Shown: piece by piece, positions 1-64,000 of the stretch | Numbering within the stretch: the stretch's first letter is position 1 | How the letters are laid out: each line of letters starts with the position of its first letter | DNA from: Caldisericales bacterium | Lineage (GTDB): Bacteria > Caldisericota > Caldisericia > JAAYUI01 | Assembly (NCBI GenBank): GCA_012517765.1 | Contig: JAAYUI010000016.1 | Coordinates: 62,001-126,000 of the forward strand | DNA length: 64,000 bases | Reading direction: 5' to 3' | Notes under the pieces: generated by a model | What the model was told of the DNA's origin: nothing | Seen by the model: the letters and a program-made list of their open reading frames with translations, nothing else | The model's database searches: none | Translations under genes and position numbers: made by a program

Positions 1-158
1 ATCATCGCAAGGGTTTTGCCTGCAAGGATTGGGTTTACAAGTTTCCCGACAATCCTTTCCAGTTTGAGCGTACGGGCAACATCAAATATTTGCTCAACTT
101 CTTCGATGGTGAGATCGTGAATGGAAAGAACTGACTTTCCTTTCATGTTTATTGCCAT
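1..158 (-). CDS. Ornithine/aspartate carbamoyltransferase-family protein, N-terminal fragment (runs off left edge)
   Basis: Reverse complement from ATG at 158 reads MAINMKGKSVLSIHDLTIEEVEQIFDVARTLKLERIVGKLVNPILAGKTLAM, typical OTCase N-terminus; TGATG overlap with upstream gene. Confidence 0.72.
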   Translation of the reverse strand, partial: MAINMKGKSVLSIHDLTIEEVEQIFDVARTLKLERIVGKLVNPILAGKTLAM

Positions 159-1468
159 CAGAATTTCTCCTTGATGATGTCTTCGAGGGTCGGCTTTCCA
201 AACACACCAAGCTCATATCCCACCCTGACAACTGGCTTGCTAGTTTTGAGGACCCTGGTTATATCGATAGGCGTTGCCGAGACAACAACATCACATGGGA
301 CTGCATCGATGGTTTCCTTGAGGTCTTTTATCTGCTCTGGCGAGTAGCCCATTGCCGGAAGAACATTTTCGACGTGGCAATATTTCTCGAATGTTGCTGC
401 GATAGAGCCAACTGCAAATGGTTTTGGTGCAATTATTTCTCCGGCACCAGCTTTCCTGGCAGCAACAAATCCAGCACCATAAGTCATTTCACCGTGGGTG
501 AGTGTAGGACCATCTTCGACAACAAGGACTCTCTTGCCCTTGATCAGTTCTGGTTTTTCAACAAAAACTGGTGATGCGGCTTCGACAATCATGGCCTTTG
601 GGTTGCGCTGGAAGATGTTGTTCCTGACGATCTCAACATCTTCTGGATAAGCTGAATCGATCTTGTTTATTACTACAGCATCTGCGATCAGAAGGTTTGC
701 TTCTCCTGGGTGATAGGATATTTCATGGCCCGGTCTGAGCGGATCAACAACCACGATGGCAAGGTTTGGCATTATGAACGGGAGGTCATTGTTGCCACCA
801 TCCCAGATAATAAAATCAGCTTCTTTCTCTGCTTCCTTGAGAATGGCGCCATAATCAACGCCGGAGTAAATTATCGCTCCACGATCAATATGCGGCTCGT
901 ACTCTTCCCTTTCTTCTATAGTGCATTTGTGGGTATCAAGGTCAGCATAGGTAGCAAATCTCTGTACAGCCTGTTTCGCAAGGTCACCGTAAGGCATTGG
1001 ATGTCTTATGGAGACAACCTTTTTGCCCATGCCGCGAAGAACGTCCAGAACAGCTCTTGTGGTCTGGCTCTTGCCGCAACCGGTCCTGACAGCAGTGACC
1101 GAGATGACTGGCTTTGAAGACTTGAGGGCGGTCTTTTGCCATCCAGCGAGCACAAAATCTGCTCCATTGGCTATAACCATCGAACCCTTGTTCATCACAA
1201 CCTCGTGTGGTTGATCAGAGTATGCAAACATCACATCATCAGCCTTTAGGTCCTTGATAAGGCGCGGAAGTTCGGCTTCATCAAAAATCGGTATGCCATT
1301 CGGGTAAAGTTTCCCGGCAAGCTCGGCAGGATATTTTCTTCCGGCTATGTCCGGGATCTGCGTAGCTGTAAAAGCAACAACTTCGTAATCCTGGTTGTCT
1401 CTATAGAGCATGTTGAAGTTGTGGAAATCTCTTCCAGCGGCACCCATGATGATTACTTTTCTTGCCAT
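158..1468 (-). CDS. COG2403-type predicted GTPase (cyclic 2,3-diphosphoglycerate synthetase-like)
   Basis: 436 aa; P-loop-like VTAVRTGCGKSQTTRAV, WDGGNNDLPF and NKID motifs; N-terminal Rossmann-like start MARKVIIMGAAGRDFHNFN. Confidence 0.75.
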   Translation of the reverse strand: MARKVIIMGAAGRDFHNFNMLYRDNQDYEVVAFTATQIPDIAGRKYPAELAGKLYPNGIPIFDEAELPRLIKDLKADDVMFAYSDQPHEVVMNKGSMVIANGADFVLAGWQKTALKSSKPVISVTAVRTGCGKSQTTRAVLDVLRGMGKKVVSIRHPMPYGDLAKQAVQRFATYADLDTHKCTIEEREEYEPHIDRGAIIYSGVDYGAILKEAEKEADFIIWDGGNNDLPFIMPNLAIVVVDPLRPGHEISYHPGEANLLIADAVVINKIDSAYPEDVEIVRNNIFQRNPKAMIVEAASPVFVEKPELIKGKRVLVVEDGPTLTHGEMTYGAGFVAARKAGAGEIIAPKPFAVGSIAATFEKYCHVENVLPAMGYSPEQIKDLKETIDAVPCDVVVSATPIDITRVLKTSKPVVRVGYELGVFGKPTLEDIIKEKF

Positions 1469-1474
1469 TGCTAT

Positions 1475-1789
1475 TTATGCCTCCAATATCTCTTTGATTT
1501 TAAGCTGTGTGTAATCCTGGCGGTGACCTTTTCTCCTGCGATGATTGGTCTTGTGCCTATAGAAGAACACTACAAGCTTCTTGCCTTTACCATGGCTCAT
1601 CACCTGGGCAACAACCCTGGCATTCTTGATGAATGGCTTTCCAACATTGATATTGCCATTGTTTTCGATGAGCGTTACCTGGTCGAGGGAGAAGTCCTCG
1701 CCAATTTTGGCATCAAGATGCTCGACCTTTATTGTGTCGCCTGCAGCGACCTTATACTGTTTTCCACCTGTTTTGACGATTGCGTACAT
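1475..1789 (-). CDS. rplU: 50S ribosomal protein L21
   Basis: MYAIVKTGGKQYKV...RHKTNHRRRKGHRQDYTQLKI is a canonical L21 sequence. Confidence 0.97.
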   Translation of the reverse strand: MYAIVKTGGKQYKVAAGDTIKVEHLDAKIGEDFSLDQVTLIENNGNINVGKPFIKNARVVAQVMSHGKGKKLVVFFYRHKTNHRRRKGHRQDYTQLKIKEILEA

Positions 1790-1867
1790 GGGTCCTCCAT
1801 TTCAATAGTTCCAACTTAATAAGGCTATCTGATGGGTGATTCTTGTCAAGAAAAAAGGTTTGACGGT

Positions 1868-4339
1868 TTACCAGTCGTCGGGATATTTCGGGCGTTGCCC
1901 GAAACAGCTCAGACGATGATCGGTTGTCGCAACAAGGACGCACACAAAACCATTGTCGTAAACGGATGGCGACGCAATAACTGATCCTGTGAGTTTCTCA
2001 GACCAGAGAAGACTGCCTGTTTTTGCATCAATCATTGAAAAAATCCCGGAATCTGAACCAGCAAAGATTACCGGCAACTGGATACAGTTTACAAGTATGG
2101 GACTGGACCTCATCGATTCATCAACTTTCAGGCTCCACTGGAGATTGTCCTTGAAAGAATACAGCCATCCAGCCTTGCCTTCATAAACCACCCTATAACC
2201 GGTCTGATCAAGGATGGCTGAAGAAGAGAGCTGATGGGACGTGTTCTGCTTGAAAAAAACATACGGTCTCTGCCCCCAGGCAAAAAAATGCAAACCATAA
2301 AAATTGCCGTCTTTGGAACCAGCCATAACTGTCGCTCCGTCACAAACAGGGGTTGCCTCAACTGAAGATTCCGTCCTGAATTCAGACAGTATCTGCCCAG
2401 TGGAACACTGTATGCACAATATCCTGTTGCTCGAAACACCAACATACAGAACCCTCTGCACAGGTTCTTGGTCGCTGAGTCGCATAAATTGATTGTAATC
2501 AACAGTTGGCGCACCATAGCACCACCCGCCAAGATCAATGGTCCATTTTATGGCTGGCGTAAGAGACAACGCATTAAACATGTACAGTTTTCTGTCCCCA
2601 GAACCAATTACAACGCAGCCATAATGGTCAGTATCAGATTGAAAAACAGTTGGGGAGCCATCAATAGGGCCTGCCGTCTGGTATTCCCATATTGCCTGGC
2701 CAGTATTTGAGTCCAGGCAATAAAACTTGCCGTTCTGGTCCCCAAAAAAAAGCCTTTCCCTGTAGATTGCCGGTGATGATCTTATTTTTCCTGATGCCCT
2801 GAATTTCCATACAAGAGAACCATCACTTATGGCCACTTTGTACAAATTGGCATCATCGCAACCAATATAAGCATAGCCATTTTTTGAAAAACATGGCGTT
2901 GAATATACGGCCTCTTTAAGTTCAACCTGCCACTGCAAGGTAAAAGGAAACTTGTCAATGGGCCTGATTTCCATGGTTGACGTCCCATTGTGCTTCTGGT
3001 CTCCACGGAACATCGTCCAGACCTTCTTCTCTTGATATCCATAAAAAACCTGCCCCGGAGACTCGACTGGAGAACCAAGACTGGTTCCCCATATGGAAAC
3101 CTCCTCGTCATCCTGAACAAGCTGGTCTTCCCAGACAACAAAATCGCCATAAATCCTTGGATTTCTCTGTTCGCCAATACCTCTTGCCACACAATAAGTC
3201 TCGCCAGTTGAGAGATTGAAGGCCATTATATCAGAACCGAACCTGTCAGTTCCAGTGACCACCTCATAAACGACGTATTGCCCGTCTGCACAGACGTTTC
3301 TGTAATTGCCAGGTTCAGATGTGACTGTTATCATTTTTCCGGTAAGCACATCATAACCTTTTATGATTGGCCCGATCACACCTGAAAAACCTGTCCCGGT
3401 ATCCTCATACCAGAAAACATACCTGTCAGCACCAGCAACAAGTCCATACTCCCTGTTCAAACCAGTAGAAATAGTAAGGGTCTTTTTTGTGGCTATGTTG
3501 AAACCATATATATCCGTCTGTCTTGAGTCAGGGTTGTCTTGTGAATTTCTGTTATCCAGCCACACAACAACATCTCTGACCATTTTTGGGGTTATCTGGT
3601 CTCCAAAATCATTACAAACAGGAATTATTTTCTTATTCGAGCAGTTAAAAAGCTGAACATCCCAATCGCCTCTCGGATTCTTGACGGTCATTGCAACAAA
3701 ATTTCCAAACAACTCACCTGCTCCGGGAGTATCAAATTGCTTCACGAGAAATTCCTCGCCACCATCAGATGGCAAACCATAAATGGCGAACAACATCGGA
3801 TCTTCTTTGCCTTTGGGAACATCCCTCCAGTCCTTCCAGACAACAAAGTTTTCTGAAATCTGCGGATTGTCCTGCTTGTTTTTTTCCTTGCACACATAAT
3901 CAGTAGTGCCCTTTTTGAAATCAAAAATCTTTATGTCGTAGTTGTCAATCCTCAACCTGTCAGTATTCTCAGCCCAGACGAGCCTGTTTCTGTACTGTGC
4001 TCTGGCCCCGGATTTTTTCGCGTAATTTGGTGTTGCTTTTTCTTCACCACGGGCCAGATCCATCATGTAGATGCGCGGCATTATCTTGCCCTCGCGATCA
4101 TGCAATCTGGTGTCGAGCCAGCTCATGTAGCCACCATGAATCAGGGGAGCATTCTGTGTATGCTCGTAATTTGTCAGCCTTCTGGGTTGAAAATTTGAAT
4201 AAATCATCCTTTTCATGATGCCAGCGTTAGAGTTTGGCACTACCCAGAAATCATGAGGAGAAATTAAAATTGCCATCAAAAAGAAAATAAGCCAGCACAG
4301 GGCCGGCCTGTTACTTGAATGGCGATCGCAGGATGGCAT
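1868..4339 (-). CDS. Secreted/membrane-anchored double beta-propeller protein (TolB-like N-terminal half, PQQ/BamB-like C-terminal half)
   Basis: N-terminal hydrophobic segment; repeated VVWxD/VVWLDNR blades, then PQQ-like repeats (LYKVAISDGSLVWKFRASGKIRSSPAIY, FYCLDSNTGQAIWEYQTAGPIDGSPTVF). Confidence 0.75.
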   Translation of the reverse strand: MPSCDRHSSNRPALCWLIFFLMAILISPHDFWVVPNSNAGIMKRMIYSNFQPRRLTNYEHTQNAPLIHGGYMSWLDTRLHDREGKIMPRIYMMDLARGEEKATPNYAKKSGARAQYRNRLVWAENTDRLRIDNYDIKIFDFKKGTTDYVCKEKNKQDNPQISENFVVWKDWRDVPKGKEDPMLFAIYGLPSDGGEEFLVKQFDTPGAGELFGNFVAMTVKNPRGDWDVQLFNCSNKKIIPVCNDFGDQITPKMVRDVVVWLDNRNSQDNPDSRQTDIYGFNIATKKTLTISTGLNREYGLVAGADRYVFWYEDTGTGFSGVIGPIIKGYDVLTGKMITVTSEPGNYRNVCADGQYVVYEVVTGTDRFGSDIMAFNLSTGETYCVARGIGEQRNPRIYGDFVVWEDQLVQDDEEVSIWGTSLGSPVESPGQVFYGYQEKKVWTMFRGDQKHNGTSTMEIRPIDKFPFTLQWQVELKEAVYSTPCFSKNGYAYIGCDDANLYKVAISDGSLVWKFRASGKIRSSPAIYRERLFFGDQNGKFYCLDSNTGQAIWEYQTAGPIDGSPTVFQSDTDHYGCVVIGSGDRKLYMFNALSLTPAIKWTIDLGGWCYGAPTVDYNQFMRLSDQEPVQRVLYVGVSSNRILCIQCSTGQILSEFRTESSVEATPVCDGATVMAGSKDGNFYGLHFFAWGQRPYVFFKQNTSHQLSSSAILDQTGYRVVYEGKAGWLYSFKDNLQWSLKVDESMRSSPILVNCIQLPVIFAGSDSGIFSMIDAKTGSLLWSEKLTGSVIASPSVYDNGFVCVLVATTDHRLSCFGQRPKYPDDW

Positions 4340-4393
4340 TTAATTACCAATTTTAGATGCTGGAGTTCAATAATGCAATAGCTCCAATGTTTC

Positions 4394-5886
4394 TTAGACC
4401 CTCGCCCTTTTCCAGCTGCCTTTTCGAACCAGGAAGGTGTTAGTGATTGTGGACATGATTGCAGAAAATATACCAATATAGAATATCCAAACATAACCCT
4501 GATCGAAAACTTTTACTGCTAGATAGACAAGTAGGATATTAAACAGCCAGTTGTTCACCTGGCCAAATATTGACGGCCACATTGTATATCCTGACCCTTC
4601 AAATACAGCCCAGAGCATCCATTGTGCGGCATTTATCATGTTGCCGATCATTGCAAGTGCAAAAACACTCTTTCCAACCGCAATTACTGCTGGGTCCTTA
4701 TTGAATATCCAAAAAATCTGCGGGGCAAAAAAGTATGCAACAACAACCATTACAAAACCAAGGCAAACCCCTATTAGTACAGAATACCAGCCAGTCTTTT
4801 CAGACCTTTCCGGCTTTTTTGCACCAAGGTTCTGGCCAACTAGGGCAGAAGTAGCCTGCTGAAGGCCAAGTAATGGAAGGTTTACCAGCCCCGCAACTTT
4901 TCCACCTATTCCAAAAGCGGTAACCACACTCTGGCCGAAATTTGAAATAAGGTTCATGAAAATTATCTGCGAGCTTGAGCCAACAAACTGCGTAACAGTA
5001 GGCGTAAAGCCAATCCTTAGGTAATTTACTAATATATAAAAGTCTGGTTTGAATAATCTCCCGAAAACAATTTTTATTCCACCTCTTTCAAAATGGAACT
5101 TCCAGTATGGTATTCTGACAAAATATTTGTAGTAATCGCCTTTCCTGTATGGCAACGCGAGGAAAGTAAACCTGGATATCTTGAATTTCAGGCCATTGCA
5201 AAGCATGTATATTCCAATTGCCACAGCATAGATATACGCAAGAACTGTTGCCAATGCTGCACCAACAATACCCATTTTTGGTATTGGCCCAAAACCATGA
5301 ATGAAGATTGGATCAATTATTATGTTGATAAGCGAGGACGTAGCAATGACAAACATGCTCGATTCAGCATCAGAACAACACCTGAAAATTGTGTTTATAG
5401 TGTAATAGACAAAAATGAATGGCAATGCGGCCACAATAAACCACCCATAAAGTAAAGCCAGTTCAAAAGTGCTATACGCACAACCAGCAACAAGGTCAAT
5501 CCGTGCACCAGCAAATCTCACAAGATAGGGAAGAGTAAACAAGCTTATGATCGTACCAGCCAGACCAGCTAAAAATTTATAAAGGATTGTTTGTTCAGAG
5601 GCCCATGCGGCCTTTTCATAATCCTTGGCCCCCAGAACCTCGAAATTACCGTTATAGATCCAGGCCCAAAAATCGAATTCAGCATCTGCATAAACGAATT
5701 GGCGACATTAAAAAAGAGTATCCCTGCCTGGGCCTGTGTGGCCAGCACTCCACCAAGAGTGCCTATCCAGAACATGTCCACTACATCATAAAGGTTTTCG
5801 AAAAGCCTCCCGAGAGCACCTGGCCATGACAATTTTATCAGGTTTTTGAAAATACTGCCTTCGGTTAGGTCGTGGCTTGGGTCCAT
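4394..5886 (-). pseudogene. MATE-family efflux transporter split by an apparent frameshift (ORFs 5569..5886 and 4394..5542)
   Basis: N-terminal ORF has LTEGSIFKNLIKLSWPGALGRLFENLYDVVDMFWIGTLGG; removing one base from C5 at 5629-5633 restores RFWGAKDYEKAAWASEQTILYKFLAGLAGTIISLFTLPYLVRFAGA joining both ORFs. Confidence 0.7.
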
Positions 5887-6018
5887 AATAGAGAGAAATT
5901 TTATGCAGTTTGGGCGATGCTAGCAAGGAACCCGAAAAAGGTAATGTTAAAAGAGTGTTTTCAGTTTGTGATTTTTTCATATCTGGATTAGAGAAGAATG
6001 TTTCTATATAATGAAATT

Positions 6019-6372
6019 GTGCATGAACTTGGTATAGCAAGAAACGTTCTCGAAATAATAATAGGCGAAGCCGACCAGAGAGGTGGCAGGGCAAAATCTG
6101 TCCTTTTGAGGGTTGGACAGATATCCGGCATTGTCCCCGAATCACTCGAGTTTCTCATAAAATGCCTTTCTGAAGGAACTCCAGCTGAGGGCCTCGAAGT
6201 AAAAATTGAAATCGTCAAACCAGTGATGGTTTGCAAATCATGCGGCGAGAAATTCACCGTAGAGGAGCTTTCATTTTACTGCCCCAAGTGCGGGGGTGGC
6301 GATTGTGAAACCATTGAGGGCAAGGATCTTGTAATAGAAACAATTACAATGGAGGGCGACAATGGACCTTGA
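6019..6372 (+). CDS. hypA: Hydrogenase/urease nickel incorporation protein HypA
   Basis: From GTG at 6019: (M)HELGIARNVLEIIIGEA... with zinc motif CKSCGEKF...CPKCGGG; listed ATG at 5998 would bury the Ni-binding MHE N-terminus. Confidence 0.93.
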   Translation: MHELGIARNVLEIIIGEADQRGGRAKSVLLRVGQISGIVPESLEFLIKCLSEGTPAEGLEVKIEIVKPVMVCKSCGEKFTVEELSFYCPKCGGGDCETIEGKDLVIETITMEGDNGP

Positions 6373-7048
6373 ACTATCAAGAAAAGTTGACTTCAGGCAC
6401 GAAGAAATAGCTTCAAGGATAAAAGAAAAACTCTATAAGAGAGGCACTCTCTGCCTCAATTTCATAAGTTCTCCAGGTTCAGGAAAAACCTCGCTACTTG
6501 AAAGAACACTGGATGCGCTCAAGGAAACATACAATCTGGCAGTCATCGAGGGTGATCCTGAGACGGACAGGGACGCAAGAAGGCTGGAGAAGCTCCATGT
6601 GCCAGTGATACTCATCAACACATCCGGAACCGGGGCATCTTGTCATCTTTCTCCGGCTGAAGTGGAACAGGCAATAGATGATCTCCTTCTTGAAACACCA
6701 CCACCAGACATAATTTTCATCGAGAACGTTGGCAACCTCGTCTGTCCTGCTGCCTATGATCTCGGAGAACACAACAAAGTTTTGCTGTTTTCAGTGCCAG
6801 AGGGCTGCGACAAACCGGCAAAATACCCGGTGGCTTTCAGGGAGTCGGACCTTGTACTTATAAACAAGATGGACCTTGCCCCATACTGCGACTTTGACCT
6901 TGAATCCCTGAAGAAAGACGCCCTGTCTGTCAACCCATCCCTGGAATTCATTACAATGTCGATAAAAAAGGGCGACGGCCTTTTGGAATGGTTTTCATGG
7001 ATTGAGAAAAAACTTGTTGAGGTAAGAAAACATACCAACAGTAAATAA
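6362..7048 (+). CDS. hypB: Hydrogenase nickel incorporation GTPase HypB
   Basis: FISSPGSGKTSLLERTL P-loop, EGDPETDRDARRL, TGASCHLSP metal site, FIENVGNLVCPA, NKMDLAPY; overlaps hypA by 11 nt. Confidence 0.95.
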   Translation: MDLELSRKVDFRHEEIASRIKEKLYKRGTLCLNFISSPGSGKTSLLERTLDALKETYNLAVIEGDPETDRDARRLEKLHVPVILINTSGTGASCHLSPAEVEQAIDDLLLETPPPDIIFIENVGNLVCPAAYDLGEHNKVLLFSVPEGCDKPAKYPVAFRESDLVLINKMDLAPYCDFDLESLKKDALSVNPSLEFITMSIKKGDGLLEWFSWIEKKLVEVRKHTNSK

Positions 7049-7074
7049 AAAAGGGCTCTCAAAGAGGCCTTTTT
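7048..7074. terminator. Intrinsic terminator between convergent hypB and hutU
   Basis: AAAAGG-g-CTCT-caa-AGAG-g-CCTTTTT hairpin with T-run. Confidence 0.6.
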
Positions 7075-7095
7075 GATAGCCTGTATCTTTTTTTA

Positions 7096-8793
7096 TCAGA
7101 TTTCCCACATGGGGATCCTGACACCCTTTTTCTTTGCGACCTCGATCGCTTCTTCATATCCGGCATCAACATGCCTGATGACACCCATCCCAGGATCAGC
7201 AGTCAAGACTCTGTTCAATCTCTTTGCCGCGGCATCAGTTCCATCAGCAACAGTCACCTGCCCGGCATGGACAGAGAAGCCTATACCAACACCTCCGCCA
7301 CCATGAACGGAGACCCATGAGGCACCACAGGATGTGCTTGTCAACGCATTGAGGATCGCCCAGTCGGCGACTGCATCGCTGCCATCTTTCATTCCCTCAG
7401 TCTCCCTGTTAGGAGAGGCCACTGAGCCACAGTCCAGATGATCCCTTCCAAAAACTATCGGAGCCGAGATGATACCTTTTTTTACCATCTCATTGACTGC
7501 AACACCAAACCTGTTTCTCTCGCCATATCCAAGCCAGCATATTCTTGAAGGTAGGCCGGGAATGTTTTTGAAATTGAGTTTTTCCCTGACCATCTTTATC
7601 CATCTGACAAGTGATTTGTCATCCTTGTACATGTCGAGAACGAGTTCGTCCGTCCTGTAGATGTCTTCAGGGTCGCCTGAAAGCGCGGCCCATCTGAACG
7701 GGCCCTTGCCTTCACAAAATAACGGCCTGATGTAAGCTGGGACAAAACCCTTAAAAGAAAAAGCCTTCTCATAGGCAAGACCGGCTTTTACAGCCTGTTG
7801 TCTTATGTTGTTTCCATAATCAAAAGTTATTGATCCCATTCCCATGAGATCAGTCATTGCTTCAACATGCTTTCTGGCAGTCTGATAGGAAAGTTCAAGA
7901 TACTTCTTCGGATCAGAGGCCCTCAGCTTCAATGCTTCGCTGTAAGGAATGCCACTCGGAACATATCCTCCGAGCATGTCATGCGCAGAGGTCTGGTCTG
8001 TAAGCACTTCTGGGACAAAATTTCTCTTGACAAACTCTGACAGGACATCGGCACAATTTGCAACAAGACCAATGGAAATAGCCTTCCCTTCTTCCTTTGC
8101 CTTTTTGGCCATTGCAACAGCTTCATCAAGGCTGTGGGTTTTGCAGTCAAGATAACCTTCGCTGATGCGCTGGTCTATCATCCCCTCGTCAACGTCAACA
8201 ATGAGGCAGACACCCTCATTCATGGTCACGGCAAGCGGCTGGGCACCACCCATTTGTCCGCATCCACCAGTTACCGTTATTGTACCCTTGAGTGTCCCAC
8301 CAAAGTGTTTCTCGGCAACGGCGGCAAGGGTGTTGTATGTGCCCTGCAATATTCCCTGGGTGCCTATGTAAATCCACGAGCCTGCGGTCATCTGGCCATA
8401 CATCATCAAACCTTTTCTTTCAAGCTCGTCAAATTTTTCCTGTGTGCTCCAGAATGGAACAATCATCGAATTCGAGATAAGGACTCTTGGTGCATCCTCG
8501 TGTGTTTTGAATATGCCAACCGGCTTTCCAGACTGAACAAGCAATGTTTCATCATTTTCAAGGCGCATGAGGGCCTTTACGATTGCGTCGTAGGCCTGCC
8601 AGCCCCTTGCTGCCCTTCCGGTCCCGCCATAGACTATGAGCTCTCTCCACTTTGTGGTCTGTTCCAGGTTGTTCTGGAGCATTCTCAACGCGGCTTCCTG
8701 GACCCAACCCTTGCATACAAGCTCTTTTCCCCTTCTTGCCTTAATCTGTTCGGCGGGTGCGTCTTTTTCATAGGAAATATTGTATTGCGGCAT
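7096..8793 (-). CDS. hutU: Urocanate hydratase
   Basis: Full-length: [59 protein letters not shown]-like [21 protein letters not shown]; start MPQYNIS chosen at 8793. Confidence 0.96.
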
Positions 8794-8795
8794 TA

Positions 8796-10115
8796 TCAGA
8801 TCACCTTTTTCTTGCATACATAAGCAAAATCGCTTTGAGTGAATTCAATTTTTGTGTTACCAAGGACAATTATATCACCATTTTTCAGCAGCACCGGGCC
8901 ACTGATTTTTTTGTCATTTACAAAAGTTCCGGAACCCGATTTCAGGTCGACAATAACAAAACCATCTCCAGTTTCACTTATTCTGGCATGTTCAGGTGAG
9001 ACAGTCTCATCATCAATCATGAAGTCTGCATCTTTTTTTGTTCCAAGCACAACCGAACTGTTTCTGATCCTATAATGCTCAGTGTCCGACCCATAGAGGT
9101 TTATCCACGCTATGTAATGGACTTCACCTTCCTTGCGCTTCTTGACGATCTTTTGGCCGGGTTTGACTTTGTGCCTCAGTGCCCACATCAAAACAAAGAC
9201 CAACGCAAAAACAAGCAGAACGCCAAGCAAGATCCAGACCCAGAGAAGATTGGCAGAACCCTTTATTTCAACCTGCTTTTTCTGTTCCAGAACATCTGGG
9301 CCAACAATGCATTTTAGTGTTAGTTCAACCATCGAGCCAGGTTTTGCTTCTGGTAAACTCCTGAAAGTCACAAGGTATGAGTTCCCTAGGTCACCCCTGA
9401 TCTGTCCAATAAAAGGAACAATTTTTACAGTGTCAAAATCTGGAAGAAAGAGGCCATTTGTCTGCTGGGCAAGGTTTCTCAGGTAAACAATGTCAATTCC
9501 ACCGGCAGGTGCAACGGTCACAACCGGAAAATCCGGCCTTGTCGGCTTGTTGATGCTTTCGATATCATTCCCGTCAGATATGAGGAATATTATCCCCTCC
9601 TCTGAATCAGGCCTCGAATGCAACAGGTCGTTGCACTCAATTATCGCGTCATTGATCCTGCTTATTTGCCCCTGGGCTTTCAGCTTTCCCATTTGTAAAG
9701 CGGCCTCGGCCGGATTGCTGGAGAATTTTATGAGTGGCTCAATGTTTTCTGCAAAAGCCACAAGTGAAAAAGTATCATTTTTCGTGAACAGGCCAGCTAT
9801 TTTTGACAGCTGGGTCTGCATGGCCGGGAAGTTGTAATCAAGAGAACCCGAAATATCAACACAAAACATGACATTTATTCTTGGCCCTTCTGATTCAAAC
9901 GCTCTGGTTTCTGAAGACGAATAAACCTGGTTATCATATTGGAGGCTGAATGCTGGTTGCTGCTGGTTCAGATTGAAAATTGTGCATTTGAAATCAACAG
10001 TGGGCCATGAGGATGTATCAACCGAGTCAATAACAAGGCTGGGTTTAGCAAGGGCGGAGGGAATAGTGGCAAGAAGCACCACAAATAGGCAAGCCGCCAA
10101 AAATTTTTTCATCAA
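8796..10115 (-). CDS. Secretory VWA domain - transmembrane helix - FHA domain protein
   Basis: Signal peptide [28 protein letters not shown]-like [37 protein letters not shown]-terminal FHA ([32 protein letters not shown]). Confidence 0.85.
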
Positions 10116-11311
10116 TCCCTCCTGACCAGCCTCACATATCTTCTCTTGCCAACTTTTATCAGAACGGGTTTTTTGGGTTCATGTATCTCTTTTGTGGGGT
10201 CATCCACCAGCTCTTCATCAAACTTGACTGCATTTGACTGAACCAGCCTTCTGGCTTCAGATGTTGAAGGAACGAGTTCAAGTTTTGTCAAAAGTTTTGC
10301 AACCTGTATTGGATAATCATCACGCTCAAGCGCCACATCCGGGATATCGGAAGGCAGGGAATGTTCGGAGAAAACCCTCAAAAATTCTTCCCTGCAAGAT
10401 TTTCCGGCACCTTCACCATGCCAGATGTCAACAACCTTTTCAGCCATCATCAACTTTATATCTCTGGGATTGACAATACCACCTTCAAAATCTCGTGCCG
10501 CCTGTTCTATTGTGGATGGATCGGCAAATGCGGCATACTGGAGATAATTAACAATGAGGCCGTCTGGAATGCTCATCAGCTTGCCGAACATGTTCGTGGG
10601 TTCGTCAAGCAGATCGACAGTATTTCCGATAGACTTACTCATCTTTATTACGCCATCGGTACCAGGCAGTATTGGCATGGTCATCATGACCTGGGGCTCC
10701 ATGCCCATTTCTTTCTGGAGTTCCCTTGCGGCAAGGAAGTTGAATTTTTGGTCCGTACCGCCAATTTCCACATCTGCCTTGATTGCCACTGAATCAAATG
10801 CCTGGAAAACAACATAAAGTAATTCATGGAGATATATTGGAGCCTCGGCCTTCATTCTCTTTGTAAAATCATCACGCTCCAGGACCCTGGCAACAGTGAA
10901 TTTTGCTAGAAGTTTTACTATGTCCTTACCCTCAAGCTTGCCAAGCCATTCAGAGTTGAACCTGACCATCCCGCTTTGCGGTTCCAGAACCCTTATCACC
11001 TGGTCGATATATGTTCTTGCGCTATCTTTTATCTGCTCTTCCGAAAGCGGCTTCCTTGTTTCCTTGCGCCCTGATGGATCACCAATCATCGCTGTGTAGT
11101 CACCAATAACAAAAATGACCTTGTGCCCCATGTCCTGGAACTGGCGCAGTTTTTTTAATACCACAGCATGCCCAAGGTGCAAGTGGGGGGCAGTAGGATC
11201 AGCTCCAAGCTTGATTATGAGAGGCCTGCCAAGCTTAAGTTTTTGCTCAAGGCCATCTTCCGGGATAATCTCAGCACAACCATACTTCAACAATTCCAGC
11301 TCTCTAGTCAT
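10112..11311 (-). CDS. tyrS: Tyrosyl-tRNA synthetase
   Basis: HLGH and KMSKS motifs, GDYTAMIGDPSG, C-terminal S4-like region. Confidence 0.97.
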   Translation of the reverse strand: MTRELELLKYGCAEIIPEDGLEQKLKLGRPLIIKLGADPTAPHLHLGHAVVLKKLRQFQDMGHKVIFVIGDYTAMIGDPSGRKETRKPLSEEQIKDSARTYIDQVIRVLEPQSGMVRFNSEWLGKLEGKDIVKLLAKFTVARVLERDDFTKRMKAEAPIYLHELLYVVFQAFDSVAIKADVEIGGTDQKFNFLAARELQKEMGMEPQVMMTMPILPGTDGVIKMSKSIGNTVDLLDEPTNMFGKLMSIPDGLIVNYLQYAAFADPSTIEQAARDFEGGIVNPRDIKLMMAEKVVDIWHGEGAGKSCREEFLRVFSEHSLPSDIPDVALERDDYPIQVAKLLTKLELVPSTSEARRLVQSNAVKFDEELVDDPTKEIHEPKKPVLIKVGKRRYVRLVRRD

Positions 11312-11942
11312 AGTTCACCCATGTGTATGAGAATGTGGCGATGCCGATCAGATAAAGGAACAATGATCCGGAAATCGCAGGGCTCCCTTCACCAAAAAGA
11401 AGCATTAGGGAACCTAAAACAATAAAAGAAAAAGAGACTGAGCCATAGGCCTCATATAGTTTAACCCTCGAATTTATAAAACCAAGGAAAAATGAGAAGA
11501 ATATTCCCATCGAAGCAAATGAATTCAGGGTCAGAAAAACATCGTTAATTATACTGCTGTCAAACACAGCACCAGTTGATGAGGCAGCAAGGGAGACCAG
11601 TCCAGATAAAAATGGTATCGCAAAGATAACAGCCGATGCGGCCCTTTTCGAGGGAGAGGGACTGGAATTATCAAATGCCATAGCATGGATGATGCCGGCG
11701 CTGAAGCTGGCAAGTGCCAGAAAACCTGTTATAATGTAAAGATTTTGTTTTGTGGTGGCCCAAAGCAGAAACATGATGGAGCCAAACAACAAATCGCAAA
11801 AAGAAAGGAACCATGCAAAAATTGTAAAATCGTTCCTTCTGTACAAGTATTTTCTGAGGGAATCTTGGGCAAGAAAAATAGCAAAAAATGATGTAGCCAC
11901 AGAACATATGACTGTCAGAAGTGTGTATGAGAGCTGGTTCAT
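11304..11942 (-). CDS. Polytopic membrane protein of unknown function
   Basis: About 7 hydrophobic segments over 212 aa; overlaps both neighbours by 4-8 nt. Confidence 0.65.
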   Translation of the reverse strand: MNQLSYTLLTVICSVATSFFAIFLAQDSLRKYLYRRNDFTIFAWFLSFCDLLFGSIMFLLWATTKQNLYIITGFLALASFSAGIIHAMAFDNSSPSPSKRAASAVIFAIPFLSGLVSLAASSTGAVFDSSIINDVFLTLNSFASMGIFFSFFLGFINSRVKLYEAYGSVSFSFIVLGSLMLLFGEGSPAISGSLFLYLIGIATFSYTWVNYD

Positions 11943-12772
11943 TTGGAATCCCCGATTGATGCTTTTTCCAGTGGGACATTGTTTCCTTTGGCATCAACCA
12001 GCGATATCAACCCCTGTCTGTAAAGCTGGGTAACAACTATAGAAATGCGCTTCTGATCAAGATTAAGTTTGGCAGTTATACGTTCCAGAGTAATACGACC
12101 GTCAATCTGTTGGTAAACAAGGTCCTGCATCGCAGTCTCAACGCCAACTTTTGGAGAGGCTATCCTGTTTTTTGGCACAAAGAGCGACTGCCCCCTGTGT
12201 GGTTGTGGGATCAGAGTCAAATCAATAAGTTTATATTTCAGGGAGGTAATTATCCCTGCTGATTTTAATGCAAACAGTATCCTGTAAGTCGAGAGATAGC
12301 CAAGACCCGATTTTTCCGCAATCTGCCTGGCATTGAGTTTTCCATCAACAAGCCTGAGCGTCTTCCAGTCATCAGGTTTCATGGTGAAGTCTGATGAGGC
12401 CTCCTGTATGTTGTTTTGTACCTCAAAAACTTCATCCTCGAAAAAACCTTGCGATTTTATTACTTTCCATTCTTCAAGTAGCCTCGAGCCCTGGATGAGA
12501 AGGGAATCAATGGGCTCGTAGATTGTCCTAAGATCTATCCTTCCACGCTCATCGAACATAAATTCGCCCTCTTCCCATATCAGAAGCTCAAAAAATGCCG
12601 CACTGCCAGTCAGCTTCGCAATGGCGCAATGGTAGAGCCTGCCAGCCTGGAAATAGCACCTGGCTTGCCTTTCTCCATCATCAATTTTCAGGGCACCAGA
12701 TTTGCCCTCCATAGTGATCAACTGGAGTAGCGAATTCAATTTGAAACTTTTTATATCTCCGACAAGCGCCAT
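11939..12772 (-). CDS. DUF4388-like (PATAN-like) domain protein with C-terminal winged-helix-like regions
   Basis: MALVGDIKSFKLNSLLQLITMEGKSGALKIDDGERQARCYFQAGRLYHCA matches the DUF4388 pattern. Confidence 0.75.
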   Translation of the reverse strand: MALVGDIKSFKLNSLLQLITMEGKSGALKIDDGERQARCYFQAGRLYHCAIAKLTGSAAFFELLIWEEGEFMFDERGRIDLRTIYEPIDSLLIQGSRLLEEWKVIKSQGFFEDEVFEVQNNIQEASSDFTMKPDDWKTLRLVDGKLNARQIAEKSGLGYLSTYRILFALKSAGIITSLKYKLIDLTLIPQPHRGQSLFVPKNRIASPKVGVETAMQDLVYQQIDGRITLERITAKLNLDQKRISIVVTQLYRQGLISLVDAKGNNVPLEKASIGDSK

Positions 12773-12897
12773 AGGCCCTCCAAAGTCGAATTATTCAAGT
12801 CAAGTTTAATATAGGAGTTGATTTTGTCAACTTGGTCAGTGGCAAAAAACATTTATAGACAAAGATTGGCACTTTGTTACAATCACCTTGAAGGTCA

Positions 12898-14046
12898 ATG
12901 CAAAAACCAAACCTGCAGATTTTAGGGCTTTCTTTTTCGATTGCCATTGCCGCAATGGGTTTTCAGGTTGCACCCTCCACGGTTATGGGAATTATAAGAG
13001 AGCTGAATTTCCTCAATTTCACACAGGCCATGCTGCTTGCAAACGCACCGGCTTTTATGAGCCTGCTGGTAATGCTTCCCATTGGGAGATTTCTAAACAT
13101 TAGAAATCCTATAAGATGGTCATTGCCGGCAGGCATCATTCTCGCATCCATCTCAGCATTGCTCCTGTTCATGGCGAGCTATCCATTCATGCTGTCCCTC
13201 AGGTTCATGGGCGGGCTGGCAACAGCGCCAGCATATATCATCGGGTCACAGCTTCCGCTGGGTGCCTTCCAGCCAGAATACAGAAACAGGTTTTCGGCGA
13301 TCCAAACTCTTGCTGCACCGGTTGGGACAATACTCACCACTCAAACTGGCGGGCTGATCGCTTCCAGGTTTGGACATACACTCGTCTACATTGTTCCATT
13401 ACTCTTTAGCTTCATTGCAATTGTTTTCGCCATCAAGTTATGGAATATAAAACTCCCAGAGACAGACAAACTCACGCAAAAAAGCCCTTTGCTCCCTTCA
13501 GCAAAGACCATGTTAATGGCAACAGTCTGGGCACTCTTTTCTGGTGCCACCGCAGGTGCCTTTATTAACACGTCTACTGAAATCGGAGTTTCCGAGGGGC
13601 TTGGAAGATCAATTGCCTCACTTGGACCGCTATTTTTAATGGTTCCATCTTTTTTCATAAGTCCATGGGTAGGCTCAATGCTGGATAAGAAAATAAAAAG
13701 AAGAGATGCACTGATTGTTGCAGGATTGATTATGGCACTATCAATCCTTATTTTGCCAGCAGGAAAACCATTCTGGTTTGTTGGCTCAATCTTGCTTGGG
13801 CTGTCAGCATCATTCATTCCACCAGTGGTTTTTTCCTCACCAGGGAAATTTGAGCCCCAGCACAACATGGCTTATGCACTCTCAATAATAAACCTTTTTG
13901 GAACGATAGGTCTTATAGCATCAACACCCCTTGTTGGAACAATGAGGGATGCAACACAGAGTTGGCCAGCCACAATGATCGCAGTATCAGTTTTTTGTTT
14001 TGCAATATCGCTTACAGGCCTGGCTTTTACAAAGGAGCAAAAATGA
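12898..14046 (+). CDS. Major facilitator superfamily transporter
   Basis: 382 aa, about 12 TM segments; MFS-like symmetric halves, LPIGRFLNIRNPIRWSLPAG loop. Confidence 0.8.
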   Translation: MQKPNLQILGLSFSIAIAAMGFQVAPSTVMGIIRELNFLNFTQAMLLANAPAFMSLLVMLPIGRFLNIRNPIRWSLPAGIILASISALLLFMASYPFMLSLRFMGGLATAPAYIIGSQLPLGAFQPEYRNRFSAIQTLAAPVGTILTTQTGGLIASRFGHTLVYIVPLLFSFIAIVFAIKLWNIKLPETDKLTQKSPLLPSAKTMLMATVWALFSGATAGAFINTSTEIGVSEGLGRSIASLGPLFLMVPSFFISPWVGSMLDKKIKRRDALIVAGLIMALSILILPAGKPFWFVGSILLGLSASFIPPVVFSSPGKFEPQHNMAYALSIINLFGTIGLIASTPLVGTMRDATQSWPATMIAVSVFCFAISLTGLAFTKEQK

Positions 14047-17000
14047 AAAAAGCAATTGTGATTATCGTAGGTGTTTTATTTATTCTGCAACCTCTACCCA
14101 GGAGCACCAGCGCGCAGGAGGGTTGGTACCAGAAAGATATCGAGATCGAGATACCACCGCAATCTGAAGTCTCAATCGACATAAAAGATGGGCTTCCCAT
14201 TGTTGACGGGGTGAACAGTAAATGGTCTGAACTAAGGTGCCCGGAATGGGTCAAGGGCGACCTGGCGCTTGCCTTCGAAAAGCTTTCAAAAACATCAACA
14301 AGGCTCTATCCGTCCACGTTTGTGCAGGCAGTAACACTCCTGCCCGACAAAATCGAGGTGCTTACTATCTCATCATCTGGCAGAAAACCGGAGGTCATAA
14401 GAGTGGGTGATTTTGAAAAAATGCCCATCCTGCCAGATTCAATCGATAATGGCGCCAGGCTTGCAATTGCAGACATTGATGGTGACGGAAATTCCGACCT
14501 TGTAGTGTGTCCCAAAAACGGTGGCTGGTACTATCTTAAGGGTCCAAGTTTTTCTGTGCCTGCGCAATCCGAGCAAACAGGCGACAGGGAATGGCTTTCC
14601 CCAATGACAATCCCATCTACACCAGACAAGGTGGTTTTTGCAAAAAACAGCGACACTTCGAAGGGCATGATCTACTACGACGGGACAGAAACCAAAAAAC
14701 TGGACCAGAGAAACTTTACAACGATGCTCCCTAATACCTTTGCAACACTGTGCTCAAAGGGCATGATCTATGTTGACCAGTTTGGGGTCATCCGCCTTGT
14801 TGAATCAAAAAACGGTACACCTTCAGGGTATTCGTCCTCAACCGATACAATAATGCCATCATTTGATGACGAAGTGAGGCTGGCCATTTCAGATAATCTC
14901 CTCGTTGCAGGCAACAATGATGGTGTCCTCCTTTCAATGGAAAGGAGCGGGACAGACTTCACCTTCCAGAAAAAAGAACTTGGCACAAAACTTGTTTTTG
15001 GAAGGGACCTCAGCCCCTGCCTTGCTGACATGAACGGTGACGAAAAGGTGGACCTGGTCTGGAGAGACAGTACAGGTATATACGTCTCAGATGGGCCAGA
15101 TTTCACCAAGAAAACGAAACTCTCTGTCACATCAGCCGGGCCAATTGCCGTGGGTGACCTGAACGGCGACAAAAAACCGGACATTGTCACTACAGAGAAA
15201 TCGTCCATCAAAATATTGATCGGTCCAAGTTTCAATCCGCTTGGCAACCAACCAAATGCTGAATGTGGAGAATATGTCTCACCTTCAATCGGCGACCTTG
15301 ATGCCGATGGCAAGGCAGACATTGTCCTTGGCAACGAAAAAGGACTGCTTTGTTTCCTCAAGGGCCCTGATTTCAAGAAAACTTCTCTCACCGATGGCAT
15401 CGATGTTGGCGATTATTCAAACCCCTGTATCGCCGATGTTGACCAGGACGGCAAGGTCGAGCTGGCAATCGCAAACGTTGATGGAAGAGTGATCGTTTAC
15501 AAATACAACGCTGGGGAACTCCAAGAATTCAGGTCCTGGTCATTCATCCCAACACCACCTTTTATGACAAGGTCAGATTATTTCACAAAATACTACAGGG
15601 AGTCTTCAATACTGCCCTGGGACGATGACAAACCAGCTGTTGAAGCATACAAGAAACTACTTCAGGATTGCCCTGAAAAATATCTCGATGAAGTTGCATT
15701 CTCCATTGCAAACACAAACCCGGAAGTTTTGAGGCTCGTTGCCAGAATGGGACAGCAGAGTGTGTTCCTGAGAAATGCAGTCTCAATCTACGAGGCGGAC
15801 AAGAAGCTTGGATACGTCGAAATCGTTGAAAAGGGTGACTGGACAACATGTGTCTACCAGACATCTGAAGGAAGGATCGAACTTTCAAAAGACGACTATT
15901 ACTGGTTTGTTGTCCATCCACGCGTGTACTACGAAATGCCAATTGCCGTCAATGCGTCATGGTGGGAAAAAGGGCCCGATGACTACGGGGTCACAAAAGA
16001 GGCATGGTGGCAGCACCAGGAAAACATATTCGAAGGGAACGGCGTTTTCTGGAGAGAAGGCATGGCCACAGATACAAAGTCATACGGCGATTCCATGATA
16101 AACACCGCATCAAAAGGAAAAACACTTGAAGAAGCAATAACAAATCTTCACATCCTCGTTAATCCAGGCAAAAAAGACTCCAGAAACACTTTCGGCTATC
16201 TAACGCAGGACCTTTATCCATGGCACATATTCAGGAAACGCTATGGCTCATGCGGTGAGCAATCGATCGTGTTCTGCGCAATTGCCAGGACAGCACTCAT
16301 CCCATGCTATGTCGTTGCCGACAGGGGTGAAGACCACCAGTGGAACGAGGTCTGGCTCCCGCAAGGCTGGACACATTTTGAGCCAAGCGCTGGCGACACC
16401 AATTTCATGGACGAACCATGGGGTTCTTCAGAAGGGTTCGACCACAAGGCAAAAACCACATCAACAGTAATGGGCTGGCATGGCGATGATTCCTACTTTG
16501 ACGTCACAACCACGGTGCACAACCAGAAAGACAAGAAATACACCCAGAAGGGCTCCGGTTACACCGATACAGCAAAAGTTATTTTCACAGTTACCGACGC
16601 TGACAATCAACCGGTTGAAAGCGCAATGATTGTTGCAAGGTCGGGCTGGCAGGCAAGAAACATGATATCGTTCTGGAGATATACAAACGCCGAGGGAAAA
16701 TGCACATTTGATCTTGGCTACGAGCCCTATTACATTATTGACTGCATAACAAAATATGGTTTCACAGGCCTTTCACGCTTCGTGGTCAATGAAGGCTCTT
16801 CCTATAATGTAAAACTCTCTGTTCCAGGACGTATTGGAAAACAAAACCAAACTCCAGAAGTATTCTCATCAAAAGAAACCAGCGTAAAACTGGAAGTGCT
16901 GGAAAATTCGGACGAACTGAGGCCTCCAAACTTCATAAGCGGTGGAGGATACACCCCTGGAAGCTACACTTTTGAAAAGTACAGCTATATGGGCACATTC

Positions 17001-17807
17001 TTCTCAAAGGTCAAAGTCGAAGCGACTCCGATAAAGGTTTCCACAGGTGGCAAAAACTACATCATGGGCAACACGGCATTTACCGACCCGCAAAAACCCC
17101 TGAGGCTGGTGAACGATTCAGGCAAAACCTGGAAAAAAATCAAAATCCGATTCACCTTCTCGGCAAAAGAATTCAAGCTGGACATCAAAACACCAGAGAA
17201 AGGGATAAAAGTAAACAGTGGCAGCCCGTTCAAGCTTGAAGTAAAAATTGAAAACACAACGCCAGTTGTTGGCTTCTACTGGTCATGGGACAACAAAAAC
17301 TGGAACAGACTGGACAAAGAAGGCGCAACAATCGAAACGGGGCTAGGTGGTGCACCAAGCCCTGGCAAGAAAACAATAAACCTCAAGGCCGTAGCGCTTT
17401 TCAAGGATGCAACCCAGGAGGTAACAAAAACATTCGAAGTTGAACTTCTCCCAACAAACGAGTTCAAAAACCAGCCAGTGTTCCAGGACCCGCCAAACCA
17501 GCTCGAAGGCTCTTCGTGGAAACTCCAGTCATTCAGGATTCCGAAGGGTGAAAGGTACCTGATGATAAAAACGGACAGCCAGTCACCAGGGCTTGATCTT
17601 GACGTGTTCCTTTATCTGGACAAAAATGGCGATGGCAAACCAACAGAGGACGAACAAATCGGCGCATCAAACGGGCCAACCTGCCAGGAGAGGATCCTCA
17701 TAAACAATCCAACCGAAGGTCCATACATACTTCTTTGCCAGGGATGCACATGTCCCACTGAAAATTCAACATTTGATGTGAAGTTTTCCTGTATCCCAAT
17801 CTGGTAA
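14043..17807 (+). CDS. Large secreted protein: FG-GAP/VCBS-like repeats, transglutaminase-like core, PPC-like C-terminal domain
   Basis: MKKAIVIIVGVLFILQPLPRSTSA signal peptide from ATG 14043 (ATGA overlap with MFS gene); DIDGDGNSDL, DMNGDEKVDL, DLNGDKKPDI, DLDADGKADI, DVDQDGKVEL; CGEQSIVFCAIAR...DHQWNEVWLPQGWTHFEPSAGD. Confidence 0.85.
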   Translation: MKKAIVIIVGVLFILQPLPRSTSAQEGWYQKDIEIEIPPQSEVSIDIKDGLPIVDGVNSKWSELRCPEWVKGDLALAFEKLSKTSTRLYPSTFVQAVTLLPDKIEVLTISSSGRKPEVIRVGDFEKMPILPDSIDNGARLAIADIDGDGNSDLVVCPKNGGWYYLKGPSFSVPAQSEQTGDREWLSPMTIPSTPDKVVFAKNSDTSKGMIYYDGTETKKLDQRNFTTMLPNTFATLCSKGMIYVDQFGVIRLVESKNGTPSGYSSSTDTIMPSFDDEVRLAISDNLLVAGNNDGVLLSMERSGTDFTFQKKELGTKLVFGRDLSPCLADMNGDEKVDLVWRDSTGIYVSDGPDFTKKTKLSVTSAGPIAVGDLNGDKKPDIVTTEKSSIKILIGPSFNPLGNQPNAECGEYVSPSIGDLDADGKADIVLGNEKGLLCFLKGPDFKKTSLTDGIDVGDYSNPCIADVDQDGKVELAIANVDGRVIVYKYNAGELQEFRSWSFIPTPPFMTRSDYFTKYYRESSILPWDDDKPAVEAYKKLLQDCPEKYLDEVAFSIANTNPEVLRLVARMGQQSVFLRNAVSIYEADKKLGYVEIVEKGDWTTCVYQTSEGRIELSKDDYYWFVVHPRVYYEMPIAVNASWWEKGPDDYGVTKEAWWQHQENIFEGNGVFWREGMATDTKSYGDSMINTASKGKTLEEAITNLHILVNPGKKDSRNTFGYLTQDLYPWHIFRKRYGSCGEQSIVFCAIARTALIPCYVVADRGEDHQWNEVWLPQGWTHFEPSAGDTNFMDEPWGSSEGFDHKAKTTSTVMGWHGDDSYFDVTTTVHNQKDKKYTQKGSGYTDTAKVIFTVTDADNQPVESAMIVARSGWQARNMISFWRYTNAEGKCTFDLGYEPYYIIDCITKYGFTGLSRFVVNEGSSYNVKLSVPGRIGKQNQTPEVFSSKETSVKLEVLENSDELRPPNFISGGGYTPGSYTFEKYSYMGTFFSKVKVEATPIKVSTGGKNYIMGNTAFTDPQKPLRLVNDSGKTWKKIKIRFTFSAKEFKLDIKTPEKGIKVNSGSPFKLEVKIENTTPVVGFYWSWDNKNWNRLDKEGATIETGLGGAPSPGKKTINLKAVALFKDATQEVTKTFEVELLPTNEFKNQPVFQDPPNQLEGSSWKLQSFRIPKGERYLMIKTDSQSPGLDLDVFLYLDKNGDGKPTEDEQIGASNGPTCQERILINNPTEGPYILLCQGCTCPTENSTFDVKFSCIPIW

Positions 17808-17813
17808 AACCGG

Positions 17814-17842
17814 TTGACAACAAGCGTGCCGGATTTTAACAT
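17814..17842 (+). promoter_or_regulatory. Sigma70-type promoter for tRNA-Arg
   Basis: TTGACA (17814-17819), 17-bp spacer, TAACAT (17837-17842); expected start site a few nt before the tRNA 5' end. Confidence 0.65.
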
Positions 17843-17854
17843 AATCCGGCACGC
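17824..17854. repeat. Perfect 12-bp inverted repeat with 7-nt loop
   Basis: GCGTGCCGGATT-TTAACAT-AATCCGGCACGC; loop contains the -10 box; right arm overlaps the first 2 nt of tRNA-Arg. Confidence 0.95.
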
Positions 17855-17926
17855 GCCCATAGCTCAACTGGACAGAGTGGTGGCCTCCGGAGCCGCAGGT
17901 TAGGGGTTCGAATCCCCTTGGGCGCG
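17853..17926 (+). tRNA. tRNA-Arg (anticodon CCG), no encoded CCA
   Basis: GCGCCCA acceptor pairs TGGGCGC; anticodon stem GTGGC/GCCGC with loop CTCCGGA; T-arm GGGGTTCGAATCCCC. Confidence 0.93.
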
Positions 17927-18556
17927 CTTTCTTTTTATGACATAAACCCCAGCACATTCAGAAATTTGAGAATAGGACACCAGGTAGCCCAAACCAGAAA
18001 TTCTTTTTACAAGAGTATCTGCATCCCAGTAAAACTCGCCATCATCCCAGAGATCAAGGTTTCTGTTTCTACATTCGTCAAGTTTGGTTCGGTTTTCAAA
18101 TGATATGTCACCAATGACCATGAATCCAGCTTCTTTTATGCAATAATTAAAACATTTTTCGATTATCTGGAGTTTTGTTTCATCACAAAATTCATGAAAA
18201 AGATAGTTCGAAATCACTCTATCAAACTTCTGCCCATTCAAAAAATCAAGTGGTTTTGTGACATCGGCCCGGAATATTCTGGCTCCTGGAACATTGACCC
18301 TGCATATTTCAATCATTTTTGGTGAAAAATCAACACCGGCAATATCTTTTGCTATATCGGAATACATCACGGCAAGCATTCCAGTGCCAATGCCGAGCTC
18401 CAGTACAGAACATTTTTCGTTAATATCTGAATGGCTTAGAACAGAAAAAAGAACATCCCTGAAACCAATAAAGGGAAATTCATTGCCTCCTGCGGAGTCG
18501 TCATATCGGGTCGACCATCCATCAAAGAGGGCCTGTCTGTCAGGTTGTTCAGTCAC
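17900..18556 (-). CDS. Class I SAM-dependent methyltransferase
   Basis: VLELGIGTGMLAVMYSDIAKDIAGVDFSPKMIEICR motif I/II; C-terminus runs antisense into tRNA-Arg. Confidence 0.85.
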   Translation of the reverse strand: MTEQPDRQALFDGWSTRYDDSAGGNEFPFIGFRDVLFSVLSHSDINEKCSVLELGIGTGMLAVMYSDIAKDIAGVDFSPKMIEICRVNVPGARIFRADVTKPLDFLNGQKFDRVISNYLFHEFCDETKLQIIEKCFNYCIKEAGFMVIGDISFENRTKLDECRNRNLDLWDDGEFYWDADTLVKRISGLGYLVSYSQISECAGVYVIKRKRAQGDSNP

Positions 18557-19019
18557 CCTGTTTGTTGTTTTTGGCTTCCCTGGGGTGGGACTTTAAATAA
18601 TCCCTTATTTTTGCGGCATCCTCAAAACGCTCTTCCTGAATGGCCCTTTCAAGGTCGCTCCTGAGTGATTCGGTGCTTTCCTTGGAGAGTGAAAACTCGT
18701 TTATGATTGCACCAAGCCTCTCCTTGAAGGCGATATAGCAGGCCGGGCAACCAACATAATTGTCTTTTACAAAGGCAAGATATTTTTTGCCACAATTTGG
18801 ACAGGCCAGATCAATATCTTTCTGTTCCCTTGCCTGCGCAACCACGCTTGAGAGCCAGTCAGAGACGCCCCTTTGGCCAAAAGTGGCCTGGGCCCTCCTT
18901 GACTCCAGCATTTTTTTTGCGCAATCGTCGCATATATATAATTCAAGGACTTTCGTTGAGCCTATCACCTGAACATAGTGCCCAGTCGCTTCCTTTTGTT
19001 TGCAAATCTGACAAAGCAT
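18549..19019 (-). CDS. McsA-like zinc-finger/UVR-motif protein
   Basis: MLCQICKQKEATGHYVQV, CDDCAKKM, CPNCGKKY, CPACYIAF; C-terminal UVR-like LERAIQEERFEDAAKIRDYLKS. Confidence 0.85.
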   Translation of the reverse strand: MLCQICKQKEATGHYVQVIGSTKVLELYICDDCAKKMLESRRAQATFGQRGVSDWLSSVVAQAREQKDIDLACPNCGKKYLAFVKDNYVGCPACYIAFKERLGAIINEFSLSKESTESLRSDLERAIQEERFEDAAKIRDYLKSHPREAKNNKQGD

Positions 19020-19061
19020 TTACACTTCCTTTCAAAACCAATTATAATATAGGGGAACCAG

Positions 19062-19409
19062 ATGTCCACCATTAAAGGAATAGGTTTTGACCTAGTAGAC
19101 TGTGACAGATTCAGGGCCATGGCCCAAAAAAGGCCGACCCTGATTGAAAGACTGTTTTCCGCGGAAGAAATTGCCTATGCGAACAAATATTCGGACCCGA
19201 CAGTCCACCTTTGTGCATGCTTTGCAGTCAAAGAGGCTTATCTGAAAGCATTGGGCACTGGAATCAATGGCCAGGTGCTAAAAAATATAGAGATGGGACA
19301 TGAAAAAACCGGGACCCCCTTTGTCACCGTCTGCGGTGAGAGGGTCCCGGCCCTTGTTTCAGTCAGCCACACCGACAAAACTGCCGGCGCTGTTGTGATA
19401 CTTTTTTAA
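19062..19409 (+). CDS. acpS: Holo-[acyl-carrier-protein] synthase
   Basis: GIGFDLVDCDRF, CFAVKEAYLKALGTGI, SVSHTDKTAGAVVIL. Confidence 0.95.
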   Translation: MSTIKGIGFDLVDCDRFRAMAQKRPTLIERLFSAEEIAYANKYSDPTVHLCACFAVKEAYLKALGTGINGQVLKNIEMGHEKTGTPFVTVCGERVPALVSVSHTDKTAGAVVILF

Positions 19410-19416
19410 CCTGCAA

Positions 19417-22400
19417 TTACTTCTTGCATTTTGTTGAATCGGGTGGAACAATTACAGTTATCTGCTTGAGTGCACCATTCCATTCAACTTTCTGCCCAAG
19501 CCCGTCTTCAATGAACTTTCTCATTGGAAGGAAAAGCGAACCATTTTTGTTTTCTGATTTTATTGGCATCGTAACTACTACCGGTTTTTTCCCTTTTTCA
19601 GTTTTTGTGAAAGTGTCCTTGTAGGCAGTGTGTTTTATTACGGTACCATTTGGCAATGTGATTGTCACCAGCCCTGCTTTGTAATCTACAGTCCCGCCCA
19701 TCATCTTTTCTGCAAGATATCTCAATGGAACGAGTGTATTCCCTTTTGAAACATACGGGGTTGTGGGAAGTGGTGGATCTGGTTCTGCTCCGTTGATATT
19801 TGGCTGTTTGCCATCGCCAGTGACCCAGAGTCTGGCTTCAGTGCCCCACCAAATTGTGTGCTTGAGGGTTGTCTTGTTGCCAGCCTGGTCAACTATTTCA
19901 AATGAAACTTCGTTGGCCCCAAACTTCTTTGGCTGATAATCATAATAGAACATACCATCAGGCTCAACCTGGATTATCTGGGAACCAACAGAAACAAGCG
20001 CTTCTGGCTCTGTTTTGCCCTGAATCTCTACCGTGTTGCAGTGTGATGATTCTGCCGGGCCTGGCTTGATTATGCTAGCCTGTGGTGCAATTGTATCCTT
20101 AATGATGGTGACCTGCTTTGTCTGGCTGTTACCCGCGTCATCTTCCGCGACGACCATGAAGACATTCTTGCCCTCATTCAGTGTGACTATGCTTTCAAAA
20201 TAACCTGCATTTGGAACTTTTGTTGTGTCGCCTTTCGGGTCTGGCTGGACAATCGGAACCTGTTTGCCGTTGATGAGGATGTTCGGGACAACAAAGCGGA
20301 GCTTTTCAGTGTCCTCATACATTGCAAGTTCGGTTGCGTCGCCGATGCCTGCTATTTTGTAGGTGCTTTCCCTTGTAAGGACAGTGTCACCGACCGGGTA
20401 GGTTATACTGAAAGTCGGGGCAATTGTGTCGACCTTGAAATCATAAGATTTGAGCTCTTCTGTCCCGTAGGTGTCCTCGGCATACCAGTAAAGGGTGTCA
20501 ATACGCTGTGCATCGGCAAGTGGCGACCACTTCCCTGGTTCCCACTTGATGTACTGGTCTTTTTTCCAGTTCCACCAGACCTTTATCGTTGCAGTTTTGG
20601 AGGTGCAGACAAAATCGATTGATGGTGGATGTACAAACCAGCCATTTTTGCCATCTGGCTGTGGTGGTTTTATTAAAAGTGTAGTTTCCGGGATCGCAGG
20701 GGCGATAAAGAAAGCCACTGATTCTCCACCCTGCTGGTCCTTGCTTGTTATCATGATGATCTTGTGATCTGTCGAGCTGACCTCTGGGGATACAATGCCT
20801 GAAGATGGATTGACAACAATCTTGAATGCCCCGCCACTCTGGATCTTTGAAGGTATCTGGATTGTAAGCACATTCCCAGAGCCAGTCGCAGACTGCACCT
20901 GGACACCATTAATGGTTATGCTTTCAGAAGGGATGTTTTCTGGTATGACGGTTGTGTTAGGGAAGGTAAGGGTAAATGACGATCCGGCATCAAGGTCTCC
21001 CGTGAAAGCGAGGCTTCCCTCAATTACCCAGGTTGCGATGGCCTTGGCATTAATTGGCTTCACCGAGACATTGTCGATGGTGATGCGCTTGATGATGATC
21101 GAATATTCGTCTGTTGTCAGAACACCGTCAGAACCCTGGGACGTAAATTTGATCGCATAGGAGCCTGGTTGCTCAGGATTCCTTATCTTTGAACCTTTTG
21201 TAAATTCTATCATTACTCCGCCAGGCTGTATGATTTTTGGCGCATAAAGCTGGACTTTGATCTCATCAAGTACCACTCTTGGTTTGAGTTTGCACGGAGT
21301 TCCATCAATCAATACCGAATCAGCCTGGATGAACTGGTTGACTGTTGTCCCCTTTGGGAAAGAAACCTCTATGATATCATTCTCCTGCAACTTGTTTCCA
21401 ATCTCCACGGAGAACTTGTAATTTGCAATCTGGGAAGCATATGGAGGATCCACAACCGGTCTCTGACCCGCTCTTTTTATTTCATAAGGATTTGAGTCAA
21501 CAATGGTCGGCTCGAAATTTGTATAAATTTTGGCCTGGTAGCTGCCCCTTGTTGGGGGATTGGTTATTCCGGCCTTTTCAGATATCTGGACATCAACCTT
21601 GCCGCTATTTTCTATCGAGACAGGGGTAATGAAAGACATGGTGCTTGATAGCTGGTGAATGTTTACATCAACACTCAGGGGCATTCCGTTTACTTTCACA
21701 AAAGATGGGTCTATTGTGGCAGGGAGCTTTGTTGTCTTCGGGAAAACAATTGTAATTCGGGATTCCCTGGCATCGATGGAACCACCTTCACCAACATTGA
21801 ATGAAACGTTATATCCAGAAACTTCACCAATCGCCGGATTTGTAAGTGTAATGTTGGCAGGTGAAACCTGGGAACGCACAACTTTTAGGGCATTTGAGAA
21901 AATAACATCAGGTTCGGCCTCTGTTGATATGCCAACCTTATAGAAGCCCGGCTCAGGGGCATTTGTAAAACCAGCCCTGTCAGCGATCGTTATCGGAACT
22001 GGATCATAGGGGCCATTTGGATCAAGCTGGATGTGGGTTCTGAAGAGAATCGAATTTTCGTTGTCAAGCCCGAACTTTTCAATAAACTCCGGATTTTTAC
22101 GCTTGTTTGTCTTTATTTCCGGAAGACCCTGGCATTTCGTGCAAGGAGAAGTTCCGATGTAAATTGAGGTGAGTATTCTCTCAAGCTCATGGTCCCAATA
22201 TTCGGAATATCCGCCCTTTGGCGGAACATCCGGCATGGTCCATTCTGGAGGGAAAGTAACTTTGAGCCAGCCATGAATTCCGACTGTTTCATTGATATCG
22301 ATGAGAACCTTATATGTTGCCGATGTTGATACCTGTGACGGCTTGAAGTACCAGATGTTGAAATTCGATATTTTTTCAGTCCTTGCATAGGATGGTGACA

Positions 22401-22467
22401 GGACATTGGCAAACAATGAGAGGATTATTGCCAGGACTGCCAGGAACGTAGAAGTTCTCTTTATCAT
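19417..22467 (-). CDS. Giant secreted protein with Ig-like repeats and C-terminal stalk (copper amine oxidase N-like) domains
   Basis: Signal peptide; repeated FPxGTTVNxxI..VxINGxP units; C-terminal YVSKGNTLVPLRYLAEKMMGGTVDYKAGLVTITLPNGTVIKH and SLFLPMRKFIEDGLGQKVEWNGALKQITVIV. Confidence 0.85.
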   Translation of the reverse strand: MIKRTSTFLAVLAIILSLFANVLSPSYARTEKISNFNIWYFKPSQVSTSATYKVLIDINETVGIHGWLKVTFPPEWTMPDVPPKGGYSEYWDHELERILTSIYIGTSPCTKCQGLPEIKTNKRKNPEFIEKFGLDNENSILFRTHIQLDPNGPYDPVPITIADRAGFTNAPEPGFYKVGISTEAEPDVIFSNALKVVRSQVSPANITLTNPAIGEVSGYNVSFNVGEGGSIDARESRITIVFPKTTKLPATIDPSFVKVNGMPLSVDVNIHQLSSTMSFITPVSIENSGKVDVQISEKAGITNPPTRGSYQAKIYTNFEPTIVDSNPYEIKRAGQRPVVDPPYASQIANYKFSVEIGNKLQENDIIEVSFPKGTTVNQFIQADSVLIDGTPCKLKPRVVLDEIKVQLYAPKIIQPGGVMIEFTKGSKIRNPEQPGSYAIKFTSQGSDGVLTTDEYSIIIKRITIDNVSVKPINAKAIATWVIEGSLAFTGDLDAGSSFTLTFPNTTVIPENIPSESITINGVQVQSATGSGNVLTIQIPSKIQSGGAFKIVVNPSSGIVSPEVSSTDHKIIMITSKDQQGGESVAFFIAPAIPETTLLIKPPQPDGKNGWFVHPPSIDFVCTSKTATIKVWWNWKKDQYIKWEPGKWSPLADAQRIDTLYWYAEDTYGTEELKSYDFKVDTIAPTFSITYPVGDTVLTRESTYKIAGIGDATELAMYEDTEKLRFVVPNILINGKQVPIVQPDPKGDTTKVPNAGYFESIVTLNEGKNVFMVVAEDDAGNSQTKQVTIIKDTIAPQASIIKPGPAESSHCNTVEIQGKTEPEALVSVGSQIIQVEPDGMFYYDYQPKKFGANEVSFEIVDQAGNKTTLKHTIWWGTEARLWVTGDGKQPNINGAEPDPPLPTTPYVSKGNTLVPLRYLAEKMMGGTVDYKAGLVTITLPNGTVIKHTAYKDTFTKTEKGKKPVVVTMPIKSENKNGSLFLPMRKFIEDGLGQKVEWNGALKQITVIVPPDSTKCKK

Positions 22468-22561
22468 AAATGCCTCCTTGAAAAGCTTGATTACAGACTA
22501 TTTTAGCTTTTCACAAGTACAACCTTAAGCCTGTTAAGGTTTTCAAAACATAAACCCATTC

Positions 22562-22590
22562 TTGACTTTGTTTCTTTACTTTGTTAACAT
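22562..22590 (+). promoter_or_regulatory. Sigma70-type promoter upstream of MFS gene
   Basis: TTGACT - 17 bp - TAACAT; implies very short leader if ATG at 22606 is used. Confidence 0.5.
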
Positions 22591-22605
22591 TTGCCAGACC
22601 ACAAG

Positions 22606-23889
22606 ATGCAGATAAATCCAACACAATTCAAGTTCAATGGACAATATCGCCAAAACCAAATTTTTACTTTTTTTAAGACATACCCAACAAACACAAGGCT
22701 TATTTTAATGGCCACTTTCTTTGCCGGTCTTGGCGCCGGAATAAATGAAGTTAACTTCAACTATTACTTATTGTCTCTTGGGTACAATGAAATTTTTATT
22801 GCTACACTCACCTCCCTTGGAACATTAACGGCAGCAATCGCTTCCATACCAATGAGCTTTCTTGTCAACAAGATAGGCAGGAGAAACGCGATTGTCACAA
22901 ACCAGATGATTTCATGGCCATTGTTCCTTCTGCAGGTCCTGTTGCCAATTTCCCCAATAATCCTTGGTATATCGGTTGTAAGTTCACTGGTGTCAACAAT
23001 GCAGGGACTTTCAGAAAGACCGCTCCTCATTGAGTCAACAGAAGAGGACAAGAGAGTGAATGTTTTTTCTCTCGTGACCATGACATCTCTGGTTGCCGTA
23101 ATTTCCGGGAATTTCTTTGGTGGAAAATTAACCTATCTTGCAACACAAATGTTTTCCTTGCCAGCTGAGTCGCCATGGGCTTACAGGGCAGCACTTTTCT
23201 GCACATCGGTACTCTCCGGAGTGGCAATGAGTTGCTACCTGAGGCTAAAACATGTTCCAATAAATGCGGACCACGCAGATACAAGATCAAACAGCCATTT
23301 TTTCAAAAGGCTTTTTGGCAATCTCGAAAGTTTTGGTTTCATCTGGAAACTCCTCCTTGGGCAGATGCTCATTGGTTTTGGGGCGGGATTCACTGTTCCA
23401 CTCTTCTCCCTTTTCTTCAAAAAAGTTTATCATGCCACTGCAGATCAGTGGGGAACAATAAGTTCCATAGCCAAATTGCCAATGTTCCTTGGTGTACTGG
23501 TATCACCCAGGATAGCCAGAAGATTCGGCAAGCTGAGAACGGTTGTATTTTGCCAGTACCTTTCAATACCGTTCCTTTTACTGACGCTTTTTGCCCCAAA
23601 CATAGCTGTGGCCGGCTTCGGATTTGCCATCAGACACGCCCTAATGAACATGACAGAGCCGATCTGGGCAAGTTTCTACATGGGCATGCTCAAACCAAAG
23701 GAGCTTAGTACTGTTTCAAGCTTTATAACTGTTGGATGGAATACATTGAATGCCACAGGAACAAGAATTGGTGGAAGTTTCCTAGAAAGTGGCAAGCACC
23801 CGTGGAGTTTCTACATAACTGGCCTCGCCTATATCATTGCATCAAGTTTCTATTCGATTGTCTGGCGAAAGCACATGCGCAAGACTTAA
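22606..23889 (+). CDS. Major facilitator superfamily transporter
   Basis: About 12 TM; MFS loop FLVNKIGRRNAIV; ORF track starts at TTG 22591, ATG at 22606 is more plausible given the promoter. Confidence 0.8.
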   Translation: MQINPTQFKFNGQYRQNQIFTFFKTYPTNTRLILMATFFAGLGAGINEVNFNYYLLSLGYNEIFIATLTSLGTLTAAIASIPMSFLVNKIGRRNAIVTNQMISWPLFLLQVLLPISPIILGISVVSSLVSTMQGLSERPLLIESTEEDKRVNVFSLVTMTSLVAVISGNFFGGKLTYLATQMFSLPAESPWAYRAALFCTSVLSGVAMSCYLRLKHVPINADHADTRSNSHFFKRLFGNLESFGFIWKLLLGQMLIGFGAGFTVPLFSLFFKKVYHATADQWGTISSIAKLPMFLGVLVSPRIARRFGKLRTVVFCQYLSIPFLLLTLFAPNIAVAGFGFAIRHALMNMTEPIWASFYMGMLKPKELSTVSSFITVGWNTLNATGTRIGGSFLESGKHPWSFYITGLAYIIASSFYSIVWRKHMRKT

Positions 23890-23892
23890 AAT

Positions 23893-23922
23893 AAAAAAGG
23901 GCCACTTTTGTGGCCCTTTTTT
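23893..23922. terminator. Bidirectional intrinsic terminator between convergent genes
   Basis: AAAAAAGGGCCAC-TTTT-GTGGCCCTTTTTT. Confidence 0.9.
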
Positions 23923-23937
23923 ATTTTGTGTAGTCCA

Positions 23938-26394
23938 TCATCCAATCTTTGGGTTTGGCGGATAGTATATGTTGATCGTTTTTGACTGGGCTATCCATTC
24001 AACGGTTGCCCCAAGCGCCTCGCCAACTGCCCTCAGCGGAACCATAGTGCTTCCCTTGACAATCACTGGTGCCGCTGTGAATTCGACTTCCTTGTTATTG
24101 ACAAGTGCTGACTTGCGGCCGATCCAGAGAACAACTGTTCTGTCTGCAAGAATATATGTCACTTTTTTTTCATTGGCGTCCCAGTCAACCTTTGCACCAA
24201 GCGCCTCTCCAATAAAGCGAAGTGGAACAAATGTTGAACCACCAATAATTGATGGTGGGTTGGCCATTGAAACCTGTTTGTCATCAACAATGGCCGTTGG
24301 CGAGTTCACTTGCAAAGTTATGAGCTTTCCTTTTTTCGTACCCTTGCACTCGATTTCAATATTGCCACCGTTGCTCTTTATGATGATTTTGGCAGTTGAT
24401 CCCCAATACTCCATCTTCTCAGAAAGAACCCTTACCGTAAGTATGGTTTCGTTACCTGTCAGTTTGTTTCTGGAAATTTCAATCCAGTTACCCTGAATCT
24501 CAACCGTTCCATCGAGCACACCATTTCCAGAATTCTTTATGATTAACTGTTTTGAAGGATTCTCTCCCTGTTTGACCATTCCAAAATCAAAAGATTTCTG
24601 GTCCGAGGAAATTTTTGGTGCAATCTTTTCTTTTTGGAAAACCTGTATTCTGAGGTTCCCATGGTCGAGCACATACAACACACCATTTGCTGATCTTACT
24701 TTCGTGGGTTTTCTGAATGTACCGAGATCGGACCAGTAATCCTTGATGGTATCTCTGGATTTTGAGGGACTTGTCGAACCTATTGAATAAGCAAAAACTC
24801 CATCAAGGCCAAAAACAGCAAGCCTATCATTGCCAGTGTCTGCAACAACAATCTGATAATCACTCGTCAAGGTGAAGCTTTCTGGTTTTGAGAGCAACTT
24901 CTCGCCAAACATCCTGACAAACGTTCCATCCGGCTTGAAAACCTGTATTCTCGAATTGACTGCTTCAAGCACATACACATTGCCATCCGGACCAACAAAA
25001 ACATCGGACGGTTCGGCAAGCTGGCCTTCCCTTATGCCCTGTGATCCGAATTGGTGAACAAATTTTCCAATTTTGTTGAACCTTATTATTGTGGCTTTCT
25101 CCCTGTCAACAGCCAGGATGTCGCCGTCTTTTGATGGCGAGAAAGAAGCAATATTCTGGGAAACCTTGTCAACATTTATCGCATCGGAAGAAGGGTTCCC
25201 GGCGCAATCATAGATTTTTATGGTACTGTTTGAAGGATTGTATGCAAGCACATTCCCTTCCTGGGAAGTTGAAAGTGTCAGTTTGACAGTATTTTGCCCA
25301 TACTGTCTTGTTCCGGTAACACCATTCTGGCCAAAAAACTGCATGTCGTTCCTGTGGGAATCAAAAACCGCAAAACCATTTTGCCCACATACTGCAAGGT
25401 CAACAGGATTTCCAAACTGCATTGGTTTGCCACCAAACGCACCATATTCGCCAAGAGGCTTGCCCTGGGAGTTTGTTGCAAAAAATCTGGAGCCATCGAC
25501 ACCATAAATGTTCCCATTAAAGGCAACACAAAAAGCCAGCGGCATCGAGCCAAATTTTGCTATCGTAAATTCAGATATCTTGCTGCCTGTTTTGTCGTAG
25601 ACTTGCAACAGGGAAGAATTGTTGCCCATAAAACAGATATTGCCTTTGGGGTCAAATTTCACCTGTCCTGCAGATGGGTTGAAATTTTCATTTGTTTCTA
25701 TGGGAAACTCAAGCACTTTTTGCCCATTTTTGTCAAAGACAGTCATCTTTATCGAATTAAAAGGCATTTTTTCTACAGGTTCCTCGCCAATTGCTGGGGG
25801 GGTTATGGTCAATATCGCCACCGAACCATCATTGCCTATGTCGCCACCATCAATAGTCGGAACATCCTTGCCAAGATCAATAAATCTTGAAACAAGTTTT
25901 CCTTTATCAGAAATCTTCAGCAAGCCTGATATTGAATCTATGATCCATATCGACTGGTCAGGATTGAGCCTAGCCAAAACTGGATTGACAATACTTTCGC
26001 TGCCAATGGGTATCCTTGCAAGAACTTCTCCGGACCTGTCCGCCCTTACTATTTCATTTCCTGTTGTATAGCAAACAATGCCACCCGAGGCAGAAATGCT
26101 AGATCTTATTCTGTCTGTATTGATGGCTTCGGGAATCGCAAAGGATTTGCTTAGAATTCCATTGTGCATGTATATTGAGCAAGTTTTGCTGGTAGAATCG
26201 ACAACATATATCCATGAGCGAGACAATTCGTCTATGCCTATGGCGACCGGCCTGATCAGTTCGCCTGCAAGAGGCCCATAGCCAATTGCCTTTACTGGAG
26301 TATATCTTTCTTCGGCGGAGTAAGCGGCCCCGGACAAAGAAGCAAAACACAAGGGCAGAACAAGCAAGACAGCAATTTTTTTCCAAACAGCCAT
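23938..26394 (-). CDS. Secreted NHL-repeat beta-propeller protein with two C-terminal stalk domains
   Basis: From ATG 26394 with SD AGGAGGTAAC: MAVWKKIAVLLVLPLCFASLSGAAYSA; NHL repeats (LAEPSDVFVGPDGNVYVLEAVNSRIQVFKPDG); [30 protein letters not shown] and STMVPLRAVGEALGATVEWIAQSKTINIYYP. Confidence 0.88.
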   Translation of the reverse strand: MAVWKKIAVLLVLPLCFASLSGAAYSAEERYTPVKAIGYGPLAGELIRPVAIGIDELSRSWIYVVDSTSKTCSIYMHNGILSKSFAIPEAINTDRIRSSISASGGIVCYTTGNEIVRADRSGEVLARIPIGSESIVNPVLARLNPDQSIWIIDSISGLLKISDKGKLVSRFIDLGKDVPTIDGGDIGNDGSVAILTITPPAIGEEPVEKMPFNSIKMTVFDKNGQKVLEFPIETNENFNPSAGQVKFDPKGNICFMGNNSSLLQVYDKTGSKISEFTIAKFGSMPLAFCVAFNGNIYGVDGSRFFATNSQGKPLGEYGAFGGKPMQFGNPVDLAVCGQNGFAVFDSHRNDMQFFGQNGVTGTRQYGQNTVKLTLSTSQEGNVLAYNPSNSTIKIYDCAGNPSSDAINVDKVSQNIASFSPSKDGDILAVDREKATIIRFNKIGKFVHQFGSQGIREGQLAEPSDVFVGPDGNVYVLEAVNSRIQVFKPDGTFVRMFGEKLLSKPESFTLTSDYQIVVADTGNDRLAVFGLDGVFAYSIGSTSPSKSRDTIKDYWSDLGTFRKPTKVRSANGVLYVLDHGNLRIQVFQKEKIAPKISSDQKSFDFGMVKQGENPSKQLIIKNSGNGVLDGTVEIQGNWIEISRNKLTGNETILTVRVLSEKMEYWGSTAKIIIKSNGGNIEIECKGTKKGKLITLQVNSPTAIVDDKQVSMANPPSIIGGSTFVPLRFIGEALGAKVDWDANEKKVTYILADRTVVLWIGRKSALVNNKEVEFTAAPVIVKGSTMVPLRAVGEALGATVEWIAQSKTINIYYPPNPKIG

Positions 26395-26453
26395 GTTACC
26401 TCCTGTAACACTTACCATTTTATTATACACCAAGTTCAAACGGTAGTGTAAAG

Positions 26454-27095
26454 TCAAAACCTCCACGAATGCGTATCCAGAAAAGGACCACCCAGGTGCT
26501 GTGTCGAGTTAAGTGTTTGCAAAACCCAATTTTCATCATGTTTTGAGAAAACGCTTATCGAGCAATTGTCCATCCCAATCAAACCACCATAGGAAGCAAC
26601 AGGGACACCAAGAACATACGGTACCATTGTCCAGAGTGCACCTCCATGGGAGACCAGCAGGATATTTTCCCCCTCATACTCGTTCATAATCATCTCGCAG
26701 GATTCAGAAATCCTCTTTGAGAAATTGACGACACTTTCCCCACCCTCCAACGTGAAATTTGAATCATTCAAAAAACTTTCCCAGGATTCATGGTTTTTCA
26801 AGTCATCAATCTTCCTGCCATCAAATATGCCACAGGAGCGTTCCCTGAACCTAACATCAAAACAAACATCCAGTCCAAGCTGTTTTGAAATAATGAGGGC
26901 CGTTTGTTTCGCTCTCTGGAGGTCAGAGCTGATTATGACATTTATATCAACCTCTTTCAGGGCCAAAGCAACCCTATCTGCCTGGGCGATTCCCTTTTCC
27001 GTAAGGCTGGAATCATGCCAGCCACACAGAATTCCCTCGCTGTTTCCTGCGCTCTCACCATGCCTGACCAAAATCAGTCTTGTTATTTTCGACAT
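26454..27095 (-). CDS. Histidine phosphatase family protein (phosphoglycerate mutase-like)
   Basis: LILVRHGESAGNSEGILCGWHDSSLTEKG; LLVSHGGALWTMV. Confidence 0.92.
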   Translation of the reverse strand: MSKITRLILVRHGESAGNSEGILCGWHDSSLTEKGIAQADRVALALKEVDINVIISSDLQRAKQTALIISKQLGLDVCFDVRFRERSCGIFDGRKIDDLKNHESWESFLNDSNFTLEGGESVVNFSKRISESCEMIMNEYEGENILLVSHGGALWTMVPYVLGVPVASYGGLIGMDNCSISVFSKHDENWVLQTLNSTQHLGGPFLDTHSWRF

Positions 27096-27159
27096 TTTTG
27101 CTCCTGTGATTTTATGTTATAATACGAGCTACAAAACAAAAACGTCAAGGAGTCATGCA

Positions 27160-28107
27160 ATGAACAATGCCAACCTGTCGAAAGAATTTTTTGAGTCCGA
27201 GGGCAAGCAAATAATCGAGAAAATAGGCCCTGGCGTATTGCAAAGCATAAGCGTCGGATTGATAAATGGCGAGCACATCTTTGATGATCCCAGCCAAATT
27301 GCCAAATTCCAGGTTTTCATGTTTGAACAGGATGAGAATTTGCAAAACAAAATAAGCGAAGCCTTGCAAGCAAGGTTGCCAAGGACTTACAAGGGCAGGA
27401 ATGTTCCGTTTTCAGATGAAAATGGCGTATGGGTATGGTTCTGGCCTGATTTTACAGAATACATTCTGGGCCTCAGGAGAAGACCGATCGACCCAATCTC
27501 TTATGCCAAAGTTTCAGAGGCGCAGTTTTACGCCCTGCTTTCCGGAACAATTTTCTGGGACCCCAGCTACGAACTCCAGAGGGCACAGCTCCAGTGGGAC
27601 CACATGCCGCAAGAAGTCTGGTACTGGAGGCATCACTGGATGTTCAGGAACCTCGAAAACAGGAGGCTTGTGCAGCTCGCCATCGAAGATGGCGACAAAC
27701 TGACCGCAAAAATGATGGTCCCAAGGTATATCGAATGGACGATAAGACTGAGCTTTCTTGTTGCAAGGAAGTACTCTCCCAGAAGGTCCCTGCTGCTTGA
27801 AGTGCACAACCAGCTCCAAAAAGTGGAAGAGATACATCAACTGATAACATCGGCAATCGAAAGCCATTCTACTGAAGGGGCGCTTGAAAAAATAGAAAAG
27901 GCCATTCTGGCAATAAGACTGAGGATGGTCGAGAAGAAGTACTTACCAGAAAATATCGGGCTTGATGAGAATGGAAATACGGACTGCCTTGCCATATCCG
28001 AATACTTCCTGTCAGCAACACCAGGTGATTTCAGGAAACAGGCCTCAAGGGTCTGCCCGGTTGACCTTTTGGGGTCACTGGAACAAAGGGCGAAAAATAC
28101 GCCATAA
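27160..28107 (+). CDS. Cytoplasmic protein of unknown function (315 aa)
   Basis: MNNANLSKEFFESEGKQIIEKIGPGVLQSISVGLINGE...; the listed upstream extension from 26725 is antisense to the phosphatase gene. Confidence 0.75.
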   Translation: MNNANLSKEFFESEGKQIIEKIGPGVLQSISVGLINGEHIFDDPSQIAKFQVFMFEQDENLQNKISEALQARLPRTYKGRNVPFSDENGVWVWFWPDFTEYILGLRRRPIDPISYAKVSEAQFYALLSGTIFWDPSYELQRAQLQWDHMPQEVWYWRHHWMFRNLENRRLVQLAIEDGDKLTAKMMVPRYIEWTIRLSFLVARKYSPRRSLLLEVHNQLQKVEEIHQLITSAIESHSTEGALEKIEKAILAIRLRMVEKKYLPENIGLDENGNTDCLAISEYFLSATPGDFRKQASRVCPVDLLGSLEQRAKNTP

Positions 28108-28133
28108 TCATCATTAATCTATAAATTACAAAA

Positions 28134-28162
28134 AATCCCTCTTGAAAAATCAAGAGGGATTT
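28134..28162. terminator. Intrinsic terminator between convergent genes
   Basis: AAATCCCTCTTG-AAAAAT-CAAGAGGGATTT; T-run short on the + side. Confidence 0.75.
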
Positions 28163-28185
28163 GCCACTTTTCGCCACTTTATCGC

Positions 28186-29697
28186 TTATTTGCAGAAACT
28201 CCCCTTGCATGACAAGGCATACAGCAATCCATAATAGTCCCTTGTTTTACCTGGCCTCGGTTCAAAGTTATTTCTGTGAACAAAATAGATCGTATGTGTC
28301 CCAGGGGTCAAGACTATTTGCAAATTGACAATCATTCCCCTCCTCTGCTTGTCTGCCCTGCCAATATAGTAATATGATGTTTCTGGCTGGTTTGAATGAG
28401 GAGGATTACCCAAGCCAAAGGTTGGTGACTGAAGCACAAGCTTGGTTGATTGCCCCGGATTGGGAATGCTGATGAACGGGTCAATGTATATGTCCACATC
28501 GTCATTTGTGTAGACCGTAAGTTCAGCAGTGCAGTGTTTGTCAACAGTAAATGCCTGCCTGTAGATATTGGTTATACTATTCGGACAACTGTTCCAGCCT
28601 ATATTGCCCGGAGGGAACATCCCAGCTACACCACCGGAAGGAATATGGGTTATCCAGTTAGCGCCCATATCATAAAGTTTCCTCCATGGCGCCCCCTGAA
28701 CATCAACACCCCAGGCATCATTGTCTGCCCTCTCCCATGGGATAACAGTGACAGGCGCCCAGTTGCCGTTTACCCATTCGATTCCTTGTGGCAATCCAAA
28801 GACTTCCCAATTATTGTTTGCAGGATTGTTGCCAGAATCATTATGGACAAGATATTCTGCTGTCTCATTGCTAACAGTACAGGCGCAATCTCCATTTGTG
28901 ATGTCCCATCCACATGCAGATTTTTGGCCAGGCAGGGAGAATGTTTCAAACCCAAAGATCATCCCAAAGAAATTGGAATAAGGGTCTGACCTGTGGACAA
29001 AATAGACGCAATGGGCACCAGGATTTATAAGGGGCAAGTTTACTACATGCCCAGATTCCTTATCGATCCCGGAGTAGCTTCCAAGGTAGCTCTTGGAGGT
29101 TGAATTCTTAACAAGGCGAGTTCCCACTGGGGGGTCAAGGTAAACATCAACTTCCCCGGAGACCCAGATGGTTAAAAAACCGGAGGATTTACTGCTGACT
29201 TTAAAAAAGTGTCTATAATAGCTGGGTAAAGTTTGAATTGCGTTTTCTGGTGGAAGGGGTTTGCCAGGTTCTATTGTATCTGGTGCATTGAGTTTTGTTG
29301 GTGGAGGATTGTTCCAAGAATAATACGGATTGCACCCATAAATCCATTGAGCACCCCTTTCATAAAGCTTTAACCACGGCATTACAGTTTTATTGATGGC
29401 ATAGCTTGCTTCTTTTCCGTCGACAAGCTTTGCATTTTCCCACGAACCATACATCCACTGTTCGGCATCCCAGCTTTCATTGAGAAGCCACTTTGTCTGA
29501 GTCGAAAGATATTCAGTGTCACCACCAGAAACAGCGATCATCTGAGTTCCATCGCCCCATAATCCATCATTGCCTATTGGGGCAGGAAGAGAAGAAGATG
29601 GATTATCTTTTTTATCGATCAAGCCTGCCGTTTGTGCAGTTGAGCAGGAACATAAAGCCATGATGGCGATCAGAACAACAACTTTGACATGGTTCAT
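28186..29697 (-). CDS. Secreted protein or lipoprotein with two tandem copies of an unrecognised module
   Basis: MNHVKVVVLIAIMALCSCSTAQ; both halves contain WxKLYxxGAxWI, DVDxYxDP and PGxHxxYFVHR motifs. Confidence 0.75.
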   Translation of the reverse strand: MNHVKVVVLIAIMALCSCSTAQTAGLIDKKDNPSSSLPAPIGNDGLWGDGTQMIAVSGGDTEYLSTQTKWLLNESWDAEQWMYGSWENAKLVDGKEASYAINKTVMPWLKLYERGAQWIYGCNPYYSWNNPPPTKLNAPDTIEPGKPLPPENAIQTLPSYYRHFFKVSSKSSGFLTIWVSGEVDVYLDPPVGTRLVKNSTSKSYLGSYSGIDKESGHVVNLPLINPGAHCVYFVHRSDPYSNFFGMIFGFETFSLPGQKSACGWDITNGDCACTVSNETAEYLVHNDSGNNPANNNWEVFGLPQGIEWVNGNWAPVTVIPWERADNDAWGVDVQGAPWRKLYDMGANWITHIPSGGVAGMFPPGNIGWNSCPNSITNIYRQAFTVDKHCTAELTVYTNDDVDIYIDPFISIPNPGQSTKLVLQSPTFGLGNPPHSNQPETSYYYIGRADKQRRGMIVNLQIVLTPGTHTIYFVHRNNFEPRPGKTRDYYGLLYALSCKGSFCK

Positions 29698-29804
29698 ATA
29701 ACCACCTTCCCAATCTTTTATTATGTAAAAACTAATCTAAAATTTAATCATGTTAAATCAAGTTATTGAAAAGACGAAAGGAAAGAAAAATATTATCAAA
29801 ATAT

Positions 29805-29836
29805 AAAGCCCCTGCCAAAAGAAAAGCAGGGGCTTT
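29805..29836. terminator. Intrinsic terminator downstream of the P5C dehydrogenase gene
   Basis: AAAGCCCCTGC-CAAAAGAAAA-GCAGGGGCTTT. Confidence 0.8.
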
Positions 29837-29861
29837 GAAAATATGGCATTTTATATTTTAG

Positions 29862-31451
29862 CTACTTCAGCCCGAGGAACCTTGCAAACTGGTCTGAATC
29901 GAGCCTTTCCGAGCAGGACTTGCCCTGCATAAAGAGGTAGAGGTAGTCGAACGCGCCAGCTTTTGAATCAGTTCCTGACATGTTGAAGCCGCCAAATGGC
30001 TGTGAACCGACAAGGGCACCGGTGCACTTTCTGTTCAGGTAGAGATTTCCAACATGGAACTCTCTTCTGGCCTTCTCAAGGCTTTCGCCTGAATCAGACA
30101 GAACAGCTCCAGTAAGTCCGTAGATGGTCCCATTTGCGTAATCGAGTGCTTCGTCAAATGATTTTGCCCTCGAGATCGAAAGCACTGGCCCAAAAATTTC
30201 TTCCTGGGATATCCTGGCTGTCGGGCTGACATCACCAAAAATCGTCGGCTGTATGTAATATCCGGCGCTGTCATCCGAGGTGCCGCCAATGAGCAATTTG
30301 CCTTCACCCTTGCCTATTTCGATGTATCCATTGATTGACGAGAAGGCCTGGGCAGAAGAAACTGGCCCCATGCCAAAAGAAACATCTCTTGTATCTCCTA
30401 CTTTTATTGCCTTTGTTTTTTCCACAATCCGGCTGACTATATCGTCATACTGGTCGCCAACTATGATAAGCCTTGAGCAAGCAGAACACTTTTGGCCCTG
30501 GAAGCCGAATGCCGCGGCAACAGTTTCAGCGGCCGCAAAATCGGGCTTGCTGTAGTTGTCATCAATGACCATGCAGTCTTTGCCACCCATTTCGGCAACA
30601 ACCCTCTTGAGCCAGATCTGGCCTTTATTGACCTTCGATGCCCTCTCATAAATCCTCTTGCCAACATCCATGGACCCTGTAAAGCTGATGAAGCGGGTGA
30701 GCGGGTGGTCAACAAGATAATCTCCAACCTCGCTGCCCGGACCTGGAAGGAAATTGATTACGCCATCTGGCAAACCGGCTTCCTGCATGACTTCCATAAA
30801 TTTCGCGCCAATGATCGGGGTGATCGAGGCCGGTTTCAGGACAACCGTATTTCCAGCAACAACAGCTGCGGTGGTCATTCCAGCAAGGATAGCAAGCGGG
30901 AAATTCCACGGCGGGATTACAATGCCAACACCAAGGGGGATGTGCCAGTACTGGTTATCTTCACCAGGTATCGAAGGAATATTGTACGGAACAGAAATAT
31001 TTTCCATGAGTCTTCCATAGTATTCCAGGAAGTCTATGGCTTCTGCAGTATCAGCAATCGCCTCAATCCAGCTCTTTCCGATCTCGTAGACCATCCATGC
31101 GGAAAGCTCCAGCTTTCTTCTCCTCATGATTCCAGCGGCCCTGTAGAGATACCTGGCACGCTCGTGTGGATCGGTAAAACGCCAATACTCCATGAATGTC
31201 TTGTGGGCCGTCTGAATGGCTTCCTCAGCCAGTTGGCTGGTGCCCTTGCTTACCGTTCCCACAATTTCACTGTGCTTCGACGGGTTGTTTGACTTGATCA
31301 CATCATCTGTCTTGACGTTCTTTCCCCCGATTATGATGTCGTAGTGCTTGCCAAGATTTCTACCAACAAAATCAATGGCATCCTGCATCATCTTTTTCTG
31401 GTCGGGGTTGGACAAATTAAGATACGGCTCGGTTACAAACTGCTGTCTCAT
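29862..31451 (-). CDS. rocA: L-glutamate gamma-semialdehyde (1-pyrroline-5-carboxylate) dehydrogenase
   Basis: ALDH signature FGFQGQKCSACSRLII; PWNFPLAILAGMTTAAVVAGNTVVLKPAS; SFTGSMDVGKRIYERA; length typical of RocA. Confidence 0.92.
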   Translation of the reverse strand: MRQQFVTEPYLNLSNPDQKKMMQDAIDFVGRNLGKHYDIIIGGKNVKTDDVIKSNNPSKHSEIVGTVSKGTSQLAEEAIQTAHKTFMEYWRFTDPHERARYLYRAAGIMRRRKLELSAWMVYEIGKSWIEAIADTAEAIDFLEYYGRLMENISVPYNIPSIPGEDNQYWHIPLGVGIVIPPWNFPLAILAGMTTAAVVAGNTVVLKPASITPIIGAKFMEVMQEAGLPDGVINFLPGPGSEVGDYLVDHPLTRFISFTGSMDVGKRIYERASKVNKGQIWLKRVVAEMGGKDCMVIDDNYSKPDFAAAETVAAAFGFQGQKCSACSRLIIVGDQYDDIVSRIVEKTKAIKVGDTRDVSFGMGPVSSAQAFSSINGYIEIGKGEGKLLIGGTSDDSAGYYIQPTIFGDVSPTARISQEEIFGPVLSISRAKSFDEALDYANGTIYGLTGAVLSDSGESLEKARREFHVGNLYLNRKCTGALVGSQPFGGFNMSGTDSKAGAFDYLYLFMQGKSCSERLDSDQFARFLGLK

Positions 31452-31696
31452 GTGGCTCCTTTCAGATGCTTGTTGACGGTCTGATTATATATGTGAAGGA
31501 AGGTTAAATCCAGTATTGACAATTGTGAATTTGTGAACACCTGAAACAAACGGGGTGATCACAGGATACAACGTTGTGAAAAGGCATTCAAATAGAAAAA
31601 ATCACCCTTGGATTGCCCAAGAAAATTGCAAAATATAAGGGAATAATTCTTGAAATGGTTTATTAAGGCAATATGCTTTCCTCCAAGAGGTGAGAC

Positions 31697-31879
31697 ATGA
31701 GCTTTGGCGCCAAAGAAATAATTGTAATTCTCATAATAGGTCTGATACTTTTCGGGTCCAGCAAGATACCGGAATTTGCACGGTCTCTCAGAAAGGGGAT
31801 CGAGGAGTTCAAAAAAACCGGTGAGGAGCTGACAAAGGGAATTGAAACCAAAGACGGTCAAGAACAAAACAAAAAATAG
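31697..31879 (+). CDS. tatA: Sec-independent translocase TatA
   Basis: KEIIVILIIGLILFGSSKIPEFARSLRKGIEEFKK. Confidence 0.93.
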   Translation: MSFGAKEIIVILIIGLILFGSSKIPEFARSLRKGIEEFKKTGEELTKGIETKDGQEQNKK

Positions 31880-31887
31880 GTGCGCCC

Positions 31888-32631
31888 TTGCTGAATGACA
31901 AGCCAAAACCTGTCCTCGAACACATCGAGGAGCTCAGGAAAAGGCTTATTTACTCGTTGTTGTTTGTTCTTATCTTTTCGGTTGTTTGCTGGATATTCTC
32001 GGACAGAATAATCAGCTGGCTGACCGGGCCAGTGCCCCTTCTCGATGTACCAAAGATACAACTGCATTTTACAGATGTCACCGAGGCCTTTGGCGCCAAA
32101 TTCATGATATCAGTCATTGGCGGCATAATAATCGCTTTCCCATTCCTTATTTACCATGTGTGCATGTATGTCCTTCCCGGAATGAGAAAAAACGAGCGGA
32201 AAGCCTTTTTTGCATATCTTCCCTCAATGATTCTGCTATTTATTGCCGGTGCGGCATTCGCCATCTGGCCAATAATCCCCATCGCAAGAAAATTCTTCAT
32301 CGATTATGGAGACCAGAACATGATCCCAATAATTACGGTGTCTTCTTATATTGATTTTGCAACACTACTAACACTTGGCATGGGAATTGTTTTTCTGCTT
32401 CCAGTTGTTGTCATGTTTATTACTTCAATAGGCCTTGTTTCACCATACACGCTGGCAAAAGGAAGAAAGGGTGTTTGGCTTGGGATTCTGATCGCTGCAG
32501 CCGCTATTGCACCAAATGACGGACTGTCAATGCTTGCAATAGCCCTGCCGGTTGTTCTTCTCTTTGAAGGTTCACTGTTTTTTGCCAAAATAAAGTGGGG
32601 GAGGCGCCAGAAAACTGTTGGGACAGCTTAA
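31888..32631 (+). CDS. tatC: Sec-independent translocase TatC
   Basis: HIEELRKRLIYSLLFVLIFSVVCW; multiple TM segments; adjacent to tatA. Confidence 0.95.
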   Translation: MLNDKPKPVLEHIEELRKRLIYSLLFVLIFSVVCWIFSDRIISWLTGPVPLLDVPKIQLHFTDVTEAFGAKFMISVIGGIIIAFPFLIYHVCMYVLPGMRKNERKAFFAYLPSMILLFIAGAAFAIWPIIPIARKFFIDYGDQNMIPIITVSSYIDFATLLTLGMGIVFLLPVVVMFITSIGLVSPYTLAKGRKGVWLGILIAAAAIAPNDGLSMLAIALPVVLLFEGSLFFAKIKWGRRQKTVGTA

Positions 32632-34805
32632 AATTCCATATCAATAATTATTGATTTCGCAACAGATATCCATCTTACCGTCGCCCCGAGTGATTCTGCC
32701 ACAGAGCGGAGCGGAACAAGTGTTCTTCCGTTTCTTATCAGTGGGCCAACATCTATTTTGACCACCTTGTTGTCAAATTCTGCCCTATCTTCTCCAATCC
32801 AGTATTTCAGGATTTTCCCCTTGCGGCTTATCTCAACCTTTTTTTCTGTCGCATTCCAGTCGACTTTACACCCGAAAGTCTCTGCAATAAATCTTATTGG
32901 AACAAGAGTTCTCCCTTTATAAACCTCCGCAGGTACATCAAGCATGGCTTTTCCATTATTTGTCAACGCTTCATTTGAACCAGGCTCCATCTGTATCCGA
33001 AGCCTTGGATCGGTCACAAAATCAAGTGAAAACTCATCTTCCCATGATGACATGCCACCGTTTCTTTCCGGGCATGTGTTGCACGTTACTTTTATCGGCA
33101 CAGAAAAATTGGAACCTCCAGGAAGGTCCATGCAGTTAAAGCTGAAAGAAAAGGAGGTTGTTCCATTCTCTTGATACTTTCCACCCTGGCCATCAACCTT
33201 CAACCAGTCAGGTTTATCAATATCCAGCCTGATATATCTGTCTTCACCATCAGCCGAGTTGACTCTCACTTCAAATCGTCCCTGCGAGGAGCGGGGAAAA
33301 TATGGGACATCAGGCGGACTGACCACAACATCAAAACATGGCTCGCAAGTCTGGCATTTCTTTTGTGGGCTTACAACATCCACCGTGAAAAAAACCAGGA
33401 CCCACCCTGATATTCCCGGTTCATTATATTGTCCATTGCCCTCCATGACAGGACAACCGGGCTCAATTGCAACACCAAATTTTTGCTCGCCATCACAAAA
33501 AGAAGGGTCAGAAGGGTCAATGATCATTGTATACTTATATCCCCTTCTCATGCCTTCAGAAAACGGCTTGCCACCAATAAAACTGACCGACTTGCACTTG
33601 CTCCCGGCCTCAAAGGGCATCCCTTCAAATTTTGGCGGTGGCAGTCTGCCATCCTTTCTTCCAAAAAGAAGGGTGAAAGGGAGCCTTTTTGTGCCATCTG
33701 ATGCAACAATTGTTCCAAGGTCCCTGTCTTCCAGAACCTCCACATATGGGCACTCTTCCCAGCAAAACAGCTGGCCGTCAGAGGTTACATAAGAGATTCT
33801 GCCATCTTCCAACAAGACAGATGATCTTGTTGCATGGATCAGCTTTCTTTTCCATATCACAAAACCTTCAGTATCGACTCCCCAAAAAGTTTTGCTTCCA
33901 TCAATGAAATAAATGCTTCGGCCATCAGTTGCCAACGGCCATGAGACTGGCCCAAAACCATCTTTTTTCCATTCCTGCCTGCCAGTTTCGGCATCAACTG
34001 CATACAAAATGCCGGATTCATCTGCAAAGATGCATTTGCTTCCAATCAGCACTGGATTTGACCGGATCGGCGCCTCCGCAATATAGCGCCAGAGCAATAA
34101 TCCATCATCAGCATCGAGACAATACAGGACATGGTCCAGGGAACCAGCGATGATTTTTTGTCCAAAAACCAGTGGTTGTGTCTCGACCCAGCCACTGGTT
34201 TCAAAAGACCAGACTACTTTTCCTTCCGGAACGGAAATGCGCCTGATTCTGTTATCATCGCCACCAAAAACAACTGATCCAGCATAAATCGCAGGCGTTC
34301 CCCAGATGGGGGATTTTGAATCAAACCTGAAAACAAGAGAACCGTCTGTGGCGTTCAGGCAATAGAGATTGCCATCAGAACAGCCAAAAATGATCTTGCC
34401 GTCAAAAAGCACCGGCATTCCGTATATTGCATTGCCGGCCCTGAAACTCCACACAATTTTACCGCCAAACAAATCAACAAGTGCGAGTGTTCCAGCTTTG
34501 GTCCCGACAAAACAGCTGGCATTGTAAACGAGCGGTGAGCTTGCAATATCGGCACCATCAATTTCAAGCTCGAACTTCTTCATGCCTGCTTTTATATAGG
34601 CAAGTTTTCCACTAGCATTTCCAACCAGGTGACCGGAATCGAATGGGGCAGGTGGATAAACTGAAAGGTAGCTTCCACCAACAGAACATTTTGAAGCAAC
34701 CTGGAAAGGTGGTGTGGCAGCTGGTTTTGCATCGCCAGCAACAGGCAAAATCGCCTGAGAAGGAAAAATAAGTATCAGGGCAACCAAAAATGAAATTTTC
34801 TTCAC
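32628..34805 (-). CDS. Secreted PQQ-like beta-propeller protein with C-terminal stalk domains
   Basis: PQQ blades (LYCLDADDGLLLWRYIAEAPIRSNPVLI); C-terminal RTLVPIRFIAETFGCKVDWNATEKKVEI and RTLVPLRSVAESLGATVRWISVAKSIII. Confidence 0.88.
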   Translation of the reverse strand: MKKISFLVALILIFPSQAILPVAGDAKPAATPPFQVASKCSVGGSYLSVYPPAPFDSGHLVGNASGKLAYIKAGMKKFELEIDGADIASSPLVYNASCFVGTKAGTLALVDLFGGKIVWSFRAGNAIYGMPVLFDGKIIFGCSDGNLYCLNATDGSLVFRFDSKSPIWGTPAIYAGSVVFGGDDNRIRRISVPEGKVVWSFETSGWVETQPLVFGQKIIAGSLDHVLYCLDADDGLLLWRYIAEAPIRSNPVLIGSKCIFADESGILYAVDAETGRQEWKKDGFGPVSWPLATDGRSIYFIDGSKTFWGVDTEGFVIWKRKLIHATRSSVLLEDGRISYVTSDGQLFCWEECPYVEVLEDRDLGTIVASDGTKRLPFTLLFGRKDGRLPPPKFEGMPFEAGSKCKSVSFIGGKPFSEGMRRGYKYTMIIDPSDPSFCDGEQKFGVAIEPGCPVMEGNGQYNEPGISGWVLVFFTVDVVSPQKKCQTCEPCFDVVVSPPDVPYFPRSSQGRFEVRVNSADGEDRYIRLDIDKPDWLKVDGQGGKYQENGTTSFSFSFNCMDLPGGSNFSVPIKVTCNTCPERNGGMSSWEDEFSLDFVTDPRLRIQMEPGSNEALTNNGKAMLDVPAEVYKGRTLVPIRFIAETFGCKVDWNATEKKVEISRKGKILKYWIGEDRAEFDNKVVKIDVGPLIRNGRTLVPLRSVAESLGATVRWISVAKSIIIDMEF

Positions 34806-34905
34806 ACTTCAAATACGTCAAAAAACCGAACATAGTTTCAAGTCAGTTTTCTCACCAGCTTAACAACAGATTGACAAGAGTGTCCCAAAGATTATTGTTG
34901 AATTA

Positions 34906-35430
34906 TTGAAGAAAAAACTTCTATCTTTTGTTGTCCTGGGAACGGGAGTAATCATCGCACAAACAGCTTTTATCGTATTTTATCCAGGAAGTAGCGAGAA
35001 TCTTTGGAGAATTCTGGGATTTGGAAATTTATTTGTGCTAATTGCCTGCTTCATGGCATCCTTCAAGAATAAACTGCAAATACTACCACTACTTGGATTG
35101 ATAATTGGAATATCGAGTCCTGTTCTTAATTTCATCTGGGCGGGAAGAGATATCGTAGGGCAGGCAATTCCATACTCGCTATCATATTTTTGTTTTTCCA
35201 TGCACTACATTCTCCAGAGAGAAAAACCCCTAACATATTTCGGATGGCCCCTTCTGCTGTGCTCTTTCTTGCTTTGGTCTTTCCATGTTTTTCTGGCAAA
35301 TGCTGGATCGGGCCTTCCGCCATTTGACATAATTGCATTTTTCTTCAGCCTGCTGATGCTTTTGGTGGCATCAAGCGTTCTGCTGATAATCATTTTTGAA
35401 AAAAATACAATACAGGAGGACATTTCATGA
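34906..35430 (+). CDS. Polytopic membrane protein, unknown function (TTG start)
   Basis: Hydrophobic 174 aa ORF, overlaps downstream ORF by 4 nt. Confidence 0.55.
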   Translation: MKKKLLSFVVLGTGVIIAQTAFIVFYPGSSENLWRILGFGNLFVLIACFMASFKNKLQILPLLGLIIGISSPVLNFIWAGRDIVGQAIPYSLSYFCFSMHYILQREKPLTYFGWPLLLCSFLLWSFHVFLANAGSGLPPFDIIAFFFSLLMLLVASSVLLIIIFEKNTIQEDIS

Positions 35431-36017
35431 ACCAGATTCTAAAAAACAAGTTTAACGCGTGGGGATTTTTTATTGTGGCATGTGTGTGGGTGGTCCTGAT
35501 GATCCTTGAGTTGATGTTTTCAGTCCTGGAAATCAATATCGGGATAATGTATCCAATAACAAGGATGCTGCTTATTGGAACTGGAATGGTTATGACTTTC
35601 TTGTTTTTTTCGATTTCAAGGTCAGAGCCAGGACTTGCTGCAGTCGGGTTGATACTGGGAATTATTGGGCTAATAAGCCAAACGGCCCTTATGAGCGAGC
35701 TTTCAAGCGTTACTGGCTCATTTATTGGGATTAGCTATATCTTTTTTGCATTTGCCATCCTGAAACAGAACAACAGGGCGGCCAGTTGGCTTGGTTGGGC
35801 AATGATTCTTTCCAGTATTATAGGACTTGCTTCAATTGGAATGATTGCCGGAATGATCAATGGGGGTTTTGGCGGAATGACCATCTTCTCTGCAATAACA
35901 ACTCTCTTTGGGATCTTTGTCGCACTTGCAGCAATTTACTACATCATAGTTGAAGGTAGTTTATTCGAAAGCACTGGCGTACCAAAAACAATCAACACTC
36001 CAGAGAATTTGAACTGA
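35427..36017 (+). CDS. Polytopic membrane protein, unknown function
   Basis: Hydrophobic 196 aa ORF coupled to 34906..35430; SD-like AGGAGGA upstream. Confidence 0.65.
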   Translation: MNQILKNKFNAWGFFIVACVWVVLMILELMFSVLEINIGIMYPITRMLLIGTGMVMTFLFFSISRSEPGLAAVGLILGIIGLISQTALMSELSSVTGSFIGISYIFFAFAILKQNNRAASWLGWAMILSSIIGLASIGMIAGMINGGFGGMTIFSAITTLFGIFVALAAIYYIIVEGSLFESTGVPKTINTPENLN

Positions 36018-36036
36018 AACTAAACGATATCGGCAA

Positions 36037-36076
36037 GGGAGGTTACATTTTTTGTGTAAAATAGATGCAACCTCCC
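36037..36076. repeat. Inverted repeat / long hairpin in intergenic region
   Basis: GGGAGGTT-a-CAT ... ATG-c-AACCTCCC with inner TTTT/AAAA complementarity; no clear T-run. Confidence 0.7.
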
Positions 36077-36158
36077 CTCTCTCAAAAACAAACTCCAATC
36101 AGACCTAATTTTGCACCAATAGCTTCAAAAACTGGCAAAAAACCATATATTTGAAACC

Positions 36159-36848
36159 ATGGAAGAAGGAAAAAGGGACATTCTGGAATGTGCCAGATAC
36201 CTGGCTTCAAGAGGCTGGGCAGAAGCGAGTGCAGGGAATATAAGCGTTAGGATAAAACGCGCTACAGTTAACAACACAAACACAATGCCAATCAATTATT
36301 CGGCAAAACCTGGTCTGGCAATCTACATCACAAAATCAGGTTCAAATTTCAGGCTGATGGCTGAAGATGACGTGTCATCAGTTGTGGTGGATGAGGATGG
36401 GCAAAAGGTAACGCATGATTTCAAACAAGGTAGGCCGACCAGCGAGCTTTCAACACACCTTCTTCTGCAAAGTCATTTTGCCGACAAAAACAGCCTGGCG
36501 ATCATACACGCCCACCTGACAAACCTGGTTGCCGCAACACACATTTTCAGGTCAGAACAAGAACTCAACGAAGCCATTTTTTGCCATACCGAAATGCCAC
36601 TCCTTGTTCCCAGCGGAATAGGCCTTGTGCCCATTATCACCCCTGGCTCCGTCGAGATAGCGCAAGCAACACTGGAAAAAATCAGGCAGGGGAAAACATG
36701 CATTGCGTGGGCCTGTCACGGAATAGTATCCATAGCTGACAATCTTCTTGGAGCAACAAATATTGTCGAAGCAGTAGAAAAAGCTTGCGAGATTGCATTG
36801 AAAGTAAAATCTGCTGGTGGAAAAACCATTTTTATTGGACAGCTGTGA
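36159..36848 (+). CDS. Class II aldolase/adducin family protein
   Basis: ILECARYLASRGWAEASAGNISVRI, SSELSTH-like PTSELSTHLLLQ, AIIHAHLTNLVA, HGIVSIADNLLGA. Confidence 0.85.
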   Translation: MEEGKRDILECARYLASRGWAEASAGNISVRIKRATVNNTNTMPINYSAKPGLAIYITKSGSNFRLMAEDDVSSVVVDEDGQKVTHDFKQGRPTSELSTHLLLQSHFADKNSLAIIHAHLTNLVAATHIFRSEQELNEAIFCHTEMPLLVPSGIGLVPIITPGSVEIAQATLEKIRQGKTCIAWACHGIVSIADNLLGATNIVEAVEKACEIALKVKSAGGKTIFIGQL

Positions 36849-36860
36849 TGGGAGAAAAGA

Positions 36861-36947
36861 TGGTGCCGAAGAAGGGACTTGAACCCCCACCCCGTTGCCA
36901 GGACATGGACCTGAACCATGCGCGTCTGCCAATTCCGCCACTTCGGC
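36861..36947 (-). tRNA. tRNA-Leu (anticodon CAG), CCA encoded
   Basis: GCCGAAGTGGCGGAATTGGCAGACGCGCATGGTTCAGGTCCATGT...GGGTTCAAGTCCCTTCTTCGGCACCA; loop TTCAGGT. Confidence 0.95.
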
Positions 36948-36959
36948 AACCTTTATGAG

Positions 36960-36988
36960 GTTATACAAAACCACTCCTGCCAAGTCAA
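36960..36988 (-). promoter_or_regulatory. Sigma70-type promoter for tRNA-Leu
   Basis: Reverse strand TTGACT - 17 bp - TATAAC, 12 nt upstream of the tRNA 5' end. Confidence 0.7.
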
Positions 36989-37006
36989 GGAGAACCTTGG
37001 TTTTTT
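36986..37006 (+). terminator. Possible intrinsic terminator downstream of the aldolase gene
   Basis: CAAGG-AGAA-CCTTG followed by GTTTTTT. Confidence 0.45.
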
Positions 37007-37133
37007 ATCATGCAGTGGTTCCGTTCGCACTATCTGGCAAACTGACTTTTCAAAATGTCTTTTTGCATACTCGAAGTTGAGTTTTTTGAGAACTCCTGCA
37101 ATATTGTTTCTGTAAAAACAAAGGAGAGCAAAC

Positions 37134-38405
37134 ATGAACAGAATTGAAGACATCTACGCAAGACAAATCCTCGATTCGAGGGGTAATCCGACAGTCGAGG
37201 TGGACTGCAAGACAGATGATGGCATTCTTGCCAGGGCCGCCGTACCTTCAGGCGCCTCAACCGGGACCAGGGAAGCACTGGAGCTTCGGGACCAAGACCC
37301 AAAAAATTACAAGGGAAAGTCTGTTGAAAAAGCAGTCCTCAATGTCAACGAAACAATCTCCATGGAACTCTACGACCATGATGTTCTTGACCAGAGAGGC
37401 ATAGATTCGCTCATGAACGAGCTTGACGGAACAGAAAATAAGAGCGGAATGGGTGCAAATGCAATTCTGGCAGTATCGATGGCAGCAGCGCGAGCTGGGG
37501 CAGCAACATGCGGCGTCCCTCTATATCGCTACCTTGGCGGCGCCATGGCCAACAGGCTGCCCGTTCCATTCATGAACGTCATAAATGGTGGCGTGCATGC
37601 AGACAACAATCTTGATTTGCAGGAATTCATGATAGTTCCTTCCGGTGCCACAAGCTTCTCCCACGCACTCAGGATGGGCACTGAAATCTATCACACACTG
37701 AAGGCCATTCTAAAGAAAAATCATCTCTCAACTGCTGTTGGCGACGAAGGCGGTTTTGCGCCGAACCTCAAAAACCACGAAGAAGCACTCAAAGTGCTTG
37801 TACAGGCAATCACAGAGGCAGGGTATGTTCCCGGCAAAGATTGTTCGATAGCAATGGATGCTGCTTCATCTTCAATTTACAAAGATGGCAAGTATGGATT
37901 TGAGGGCAAGCAATTGAGCAATGCTGAACTGAATTCATGGTACTTAGAAATGGTTTCGAAATATCCACTCATTTCCATAGAAGACGGTATGGCGGAAGAA
38001 GACAGGAATGGCTGGAAGATACACACCGAATCACTTGGAGGAAAAATCCAGCTGGTTGGTGACGACGTATTCGTGACAAATCCAGCAATTTTTGCCGAAG
38101 GAATAAAAAATGGGATTGCCAATGCCATCCTGATAAAACTGAACCAGGTCGGAAGTGTCAAAGAGACCTGGGACACCATCGAGCTGGCCAGGAGGAACGG
38201 TTATGGTTACATGATATCGCACAGATCAGGTGAAACAGCCGATTCTTTCATCGCCCACCTGGCTGTGGCATCATCTTCAGGCCAGATAAAGACAGGTGCC
38301 CCGTGCAGGTCCGAGAGGGTCGAGAAATACAACGAGCTCTTGAGGATCGAAGAAGAACTTGGACAGTCAGCCATCTATGGCCTGCCCAAAAAGGAGAGAC
38401 AATGA
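37134..38405 (+). CDS. eno: Enolase
   Basis: [53 protein letters not shown]. Confidence 0.98.
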
Positions 38406-41400
38406 AAAAAATTCTTGTTGCAATCTTGGCTTTGGCAATGATGGTGCCTTCAGTGGCACTCCCCGTGTTCTCCGAAGCAACGGACTGGCCAGAACCTTTT
38501 TACAACCCTTCCCACACTAACAACTCCAATGGTCCTGCTGTACCAATCCCGTTGCAAAAGTCATGGACGTACTATCCGGAAGGCAATTCCCTGGGGCTAC
38601 CAATAGCAGTTGGTGATTCAATAATCGTTTCGGACACCATGGGTTATATAGTCTCCCTGGACAGGAAGACCGGCCAGCCCAAATGGAGCTACGATATAGG
38701 TTTTGAGTCCCAAACCCTGCTTGCCGGATCAGGAGACAAGCTTGTCTTCGCTACTGCCTCGATAATGATGGTAGGTGGTGGCGGTGGAAGGAGAAGGGGT
38801 GGTCGTGGAGGTGGCGGAGGGCGTCCCCTCTCAACAATCAACCAGTTCGTACAACTCCCTTGTTCAGTCATGGAAGATGAAATGCCAGAATCATTCTTCG
38901 GCATTCTTGATATCAAAAATGGCAATGAAATATGGAAAAAGAAAGCTGAACCAGGACTTATGATCGGCCAGGGATGCATCACTGGCAACAAGATAATAAT
39001 ACCTTTCTCGGCCATGAAAAGTGACGGTACAGTAACATCAAGAATCAGTGCTTTCTCTATAAATGATGGCTCGCAGATATGGTCAATGGATTACGACAAG
39101 TCAACAGCATCAAGCATAGCAACTGCAGGCGAAGGAAAAATATTCATTGGTGCCATGACCATAAAGATTCCACAAGACGACAAGACAATCCCTGAAATGA
39201 AAGATCCTGAACTGCTCTGCATTGATGAATCAAACGGCAAACTGGTGTGGAAACAGGGCGGTTTTGAGGAAAACCTCATGGGAATGTTAAGTTACGCAGA
39301 TGGAACAATATATACATGCCTGACAAAAATTGATCTCACCGGTGGTGGAGGCGGAAGGTTTACACTCCCGGAATCAAATATTTCCGCATTCAATACATCA
39401 GATGGAAGCCGCAAATGGGTGCGCAAAATAGATGGGGACTTCATGACAACCGGCATAATGGCGGTAACGAGATATGGTCTCATCATACAGTGCACAATGA
39501 GTTCCACTATGTGTCTTGATCTCAAGGAGGGGACAGTAAAGTGGAACCAGGACAAGACCCCTGGTGGTATGTCATTTGGCATCCAGTATGTGTGCAACAG
39601 CGAACAGGTCATCAGCACAAGACAGAGCAAAATCTCGGTAATAAATCTAAGTGATGGCAAAATCGTCTTCCAGGAAGACACCGGCATGAAATCTGGATTT
39701 GGCATGATGGGTGGCGACATGGTGCTTTCATATCCTGTAGTCAGCGGCGACATGGTCTTTGTTGCCGGAGACAAACTTGTGGCATTCGGAGAGAAAATCA
39801 TAGGCCTGTCTTCTGATCCAGACAGAATAAAATTCAACATCGAAGCAGGACAAAGCAAGACCCTGAAGCTGAAACTTGTATATAACGCACAGGCTGAAAT
39901 CAAGGGAACCGTCATGACATCACAACCATGGATAAAACTCAGTTCAAACGACTATTCAACAGCATCACAAACCTATGAAATCACATTCTCGACAGAAGGA
40001 CTGGAACCTGGGACACATAAAGGCTCAATAGACGTTGATGCTTCGGTTGGCAAGCTCTCGATCCCAGTTGAAATGACTGTTGTGCCAAAACCACCAATCA
40101 AACTCGAGATAAACCTTGAAGACCCAACCTATACAAATAAAAATCCATTTAAAGTAATTGGTCAGACAATACCAGGTGCAAAGCTGACAATAAGCGGAAG
40201 ACCGGTGAATGTTGCATCCGATGGCTCCTTCGCAGAAGAAATTCCACTTGAACAGGGTCAAAACAAGCTAGTTTTTGAAGCGAAAGATACAAAGGGAAAT
40301 ATCGCAACTAAAACAAGAATTGTCATATTCGATGACAAGAAACCCCAGCTCAACATATCGCTCAAAGATGGCGACACAATAAAGAAATTTCCGTTTGCAA
40401 TCTCAGGGCAGACTGAAAAGAACGCAAAAATAAAGGTTAATGGTGTTCCTGTAGAAGTAGGAAGCAATGGCGAATTTGAAGCAGTCATTGAAGAGCTGGA
40501 ACAGGGTGAACAGACGATAACTATAACTGCAGAAGATCTCGCAGGAAACGTGACCAAAATCGAACGTAAAGTAATGGTCGCCACACTGGAAGTGAAACTT
40601 GTCATCGACCAGAAGTCGCCAATCCTTACAAACAATCCAAAGATTACAATTACAGGACAAACAGAGCCAGGCGCTTCAATTGCCGCAATCATCCTTGGTG
40701 GGGAGCCCACAGAACCTGCAACAGCAGACCAGGACGGAAAATTCTCGATAACAGTCACACTGGAGGAAGAAGGCCAATTTAGAATTATACTCCAGGTCAT
40801 GACCGAAGGTGGACAGTCCACAAATGCCAACATGGACGTTCTTTTCGACAAGACACCACCATCCATCGAATCTACAATCCCTTCTGTTTCAAAGGAGAAA
40901 ACGGTCGAGATAAAAGGCAAACTTTCCGAATACTGCATGCTCACAATAAATGACAACCCTGTTGAAGTAAGCAAAACGGGGTTCACATTCAGCACAATGA
41001 TTGAACTTAAACCAGGCCTGAACCCAGTCATCATAAAAGCAACCGATATGGTTGGCAACACTTCAAAACTTGAAGGATTTACCAAATTTGAAGACCCGAC
41101 CCAGGTACAGGCAGTGGTAATCAAACTCTGGGTGGACAAGCAGGACATGACAATAAACGGCAAGGCAATCAAGCTTGCGGTTGCTCCAACAACATCATCT
41201 CCGCCACTCCCGAAACAGCTTTCAGGATCAACCTACATGCCAATCAGGGAAGTCGCGGAAGCGCTCTTTGCCTCGGTTGGCTGGGACGCCAAAGATCAAA
41301 AGGTGACCTTGACCCAAAAAACACCAGATGGAAAGACAAAAGTCATTGAACTCTGGATCGGCAAAAAAGTTGCCAGGATAGATGGCAAGGAAATAAATAT

Positions 41401-41539
41401 AGACTCCCAGGGAAAACTTTATCCAACAATAGTGCAGGGCAAGACAATGCTACCGCTAAGGTTTGTTGGGGAAGCCCTTGGTGCAAAGGTAGAGTGGGAC
41501 GGCAAGACCAAGATGATCACGTTGACATTCCCGAAATAA
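38402..41539 (+). CDS. Secreted PQQ-like propeller with Gly/Arg tract, Ig-like repeats and C-terminal stalk domains
   Basis: [26 protein letters not shown] from ATG 38402 (ATGA overlap with eno stop); [21 protein letters not shown]; repeated IxGQTxxxAxIxxxGxPVxVxxxGxF; [27 protein letters not shown]. Confidence 0.88.
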
Positions 41540-41570
41540 CCAACCAGAGCATTTCTTCCTCAATCAAACA

Positions 41571-41600
41571 AAAAAGGCCCCTTTTTAAGGGGCCTTTTTT
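41571..41600. terminator. Bidirectional intrinsic terminator
   Basis: AAAAAGGCCCCTT-TTTA-AGGGGCCTTTTTT. Confidence 0.9.
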
Positions 41601-41624
41601 GTTTTTCAGTTTAATTGGCTGCAA

Positions 41625-42605
41625 CTATTTGACTGGCGGTTTTATTTCAGAAGAGATGTTGAAATTTGAAAGGGTAATTTTGGACCACGTCTTTATCTGC
41701 ATCACGCTCTTGTATACGGTCAACTCCATCTGTACCGGAACACCGGCAAGTTCGCCCTGGCCAATGATGGCAACATTGAACTCGACAAAGAGCTTCTGAA
41801 TCTTGTTTTTGCCATCTCCGCCCTTAATCTGCTCTTCTATTATTGAAATTCCCTTGAATTGCCTGCACTGCTGGCTTCCAACCTGGACCATTCCATTGTC
41901 CACAAAAGCCTGTGGGTTTTGAAGAGATTTTGTTACCTGGCCCACGTTCAGATTTACAAGTGAGAACAAATCACCAAAACCGGGGTGCCAGTTCTCGTTT
42001 GGCCTAAAACCTGAACCATCATCTATCCACTGTCTGTTTCCAATCTGGACTGCCTTCATGACTTTTTCTTTGGGTTCTTCCGGTTTTCCATTGTTTATTT
42101 CAGGCGTATTACTACGTTCTTTGGATTTCATCTCAAAAGAGTAGTTGTTTGGTGCAACAAAAGAACCAGTCATGCTGATGGTCACTTCTTTGCTGTCAAC
42201 GCCAAAGGCTATGTCAAAATCGTATGATTTTAGCTTTGCAACACCAACTTCCTTTATTGGCGGGACAAAACCTTCTGCGATTTTCTTGAGCTTGAGGTTA
42301 ACCTCTTTAGTGGTGGTTGGGTAAACGGCAACGATATCCTCCTCAAAGGGCTCAAAATATTCCTTGGTCACCTTCAGTTTGTATGTTGCGCCTGGCTCCA
42401 GTTCAGAGAAAGTAAACTGTGCATCAGCACCAGTATCAAACCTTGCATCATTAAGGTATACAGTCGCGCCTGAAAGCGGTGTTTTTGTTGATTCTTCATA
42501 CACAACACCACTCATAAATGCTTTTTCCTTCGGTTCGCCGCAAGCGGCAAAACCAAAAAGAACTACTGCCAGTGCGATAAAAAAAGCTATAATCCTCTTG
42601 TTCAT
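41625..42605 (-). CDS. Lipoprotein with carboxypeptidase-regulatory-like (PEGA-like) domain
   Basis: From ATG 42605 (SD AGGAGGTCGC): MNKRIIAFFIALAVVLFGFAAC lipobox; GVVYEESTKTPLSGATVYLNDARFDTGADAQFTFSELEPGATYKLKV. Confidence 0.8.
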   Translation of the reverse strand: MNKRIIAFFIALAVVLFGFAACGEPKEKAFMSGVVYEESTKTPLSGATVYLNDARFDTGADAQFTFSELEPGATYKLKVTKEYFEPFEEDIVAVYPTTTKEVNLKLKKIAEGFVPPIKEVGVAKLKSYDFDIAFGVDSKEVTISMTGSFVAPNNYSFEMKSKERSNTPEINNGKPEEPKEKVMKAVQIGNRQWIDDGSGFRPNENWHPGFGDLFSLVNLNVGQVTKSLQNPQAFVDNGMVQVGSQQCRQFKGISIIEEQIKGGDGKNKIQKLFVEFNVAIIGQGELAGVPVQMELTVYKSVMQIKTWSKITLSNFNISSEIKPPVK

Positions 42606-42815
42606 GCGACCTCCTAGCGGTTGAAGTTTATTTGATGGCAAACATGTTTCAACGAACAAACTTAATCCACGGTTAACTAATCGTTACTCCAAATACAATC
42701 AAAGATGCAAAGTAATTCCGCTATCTTCTATTAATAATCACTTTAACCTTTGTTGAACAGGCATTCCAAAAGGCTAGAATGGTTCGGTAATCTTCTGGAG
42801 TCGAAAGGAGCTATA

Positions 42816-45800
42816 ATGAGGAACAAATTGGTAAGGCTTATGGCCCTGTTGCTTGTATTCGGGATGTTTTTCACGACAAGCGGGACAGCATATGCACTTC
42901 TTGGCCCGGTTCACATCGAGCTGAATGTAATGGGTGAACGTCCTTCTGGAGTAAGGGCGGGCCAGGTAACTGCTTTCAAAATCCATATCAGGTTCAATGT
43001 AAACATCAAGGTTCACGACTGGATCAAGATATGGTTCCCGATTGACGAAAACTCATGCGATCTGAAGGATATTTGCGACGGTATTCCGCAGGTAACTGGA
43101 TCCAAGGAAAGCCCAAGGTTTGTTCCAAACGAGGCGTATTTTGCAAAATACCAGAACAAGGACGAGGCAGATTTTGGCAAACTTTATGAAGTCCTTGATG
43201 ACAGGAAGGGACTAACAAGGTTTGACAAATGCGATTGTCCCGCTGGCACCAAAGAATATGGAAACTGCGCCCAGGAAGGAAAATGCAGGATCATTTCTGA
43301 TCCAACAGGCCTTGGTTGCTGGATGACCGGCACAATCCTACCAGCACTTCCAAGAGACGAGGCCGAAAGGTACAAAAGACTGGCCCAGATAATCGTCACT
43401 ACATCAATCGGATACACTCCCTGCACGGCCTGTCAGGGTCTCCCATACCTCATCAACACCGCAAAAGAAAGATCATACCAGGTCAACTCCCCTCTCGAGG
43501 TTGACGCCTGGCGCAAGGGTTACAACCCAATCGATTTCAATACTTCAAAAGGCACTGGCATCATTGCACCCATGACACCCGGAAGATACAGACTGACAAT
43601 CGCAACCGCACCAGAGCCAACCCCCGTCGAATCAGAATATTTTGTCCTCCCGTGCTCCGAGATTTCAAAACCAAAAGTCACACTCAAGCCGCCGGACACC
43701 GACACTGTCACCGAAATGAAGGTAACATTCAATACGGGTGATGGTGGTGCACTCGATGCCGATACCTCAAACATCATGATCCAGTTCCCGACCGACTATG
43801 TCCTTCCTGGATCCATCAAGCCAAAGATGATCACCGTCAACGGCACTCCGCTCAACAAACCACCGCAAATAGTTAAGACTTCAAACCAGGTAACAATCAC
43901 TTCCCCAGTGGCAATCAACAATCTTAGCCAAGTTGCAATAGTCTTCTCTGACAAGATCGGAATGAAGAACCCGGCAAAGATTGCCGATTACACCCTCAGG
44001 GTAAAAACCGACTCAGAGCCAGAGACAATCGAATCAGAGCCATTCAAGGTGGCCACTGTCCCGGTGGTCGAAGTAAACCCAAACATGGAATACAACACTG
44101 CTGAATACTACGCAGTTGGCATCCTTCCAGCAGACTCGCCAATCAAGTCCGGCCAGGAATTCACGGTCAACTTCCCGAAGGGGACCAGCATTCCAAAAAC
44201 AGTCCAGCCATCATCGGTCATAATCAACGGCCAGCCATACAAGGGTGTTGTCAATACAGGCCAGGAAACAATCTCCCTTGTGGCTCCATTTGATATTGTC
44301 GGCGCATTGAAGGTAAGGTTCCTTGTAAGTGCAGGCATCAAGAACACCGCACCAGGAACATACGAACTCACCTTCACAACCGGCGGAAAACCATTCACAT
44401 TCGAGAAGTTCGAGATTGTCAAATCCAAACCGATAATCGCCAATATTGACATAACCGAGGAACAGGGTTGTGAACAATCCGGATACAAATTCACCTATAC
44501 ACCATCATTTGCAGGCGACCTCAACCCTGGCGACAAACTGACAGTCGAGTTCCCTGAAAATACCAGACTCCCACAGGCAATATCAGGGGACAAGGTAACC
44601 ATCGGCGGCAAACCATCCCAGTCAGTGGCAATTGATGGCCTCAAGCTCATCATAACAGTAGACACAGAGATCAAGGCAGCAAACGGCGGAACACTGGTAG
44701 ACATTACGAAAGATGCTGGCGTCATAAACACCAATTATCCAGGCGGATATTCGCTCAAGGTATGGACAAACAAGGATGAGCCAGTCTCTTCACCACAATT
44801 CACGGTCACGATGCCAAAGGTGACCTCACAGCTTGCATTCAAGGACCCGGCACAGCCAGATGGCCTCGAATTTGAGGGCTGCCTCTGGTACAAGACACCA
44901 CCGGTACTTTCAATCACAAGCTGCAACCCGTACGCAAAGATCTTCATGTGGTACGACAACAAGACTGACTCAATCGTCCAGTACACAGGTGAAAAGAGAC
45001 TTAATCAGGGTTCACTTCGTTCAACAATCTGGTACTACGCCCAGGTTGGAGACGTGAAGGAAGAGCCAAAATCAATGAGGCTCTGCCTTGATACAATTCA
45101 ACCATCATTCTCGGTCACACAGCCAGCTATGGAAAAAACCATCACAAACAAAAATACCTACACCATTGAGGGTGATCGTCAGCCAACCGAAATGCTAACC
45201 GATGGTGACAACGAGAAGTATCAGGTTATCGATGGCATCTACGTCAATGACAAACAACTCCTTGCCCCAGAGATATTTGAAACAGCAAACAGGGACAGCA
45301 TCACGATGAACTTCAAGACAACGATTAATCTGAAAGAAGGGGAAAACGTTGTCGAGATAAAGGGCATTGACCAGGCAGGAAACGAAAGGGTAGTCAAAAA
45401 AATCATTGTCCTCGATACCAAGGCGCCAGAGATCATAGTCGACAAACCAGATCCAAAAGAACTCCAGAAACCAGGCGACAACATTGCCATTCAGGTCAAG
45501 TCGGAAACCGACGCTTCAGTGTTCATTGGCGGCCAGATTGCCCAGAAGATAGAAGAGCTTCCTGATGGAAAAACAGCCATTTTTGAAGGTAACTGGGACG
45601 TCGTCAAGGGTGAAAACAAGGTTGAAATAACCTCCACAGACGTGGCCGGTAACACTGCAACAACCTACTTCACGTTCAAGGGCGGATCAAAATCTACGGT
45701 CATCGAACTCTGGGTTGGAAAAACTGACTTTATAGTCAATGGAGAGAAGATGCCAAATCTTGCCACAGCACCAACAGCTTCATTGAAGGAATTCAAAGGA

Positions 45801-46115
45801 ACAACATTCATGCCCATTTCTGATGTTGCAAAAGCCCTTGGTGTAGAAGTTGGTTGGGATGGAAAGACCAAGATGGTCACACTCACCCAAACCCTCGACA
45901 ACGGCACCAAGAAGGTCATCCAGCTCTGGATTGGCAAGAAACAGGCAAAGATCGATGGCAAGGATGTCTGGATTGATGGAAAAAAGACCCTTTACCCAAC
46001 AGTTGTCTCCGGAAAAACAATGCTTCCACTCAGGTTTGTTGCTGAAAATCTGAATTGCGATGTGCAGTATGATGCAAAAACAAAAAAGATAACAGTTGTT
46101 TATCCAAAACCATAG
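42816..46115 (+). CDS. Giant secreted protein with Ig-like repeats and C-terminal stalk domains (paralog of 19417..22467)
   Basis: From ATG 42816 (SD AAAGGAG): MRNKLVRLMALLLVFGMFFTTSGTAYA; shared PCTACQGLP; repeats like VTEMKVTFNTGDGGALDADTSNIMIQFPTDYVLPGSIKPKMITVNGTPL; MLPLRFVAENLNCDVQYDAKTKKITVVYP. Confidence 0.88.
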   Translation: MRNKLVRLMALLLVFGMFFTTSGTAYALLGPVHIELNVMGERPSGVRAGQVTAFKIHIRFNVNIKVHDWIKIWFPIDENSCDLKDICDGIPQVTGSKESPRFVPNEAYFAKYQNKDEADFGKLYEVLDDRKGLTRFDKCDCPAGTKEYGNCAQEGKCRIISDPTGLGCWMTGTILPALPRDEAERYKRLAQIIVTTSIGYTPCTACQGLPYLINTAKERSYQVNSPLEVDAWRKGYNPIDFNTSKGTGIIAPMTPGRYRLTIATAPEPTPVESEYFVLPCSEISKPKVTLKPPDTDTVTEMKVTFNTGDGGALDADTSNIMIQFPTDYVLPGSIKPKMITVNGTPLNKPPQIVKTSNQVTITSPVAINNLSQVAIVFSDKIGMKNPAKIADYTLRVKTDSEPETIESEPFKVATVPVVEVNPNMEYNTAEYYAVGILPADSPIKSGQEFTVNFPKGTSIPKTVQPSSVIINGQPYKGVVNTGQETISLVAPFDIVGALKVRFLVSAGIKNTAPGTYELTFTTGGKPFTFEKFEIVKSKPIIANIDITEEQGCEQSGYKFTYTPSFAGDLNPGDKLTVEFPENTRLPQAISGDKVTIGGKPSQSVAIDGLKLIITVDTEIKAANGGTLVDITKDAGVINTNYPGGYSLKVWTNKDEPVSSPQFTVTMPKVTSQLAFKDPAQPDGLEFEGCLWYKTPPVLSITSCNPYAKIFMWYDNKTDSIVQYTGEKRLNQGSLRSTIWYYAQVGDVKEEPKSMRLCLDTIQPSFSVTQPAMEKTITNKNTYTIEGDRQPTEMLTDGDNEKYQVIDGIYVNDKQLLAPEIFETANRDSITMNFKTTINLKEGENVVEIKGIDQAGNERVVKKIIVLDTKAPEIIVDKPDPKELQKPGDNIAIQVKSETDASVFIGGQIAQKIEELPDGKTAIFEGNWDVVKGENKVEITSTDVAGNTATTYFTFKGGSKSTVIELWVGKTDFIVNGEKMPNLATAPTASLKEFKGTTFMPISDVAKALGVEVGWDGKTKMVTLTQTLDNGTKKVIQLWIGKKQAKIDGKDVWIDGKKTLYPTVVSGKTMLPLRFVAENLNCDVQYDAKTKKITVVYPKP

Positions 46116-46144
46116 AGCACACACAATTAGAATTGCCAATTATT

Positions 46145-46173
46145 AAAAAGCCGCCCCAAAAGGGCGGCTTTTT
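46145..46173. terminator. Bidirectional intrinsic terminator
   Basis: AAAAAGCCGCCC-CAAAA-GGGCGGCTTTTT. Confidence 0.92.
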
Positions 46174-46400
46174 AATTGGGTGTTTTCTCATACATAGAAA
46201 AGGCTTCTTCCCAATCCCATCCAAGTTTCAGGACAGGTCTAAGAGAAAGCTGGAACCGCAAATTTTATTTAAACGATCGAGGGGATTGGGGGGGGGTTCA
46301 TATAATTGATTGAGTGGGGCCGGATGCCATAAAAATAGACCAGGATATTTATCTGAAGAGTAGCAAGCTGATAGGTGATTGACGTAAAAATTTCGTCAGT

Positions 46401-47126
46401 CTAGTCGTAAATCCCCATTCCCTTTTCAACCCACATTGTTTTTCCCCAGTTCTCACCTTCAAAACCAGGTTCACCCCATTTTCTGGGATTTTTCCCAAAA
46501 TATTTTTCACTGTTGCCTTTCCAGTATTCAATGATCTGATCATCCTTCATATTTTTCCCTATGCAGGCCTCATCGTGCCACTTTGCTCTATGAGTTGTTG
46601 CAATATAGGTCAAAATTTCCACTTTTGTATACAATCCAGGATGTTTTTTTTCTTTTCTCAATTTTTCAATGACAGGCCACAACATCCTCCAGGTGCTTAC
46701 AATTCTGCTTGAATAAAAATCGCTAACAAAATTTACCGGCACAACGCCATGCTTCACAAGCAAACCAAGTTTGTCAATGCTTCTAATCAACAGTATTATT
46801 CTTTTTTGTGTGATCTTGTTCTTATCTTTATCATCAACAATAGGCAAGCTTTCATAGTTCTTTATGGTTGATGGTTCATCAAGCTCTTTAAATGAATTGA
46901 TCAATTCAATAGAATTGTCTTCATTCCAGGCGTTTTCCATCATATCAATTATTTTGGTGTAAGACTCCAGCCTCATGTTTTTTTCTTGATTCGCATTGTT
47001 TTCATTTGATTTATCTATTGATTTTCGAATAAAAATCAGCGATATGACTGTTACAAAAAAGGTCAGGAGGGCTATTGCCACTCCATAAAATGTTAGTATT
47101 GACATAATTGTATCATTTGCTTGCAT
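46401..47126 (-). CDS. Single-TM protein resembling DUF4760 family
   Basis: N-terminal TM ILTFYGVAIALLTFFVTVISLIFI; LGLLVKHGVVPVNFVSDFYSSRIVSTWRMLWPVIEKLRKEKKHPGLYTKVEIL. Confidence 0.6.
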   Translation of the reverse strand: MQANDTIMSILTFYGVAIALLTFFVTVISLIFIRKSIDKSNENNANQEKNMRLESYTKIIDMMENAWNEDNSIELINSFKELDEPSTIKNYESLPIVDDKDKNKITQKRIILLIRSIDKLGLLVKHGVVPVNFVSDFYSSRIVSTWRMLWPVIEKLRKEKKHPGLYTKVEILTYIATTHRAKWHDEACIGKNMKDDQIIEYWKGNSEKYFGKNPRKWGEPGFEGENWGKTMWVEKGMGIYD

Positions 47127-47158
47127 TGGATTCTACCTCTTTCCAGATTCAAATATCT

Positions 47159-47368
47159 TCAATGTAAGAAATTGCATAAAGGCACATACAATAAGAACAA
47201 GGAAAAAATGAAAAGGACAAAGTAAGTAATATAGAAAAAAAATGAACGACCTGGATTGTTTCCATTGATTTTATCAAAACACCAGAAAGACAAAACCATC
47301 CCCCCAATAATCAGCAACGCACCCAACAAACATAAAAAACTTTCAATATATATACCTGTGGTGTACAT
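47159..47368 (-). CDS. Small two-TM membrane protein
   Basis: 69 aa, two strong hydrophobic segments; GGTGCTCCATG upstream on reverse strand. Confidence 0.4.
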   Translation of the reverse strand: MYTTGIYIESFLCLLGALLIIGGMVLSFWCFDKINGNNPGRSFFFYITYFVLFIFSLFLLYVPLCNFLH

Positions 47369-47402
47369 GGAGCACCTCCCGTCTTCTAAAAGCTAGAGGG
47401 TA

Positions 47403-47969
47403 TTATATCCCAGTGTCAACAGTCAGATAAAGCTCCTTGTCGCCGGCCGGATTGTCACGGTAGACGTTTATGACCCAGCCGTAAGAGGCACCCTCAACCA
47501 CAAAGGCAAGAAAATATTTTTTGGGTCCGAATGTGACAATTGTCGGCTCCAGGCGTTTCAAACCGGTTATCATTTCAATCTGCCTGTTTATACTCTCATC
47601 ATTGCACAATGGATTGTCCCACCCGACAACAGCAATTGATTCCATTGGTGGGAGGGTTTTTTGTGCTATCTCGCCAACTTTTTTTGCTTCAAGGGTCACT
47701 ATAAGAAATCTGCCCTTTGGGGAATAAATCTCCGGAAAAGGACTTTGCTTGTCCGGATTGACAAGGCTATAGTAATCCTTTGCAGAGACGATCTTTGCCT
47801 GGAGGCCCGGCAGCAGCTGAAAATCTGTCTGCGGGCCGACATAAACAAAATCTGCCGACCTGGGAGTGTTTATCCTCTCGACATCGGGAGCAATAGAAGG
47901 AAGACCTTTTGCCCCACAACCCGCAAGAACAACAAGTCCCCCAAGAACCAACAATAAAAATTTTTTCAT
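47403..47969 (-). CDS. Putative lipoprotein, unknown function
   Basis: MKKFLLLVLGGLVVLAGC lipobox; ATGA-type overlap with upstream lipoprotein gene. Confidence 0.75.
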   Translation of the reverse strand: MKKFLLLVLGGLVVLAGCGAKGLPSIAPDVERINTPRSADFVYVGPQTDFQLLPGLQAKIVSAKDYYSLVNPDKQSPFPEIYSPKGRFLIVTLEAKKVGEIAQKTLPPMESIAVVGWDNPLCNDESINRQIEMITGLKRLEPTIVTFGPKKYFLAFVVEGASYGWVINVYRDNPAGDKELYLTVDTGI

Positions 47970-48514
47970 TCTTTCAGGTCAACAACTGCGAGGCGCTGCT
48001 CCGGATCAGAAGCTGTCGAGATGATTTCGAGCGTGACGCCCTTCATGTTCTGCTGGCAATCCATCAGAAGGAAGAATTTTACAGGCTTTGTGACATCATC
48101 CTTGATTTTGGTCAGAGACTTTATGCCAAGGTTCTTTTCAGTGGCCTGGATGGCCATTTCATTTTTGGTTTCATAATACCTGTTGCCATCAACATCGACG
48201 ATCTCATATCTGGTAAACTTTGGCTGGAAAGTTGGCGTTTCACTTGGCTTGATTTCCATTTCCAGGAGGTAGAAAAATCCCTGCTCTGGCCACAATGGAG
48301 AATCGGTCGTTCCATCTTTTTTGATTGCCCTGATGTCAACCGATTTTGTCAGCTTTGTGACATTGAAGGTGCAGCCCCTGACCTGAAACTCTTTTCCCAT
48401 TACTTCGTATACTGAGCCACCATCATTTTGGCCCTGTTTGGATTGGCCACCACATGAAACTGCGGTAAGGGCAACTGTCAGACAAACAAGCACCATCAAG
48501 ATTTTCTTTTCCAT
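47966..48514 (-). CDS. Putative lipoprotein (DUF4352-like pattern)
   Basis: From ATG 48514: MEKKILMVLVCLTVALTAVSC lipobox; FYLLEMEIKPSETPTFQPKFTRYEIVDVDGNRY. Confidence 0.72.
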   Translation of the reverse strand: MEKKILMVLVCLTVALTAVSCGGQSKQGQNDGGSVYEVMGKEFQVRGCTFNVTKLTKSVDIRAIKKDGTTDSPLWPEQGFFYLLEMEIKPSETPTFQPKFTRYEIVDVDGNRYYETKNEMAIQATEKNLGIKSLTKIKDDVTKPVKFFLLMDCQQNMKGVTLEIISTASDPEQRLAVVDLKE

Positions 48515-48852
48515 AGTTCCTCCAAATTGTAATAAAGCCTCTCTTCCTTGCCGAACAGGTGGACTATTACGTCTCCGAGATCGACAAGTATCCATTTTGA
48601 GGAAGGCCCACCTTCCAGGTTTCTGGGCACCTTTTGTTGTTTGCCAAATTGTTCCAACCTGTCAACGATGGCCTGGCTCTGGAGCGGGGAAATGATTGTT
48701 GCGATAACAAAATAATCGCACATCGGCGTCATTCCTTTGACATCAAGCATCACGATGTTTTCTGCCTTCAGCTCATCGAGAATTTCTACGACTTTTTTTG
48801 CCAATTCAAGGGGTTCCAGCTTTGGCCTCCTTGTAGAGTTTATTTTTTTCAA
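48496..48852 (-). CDS. rsfS: Ribosomal silencing factor RsfS
   Basis: ENIVMLDVKGMTPMCDYFVIAT...ILVDLGDVIVHLFGKEERLYYNLEELW. Confidence 0.95.
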   Translation of the reverse strand: MKKINSTRRPKLEPLELAKKVVEILDELKAENIVMLDVKGMTPMCDYFVIATIISPLQSQAIVDRLEQFGKQQKVPRNLEGGPSSKWILVDLGDVIVHLFGKEERLYYNLEELWKRKS

Positions 48853-49423
48853 TATACATCAAAACCTCGTTCGGAACTAGATATCTGCAATCTAAACCTG
48901 CTTCTAGCCTTTCTCTGACGAGGGTCGAGGAAATATCAATCCTTGGAAATTCAAGCATGAATACTGTTTTGTCAGTTGCACCGCACCTCATCAAAACAGA
49001 CCTGGCATCTTCAAAACTAGCACCAAATCTTGGCGCAACAATAAAATTGATAAGTCTGGCAATCTTTTCTGGTTCTCGCCAGTTTTTGAAGGTGACTATT
49101 AAATCTGAACCAGCAATAAAAAAGAACTCAGTTTCAGGGTTTTCTGACTTCAAAGCTGACAGGGTCTCCACTGTATAAACAGTCTCTGGGCCAATCTCCC
49201 TGTCGCTGACCTTAAAAAATGGATTGTCTTCACAGGCAATGCGGGCCATATTTAATCTATGGGAACCATCTATCTGTGGCCTGTTTTTGTTTGGAGAAAA
49301 AGTGGAACCCGGGATGACAACAATCTCGTCAAGCTGGTATTGCTCCCTGGCAAAAACGCCAAGCAAGAGGTGCGCGTTGTGGGGTGGATTGAAGGTTCCA
49401 CCCAATATTCCAACCCTACTCAA
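48806..49423 (-). CDS. nadD: Nicotinate-nucleotide adenylyltransferase
   Basis: VGILGGTFNPPHNAHLLLG, FIAGSDLI, ISSTLVRERLEAG. Confidence 0.95.
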   Translation of the reverse strand: MSRVGILGGTFNPPHNAHLLLGVFAREQYQLDEIVVIPGSTFSPNKNRPQIDGSHRLNMARIACEDNPFFKVSDREIGPETVYTVETLSALKSENPETEFFFIAGSDLIVTFKNWREPEKIARLINFIVAPRFGASFEDARSVLMRCGATDKTVFMLEFPRIDISSTLVRERLEAGLDCRYLVPNEVLMYIEKNKLYKEAKAGTP

Positions 49424-50669
49424 AAGTGAAGCGCTTTCCGGCGATGGTCACCTTGTCGCCTTCCTTTATGCCCATTTGTTTCAATTTTTTCTCGATGCCA
49501 AAACGGTTCATTTGTTTATAAACAAATGCCAGACCATCAAGGCTTTCAAGGTCGGTTTTTGCGACAATTCTCTCCAGATATGAATTTTTGACCAGGAATT
49601 CCCCACCATCGCTGCGCTCTATTTTTGTATCGGTCTGGGCTTTCGAAACAATGATCACATCTTCCGATTTTTTTGCCTGTGGCAGAGGAACGTCTTTGAC
49701 TTTCTGCCAGAGTGTATCAATCAGATTTTCTGTGCCGATCTTTTCTTTTGCGGAAATCCTCAGGTAAGGAATGTTTCTCTTTGAAACAAAATCTTTAAGG
49801 GGATCAGGTTTACCATCCACAAGATCGATCTTGTTTCCAACAACAAAAGCTGGTTTTAAAAAAGTCTCTTCTGAATAAAGCTTGACTTCTCTCCAGAGCA
49901 TTTCCAGTGTTGCACATGGATCATCCGAAGCCAGGTCGATAAGATAAAGCAAAACTCTGCACCTTTCAACATGGCGCAAAAATTCAAAACCAAGCCCCTT
50001 GCCCTGCGATGCACCCTCAATGAGACCCGGAATATCGGCGACAGTAAATCTGTTCCAGTCTTTGGTTGTTATGACCCCAAGTGATGGTTCGAGGGTGGTG
50101 AAAGGGTAATCGCCAACTTTTGGCGAAGCTCTTGAAATTACACCAAGCAATGTTGATTTGCCTGCATTGGGCATCCCGACAAGCCCGACATCGGCAAGTA
50201 TTTTGAGTTCGATGATCAGTCTGGCTTTTTCGCCCTTCTCACCAGCCGTTGCGATGTGCGGGGCCTGTCTTCTTGCGTTGGCAAAATTGGCATTCCCAAG
50301 GCCACCTCTTCCGCCTTTTACAACAAGAAGCTCCTGTTTGTCTTCCAAAAGTTCAGCTATGAGGTTGTCCTTGTCTTCCAGATAAACCGAAACACCAACC
50401 GGAACTTTGATGTAAACATCATCACCGTCAGCACCGGTACAATTTTGCGAAGAACCGTTTACACCATCTCCAGCTTTCCAGTTGACATGGTCAACAAGAT
50501 AGGAGAGGTCCCTGAGGTTGGAGTCTGCGACAAGATATACGTCACCCCCATGACCACCCTTCCCTCCGGAAGGGCCGCCCCTGGGGATGAATTTCTCTCT
50601 CCTGAAGGTAACGACACCATCGCCACCTTTTCCAGCAGCGACCCTGATCGTCACTTCATCTACAAACAT
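49416..50669 (-). CDS. obg: GTPase Obg/CgtA
   Basis: MFVDEVTIRVAAGKGGDGVVTFRREKF; GMPNAGKSTLLG; ADIPGLIEGASQGKGLG; OCT-type C-terminal domain. Confidence 0.98.
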   Translation of the reverse strand: MFVDEVTIRVAAGKGGDGVVTFRREKFIPRGGPSGGKGGHGGDVYLVADSNLRDLSYLVDHVNWKAGDGVNGSSQNCTGADGDDVYIKVPVGVSVYLEDKDNLIAELLEDKQELLVVKGGRGGLGNANFANARRQAPHIATAGEKGEKARLIIELKILADVGLVGMPNAGKSTLLGVISRASPKVGDYPFTTLEPSLGVITTKDWNRFTVADIPGLIEGASQGKGLGFEFLRHVERCRVLLYLIDLASDDPCATLEMLWREVKLYSEETFLKPAFVVGNKIDLVDGKPDPLKDFVSKRNIPYLRISAKEKIGTENLIDTLWQKVKDVPLPQAKKSEDVIIVSKAQTDTKIERSDGGEFLVKNSYLERIVAKTDLESLDGLAFVYKQMNRFGIEKKLKQMGIKEGDKVTIAGKRFTFE

Positions 50670-50929
50670 CAGTTGGCTTTTGGAAGAACCACCACGCGCT
50701 TGCCGGTTTTACCGACCCTCTGGAACTTGACTACTCCTTGTGTGATTGCAAAGATTGTGTAGTCCCTTCCAATGTCGGTGCCTTCACCTGGGTGAAAATG
50801 GGTCCCGCACTGCCTGATGATTACTCCACCAGGAAGGACTTCCTGCCCGTCGGCGACTTTTACGCCCCTGTACTTCGGGTTGGAATCCCTTCCGTTATGA
50901 CCGGATCCGCCTGCTTTTTTATGTGCCAT
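50669..50929 (-). CDS. rpmA: 50S ribosomal protein L27
   Basis: MAHKKAGGSGHNGRDSNPKYRGVKVADGQEVLPGGVIIRQCGT. Confidence 0.97.
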   Translation of the reverse strand: MAHKKAGGSGHNGRDSNPKYRGVKVADGQEVLPGGVIIRQCGTHFHPGEGTDIGRDYTIFAITQGVVKFQRVGKTGKRVVVLPKAN

Positions 50930-50938
50930 GATATCCTC

Positions 50939-52006
50939 CTATACAAAAACTTTTTCAACAAAGGGCGAAGTTACAAGCGACAAAAGAGCACCGTAACCAG
51001 GCCTGAACCTGAGCATGTCTCCAACACTCAGACCTGTTGCATCTTCAACATCACATACGACATGGTCCGAAGAACCGCCAAGAACAACAACTCCTTCATC
51101 AAGCGGCATGAGGAGCTCCGGGATGCAATCTCCCCTTCCAATATTGATGATGGCACGTCTCCTCGTTCCCCTGTCCTCAAAAATAGGGTGTGAGCCGTAT
51201 GCATTCTGCGAGACAATCCCGGTGGGAACAGATTTTTTCTTTTTCAATTCGATTATCTCACATGAAAGTTCTACAGTATCAACATAAAAACCGGGTAGTG
51301 GTGTCCTGTCAAGGACATTCATGCCTAAAACAATCCCTTCGCCAACCCTGAAATCGTTTATGGCCCTGGGGAGCTTGCCAGCCATCAGCATTGGGATAAA
51401 ATTTGTTGCTGCAGGGGCAAGATATTTTATTTCCACCTTGTATTCAGATGATATTTTTGAAACAAGTTCTATAAATCTTGAAACCGTATTCTGGTCAGGA
51501 ACGACCCCGGCAAAACACGTCAATACTGCCCCGAGCCCTTCAAACTCGATGCCTGGTGTCCTTAAAACCTCAAAAACATAAGGGTAAAGCTCATCTTCTG
51601 TAACACCTTCACGCAAATCGCCAAGCTCAACCATCAATATGATCTTCTGGGTCCTGCCCATCGATGAAGCAATTTCGCCAAGGATTTTTATCGTTTCAAG
51701 ATCACTCTGGAGGCTGACGCAATCAATCTGGACAAGCTCTTTAAGCCTGCTTCTTGATGGTGGACGAATGAGGAGCAGTGGAGTTTTGGGGAAAGCCTGC
51801 CTCAACTTTTTGAGGCTCTCGATCCTGGAATCTGCAAGACCATCACACCCACCCTGGAGCATTGACTTGGCAACAGCAACATCACCCAAAACGACTTTGG
51901 TAACACCCCAAAGCCTGGCCCCGTGCTCATGAACAAGGGCTGCCATCTTTTTGGCATTCTGCTCAATCTTTTTAGTGTTTATAGTTAAAAATGGAGTGTT
52001 TGGCAT
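50939..52006 (-). CDS. Alanine/ornithine racemase-family PLP-dependent enzyme
   Basis: MPNTPFLTINTKKIEQNAKKMAALVHEHGARLWGVTKVVLGD (Lys in KxV), C-terminal GDMLRFRPGYGALLSLVTSPFV typical of the ornithine racemase group. Confidence 0.82.
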   Translation of the reverse strand: MPNTPFLTINTKKIEQNAKKMAALVHEHGARLWGVTKVVLGDVAVAKSMLQGGCDGLADSRIESLKKLRQAFPKTPLLLIRPPSRSRLKELVQIDCVSLQSDLETIKILGEIASSMGRTQKIILMVELGDLREGVTEDELYPYVFEVLRTPGIEFEGLGAVLTCFAGVVPDQNTVSRFIELVSKISSEYKVEIKYLAPAATNFIPMLMAGKLPRAINDFRVGEGIVLGMNVLDRTPLPGFYVDTVELSCEIIELKKKKSVPTGIVSQNAYGSHPIFEDRGTRRRAIINIGRGDCIPELLMPLDEGVVVLGGSSDHVVCDVEDATGLSVGDMLRFRPGYGALLSLVTSPFVEKVFV

Positions 52007-52076
52007 ATTCCGAATTCTCAATGATACAATATAGTGCAACCCAGTCAATAAAGTCCCACCCGTAGCTGATTTATCC

Positions 52077-52106
52077 TTGACAATCAGAAATACCTTGGAC
52101 TAATAT
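52077..52106 (+). promoter_or_regulatory. Sigma70-type promoter upstream of secDF
   Basis: TTGACA - 18 bp - TAATAT; about 120-nt leader before secD ATG. Confidence 0.6.
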
Positions 52107-52234
52107 ATTTGGGTTGTCTAGTCATATTTGCCCGACTTGTCGAAGCTTTGCTGGCAAGCGGGAAAATATCTGGATTGATAAAAGGGTCGTTAACCCCCGA
52201 GGGCCAAAGGCCAAATACGCTAATGAGGTGAGTA

Positions 52235-53587
52235 ATGAGAAGTAACGACTATGTAAAGCTAGTTTTGATTTTGTTGATTGTGGCTTTCTCGGCGTTGATC
52301 GCATTTTTCCCGACAGCCTTCACAAAAGAAGCTACGATCGTTGACAGCAAGGGAAACCCAAAGACAGTAACAGGTCCGGCCTTCCCTTACAGGCTTGGTC
52401 TTGACCTCAAGGGTGGGATCCATGTCGTGCTTGATGCCGTTGACACTCCGGAGCAGCCGGTAACCGACGAAAAAATAGAGCGCGCAATTGCAGTACTCGA
52501 AAGCCGTGTCAACAAGCTGGGTGTTTCAGAAACCACGATACAGCGCCAAGGCAATCTTAACCGAATCGCCATAGACCTTCCTGGTTACCAGGACAAAGAC
52601 GAGGCAATGGCCATCCTTGGCAAAACCGCCCTCCTCCAGTTCAAGGACGCTGACGGGAAACTCATAATGACTGGTGAAAAGGTCAAAGACGCACAGGCAG
52701 TTTACGGACAGGCAGGCAACGGACTGGGCCAGGAATGGCACATTGTAATGACCATGACCGCAGAAGGAAGGGATGCTTTCAAGCAAGCCACAAAGGCAGC
52801 CATCGCACAAACCGATGAAACAAAACGCATCATTGCGATCTACCTTGATGATGAACTACTCATGAAGCCTTCCGTAAAAGACAAGATTGATTCAGAAACA
52901 GTTTCAATCACCTCTGGGGCCGCAGACCCAACAGAAAAACAGGCCTGGTCACAGCAATACGCACTTCTCATAGCTGGTGGCGCACTCCCAATAAAGCTTA
53001 GCACTGATCCGGCCGAGCTTCGTGTTGTCGGTGCTTCACTTGGCCAGGACACGGTAAGCAATGTCTTTATAGCAGCAATAATAGCAATGGTTCTTGTTGG
53101 ACTCTATATGCTTCTCTATTACAAGGGAATGGGCCTGGTTTCAATACTTGCTCTTGCAATATATGCAGCAATATACCTTGCTGTTCTTTTGCTTGTAGGC
53201 CAGGTTTTCTCTCTCCCGGCAATTGGAGGGGCAATCATCTCAATTGGCATGGCCGTTGATTCAAACGTTATTATTTTCGAGCGCATCAGGGATGAAATAA
53301 ATGAAGGTAAAGTCCCAACATCTTCAGTTTCACAAGGGTTCGGCAAGGCCCTCAGGACAGTCCTCGATTCCAACATTACAACCCTTATTGGCTCTGGCGT
53401 TCTTTACTGGCTCGGAACTGGCCCGGTCAAGGGTTTTGCAGTAACACTTGCACTCGGAATTTTCACCTCATTCTTCACGGCAGTGTTCGTGACAAGGTTC
53501 ATCATGGACATGATAATAAGGTTCTGGAAACCAGAGCCTGGCTCGCCAATGTTTAGGTTCTTCTATGGCAATGGAGGTGCTGCATGA
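52235..53587 (+). CDS. secD: Protein translocase subunit SecD
   Basis: YRLGLDLKGGIHVVLD; IGMAVDSNVIIFERIRDE; SNITTLIGSGVLYWLGTGPVKGFAVTLALGI. Confidence 0.97.
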   Translation: MRSNDYVKLVLILLIVAFSALIAFFPTAFTKEATIVDSKGNPKTVTGPAFPYRLGLDLKGGIHVVLDAVDTPEQPVTDEKIERAIAVLESRVNKLGVSETTIQRQGNLNRIAIDLPGYQDKDEAMAILGKTALLQFKDADGKLIMTGEKVKDAQAVYGQAGNGLGQEWHIVMTMTAEGRDAFKQATKAAIAQTDETKRIIAIYLDDELLMKPSVKDKIDSETVSITSGAADPTEKQAWSQQYALLIAGGALPIKLSTDPAELRVVGASLGQDTVSNVFIAAIIAMVLVGLYMLLYYKGMGLVSILALAIYAAIYLAVLLLVGQVFSLPAIGGAIISIGMAVDSNVIIFERIRDEINEGKVPTSSVSQGFGKALRTVLDSNITTLIGSGVLYWLGTGPVKGFAVTLALGIFTSFFTAVFVTRFIMDMIIRFWKPEPGSPMFRFFYGNGGAA

Positions 53588-55002
53588 AATTTCTCAATCC
53601 AATACACTGGGACATCATCGGAAAACTCAAATGGCTTGTTATAACCTTTATAGCAGTCATCGCTTTCGGGATACTGACAATCGGATTCAGATGGCTCACA
53701 ACCGGCTCCAATGCAGATGTTGCCTATTTTATGTTTGAAAAAGCAATTCCTGGCCAAGTAACCGAGATAGCAAAAAAAGTCTACCAGTTCGAAGAAGTCC
53801 AGAAACTCTCCAACTTCTCAATTGAAGTCCCGGCACCAGACGCCAACTACAAAGAGCAAATAAGGTTGAATATCAGGGCAGACAAACTCACCAATGATGA
53901 AGTAAAAAAGATCGGTGAAAAGCTTTCTTCAGAATATGGAAAGCTTGCAAAAGACCCGGCCATTGAAACCGTTTCCATGCCCGGACAACCATTCAACTGG
54001 GGCCTTGATTTCACTGGTGGAACAATCGTTGAAATGAGCTTCAAGAACCCATTTATTGACGACACCGGCAAGGCACTTCCAGATGAAGAAGTAATTGGCA
54101 AAGTCAGAACGGCTTTTGCAAAAAATGGTGTCTCGCTCACGGTTGTCCAGGTTGAACGTCTGGCCTCGGAAGCTGAACAGGGCAAGGACATTGCCAATGC
54201 AATTCTCGTTCGCACACAAGAATCGTCCACTGACAAACTAAACTCAGTAATAGCAGAACTCACCTCAACATTTGGCGAAGAAGACATAGCAAAGAGAAAG
54301 ATTGACACAATAGGGCCGGTCGTTGGACAGGAACTCAAGAGGTCCGCCATTATAGCACTGGTTATTGCCCTTTCTGTGGTATTTATATACATTGCATTCA
54401 GGTTCCAGGCCAGAATGGGTGTTGCAGCAATTGTTTGTCTAATCCACGACCTTTTGTTTGTTCTTGGCGTCCTAGCCCTGTCGTGGGTAGAAGTAAATTC
54501 AGCGGCGGTGGCAGCCTTGCTCGCGATGATAACCTATGACGTTCAAGACACCGTCGTCATAATGGACCGTGTCAGAGAAAACACAAAGCTCTACCTTGGC
54601 AAGATGCCTTACGACAAGCTCATCAATATGTCTGTAACCCAGACCTACATGAGGTCCTTCAACACGCAGTTTGTCACCTTCATGTGTGTCTTGGTCCTGC
54701 TTTTCTTTGGTGGAAAATCGATCATGGACTTCACCCTCATATTCCTGTTTGGACAAATCGTTGGAACATACAGCTCAATCTATATTGCCGCCCCACTGCT
54801 TGTTGTCTGGAAGAACTTTGAGAACAGAGTAAGCACCAATCAGCCTGGTAAAACCTATCAACTGTCAACACCAGAAGGAATCAAGGTAGCGGTAAAAGAT
54901 TCACAGCCCCAAGCACAAAACAAACAAGCAATAAAGGACTACAGTGGTAAACCACCGGCCAAGAAAGGCCCGCCAAAGAAGAAATCCAACAAGAGGCGCT
55001 AA
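53584..55002 (+). CDS. secF: Protein translocase subunit SecF with basic C-terminal tail
   Basis: WGLDFTGGTIVEM; DVQDTVVIMDRVREN; ATGA-type overlap with secD; tail KPPAKKGPPKKKSNKRR. Confidence 0.96.
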   Translation: MKFLNPIHWDIIGKLKWLVITFIAVIAFGILTIGFRWLTTGSNADVAYFMFEKAIPGQVTEIAKKVYQFEEVQKLSNFSIEVPAPDANYKEQIRLNIRADKLTNDEVKKIGEKLSSEYGKLAKDPAIETVSMPGQPFNWGLDFTGGTIVEMSFKNPFIDDTGKALPDEEVIGKVRTAFAKNGVSLTVVQVERLASEAEQGKDIANAILVRTQESSTDKLNSVIAELTSTFGEEDIAKRKIDTIGPVVGQELKRSAIIALVIALSVVFIYIAFRFQARMGVAAIVCLIHDLLFVLGVLALSWVEVNSAAVAALLAMITYDVQDTVVIMDRVRENTKLYLGKMPYDKLINMSVTQTYMRSFNTQFVTFMCVLVLLFFGGKSIMDFTLIFLFGQIVGTYSSIYIAAPLLVVWKNFENRVSTNQPGKTYQLSTPEGIKVAVKDSQPQAQNKQAIKDYSGKPPAKKGPPKKKSNKRR

Positions 55003-55030
55003 GGTTTGAAAATTATTCAGGGAGGCCTGA

Positions 55031-55414
55031 GTGAAAAAGCTAATTCTTGTTGCCCAGGAAACATCTGATGCGAGAAAGGGCGTGTTAAACGCCCTTTCTC
55101 CATTATATACGGAAGGTTATTCGATCCTTACATGTATGAGCGGTGAAGAGCTCATCAAAAAAATGTACCTGGGACAAGCATGTCTGGTTGTAGTTGACCT
55201 GACAATGCCCGAATTGAACGGGTTTGAACTCATCAACAGACTTGCCTCTGACCCTTCGACATCGAGTGTTCCAATAATGGTCCTTACCCCGCCAACACTG
55301 GGGATTTTCAAATACATCACAAGGTGCATGGGCGTTACTTATTTTTTCAACAGGCCGACATCACCAGTCAAAATCCTCGAAATGGCAAGGGAATGTATGG
55401 GGAGGAAAGAATGA
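55031..55414 (+). CDS. Atypical response-regulator receiver domain protein (GTG start)
   Basis: VVVDLTMPELNGFELINRL retained; N-terminal acidic pair replaced (LILVAQETSD). Confidence 0.8.
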   Translation: MKKLILVAQETSDARKGVLNALSPLYTEGYSILTCMSGEELIKKMYLGQACLVVVDLTMPELNGFELINRLASDPSTSSVPIMVLTPPTLGIFKYITRCMGVTYFFNRPTSPVKILEMARECMGRKE

Positions 55415-56301
55415 ATTTCATTTTTGAAAGGTTACCAAAGGGAGCAAAACCAAAACCACTGGCCCAAGAATTCACATCTTCCCCAAAAGACGCCATTTAT
55501 ACTATGAGAACGTCCATGTTCTCGGGCTACCTTGAAGGCAACTTCGGAAATTCAAAACTGGGCATCTACTTTTACAAGGGAAGGCCCATATTTACCATAT
55601 ACCAGTCAAAAGACTGGTTCGAATTTGGACAGAAAGCCGTAGATTTTGCCACAAAGGACCAGGGACCATCCAGAAACTGCTACTCTACAAGTGACATTGA
55701 TCCGGACATCCTGAAATGCTTTTGCTCGCTGCTTTCCCCATATCCAATATTCAGGAATTTCTACCCCCAAATGCTTGTTATTGATGAACTTTTTTCAAGA
55801 ATGGTGCAGGAGAAATTTACTGGCTGCATATACATTTCTACATTAACCGACCAAATTCTGCTTTTTGTCCATGACGGCATGATCCTTGAATGGGAAGAGG
55901 GCAGGATAATCAGCCGCTATCCGATCGACGAATCTCCAGTTACAAAAGACATGGCAAAAGCAGTTGCCTTGATGAGTGATGAAAGGGCCGGAATCGACAT
56001 CTACGAAATGCCTGAGAACCTCTATTCAGACCTGACTTCTTTTGAATATGGCGTAACATTCAAGACAACCAAAAGCCTGCTGATACTCAAAGATGCCTTG
56101 AGCAAAATCGCAGGTGACGAATTAAAAGGTAAGAGTGTCGATTTTGACAGAGCACTCGATGAGAATTCGACCGACATAAATGATATCGAAGAATTTGTCA
56201 CCAACCTGGAAAAACACTTAACAGTCGATATTTCGAGGAAAATACTTCAGGGGATGACTGAAAAGTTGATGGTTGAGATAGCAGAATTCAAAAAATCCTG
56301 A
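55411..56301 (+). CDS. DUF4388-like effector protein, unknown function
   Basis: From ATG 55411 (ATGA overlap): MNFIFERLPKGAKPKPLAQEF...MFSGYLEGNFGNSKLGIYFYKGRPIFTIYQS...KFTGCIYISTLTDQILLFVHDGMILEWEEG. Confidence 0.7.
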   Translation: MNFIFERLPKGAKPKPLAQEFTSSPKDAIYTMRTSMFSGYLEGNFGNSKLGIYFYKGRPIFTIYQSKDWFEFGQKAVDFATKDQGPSRNCYSTSDIDPDILKCFCSLLSPYPIFRNFYPQMLVIDELFSRMVQEKFTGCIYISTLTDQILLFVHDGMILEWEEGRIISRYPIDESPVTKDMAKAVALMSDERAGIDIYEMPENLYSDLTSFEYGVTFKTTKSLLILKDALSKIAGDELKGKSVDFDRALDENSTDINDIEEFVTNLEKHLTVDISRKILQGMTEKLMVEIAEFKKS

Positions 56302-57112
56302 TTCTGTGGCAAGTATATTTTTTATCAAGTTCCAAAGCCGCTCCCAAAAGGGCGGCTTTTTGTTTGAAAAGGGCAAAAACCGAACTGCCTGAACCACTCA
56401 TGCTGGCAATATCTGCACCATGATCCAGAAGTGCATTTATTGTCTCGCCAATTTTGGGGCAGACCAGATTGGCCGCCTCAAAAAGGTCATTTTGTGGTGA
56501 TTTCAACCGATCTGACATACTGCCCGGTCTTGTTGAAACAGGTTTCTGGTCCCAATTTGCATACACCTGTGGTGTGGGAACATGACAATCGGGACAAACA
56601 AGCAGTATCTCTTCTTCAAAACCTTTCATTGATTCAACAATTTCACCCCTGCCGGTCATCCTTCTCCATCCCTCAAACAGAAACGATGGCACATCGGAAC
56701 CAACCTTGGCGGCAATTTCAAGCAAAAGAGTGTCACTCAGGCCAATAAAAGAACCAAGACAGGAAATTACTGCAGCTGCGTCTGACGAGCCACCACCAAG
56801 CCCTGCACCATGGGGTATGTTCTTCTTTATTTTTATTTCAACGGAAAGGTTACCATTAAAGGACTCCAGCAAGAGGGATGCAGCTTTGTATGCCAGGTTG
56901 TCTTTTCCTGGTGACACTTCACAATCCACATTGATTCCTCTGCCAATACCTATTGAAATATCTATTTCATCATAAAGATCTACCCTGGCAACAAGGGAGT
57001 CGATTTCATGGTAGCCGTCAGGCCTTCTGGCCAGAACATGGAGGTCCCAGTTTATTTTTGCGTATGCCCTAGTGTGGAATGAAACCGGCAAGTCTCTTGA
57101 ATTGATCAACAT
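56288..57112 (-). CDS. ispE: 4-diphosphocytidyl-2-C-methyl-D-erythritol kinase
   Basis: AYAKINWDLHVLARRPDGYHEIDSLV; KNIPHGAGLGGGSSDAAAV; MSGSGSSVFALF. Confidence 0.95.
   Translation of the reverse strand: MLINSRDLPVSFHTRAYAKINWDLHVLARRPDGYHEIDSLVARVDLYDEIDISIGIGRGINVDCEVSPGKDNLAYKAASLLLESFNGNLSVEIKIKKNIPHGAGLGGGSSDAAAVISCLGSFIGLSDTLLLEIAAKVGSDVPSFLFEGWRRMTGRGEIVESMKGFEEEILLVCPDCHVPTPQVYANWDQKPVSTRPGSMSDRLKSPQNDLFEAANLVCPKIGETINALLDHGADIASMSGSGSSVFALFKQKAALLGAALELDKKYTCHRIRIF
56334..56361 (+). terminator. Intrinsic terminator for 55411..56301, located inside the ispE coding region
   Basis: AAAGCCGC-t-CCC-AAAA-GGGCGGCTTTTT. Confidence 0.75.
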
Positions 57113-57893
57113 TGAGCGTCTCACCTCTCACATTGGGTTCCAGCCCGATGAACGACATTGCGCTTTTCACGTCACCTGCGTCAAATCCCGCTTCAGAAAG
57201 TGAATTCACCATCATTTTTCTCCTAAGCATGAAAGCGCCTTCGACCACCCTTATAAAATGGTCTTCGGTTTGTTTTGGCAACCTTGGCGTTTTGGGCTGG
57301 CTGAATGAAACAAACGCAGAACCGACATTGGGCCTTGGAAAAAATGATGATGGGTGTACTTCAAAAAGTTTTTTGAACGAAAAGGCATACTGGGTGTACA
57401 CCGAGAAAGCCGTATACGAAGGATCTCCTGGCGATGCCAGCAGGTGCCTTACAACATCCTCCGGCAACATGAAGAAGGCCGGAACATCCGGTGTCTGGTT
57501 TGCCCATCTCCGGAGTATCGCTGAAGAGCAATAATAGGGAAGGTTCCCAACAACAATCGTGGGCTTGAATGATGACAAATCCATGTCCAGCACATCGCCA
57601 AAAACCAGTTTTATGTTTGAAGCAAGCCCCGTTGTTTTGAGAAGGAGCGGGCGAAGATCGGTGTCTATTTCAATTGCAGCCACCTGGTGGGCATTCATGG
57701 CCAAGACTGACGTAAGATAACCAGATCCTGCACCAATCTCCACCACCCAATCAGAGTGTTTTATGTTGCAGGCATCTATTATCCTGTCTATTGCAACTGG
57801 ATCATGGAGAAAATTCTGGCCAAAGCTTTTTTTAAGCCTTATCTCAAATCTTTGAAGGTCATCTTTGAGATCTTTTAGGCCATTCAAGGACAT
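57069..57893 (-). CDS. rsmA: 16S rRNA (adenine1518/1519-N6)-dimethyltransferase
   Basis: LKKSFGQNFLHDPVAIDRI; VVEIGAGSGYLTSVLA; VVGNLPYYCSSAIL. Confidence 0.96.
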   Translation of the reverse strand: MSLNGLKDLKDDLQRFEIRLKKSFGQNFLHDPVAIDRIIDACNIKHSDWVVEIGAGSGYLTSVLAMNAHQVAAIEIDTDLRPLLLKTTGLASNIKLVFGDVLDMDLSSFKPTIVVGNLPYYCSSAILRRWANQTPDVPAFFMLPEDVVRHLLASPGDPSYTAFSVYTQYAFSFKKLFEVHPSSFFPRPNVGSAFVSFSQPKTPRLPKQTEDHFIRVVEGAFMLRRKMMVNSLSEAGFDAGDVKSAMSFIGLEPNVRGETLNVDQFKRLAGFIPH

Positions 57894-58863
57894 ACATGTT
57901 CACCTTTCTTCTGCCCCATCTCATAGCCTCTTCAGGCTTATAGAAGAAGACGTCAATTATATTGTTTTTTATTGCACCACCGCAATCGCCGGCAATGGCA
58001 TACCCATAACCTTCCACATACACCTTCGTATAATAGGGTATGACTGTTGGATCAACCGCAATAATTCCATAACCTGATCTCATTCCGGTTGCTGTTGTCC
58101 ATGGATCGGCATCGCATTCTGCCACAGTTGGAGAATAGGCAGTAGCTTCTACAAGAATCTTCTCTATTGCCCCACCAGGCATCTCGGCCTCTCCTATTGC
58201 CATTTCTTCATGGATTGGCCTGTGGGAGGTCCTTGTTGAAACAAAAGTCGAAGTAACCAGTTTCCCATCTTCGTAAATCTCCCTGTAAAGGTCCTCCCTC
58301 TCTCCGCCTGATCCAGGTTTCCACACCACAACCTTGCCCTGGTGGACCTGGTTGCTTGGAACATAATCAACCTCGTAAGGGATCCTTTCTTTCCTTCTTA
58401 CAAGCTTGTGTTCAACCCTTACAACCCTCGTAAGCATCGTGCCCGGCCTGTAAGGGTCTTCAGAAACCTGGACCCTGTCCAGCGGGCCAAGCTTTACGCC
58501 AATCTTTGAAACAGCATTCCGCAAGTTTTTGCGCGTGCAGAGTATCTGCTTGCGCATGCCATCAAACTGGATGATGACCGGGTTTGCTTTTTCAAACTCT
58601 ATTTTTTCGCCAGATCTGAATGTGGTATCCATGTTTGAAACAACAAACCCCGCTGGTTTTATTACGACCCTGTCCGAGGGGTCAATCTTAACCCCCATCT
58701 CTTGTAAGGCGCCACTTATAGTTTTTTGAAAAGTGACTCCCACATGGAGTTCTTGGCCGATATAAACCGCCACTGCTTTTGAGCTTGCAAATCCCAGAAT
58801 GACAAAAACAAAGCCCAGTACGGCAATAATCCAATAAGCTGTTTTGGTGTCTTCACAATTCAT
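57859..58863 (-). CDS. YabE/RpfB-like protein: DUF348 - G5 - 3D domain
   Basis: From ATG 58863: N-terminal TM; VRVEHKLVRRKERIPYEVDYVPSNQVHQGKVVVWKPGSGGERED (G5); ATAYSPTVAECD...TATGMRSGYGIIAVDPTVIPYYTKVYVEGYGYAIAGDCGGAIKNNIIDVFF (3D). Confidence 0.9.
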   Translation of the reverse strand: MNCEDTKTAYWIIAVLGFVFVILGFASSKAVAVYIGQELHVGVTFQKTISGALQEMGVKIDPSDRVVIKPAGFVVSNMDTTFRSGEKIEFEKANPVIIQFDGMRKQILCTRKNLRNAVSKIGVKLGPLDRVQVSEDPYRPGTMLTRVVRVEHKLVRRKERIPYEVDYVPSNQVHQGKVVVWKPGSGGEREDLYREIYEDGKLVTSTFVSTRTSHRPIHEEMAIGEAEMPGGAIEKILVEATAYSPTVAECDADPWTTATGMRSGYGIIAVDPTVIPYYTKVYVEGYGYAIAGDCGGAIKNNIIDVFFYKPEEAMRWGRRKVNMYVLEWPKRSQR

Positions 58864-58912
58864 ACATTTTATGTAGTATATACTTGTGAACGTAATTCTG
58901 TCAAAGGAAACA

Positions 58913-60301
58913 ATGATAAGAAAGGCCAGGGAAACCCTGGCCAATCATTTTCGGGGCATAAAGCTCCACGATGATGCAATGATGGTTGGCGGAACCATCA
59001 GGGACATCCTCCTTGGAAGGACGCCAAAAGACATCGACATTGCAACCCCGAAAACTGCCGAACTTGTCCAGGGTTTTGTCGACAAGGGATTTACTCATGT
59101 CCTGCTGGATGAACAGCGCGACATCCACAGGATGGTTGGGAATGGCGTGCACATTGACATCACCCCACTTCACCATGACCATATCCATGACTTGATTGGG
59201 AGAGATTTCACCATCAACGCTATTGGGCTTGTGATAAGCACAGAGGAAGTCCTGGACCCGCAAGGTGGAATGAAAGACCTCTCCAAGGGTCTTGTAAGGG
59301 CGCTTTCGGAAGACAGGTTCCTTGAAGATCCACTCAGGCTCATAAGGGCATTCAGGATAGCCGCAGACCTCTCCTTCTCCATAGATCCTGTCACAAAACG
59401 CTTCATCACAAAACACGCCCACCTGATAAACAGGCCAAGCAAGGAAAGAATAAGGGACGAGGTTTGCTGGACAATCGAGGCCCCAAGGTCATACCCGGTC
59501 ATAGAAGAGCTTACAAGGACAGGCATCTTAGGAAGAATACTGCCAGAATTTGCTTCCGTGTCACAGGTGATAGCCCACAAACCACATGCGCTTGGCCTGA
59601 CCGAGCACCTTCTCTGGACATACAAGTACCTTGAAGATATCCTGGAAGATCTCGACTCAATGCTTGGCGATTATGCCGACAATGCAAAAGAATTGCTGTC
59701 AACAGTGATGGCCTCCGACAGAAAAATGTTCATTTGCACAAAATTGGCAGGGCTCCTTCATGACATAGGAAAACCACAAACAATAACCTACGAGGAAGAA
59801 GTACATTTCCTTGAACATGACAGGGTCGGTTCTGAAATGGTCTCGAAAAGGATGGAGGAATTAAAATTCTCGTCTGCAGAAACCAAAACAGTTTCCGGGA
59901 TTGTCCTGAACCATATGAGGCCACACAATCTCCAGAGGCTTGACAGTGTGAGCCCCAAGGCTGTTTTCAAATATTTCAGGGACCTCGAGCAGATAGCCAT
60001 ACCAACCCTTCTGGTTGCTGTTGCAGATGCCTATGCAACCCAGATGGTGCCATATGGGTCTCTGGAAGCATATCATGAGTTCGTCAAGTCAATGGTTGCC
60101 GAAAACCAACAAATGGGCAAACCAAAACCGCTCCTCACCGGAGATGAAATAATGAAGCTCCTTGGAATTGGTCCTGGGCCAGAAATCGGCCTTGCCGTTA
60201 GTTACCTTGTCGAGGCACAGGCACTCGGACAGATAACAACAAAAACACAGGCCAAGGAGCTAATAAAATCGAAAGGCTACCTAAATGAAGGAAACGCTTG
60301 A
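58913..60301 (+). CDS. cca: CCA tRNA nucleotidyltransferase with HD domain
   Basis: MVGGTIRDILLGRTPKDIDIAT; GRDFTINAIG; EDPLRLIRAFR; LLHDIGKPQT; SD-like AAAGGAAAC before ATG 58913. Confidence 0.93.
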   Translation: MIRKARETLANHFRGIKLHDDAMMVGGTIRDILLGRTPKDIDIATPKTAELVQGFVDKGFTHVLLDEQRDIHRMVGNGVHIDITPLHHDHIHDLIGRDFTINAIGLVISTEEVLDPQGGMKDLSKGLVRALSEDRFLEDPLRLIRAFRIAADLSFSIDPVTKRFITKHAHLINRPSKERIRDEVCWTIEAPRSYPVIEELTRTGILGRILPEFASVSQVIAHKPHALGLTEHLLWTYKYLEDILEDLDSMLGDYADNAKELLSTVMASDRKMFICTKLAGLLHDIGKPQTITYEEEVHFLEHDRVGSEMVSKRMEELKFSSAETKTVSGIVLNHMRPHNLQRLDSVSPKAVFKYFRDLEQIAIPTLLVAVADAYATQMVPYGSLEAYHEFVKSMVAENQQMGKPKPLLTGDEIMKLLGIGPGPEIGLAVSYLVEAQALGQITTKTQAKELIKSKGYLNEGNA

Positions 60302-61316
60302 AAAATTCGTCCGGATAAGCTCTTCATCATGCCACGAGGAGAAAGTGGCAGAGCTTTTCCGGCAGGTGATATCTGAAACAGGCTATGAGACCAGAACTGA
60401 CAGGATAGGAAATGTTTATGCAGAAATCTCCTGCGGTGTTGATGGGGCAAAAAAAATCATGATCACCGCCCACAGCGACGAGCCTGCGCTGGCAGTCCAG
60501 GGATTTACAGAAGATGGCTTTGTAAGAATATGGGACTGGTCGGGGGTTGACCACAAGGTATTGCCAGGACAGGAAGTTGTAATACACGGCACTTGCGAAA
60601 TTCCAGCCATAATAGGAATCCTGCCTCCGCACCTGACAAAACCTGGTGACAAAAAAGCTGTTCCAATAACAAAACTCTACGCCGACACCGGCATGCCGGC
60701 AGACTGGGTGGCCGGCAAGGTAAAAATCGGCGACCAGGTGACATTCAAAAAACGCTTTTCCGAGCTAAAGAATGGCCGCGTTGCAGGTTGTGCACTGGAT
60801 AACAGGCTAAGCGTAACAATGCTGCTTGAGCTGGCAAAAAAATTGAAAAGGGTAAAACTTAACATTGATGTTGTCCTGGTGTGCACCACACAGGAAGAAA
60901 TCGGTGGATACGGAGGATTTTCCGCTGCAATGGATGTAAAACCCGATCTTGCAATAGCTGTTGACACCACAACCGCAGAACAGCATGGGGAATCCGGCAA
61001 ATCATACCTGCCATTTGACAAGGTTTGTCTTGATAACGGACCGATAATCAACCCAAAAATCAGGTCAGCATTTATGAGTGCTGCCGAGAAGTTGAACATA
61101 AAAACGTCAGAATACATCTTTTCATCAACCAGCATGACAGAGGCCGATTCGGCATGGGAAGCAGAATTAGGAAGGCCAATATCTGTTGTCTCGATACCGG
61201 TCAGATACCTTCACCAGCCAGTGGAGACTGTTGACCTTTCGGTGGCAGAAAGCGGCGTCGACTTGATATGCGAATTCCTGATGGAACTGCCAGCAAGCCT
61301 GGAAGGGGTGATCTAA
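60285..61316 (+). CDS. M42 family metallopeptidase (paralog A)
   Basis: ITAHSDEPALAV, CALDNRLSV, TTQEEIGGYGG, IAVDTTTA, PVRYLHQPVETVD. Confidence 0.92.
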   Translation: MKETLEKFVRISSSSCHEEKVAELFRQVISETGYETRTDRIGNVYAEISCGVDGAKKIMITAHSDEPALAVQGFTEDGFVRIWDWSGVDHKVLPGQEVVIHGTCEIPAIIGILPPHLTKPGDKKAVPITKLYADTGMPADWVAGKVKIGDQVTFKKRFSELKNGRVAGCALDNRLSVTMLLELAKKLKRVKLNIDVVLVCTTQEEIGGYGGFSAAMDVKPDLAIAVDTTTAEQHGESGKSYLPFDKVCLDNGPIINPKIRSAFMSAAEKLNIKTSEYIFSSTSMTEADSAWEAELGRPISVVSIPVRYLHQPVETVDLSVAESGVDLICEFLMELPASLEGVI

Positions 61317-62341
61317 TGGAACTCCTGAAAAAACTTTGCAATGCTTCCGGTGCACCTGGCGACGAGAGCGAGATAAGGCAGATATTGACTGACTTCTATT
61401 CACAGATGGGCATCACGCCAACAACGGACCACGTTGGCAACATTTTCTTCGTTAAAGAAGGGAAACCAGGCAAACCGATAATCATGCTTGATGCACACAT
61501 GGATGAGGTAGCCCTTCAAGTCACAGGCCACACTTCTGAAGGTGAGCTGAAAGTTGCACAGCTCGGTGGGATTGATGACAGGGTGCTGGCATCCAAGCAT
61601 GTTCTTGTTGGAAAAGAAAAAATAAGAGGCGTTATAGGGTTAAAACCAATTCACAACCAGAAACATGAAGAATGGGACGTTGTAACACCAACAAACGCTC
61701 TCGTTGTTGATATGGGTTGCAAGGACAAGGCAGGGGCTGAGAAAACAGCTCCACTTGGAACCACAATAGTTTTTGACACTGAATTTGAAGACTGGGGCGA
61801 GGTCGTAAAAGCAAAATCTTTTGATGACAGGGCCGGGTGCTGGGCCGTATGCAAGACAATGGAAATGGAAACAGAATGCACGCTTGTCGGATCATTCACT
61901 TTTGGTGAGGAGATAGGCATGAAAGGCGCTGTCTTTGCAGTCAGAAGGTTCATGCCCGATCTGGTTGTTTCCCTCGAGGGGACATCAGCAGGTGACATGC
62001 CAGAGGTTCCAGAACACCAGAATTGCGCAAGGTTCAGATATGGCCCGGTAATAACATTTGAAGATCGCAGTGTGATAATCCCAAGGAATTATCGCCTCCT
62101 GCTGGAAGACGCTGCCCAGAAAAACGACATCCAGTACCAATACAAGGGGACAGTTACTGGCGGAACAAACGCAGGAAGGATGCAGTTTGAAAACGGCGGC
62201 ACCCCATGCGTGGTCATCGCTGCACCCTGCAGGTACATCCATTCGCCAGTTTCGCTGGCCGCAAAATCAGACCTTGAGGCAATGGCCAAACTTTCAAAGG
62301 CGTTCATACAAAGAGTTGACAAGGAAGGACTTCCGCAATGA
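61316..62341 (+). CDS. M42 family metallopeptidase (paralog B)
   Basis: LDAHMDEVALQV, SFDDRAGCWAV, TFGEEIGMKGA, VSLEGTSAGD, PCRYIHSPVSL; TAATG overlap with upstream gene. Confidence 0.92.
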   Translation: MELLKKLCNASGAPGDESEIRQILTDFYSQMGITPTTDHVGNIFFVKEGKPGKPIIMLDAHMDEVALQVTGHTSEGELKVAQLGGIDDRVLASKHVLVGKEKIRGVIGLKPIHNQKHEEWDVVTPTNALVVDMGCKDKAGAEKTAPLGTTIVFDTEFEDWGEVVKAKSFDDRAGCWAVCKTMEMETECTLVGSFTFGEEIGMKGAVFAVRRFMPDLVVSLEGTSAGDMPEVPEHQNCARFRYGPVITFEDRSVIIPRNYRLLLEDAAQKNDIQYQYKGTVTGGTNAGRMQFENGGTPCVVIAAPCRYIHSPVSLAAKSDLEAMAKLSKAFIQRVDKEGLPQ

Positions 62342-63318
62342 AAGATATAATCCAGAAGCTTGTTTCAATCCCATCTCCATCAGGTTTTGAGGAAAAACTC
62401 AGGGAGCAGGTCACAAAACTCCTTGAGGGTAAAATAGGGGAAGTTGATTTCATGGGCAACCTCGTGGTCAAGCACCCCGGGAAGGGCCCAAAAATTCTCG
62501 TTGAAGCCCAGATGGACGAAGACTCCATAATTGCAAACCACATTGATAAAAATGGTTTTATCAGATTCTATCCATCAACTGCAATGAAGGAAGCAGACAT
62601 CCTGAACCGCCAGGTCATTTTTCCAAGCGGGGGCTGTGGCTACATCGGAGCTGAGGAAGTAGCAGAAGGCACCGTGCTTGGTTTTGACAAAATGTTCGTA
62701 GATGTTGGAGCACACGATAAAAAAACTGCAATGAAAATGGTCCAGATTGGAGACCATGCATCCTTCCACACGGAATCCAGACTTGAAGGTGGAAGAGTCA
62801 TTGGAGCTTCAAACTGCAAGGTTCCAGTTGCAGTATTGACATGGCTTGCAAACGAATATGATGGCGATGCCAATCTTGTATATGCCTTCACTGCACAGGG
62901 GAGACTCGGCGGAAGGGGCGCTGCAGCCATCATAACAAGAGAAAACCCAGACATCATTGTCACAATAGATTCAACACCAGCTACAGACACACCAAACTGC
63001 CCTGACAAGACAAGAATTGATCTGGATGCCGGTCCTGTCCTTGTTGTAAAAGGCAACATTGTTCCAAGAGATATGAACGCCGTCTCTATTTTCGAGGAAG
63101 TGGCAGAAGCTTCCGGAATCCAGACCCAAAGGACCGTGAAAGATGCCTATGACATGCATGACATGCGCATCGCACGACTTGTTGCTTCGGTACCGATCAT
63201 CACAGTCGGCATACCAACCAGAAAGTTTGGGATGTTTGGTTCAGTTTCTTCAGTTCCTGATGCACAGGCCGCAGGAAAACTGCTCTCCAAAGCTTTGCGC
63301 AAAAAACTCGTCAAGTAG
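62338..63318 (+). CDS. M42-family paralog C, predicted catalytically inactive
   Basis: Same fold signature (GNLVVKHPGKGPKILVEAQMDEDSIIA; VTIDSTPATDTP) but aligned ligand positions read Q, N/C, G-R and no His. Confidence 0.85.
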   Translation: MKDIIQKLVSIPSPSGFEEKLREQVTKLLEGKIGEVDFMGNLVVKHPGKGPKILVEAQMDEDSIIANHIDKNGFIRFYPSTAMKEADILNRQVIFPSGGCGYIGAEEVAEGTVLGFDKMFVDVGAHDKKTAMKMVQIGDHASFHTESRLEGGRVIGASNCKVPVAVLTWLANEYDGDANLVYAFTAQGRLGGRGAAAIITRENPDIIVTIDSTPATDTPNCPDKTRIDLDAGPVLVVKGNIVPRDMNAVSIFEEVAEASGIQTQRTVKDAYDMHDMRIARLVASVPIITVGIPTRKFGMFGSVSSVPDAQAAGKLLSKALRKKLVK

Positions 63319-63362
63319 GTTGAAATTTTCCAGCCCACAACTAGACTCGCTTCGGAGGAAAA

Positions 63363-64000
63363 ATGAAAAGAACACCGCTTTATGAAAAACATGTAGCACT
63401 AGGGGCACAGATTGTCCCGTTCGCAGGTTATGAGATGCCAATCCAGTACACGTCAATTCTTGACGAACACAAAACTGTAAGGGAAAATGCGGGCCTGTTT
63501 GATGTATCGCACATGGGCGAGATTGAGATCAAGGGACCCGAAGCTGTTGCACTGACTGACCAGATCATGTCAAACAACGTCGCCGACATGAAACCTGGCA
63601 CGGCAGAGTACACTGTAATGTGCAAGGAAGATGGCGGAATAATTGATGATCTGTTTATTCACTATGTCAGCAAAGACCACATCTTCCTGGTGGTCAACGC
63701 ATCCAACGCCGACAAGGATTTTGCCTGGATAAAGTCCCACGAACGCCCGGGAGCACAGGTGACAAACCTTTCCGACCAGTATGCCGAAATCGCCCTCCAG
63801 GGCCCAAAGGCAGAAGACATCATCAGAAAAGTTGCTGAATTCCCGGTATGGGACCTCCCGTACTTCCACTTTGGATATGGAAAAGTGGCAGGCAGGGAAG
63901 TCATGGTGGCAAGAACTGGCTATACTGGCGAAGATGGATTTGAGATCTATACAAGCAACCAGGACGCTCCATATATCTGGGACGAACTCCTGAGGGTTGG
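63363..64000 (+). CDS. gcvT: Glycine cleavage system T protein, N-terminal part (runs off right edge)
   Basis: MKRTPLYEKHVALGAQIVPFAGYEMPIQYTSILDEHKTVRENAGLFDVSHMGEIEIKG...ARTGYTGEDGFEIY; open to window end. Confidence 0.95.
   Translation, partial: MKRTPLYEKHVALGAQIVPFAGYEMPIQYTSILDEHKTVRENAGLFDVSHMGEIEIKGPEAVALTDQIMSNNVADMKPGTAEYTVMCKEDGGIIDDLFIHYVSKDHIFLVVNASNADKDFAWIKSHERPGAQVTNLSDQYAEIALQGPKAEDIIRKVAEFPVWDLPYFHFGYGKVAGREVMVARTGYTGEDGFEIYTSNQDAPYIWDELLRV

Follow-up and report, generated by a model that had tools for sequence, protein, structure and literature searches.

A catalytically inactive third member of an M42 peptidase gene array in Caldisericales as a candidate subunit of mixed TET particles

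Introduction

What is the role of an M42 peptidase paralog that has lost its catalytic residues and is encoded next to two active ones? The question is raised by three tandem genes, here called A, B and C, near the end of the 64 000-nt stretch of a Caldisericales genome that we analysed (‘the window’). M42 peptidases have mostly been treated as homomeric active enzymes, with few mixed pairs known. In another self-compartmentalising protease, ClpP of cyanobacteria and plastids, an inactive paralog (ClpR) is built into the particle; the likeness to C lies in the company of an inactive paralog and an active one, whereas the serine protease fold of ClpP is unrelated to M42.

An initial sequence-only reading of the window, made without database searches, had cited mixed TET2/TET3 particles of Pyrococcus horikoshii as a precedent. 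Such PhTET2-TET3 hetero-dodecamers, built from homodimer blocks, have indeed been published (PMC4220976, PMC4745047). They combine paralogous M42 subunits in one particle, as we propose for C; however, both PhTET subunits are active and their hetero-assembly was measured, while we infer it for the Caldisericota array. In Bacillus subtilis a heteromeric contact between the M42 paralogs YtoP and YsdC was detected in cells by in-cell crosslinking (PMC10090944; PDB 9a5r); here too two M42 paralogs are in contact, as proposed for the array, but only a pair was reported. Our search of the open-licence literature found no reports of catalytically dead M42 subunits, M42 pseudopeptidases or a Caldisericum TET. 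For many families, peptidase databases also include homologues that are not peptidases, and sequences like C may already be among these, without a role.

Organization of the array

The window ends in a closely packed run of genes: a tRNA nucleotidyltransferase-like gene, A, B, C and a gcvT-like gene (Table 1). Coordinates, open reading frames and overlaps agree with the initial description, including the intact frame of C and its 4-nt overlap with B. The 5′ end of A shares 17 nt with the end of the upstream gene, one base is common to the TAA of A and the ATG of B, and the ATGA overlap makes translational coupling of B and C likely. In both genera of the source family the array is flanked by a tRNA nucleotidyltransferase-like gene on one side and by gcvT with a transketolase-like subunit on the other (63363-64000 in the window); in other families the neighbours of the array differ (e.g. 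locus L047).

Table 1. Genes of the array region and residues of C, with positions in the window. Residue equivalents are in TmPep1050 numbering unless stated otherwise
Feature	Position	Strand	Description
tRNA nucleotidyltransferase-like gene	58886-60301		Upstream of A; name is a reading of the sequence
Paralog A	60285..61316	+	M42 aminopeptidase, all metal ligands and general base; PF05343, 203.9 bits
Paralog B	61316..62341	+	M42 aminopeptidase, all ligands, Glu at the Asp220 position; PF05343, 236.2 bits
ATGA overlap	62338..62341	+	Stop of B and start of C, 4 nt; also in genomes G001-G004
Paralog C	62338..63318	+	M42 protein predicted to be a dead enzyme, orthologous to active third genes of the TmPep1050 type; PF05343, 102.7 bits
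C Gln58	62509..62511	+	Replaces ligand His60 (alignment)
C Asp60	62515..62517	+	Asp62; kept in every inactive M42 protein found
C Asp122	62701..62703	+	Asp130 (PfTET3 Asp137, dimer-interface salt bridge); kept
C Asn159	62812..62814	+	Replaces bridging ligand Asp168 (alignment)
C Gln187	62896..62898	+	Gln196 (PfTET3 Gln206, oligomer-interface contact); kept in 5/5
C Gly188-Arg189	62899..62904	+	Replace general base Glu197 and ligand Glu198 (alignment)
C Arg193	62914..62916	+	Arg202 equivalent (PfTET3 Arg212, oligomer-interface contact); Arg in 5/5 inactive C
C Asp211	62968..62970	+	Ligand Asp220; kept (alignment)
C Arg295	63220..63222	+	Arg304 (PfTET3 Arg311, dimer-interface salt bridge); kept
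C Gly298	63229..63231	+	Replaces ligand His307 (alignment)
gcvT-like gene	from 63363		Downstream of C; name is a reading of the sequence

Fold and orthology of C

C is a full-length M42 protein, whose PF05343 match scores far above the curated cut-off of 23.2 bits (Table 1). An AF2 model built from a 28-sequence alignment (pLDDT 88.7, pTM 0.90) contains the two-domain TET subunit fold; its best solved matches are TmPep1050 (4p6y, TM 0.90), the tetrahedral enzyme of M. jannaschii and PfTET3/PhTET2. In phmmer comparisons TmPep1050 (TM1050, the M42 leucyl aminopeptidase of Thermotoga maritima; PDB 4p6y/3isx) was also nearest to C, TM1049 (2fvg) was the nearest solved relative of B, and 1vho, which we take to be TM1048, was scored higher by A than by B or C. 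On these scores the order A-B-C appears to match Thermotoga TM1048-1050. The initial reading had named three neighbouring M42 genes in Thermotoga; consecutive numbering bears this out for TM1049 and TM1050. TmPep1050 and C belong to one third-gene clade; they differ in that TmPep1050 is active, with all seven catalytic positions, whereas C retains two.

Catalytic residues of A, B and C

Key positions were taken in TmPep1050 numbering: His60, Asp62, Asp168, Glu197 (the general base, E212 of PhTET2), Glu198, Asp220 and His307; H60, D168, E198, D220 and H307 were counted as metal ligands, Asp62 not being among them. Aligned to TmPep1050, A reads H-D-D-E-E-D-H and B reads H-D-D-E-E-E-H, so that the original statement that both keep the M42 metal-ligand motifs holds at all positions of A and, with Glu for Asp220, of B. 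Glu at this position was present in every active B examined from Caldisericia and Clostridia, Asp in the Anaerolineaceae-type B.

C reads Q-D-N-G-R-D-G. It is devoid of His60, Asp168, Glu197, Glu198 and His307 and retains Asp62 and Asp220 only, D220 being the sole metal ligand kept out of five; the general base position is Gly in all five genomes of the source family. The motifs first listed for C (AQMDE, GASNCK, TAQGRLGG, TIDST and TRKFGMFG) are all present, the change of Asp in ASNCK being Asp to Asn. A search for alternative ligands, which could have overturned the pseudoenzyme claim, found no replacement ligand conserved between the two genera of the family, and the claim stands. As far as sequence can tell, C is almost certainly a pseudoenzyme, no longer an enzyme.

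In principle C could still have some hydrolase activity, using another metal site or another mechanism: it has kept Asp62 and Asp220, and new residues, Cys160 and Arg189, appear within the former active-site motifs. Yet neither genus has either ligand His, the bridging Asp or either Glu, Cys160 is Gly in the second genus (g2), and no conserved replacement His or Glu occurs in the active-site motifs, so we regard residual hydrolysis as very improbable.

All 44 inactive M42 proteins (loci L036-L039 and L095-L184) still have Asp62 in the HxD motif, with the adjacent His often lost; this retention points to a structural role of the residue.

Conservation and selection of C

The source family is represented in our search set by five genomes, four of one genus and one of a second; close named relatives of the source are the ‘Caldisericales bacterium UR.bin110’ and ‘Caldisericia bacterium Go_SlDig’ bins. 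All five carry the A-B-C array with C changed at the identical five positions, where the residues across the two genera are Q/S, N, G, R/K and G. C proteins are 94-96% identical among the four same-genus genomes and 46% identical to that of the second genus. Sequencing or assembly error and chance were ruled out as sources of the losses, the same five positions being lost in four other assemblies.

Fifteen C orthologs from other Caldisericia families, read residue by residue, keep all seven positions (15/15), and for this reason we place the catalytic loss of C as a single event in the family; no further protein with an inactive-type score was found in the 49 Caldisericia genomes searched. Inactive Caldisericota C proteins form one clade (support 100/100), whose stem measures 1.82 changes per site. 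Divergence between the genera after the stem was 1.30 for C, 1.29 for active A and 0.67 for B, and within-genus dN/dS was 0.041-0.084 for C, 0.038-0.077 for A and 0.020-0.044 for B. At the sequence level, these data show a single origin of C from an active third gene of the TmPep1050 type, and purifying selection on C. Sites conserved in active C proteins remained unchanged in all five inactive ones at 12 of 14 positions in the approximate dimerisation domain versus 28 of 63 elsewhere (Fisher p 0.007).

The sequence-only reading had held C unlikely to be decaying, and named absence of C from related genomes with relaxed selection as a sign to the contrary. We found the opposite: C is present in 5/5 family genomes, with no stops and no broken frame, and its dN/dS, 0.04-0.08, is low and like that of active A. 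The loss of catalytic residues by itself would fit a duplicated peptidase in decay, a reading to which the intact frames, the low dN/dS, the 46% identity across genera and the 12 retained dimerisation-domain sites leave practically no credence.

A-B-C arrays and inactive members in other phyla

Caldisericota, Bacillota and Chloroflexota share the A-B-C order of M42 genes (L185-L214, L036-L054 and L095-L184), and so, by gene numbering, does Thermotoga. One Clostridial array, L071, has a middle gene (L071:4981-5991) without the general base and other ligands. We sampled relatives of this genome; 94 of 101 gave matches, mostly with three M42 genes, and 90 loci were read. A was intact in 84 of 84, B was intact in 53 of 89 and inactive in 36, and C was intact in 86 of 89 and inactive in three; arrays with two inactive members numbered zero. 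The general base is lost in the inactive B and the inactive C genes alike.

The 36 inactive B genes (L071:4981-5991 and 35 genes within L096-L163), many of which have lost further ligands, form one clade (100/100), which rules out many independent losses in Clostridial B in favour of one ancestral event. Their dN/dS in close pairs (0.09-0.23) is mostly above that of the A and C neighbours and far below 1. An AF2 model of one of them (pLDDT 91.2) gave TM 0.90-0.94 to solved TET subunits. The Clostridial inactive B proteins (P0004, L071:4981-5991 and relatives) resemble Caldisericota C in being inactive array members; they differ in being encoded by the middle rather than the third gene and in their independent origin, and most of them keep Glu198 and all keep the chamber-loop His discussed below.

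The three inactive Clostridial C proteins have no supported grouping with each other or with Caldisericota C; the tree needs three changes, two of them on very long branches. Two of these third genes, in L181 and L184, have branches of 4.0 and 5.5 and open frames of ∼310 aa without catalytic and oligomer-loop residues; we counted them as inactive only, not as support for a subunit role. Among 30 Anaerolineaceae-type loci B was intact in all, and A and C wherever covered; an inactive member is thus not obligatory. The A-B-C array is thus ancient and widely distributed, and catalysis has been lost in one member (B or C) at least three times, the independent losses being small in number, three to five in all.

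Retained interface residues

Contact residues were transferred from PfTET3, which is ∼25% identical. In PfTET3, the dimer interface is bridged by Arg311 and Tyr312 pairing with Asp137, while Gln206 and Arg212 touch the neighbour across the oligomer interface (PMC4745047). The D130-R304 pair, Gln196 and the Arg202 equivalent are present in 5/5 inactive C and in 36/36 inactive B proteins; the equivalent of PfTET3 Tyr312 is not kept in C. The Arg202 equivalent is Lys or Val in active Caldisericia C; Gln196 and Arg202 are also common among active homologs. Gln288, the equivalent of PfTET3 Q295 on the partner side of the oligomer contact, is lost in C and is variable in active proteins too. We considered a split in which C would be interface donor only and B acceptor only, and dropped it: the Gln288 position is not constant among active proteins, and 22 of 36 inactive B have Gln there.

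B of the source family has itself changed at this interface. Gly replaces Gln at the position of Gln196 in 5/5 family B proteins, versus Gln in 15/15 from other Caldisericia, and this is the only such B subgroup in the class; the motif is TFGEEIG in the window (61900-61920), and TFGEEIG or TMGEELG in the family (G001-G004 included). The change is compatible with B and C remodelling a shared interface.

His123 of PhTET2, a chamber-loop residue, may reach the active site of the adjacent subunit (PMC8993905), and its equivalent is present in 36/36 inactive B proteins. Because this B no longer cuts, the loop His would be of little use to it unless serving a neighbour.

A mixed particle as the probable role of C

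Recurrence of inactive members, their co-location with active paralogs and the retained contacts lead us to the reading that C is probably a non-catalytic M42 subunit of a mixed TET particle with active co-encoded paralogs (B, perhaps A). The separate losses in comparable arrays suggest that such trios may form mixed particles with a non-catalytic member. The hetero-oligomeric role proposed in the initial reading gains likelihood because single inactive members turn up repeatedly (in the arrays sampled elsewhere never A, and never two together) and because contact residues are kept. Weighing against it are the small number of independent losses, the fully active Anaerolineaceae-type arrays, the low identity to PfTET3, the presence of Gln196 and Arg202 in many active homologs and the loss of Gln288 in C.

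Such a subunit would have to manage without metal. Removal of metal from PfTET3 makes the dodecamer fall apart (PMC4745047), so a metal-free subunit is expected to be unstable in a TET unless compensated. The di-metal centre of active TETs would also tie neighbouring subunits together, in which case a metal-free subunit must hold the interface otherwise. In C the former Glu-Glu pair is Gly-Arg or Gly-Lys, and the general base position of the 36 inactive B proteins holds Arg in 14, His in 11 and Lys in 5 (30/36 basic, counts that are not independent within a single clade). A basic residue here could serve as a cation supplied by the protein itself, next to the acidic residues that remain, replacing the charge of the metal, and assembly of the particle would thereby become independent of metal. 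Instead of cutting peptides, the inactive subunit would offer its active neighbours surfaces of the shell, the pore and the loop, much like ClpR for ClpP.

The same loss of metal lends some weight to another possibility, that C works as its own homo-oligomer, e.g. in peptide or amino-acid binding or in regulation, and is merely co-transcribed with the peptidases. Metal-site mutants of TmPep1050 were deposited together with a dimeric form (PDB 5ne6-5ne9), and given this and the disassembly of metal-depleted PfTET3, C might form dimers only. The long stem branch of C, the many pocket residues changed family-specifically, as if the pocket had a new job, and neighbouring genes unrelated to TET (tRNA nucleotidyltransferase-like and gcvT-like) fit this as well. 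Yet the dimer salt-bridge pair and two of the oligomer contact residues are retained, stop and start codons couple C to B, the Gln196 position changed in parallel in B, and inactive members recur in the same type of array in Clostridia; we consider a separate C oligomer unlikely, if far from negligible. Alternatively, C could be no constitutive subunit but an inhibitor or a brake on assembly, poisoning active particles according to its dose. Retention of interface residues together with loss of catalysis would fit a brake too, but B-C translational coupling suggests near-equal amounts of the two proteins and not separate regulation, and we hold this role to be most improbable.

Extending the mixed-particle reading of C, we tentatively suggest a broader model, possible but in our judgement somewhat doubtful: A-B-C arrays of several phyla would encode a three-subunit TET in which B or C, never A, became a permanently metal-free structural subunit in at least three lineages, with the former metal site filled by a basic side chain, assembly proceeding without full metal loading and the inactive subunits acting on the active sites of neighbours via the chamber loop.

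With inactive members recurring in three-gene arrays, the question whether bacterial TETs are as a rule mixed particles becomes open to direct test. The inactive members also separate the structural from the catalytic role of the metals, because the metal site was removed in nature and the protein kept. Annotation by homology would name all inactive members aminopeptidases, an error in 36 of the 89 B genes examined from Clostridia.

The source genome also has a very distant fourth M42-type gene elsewhere (G000:C96:71571-72431, locus L001), in which all ligands are present.
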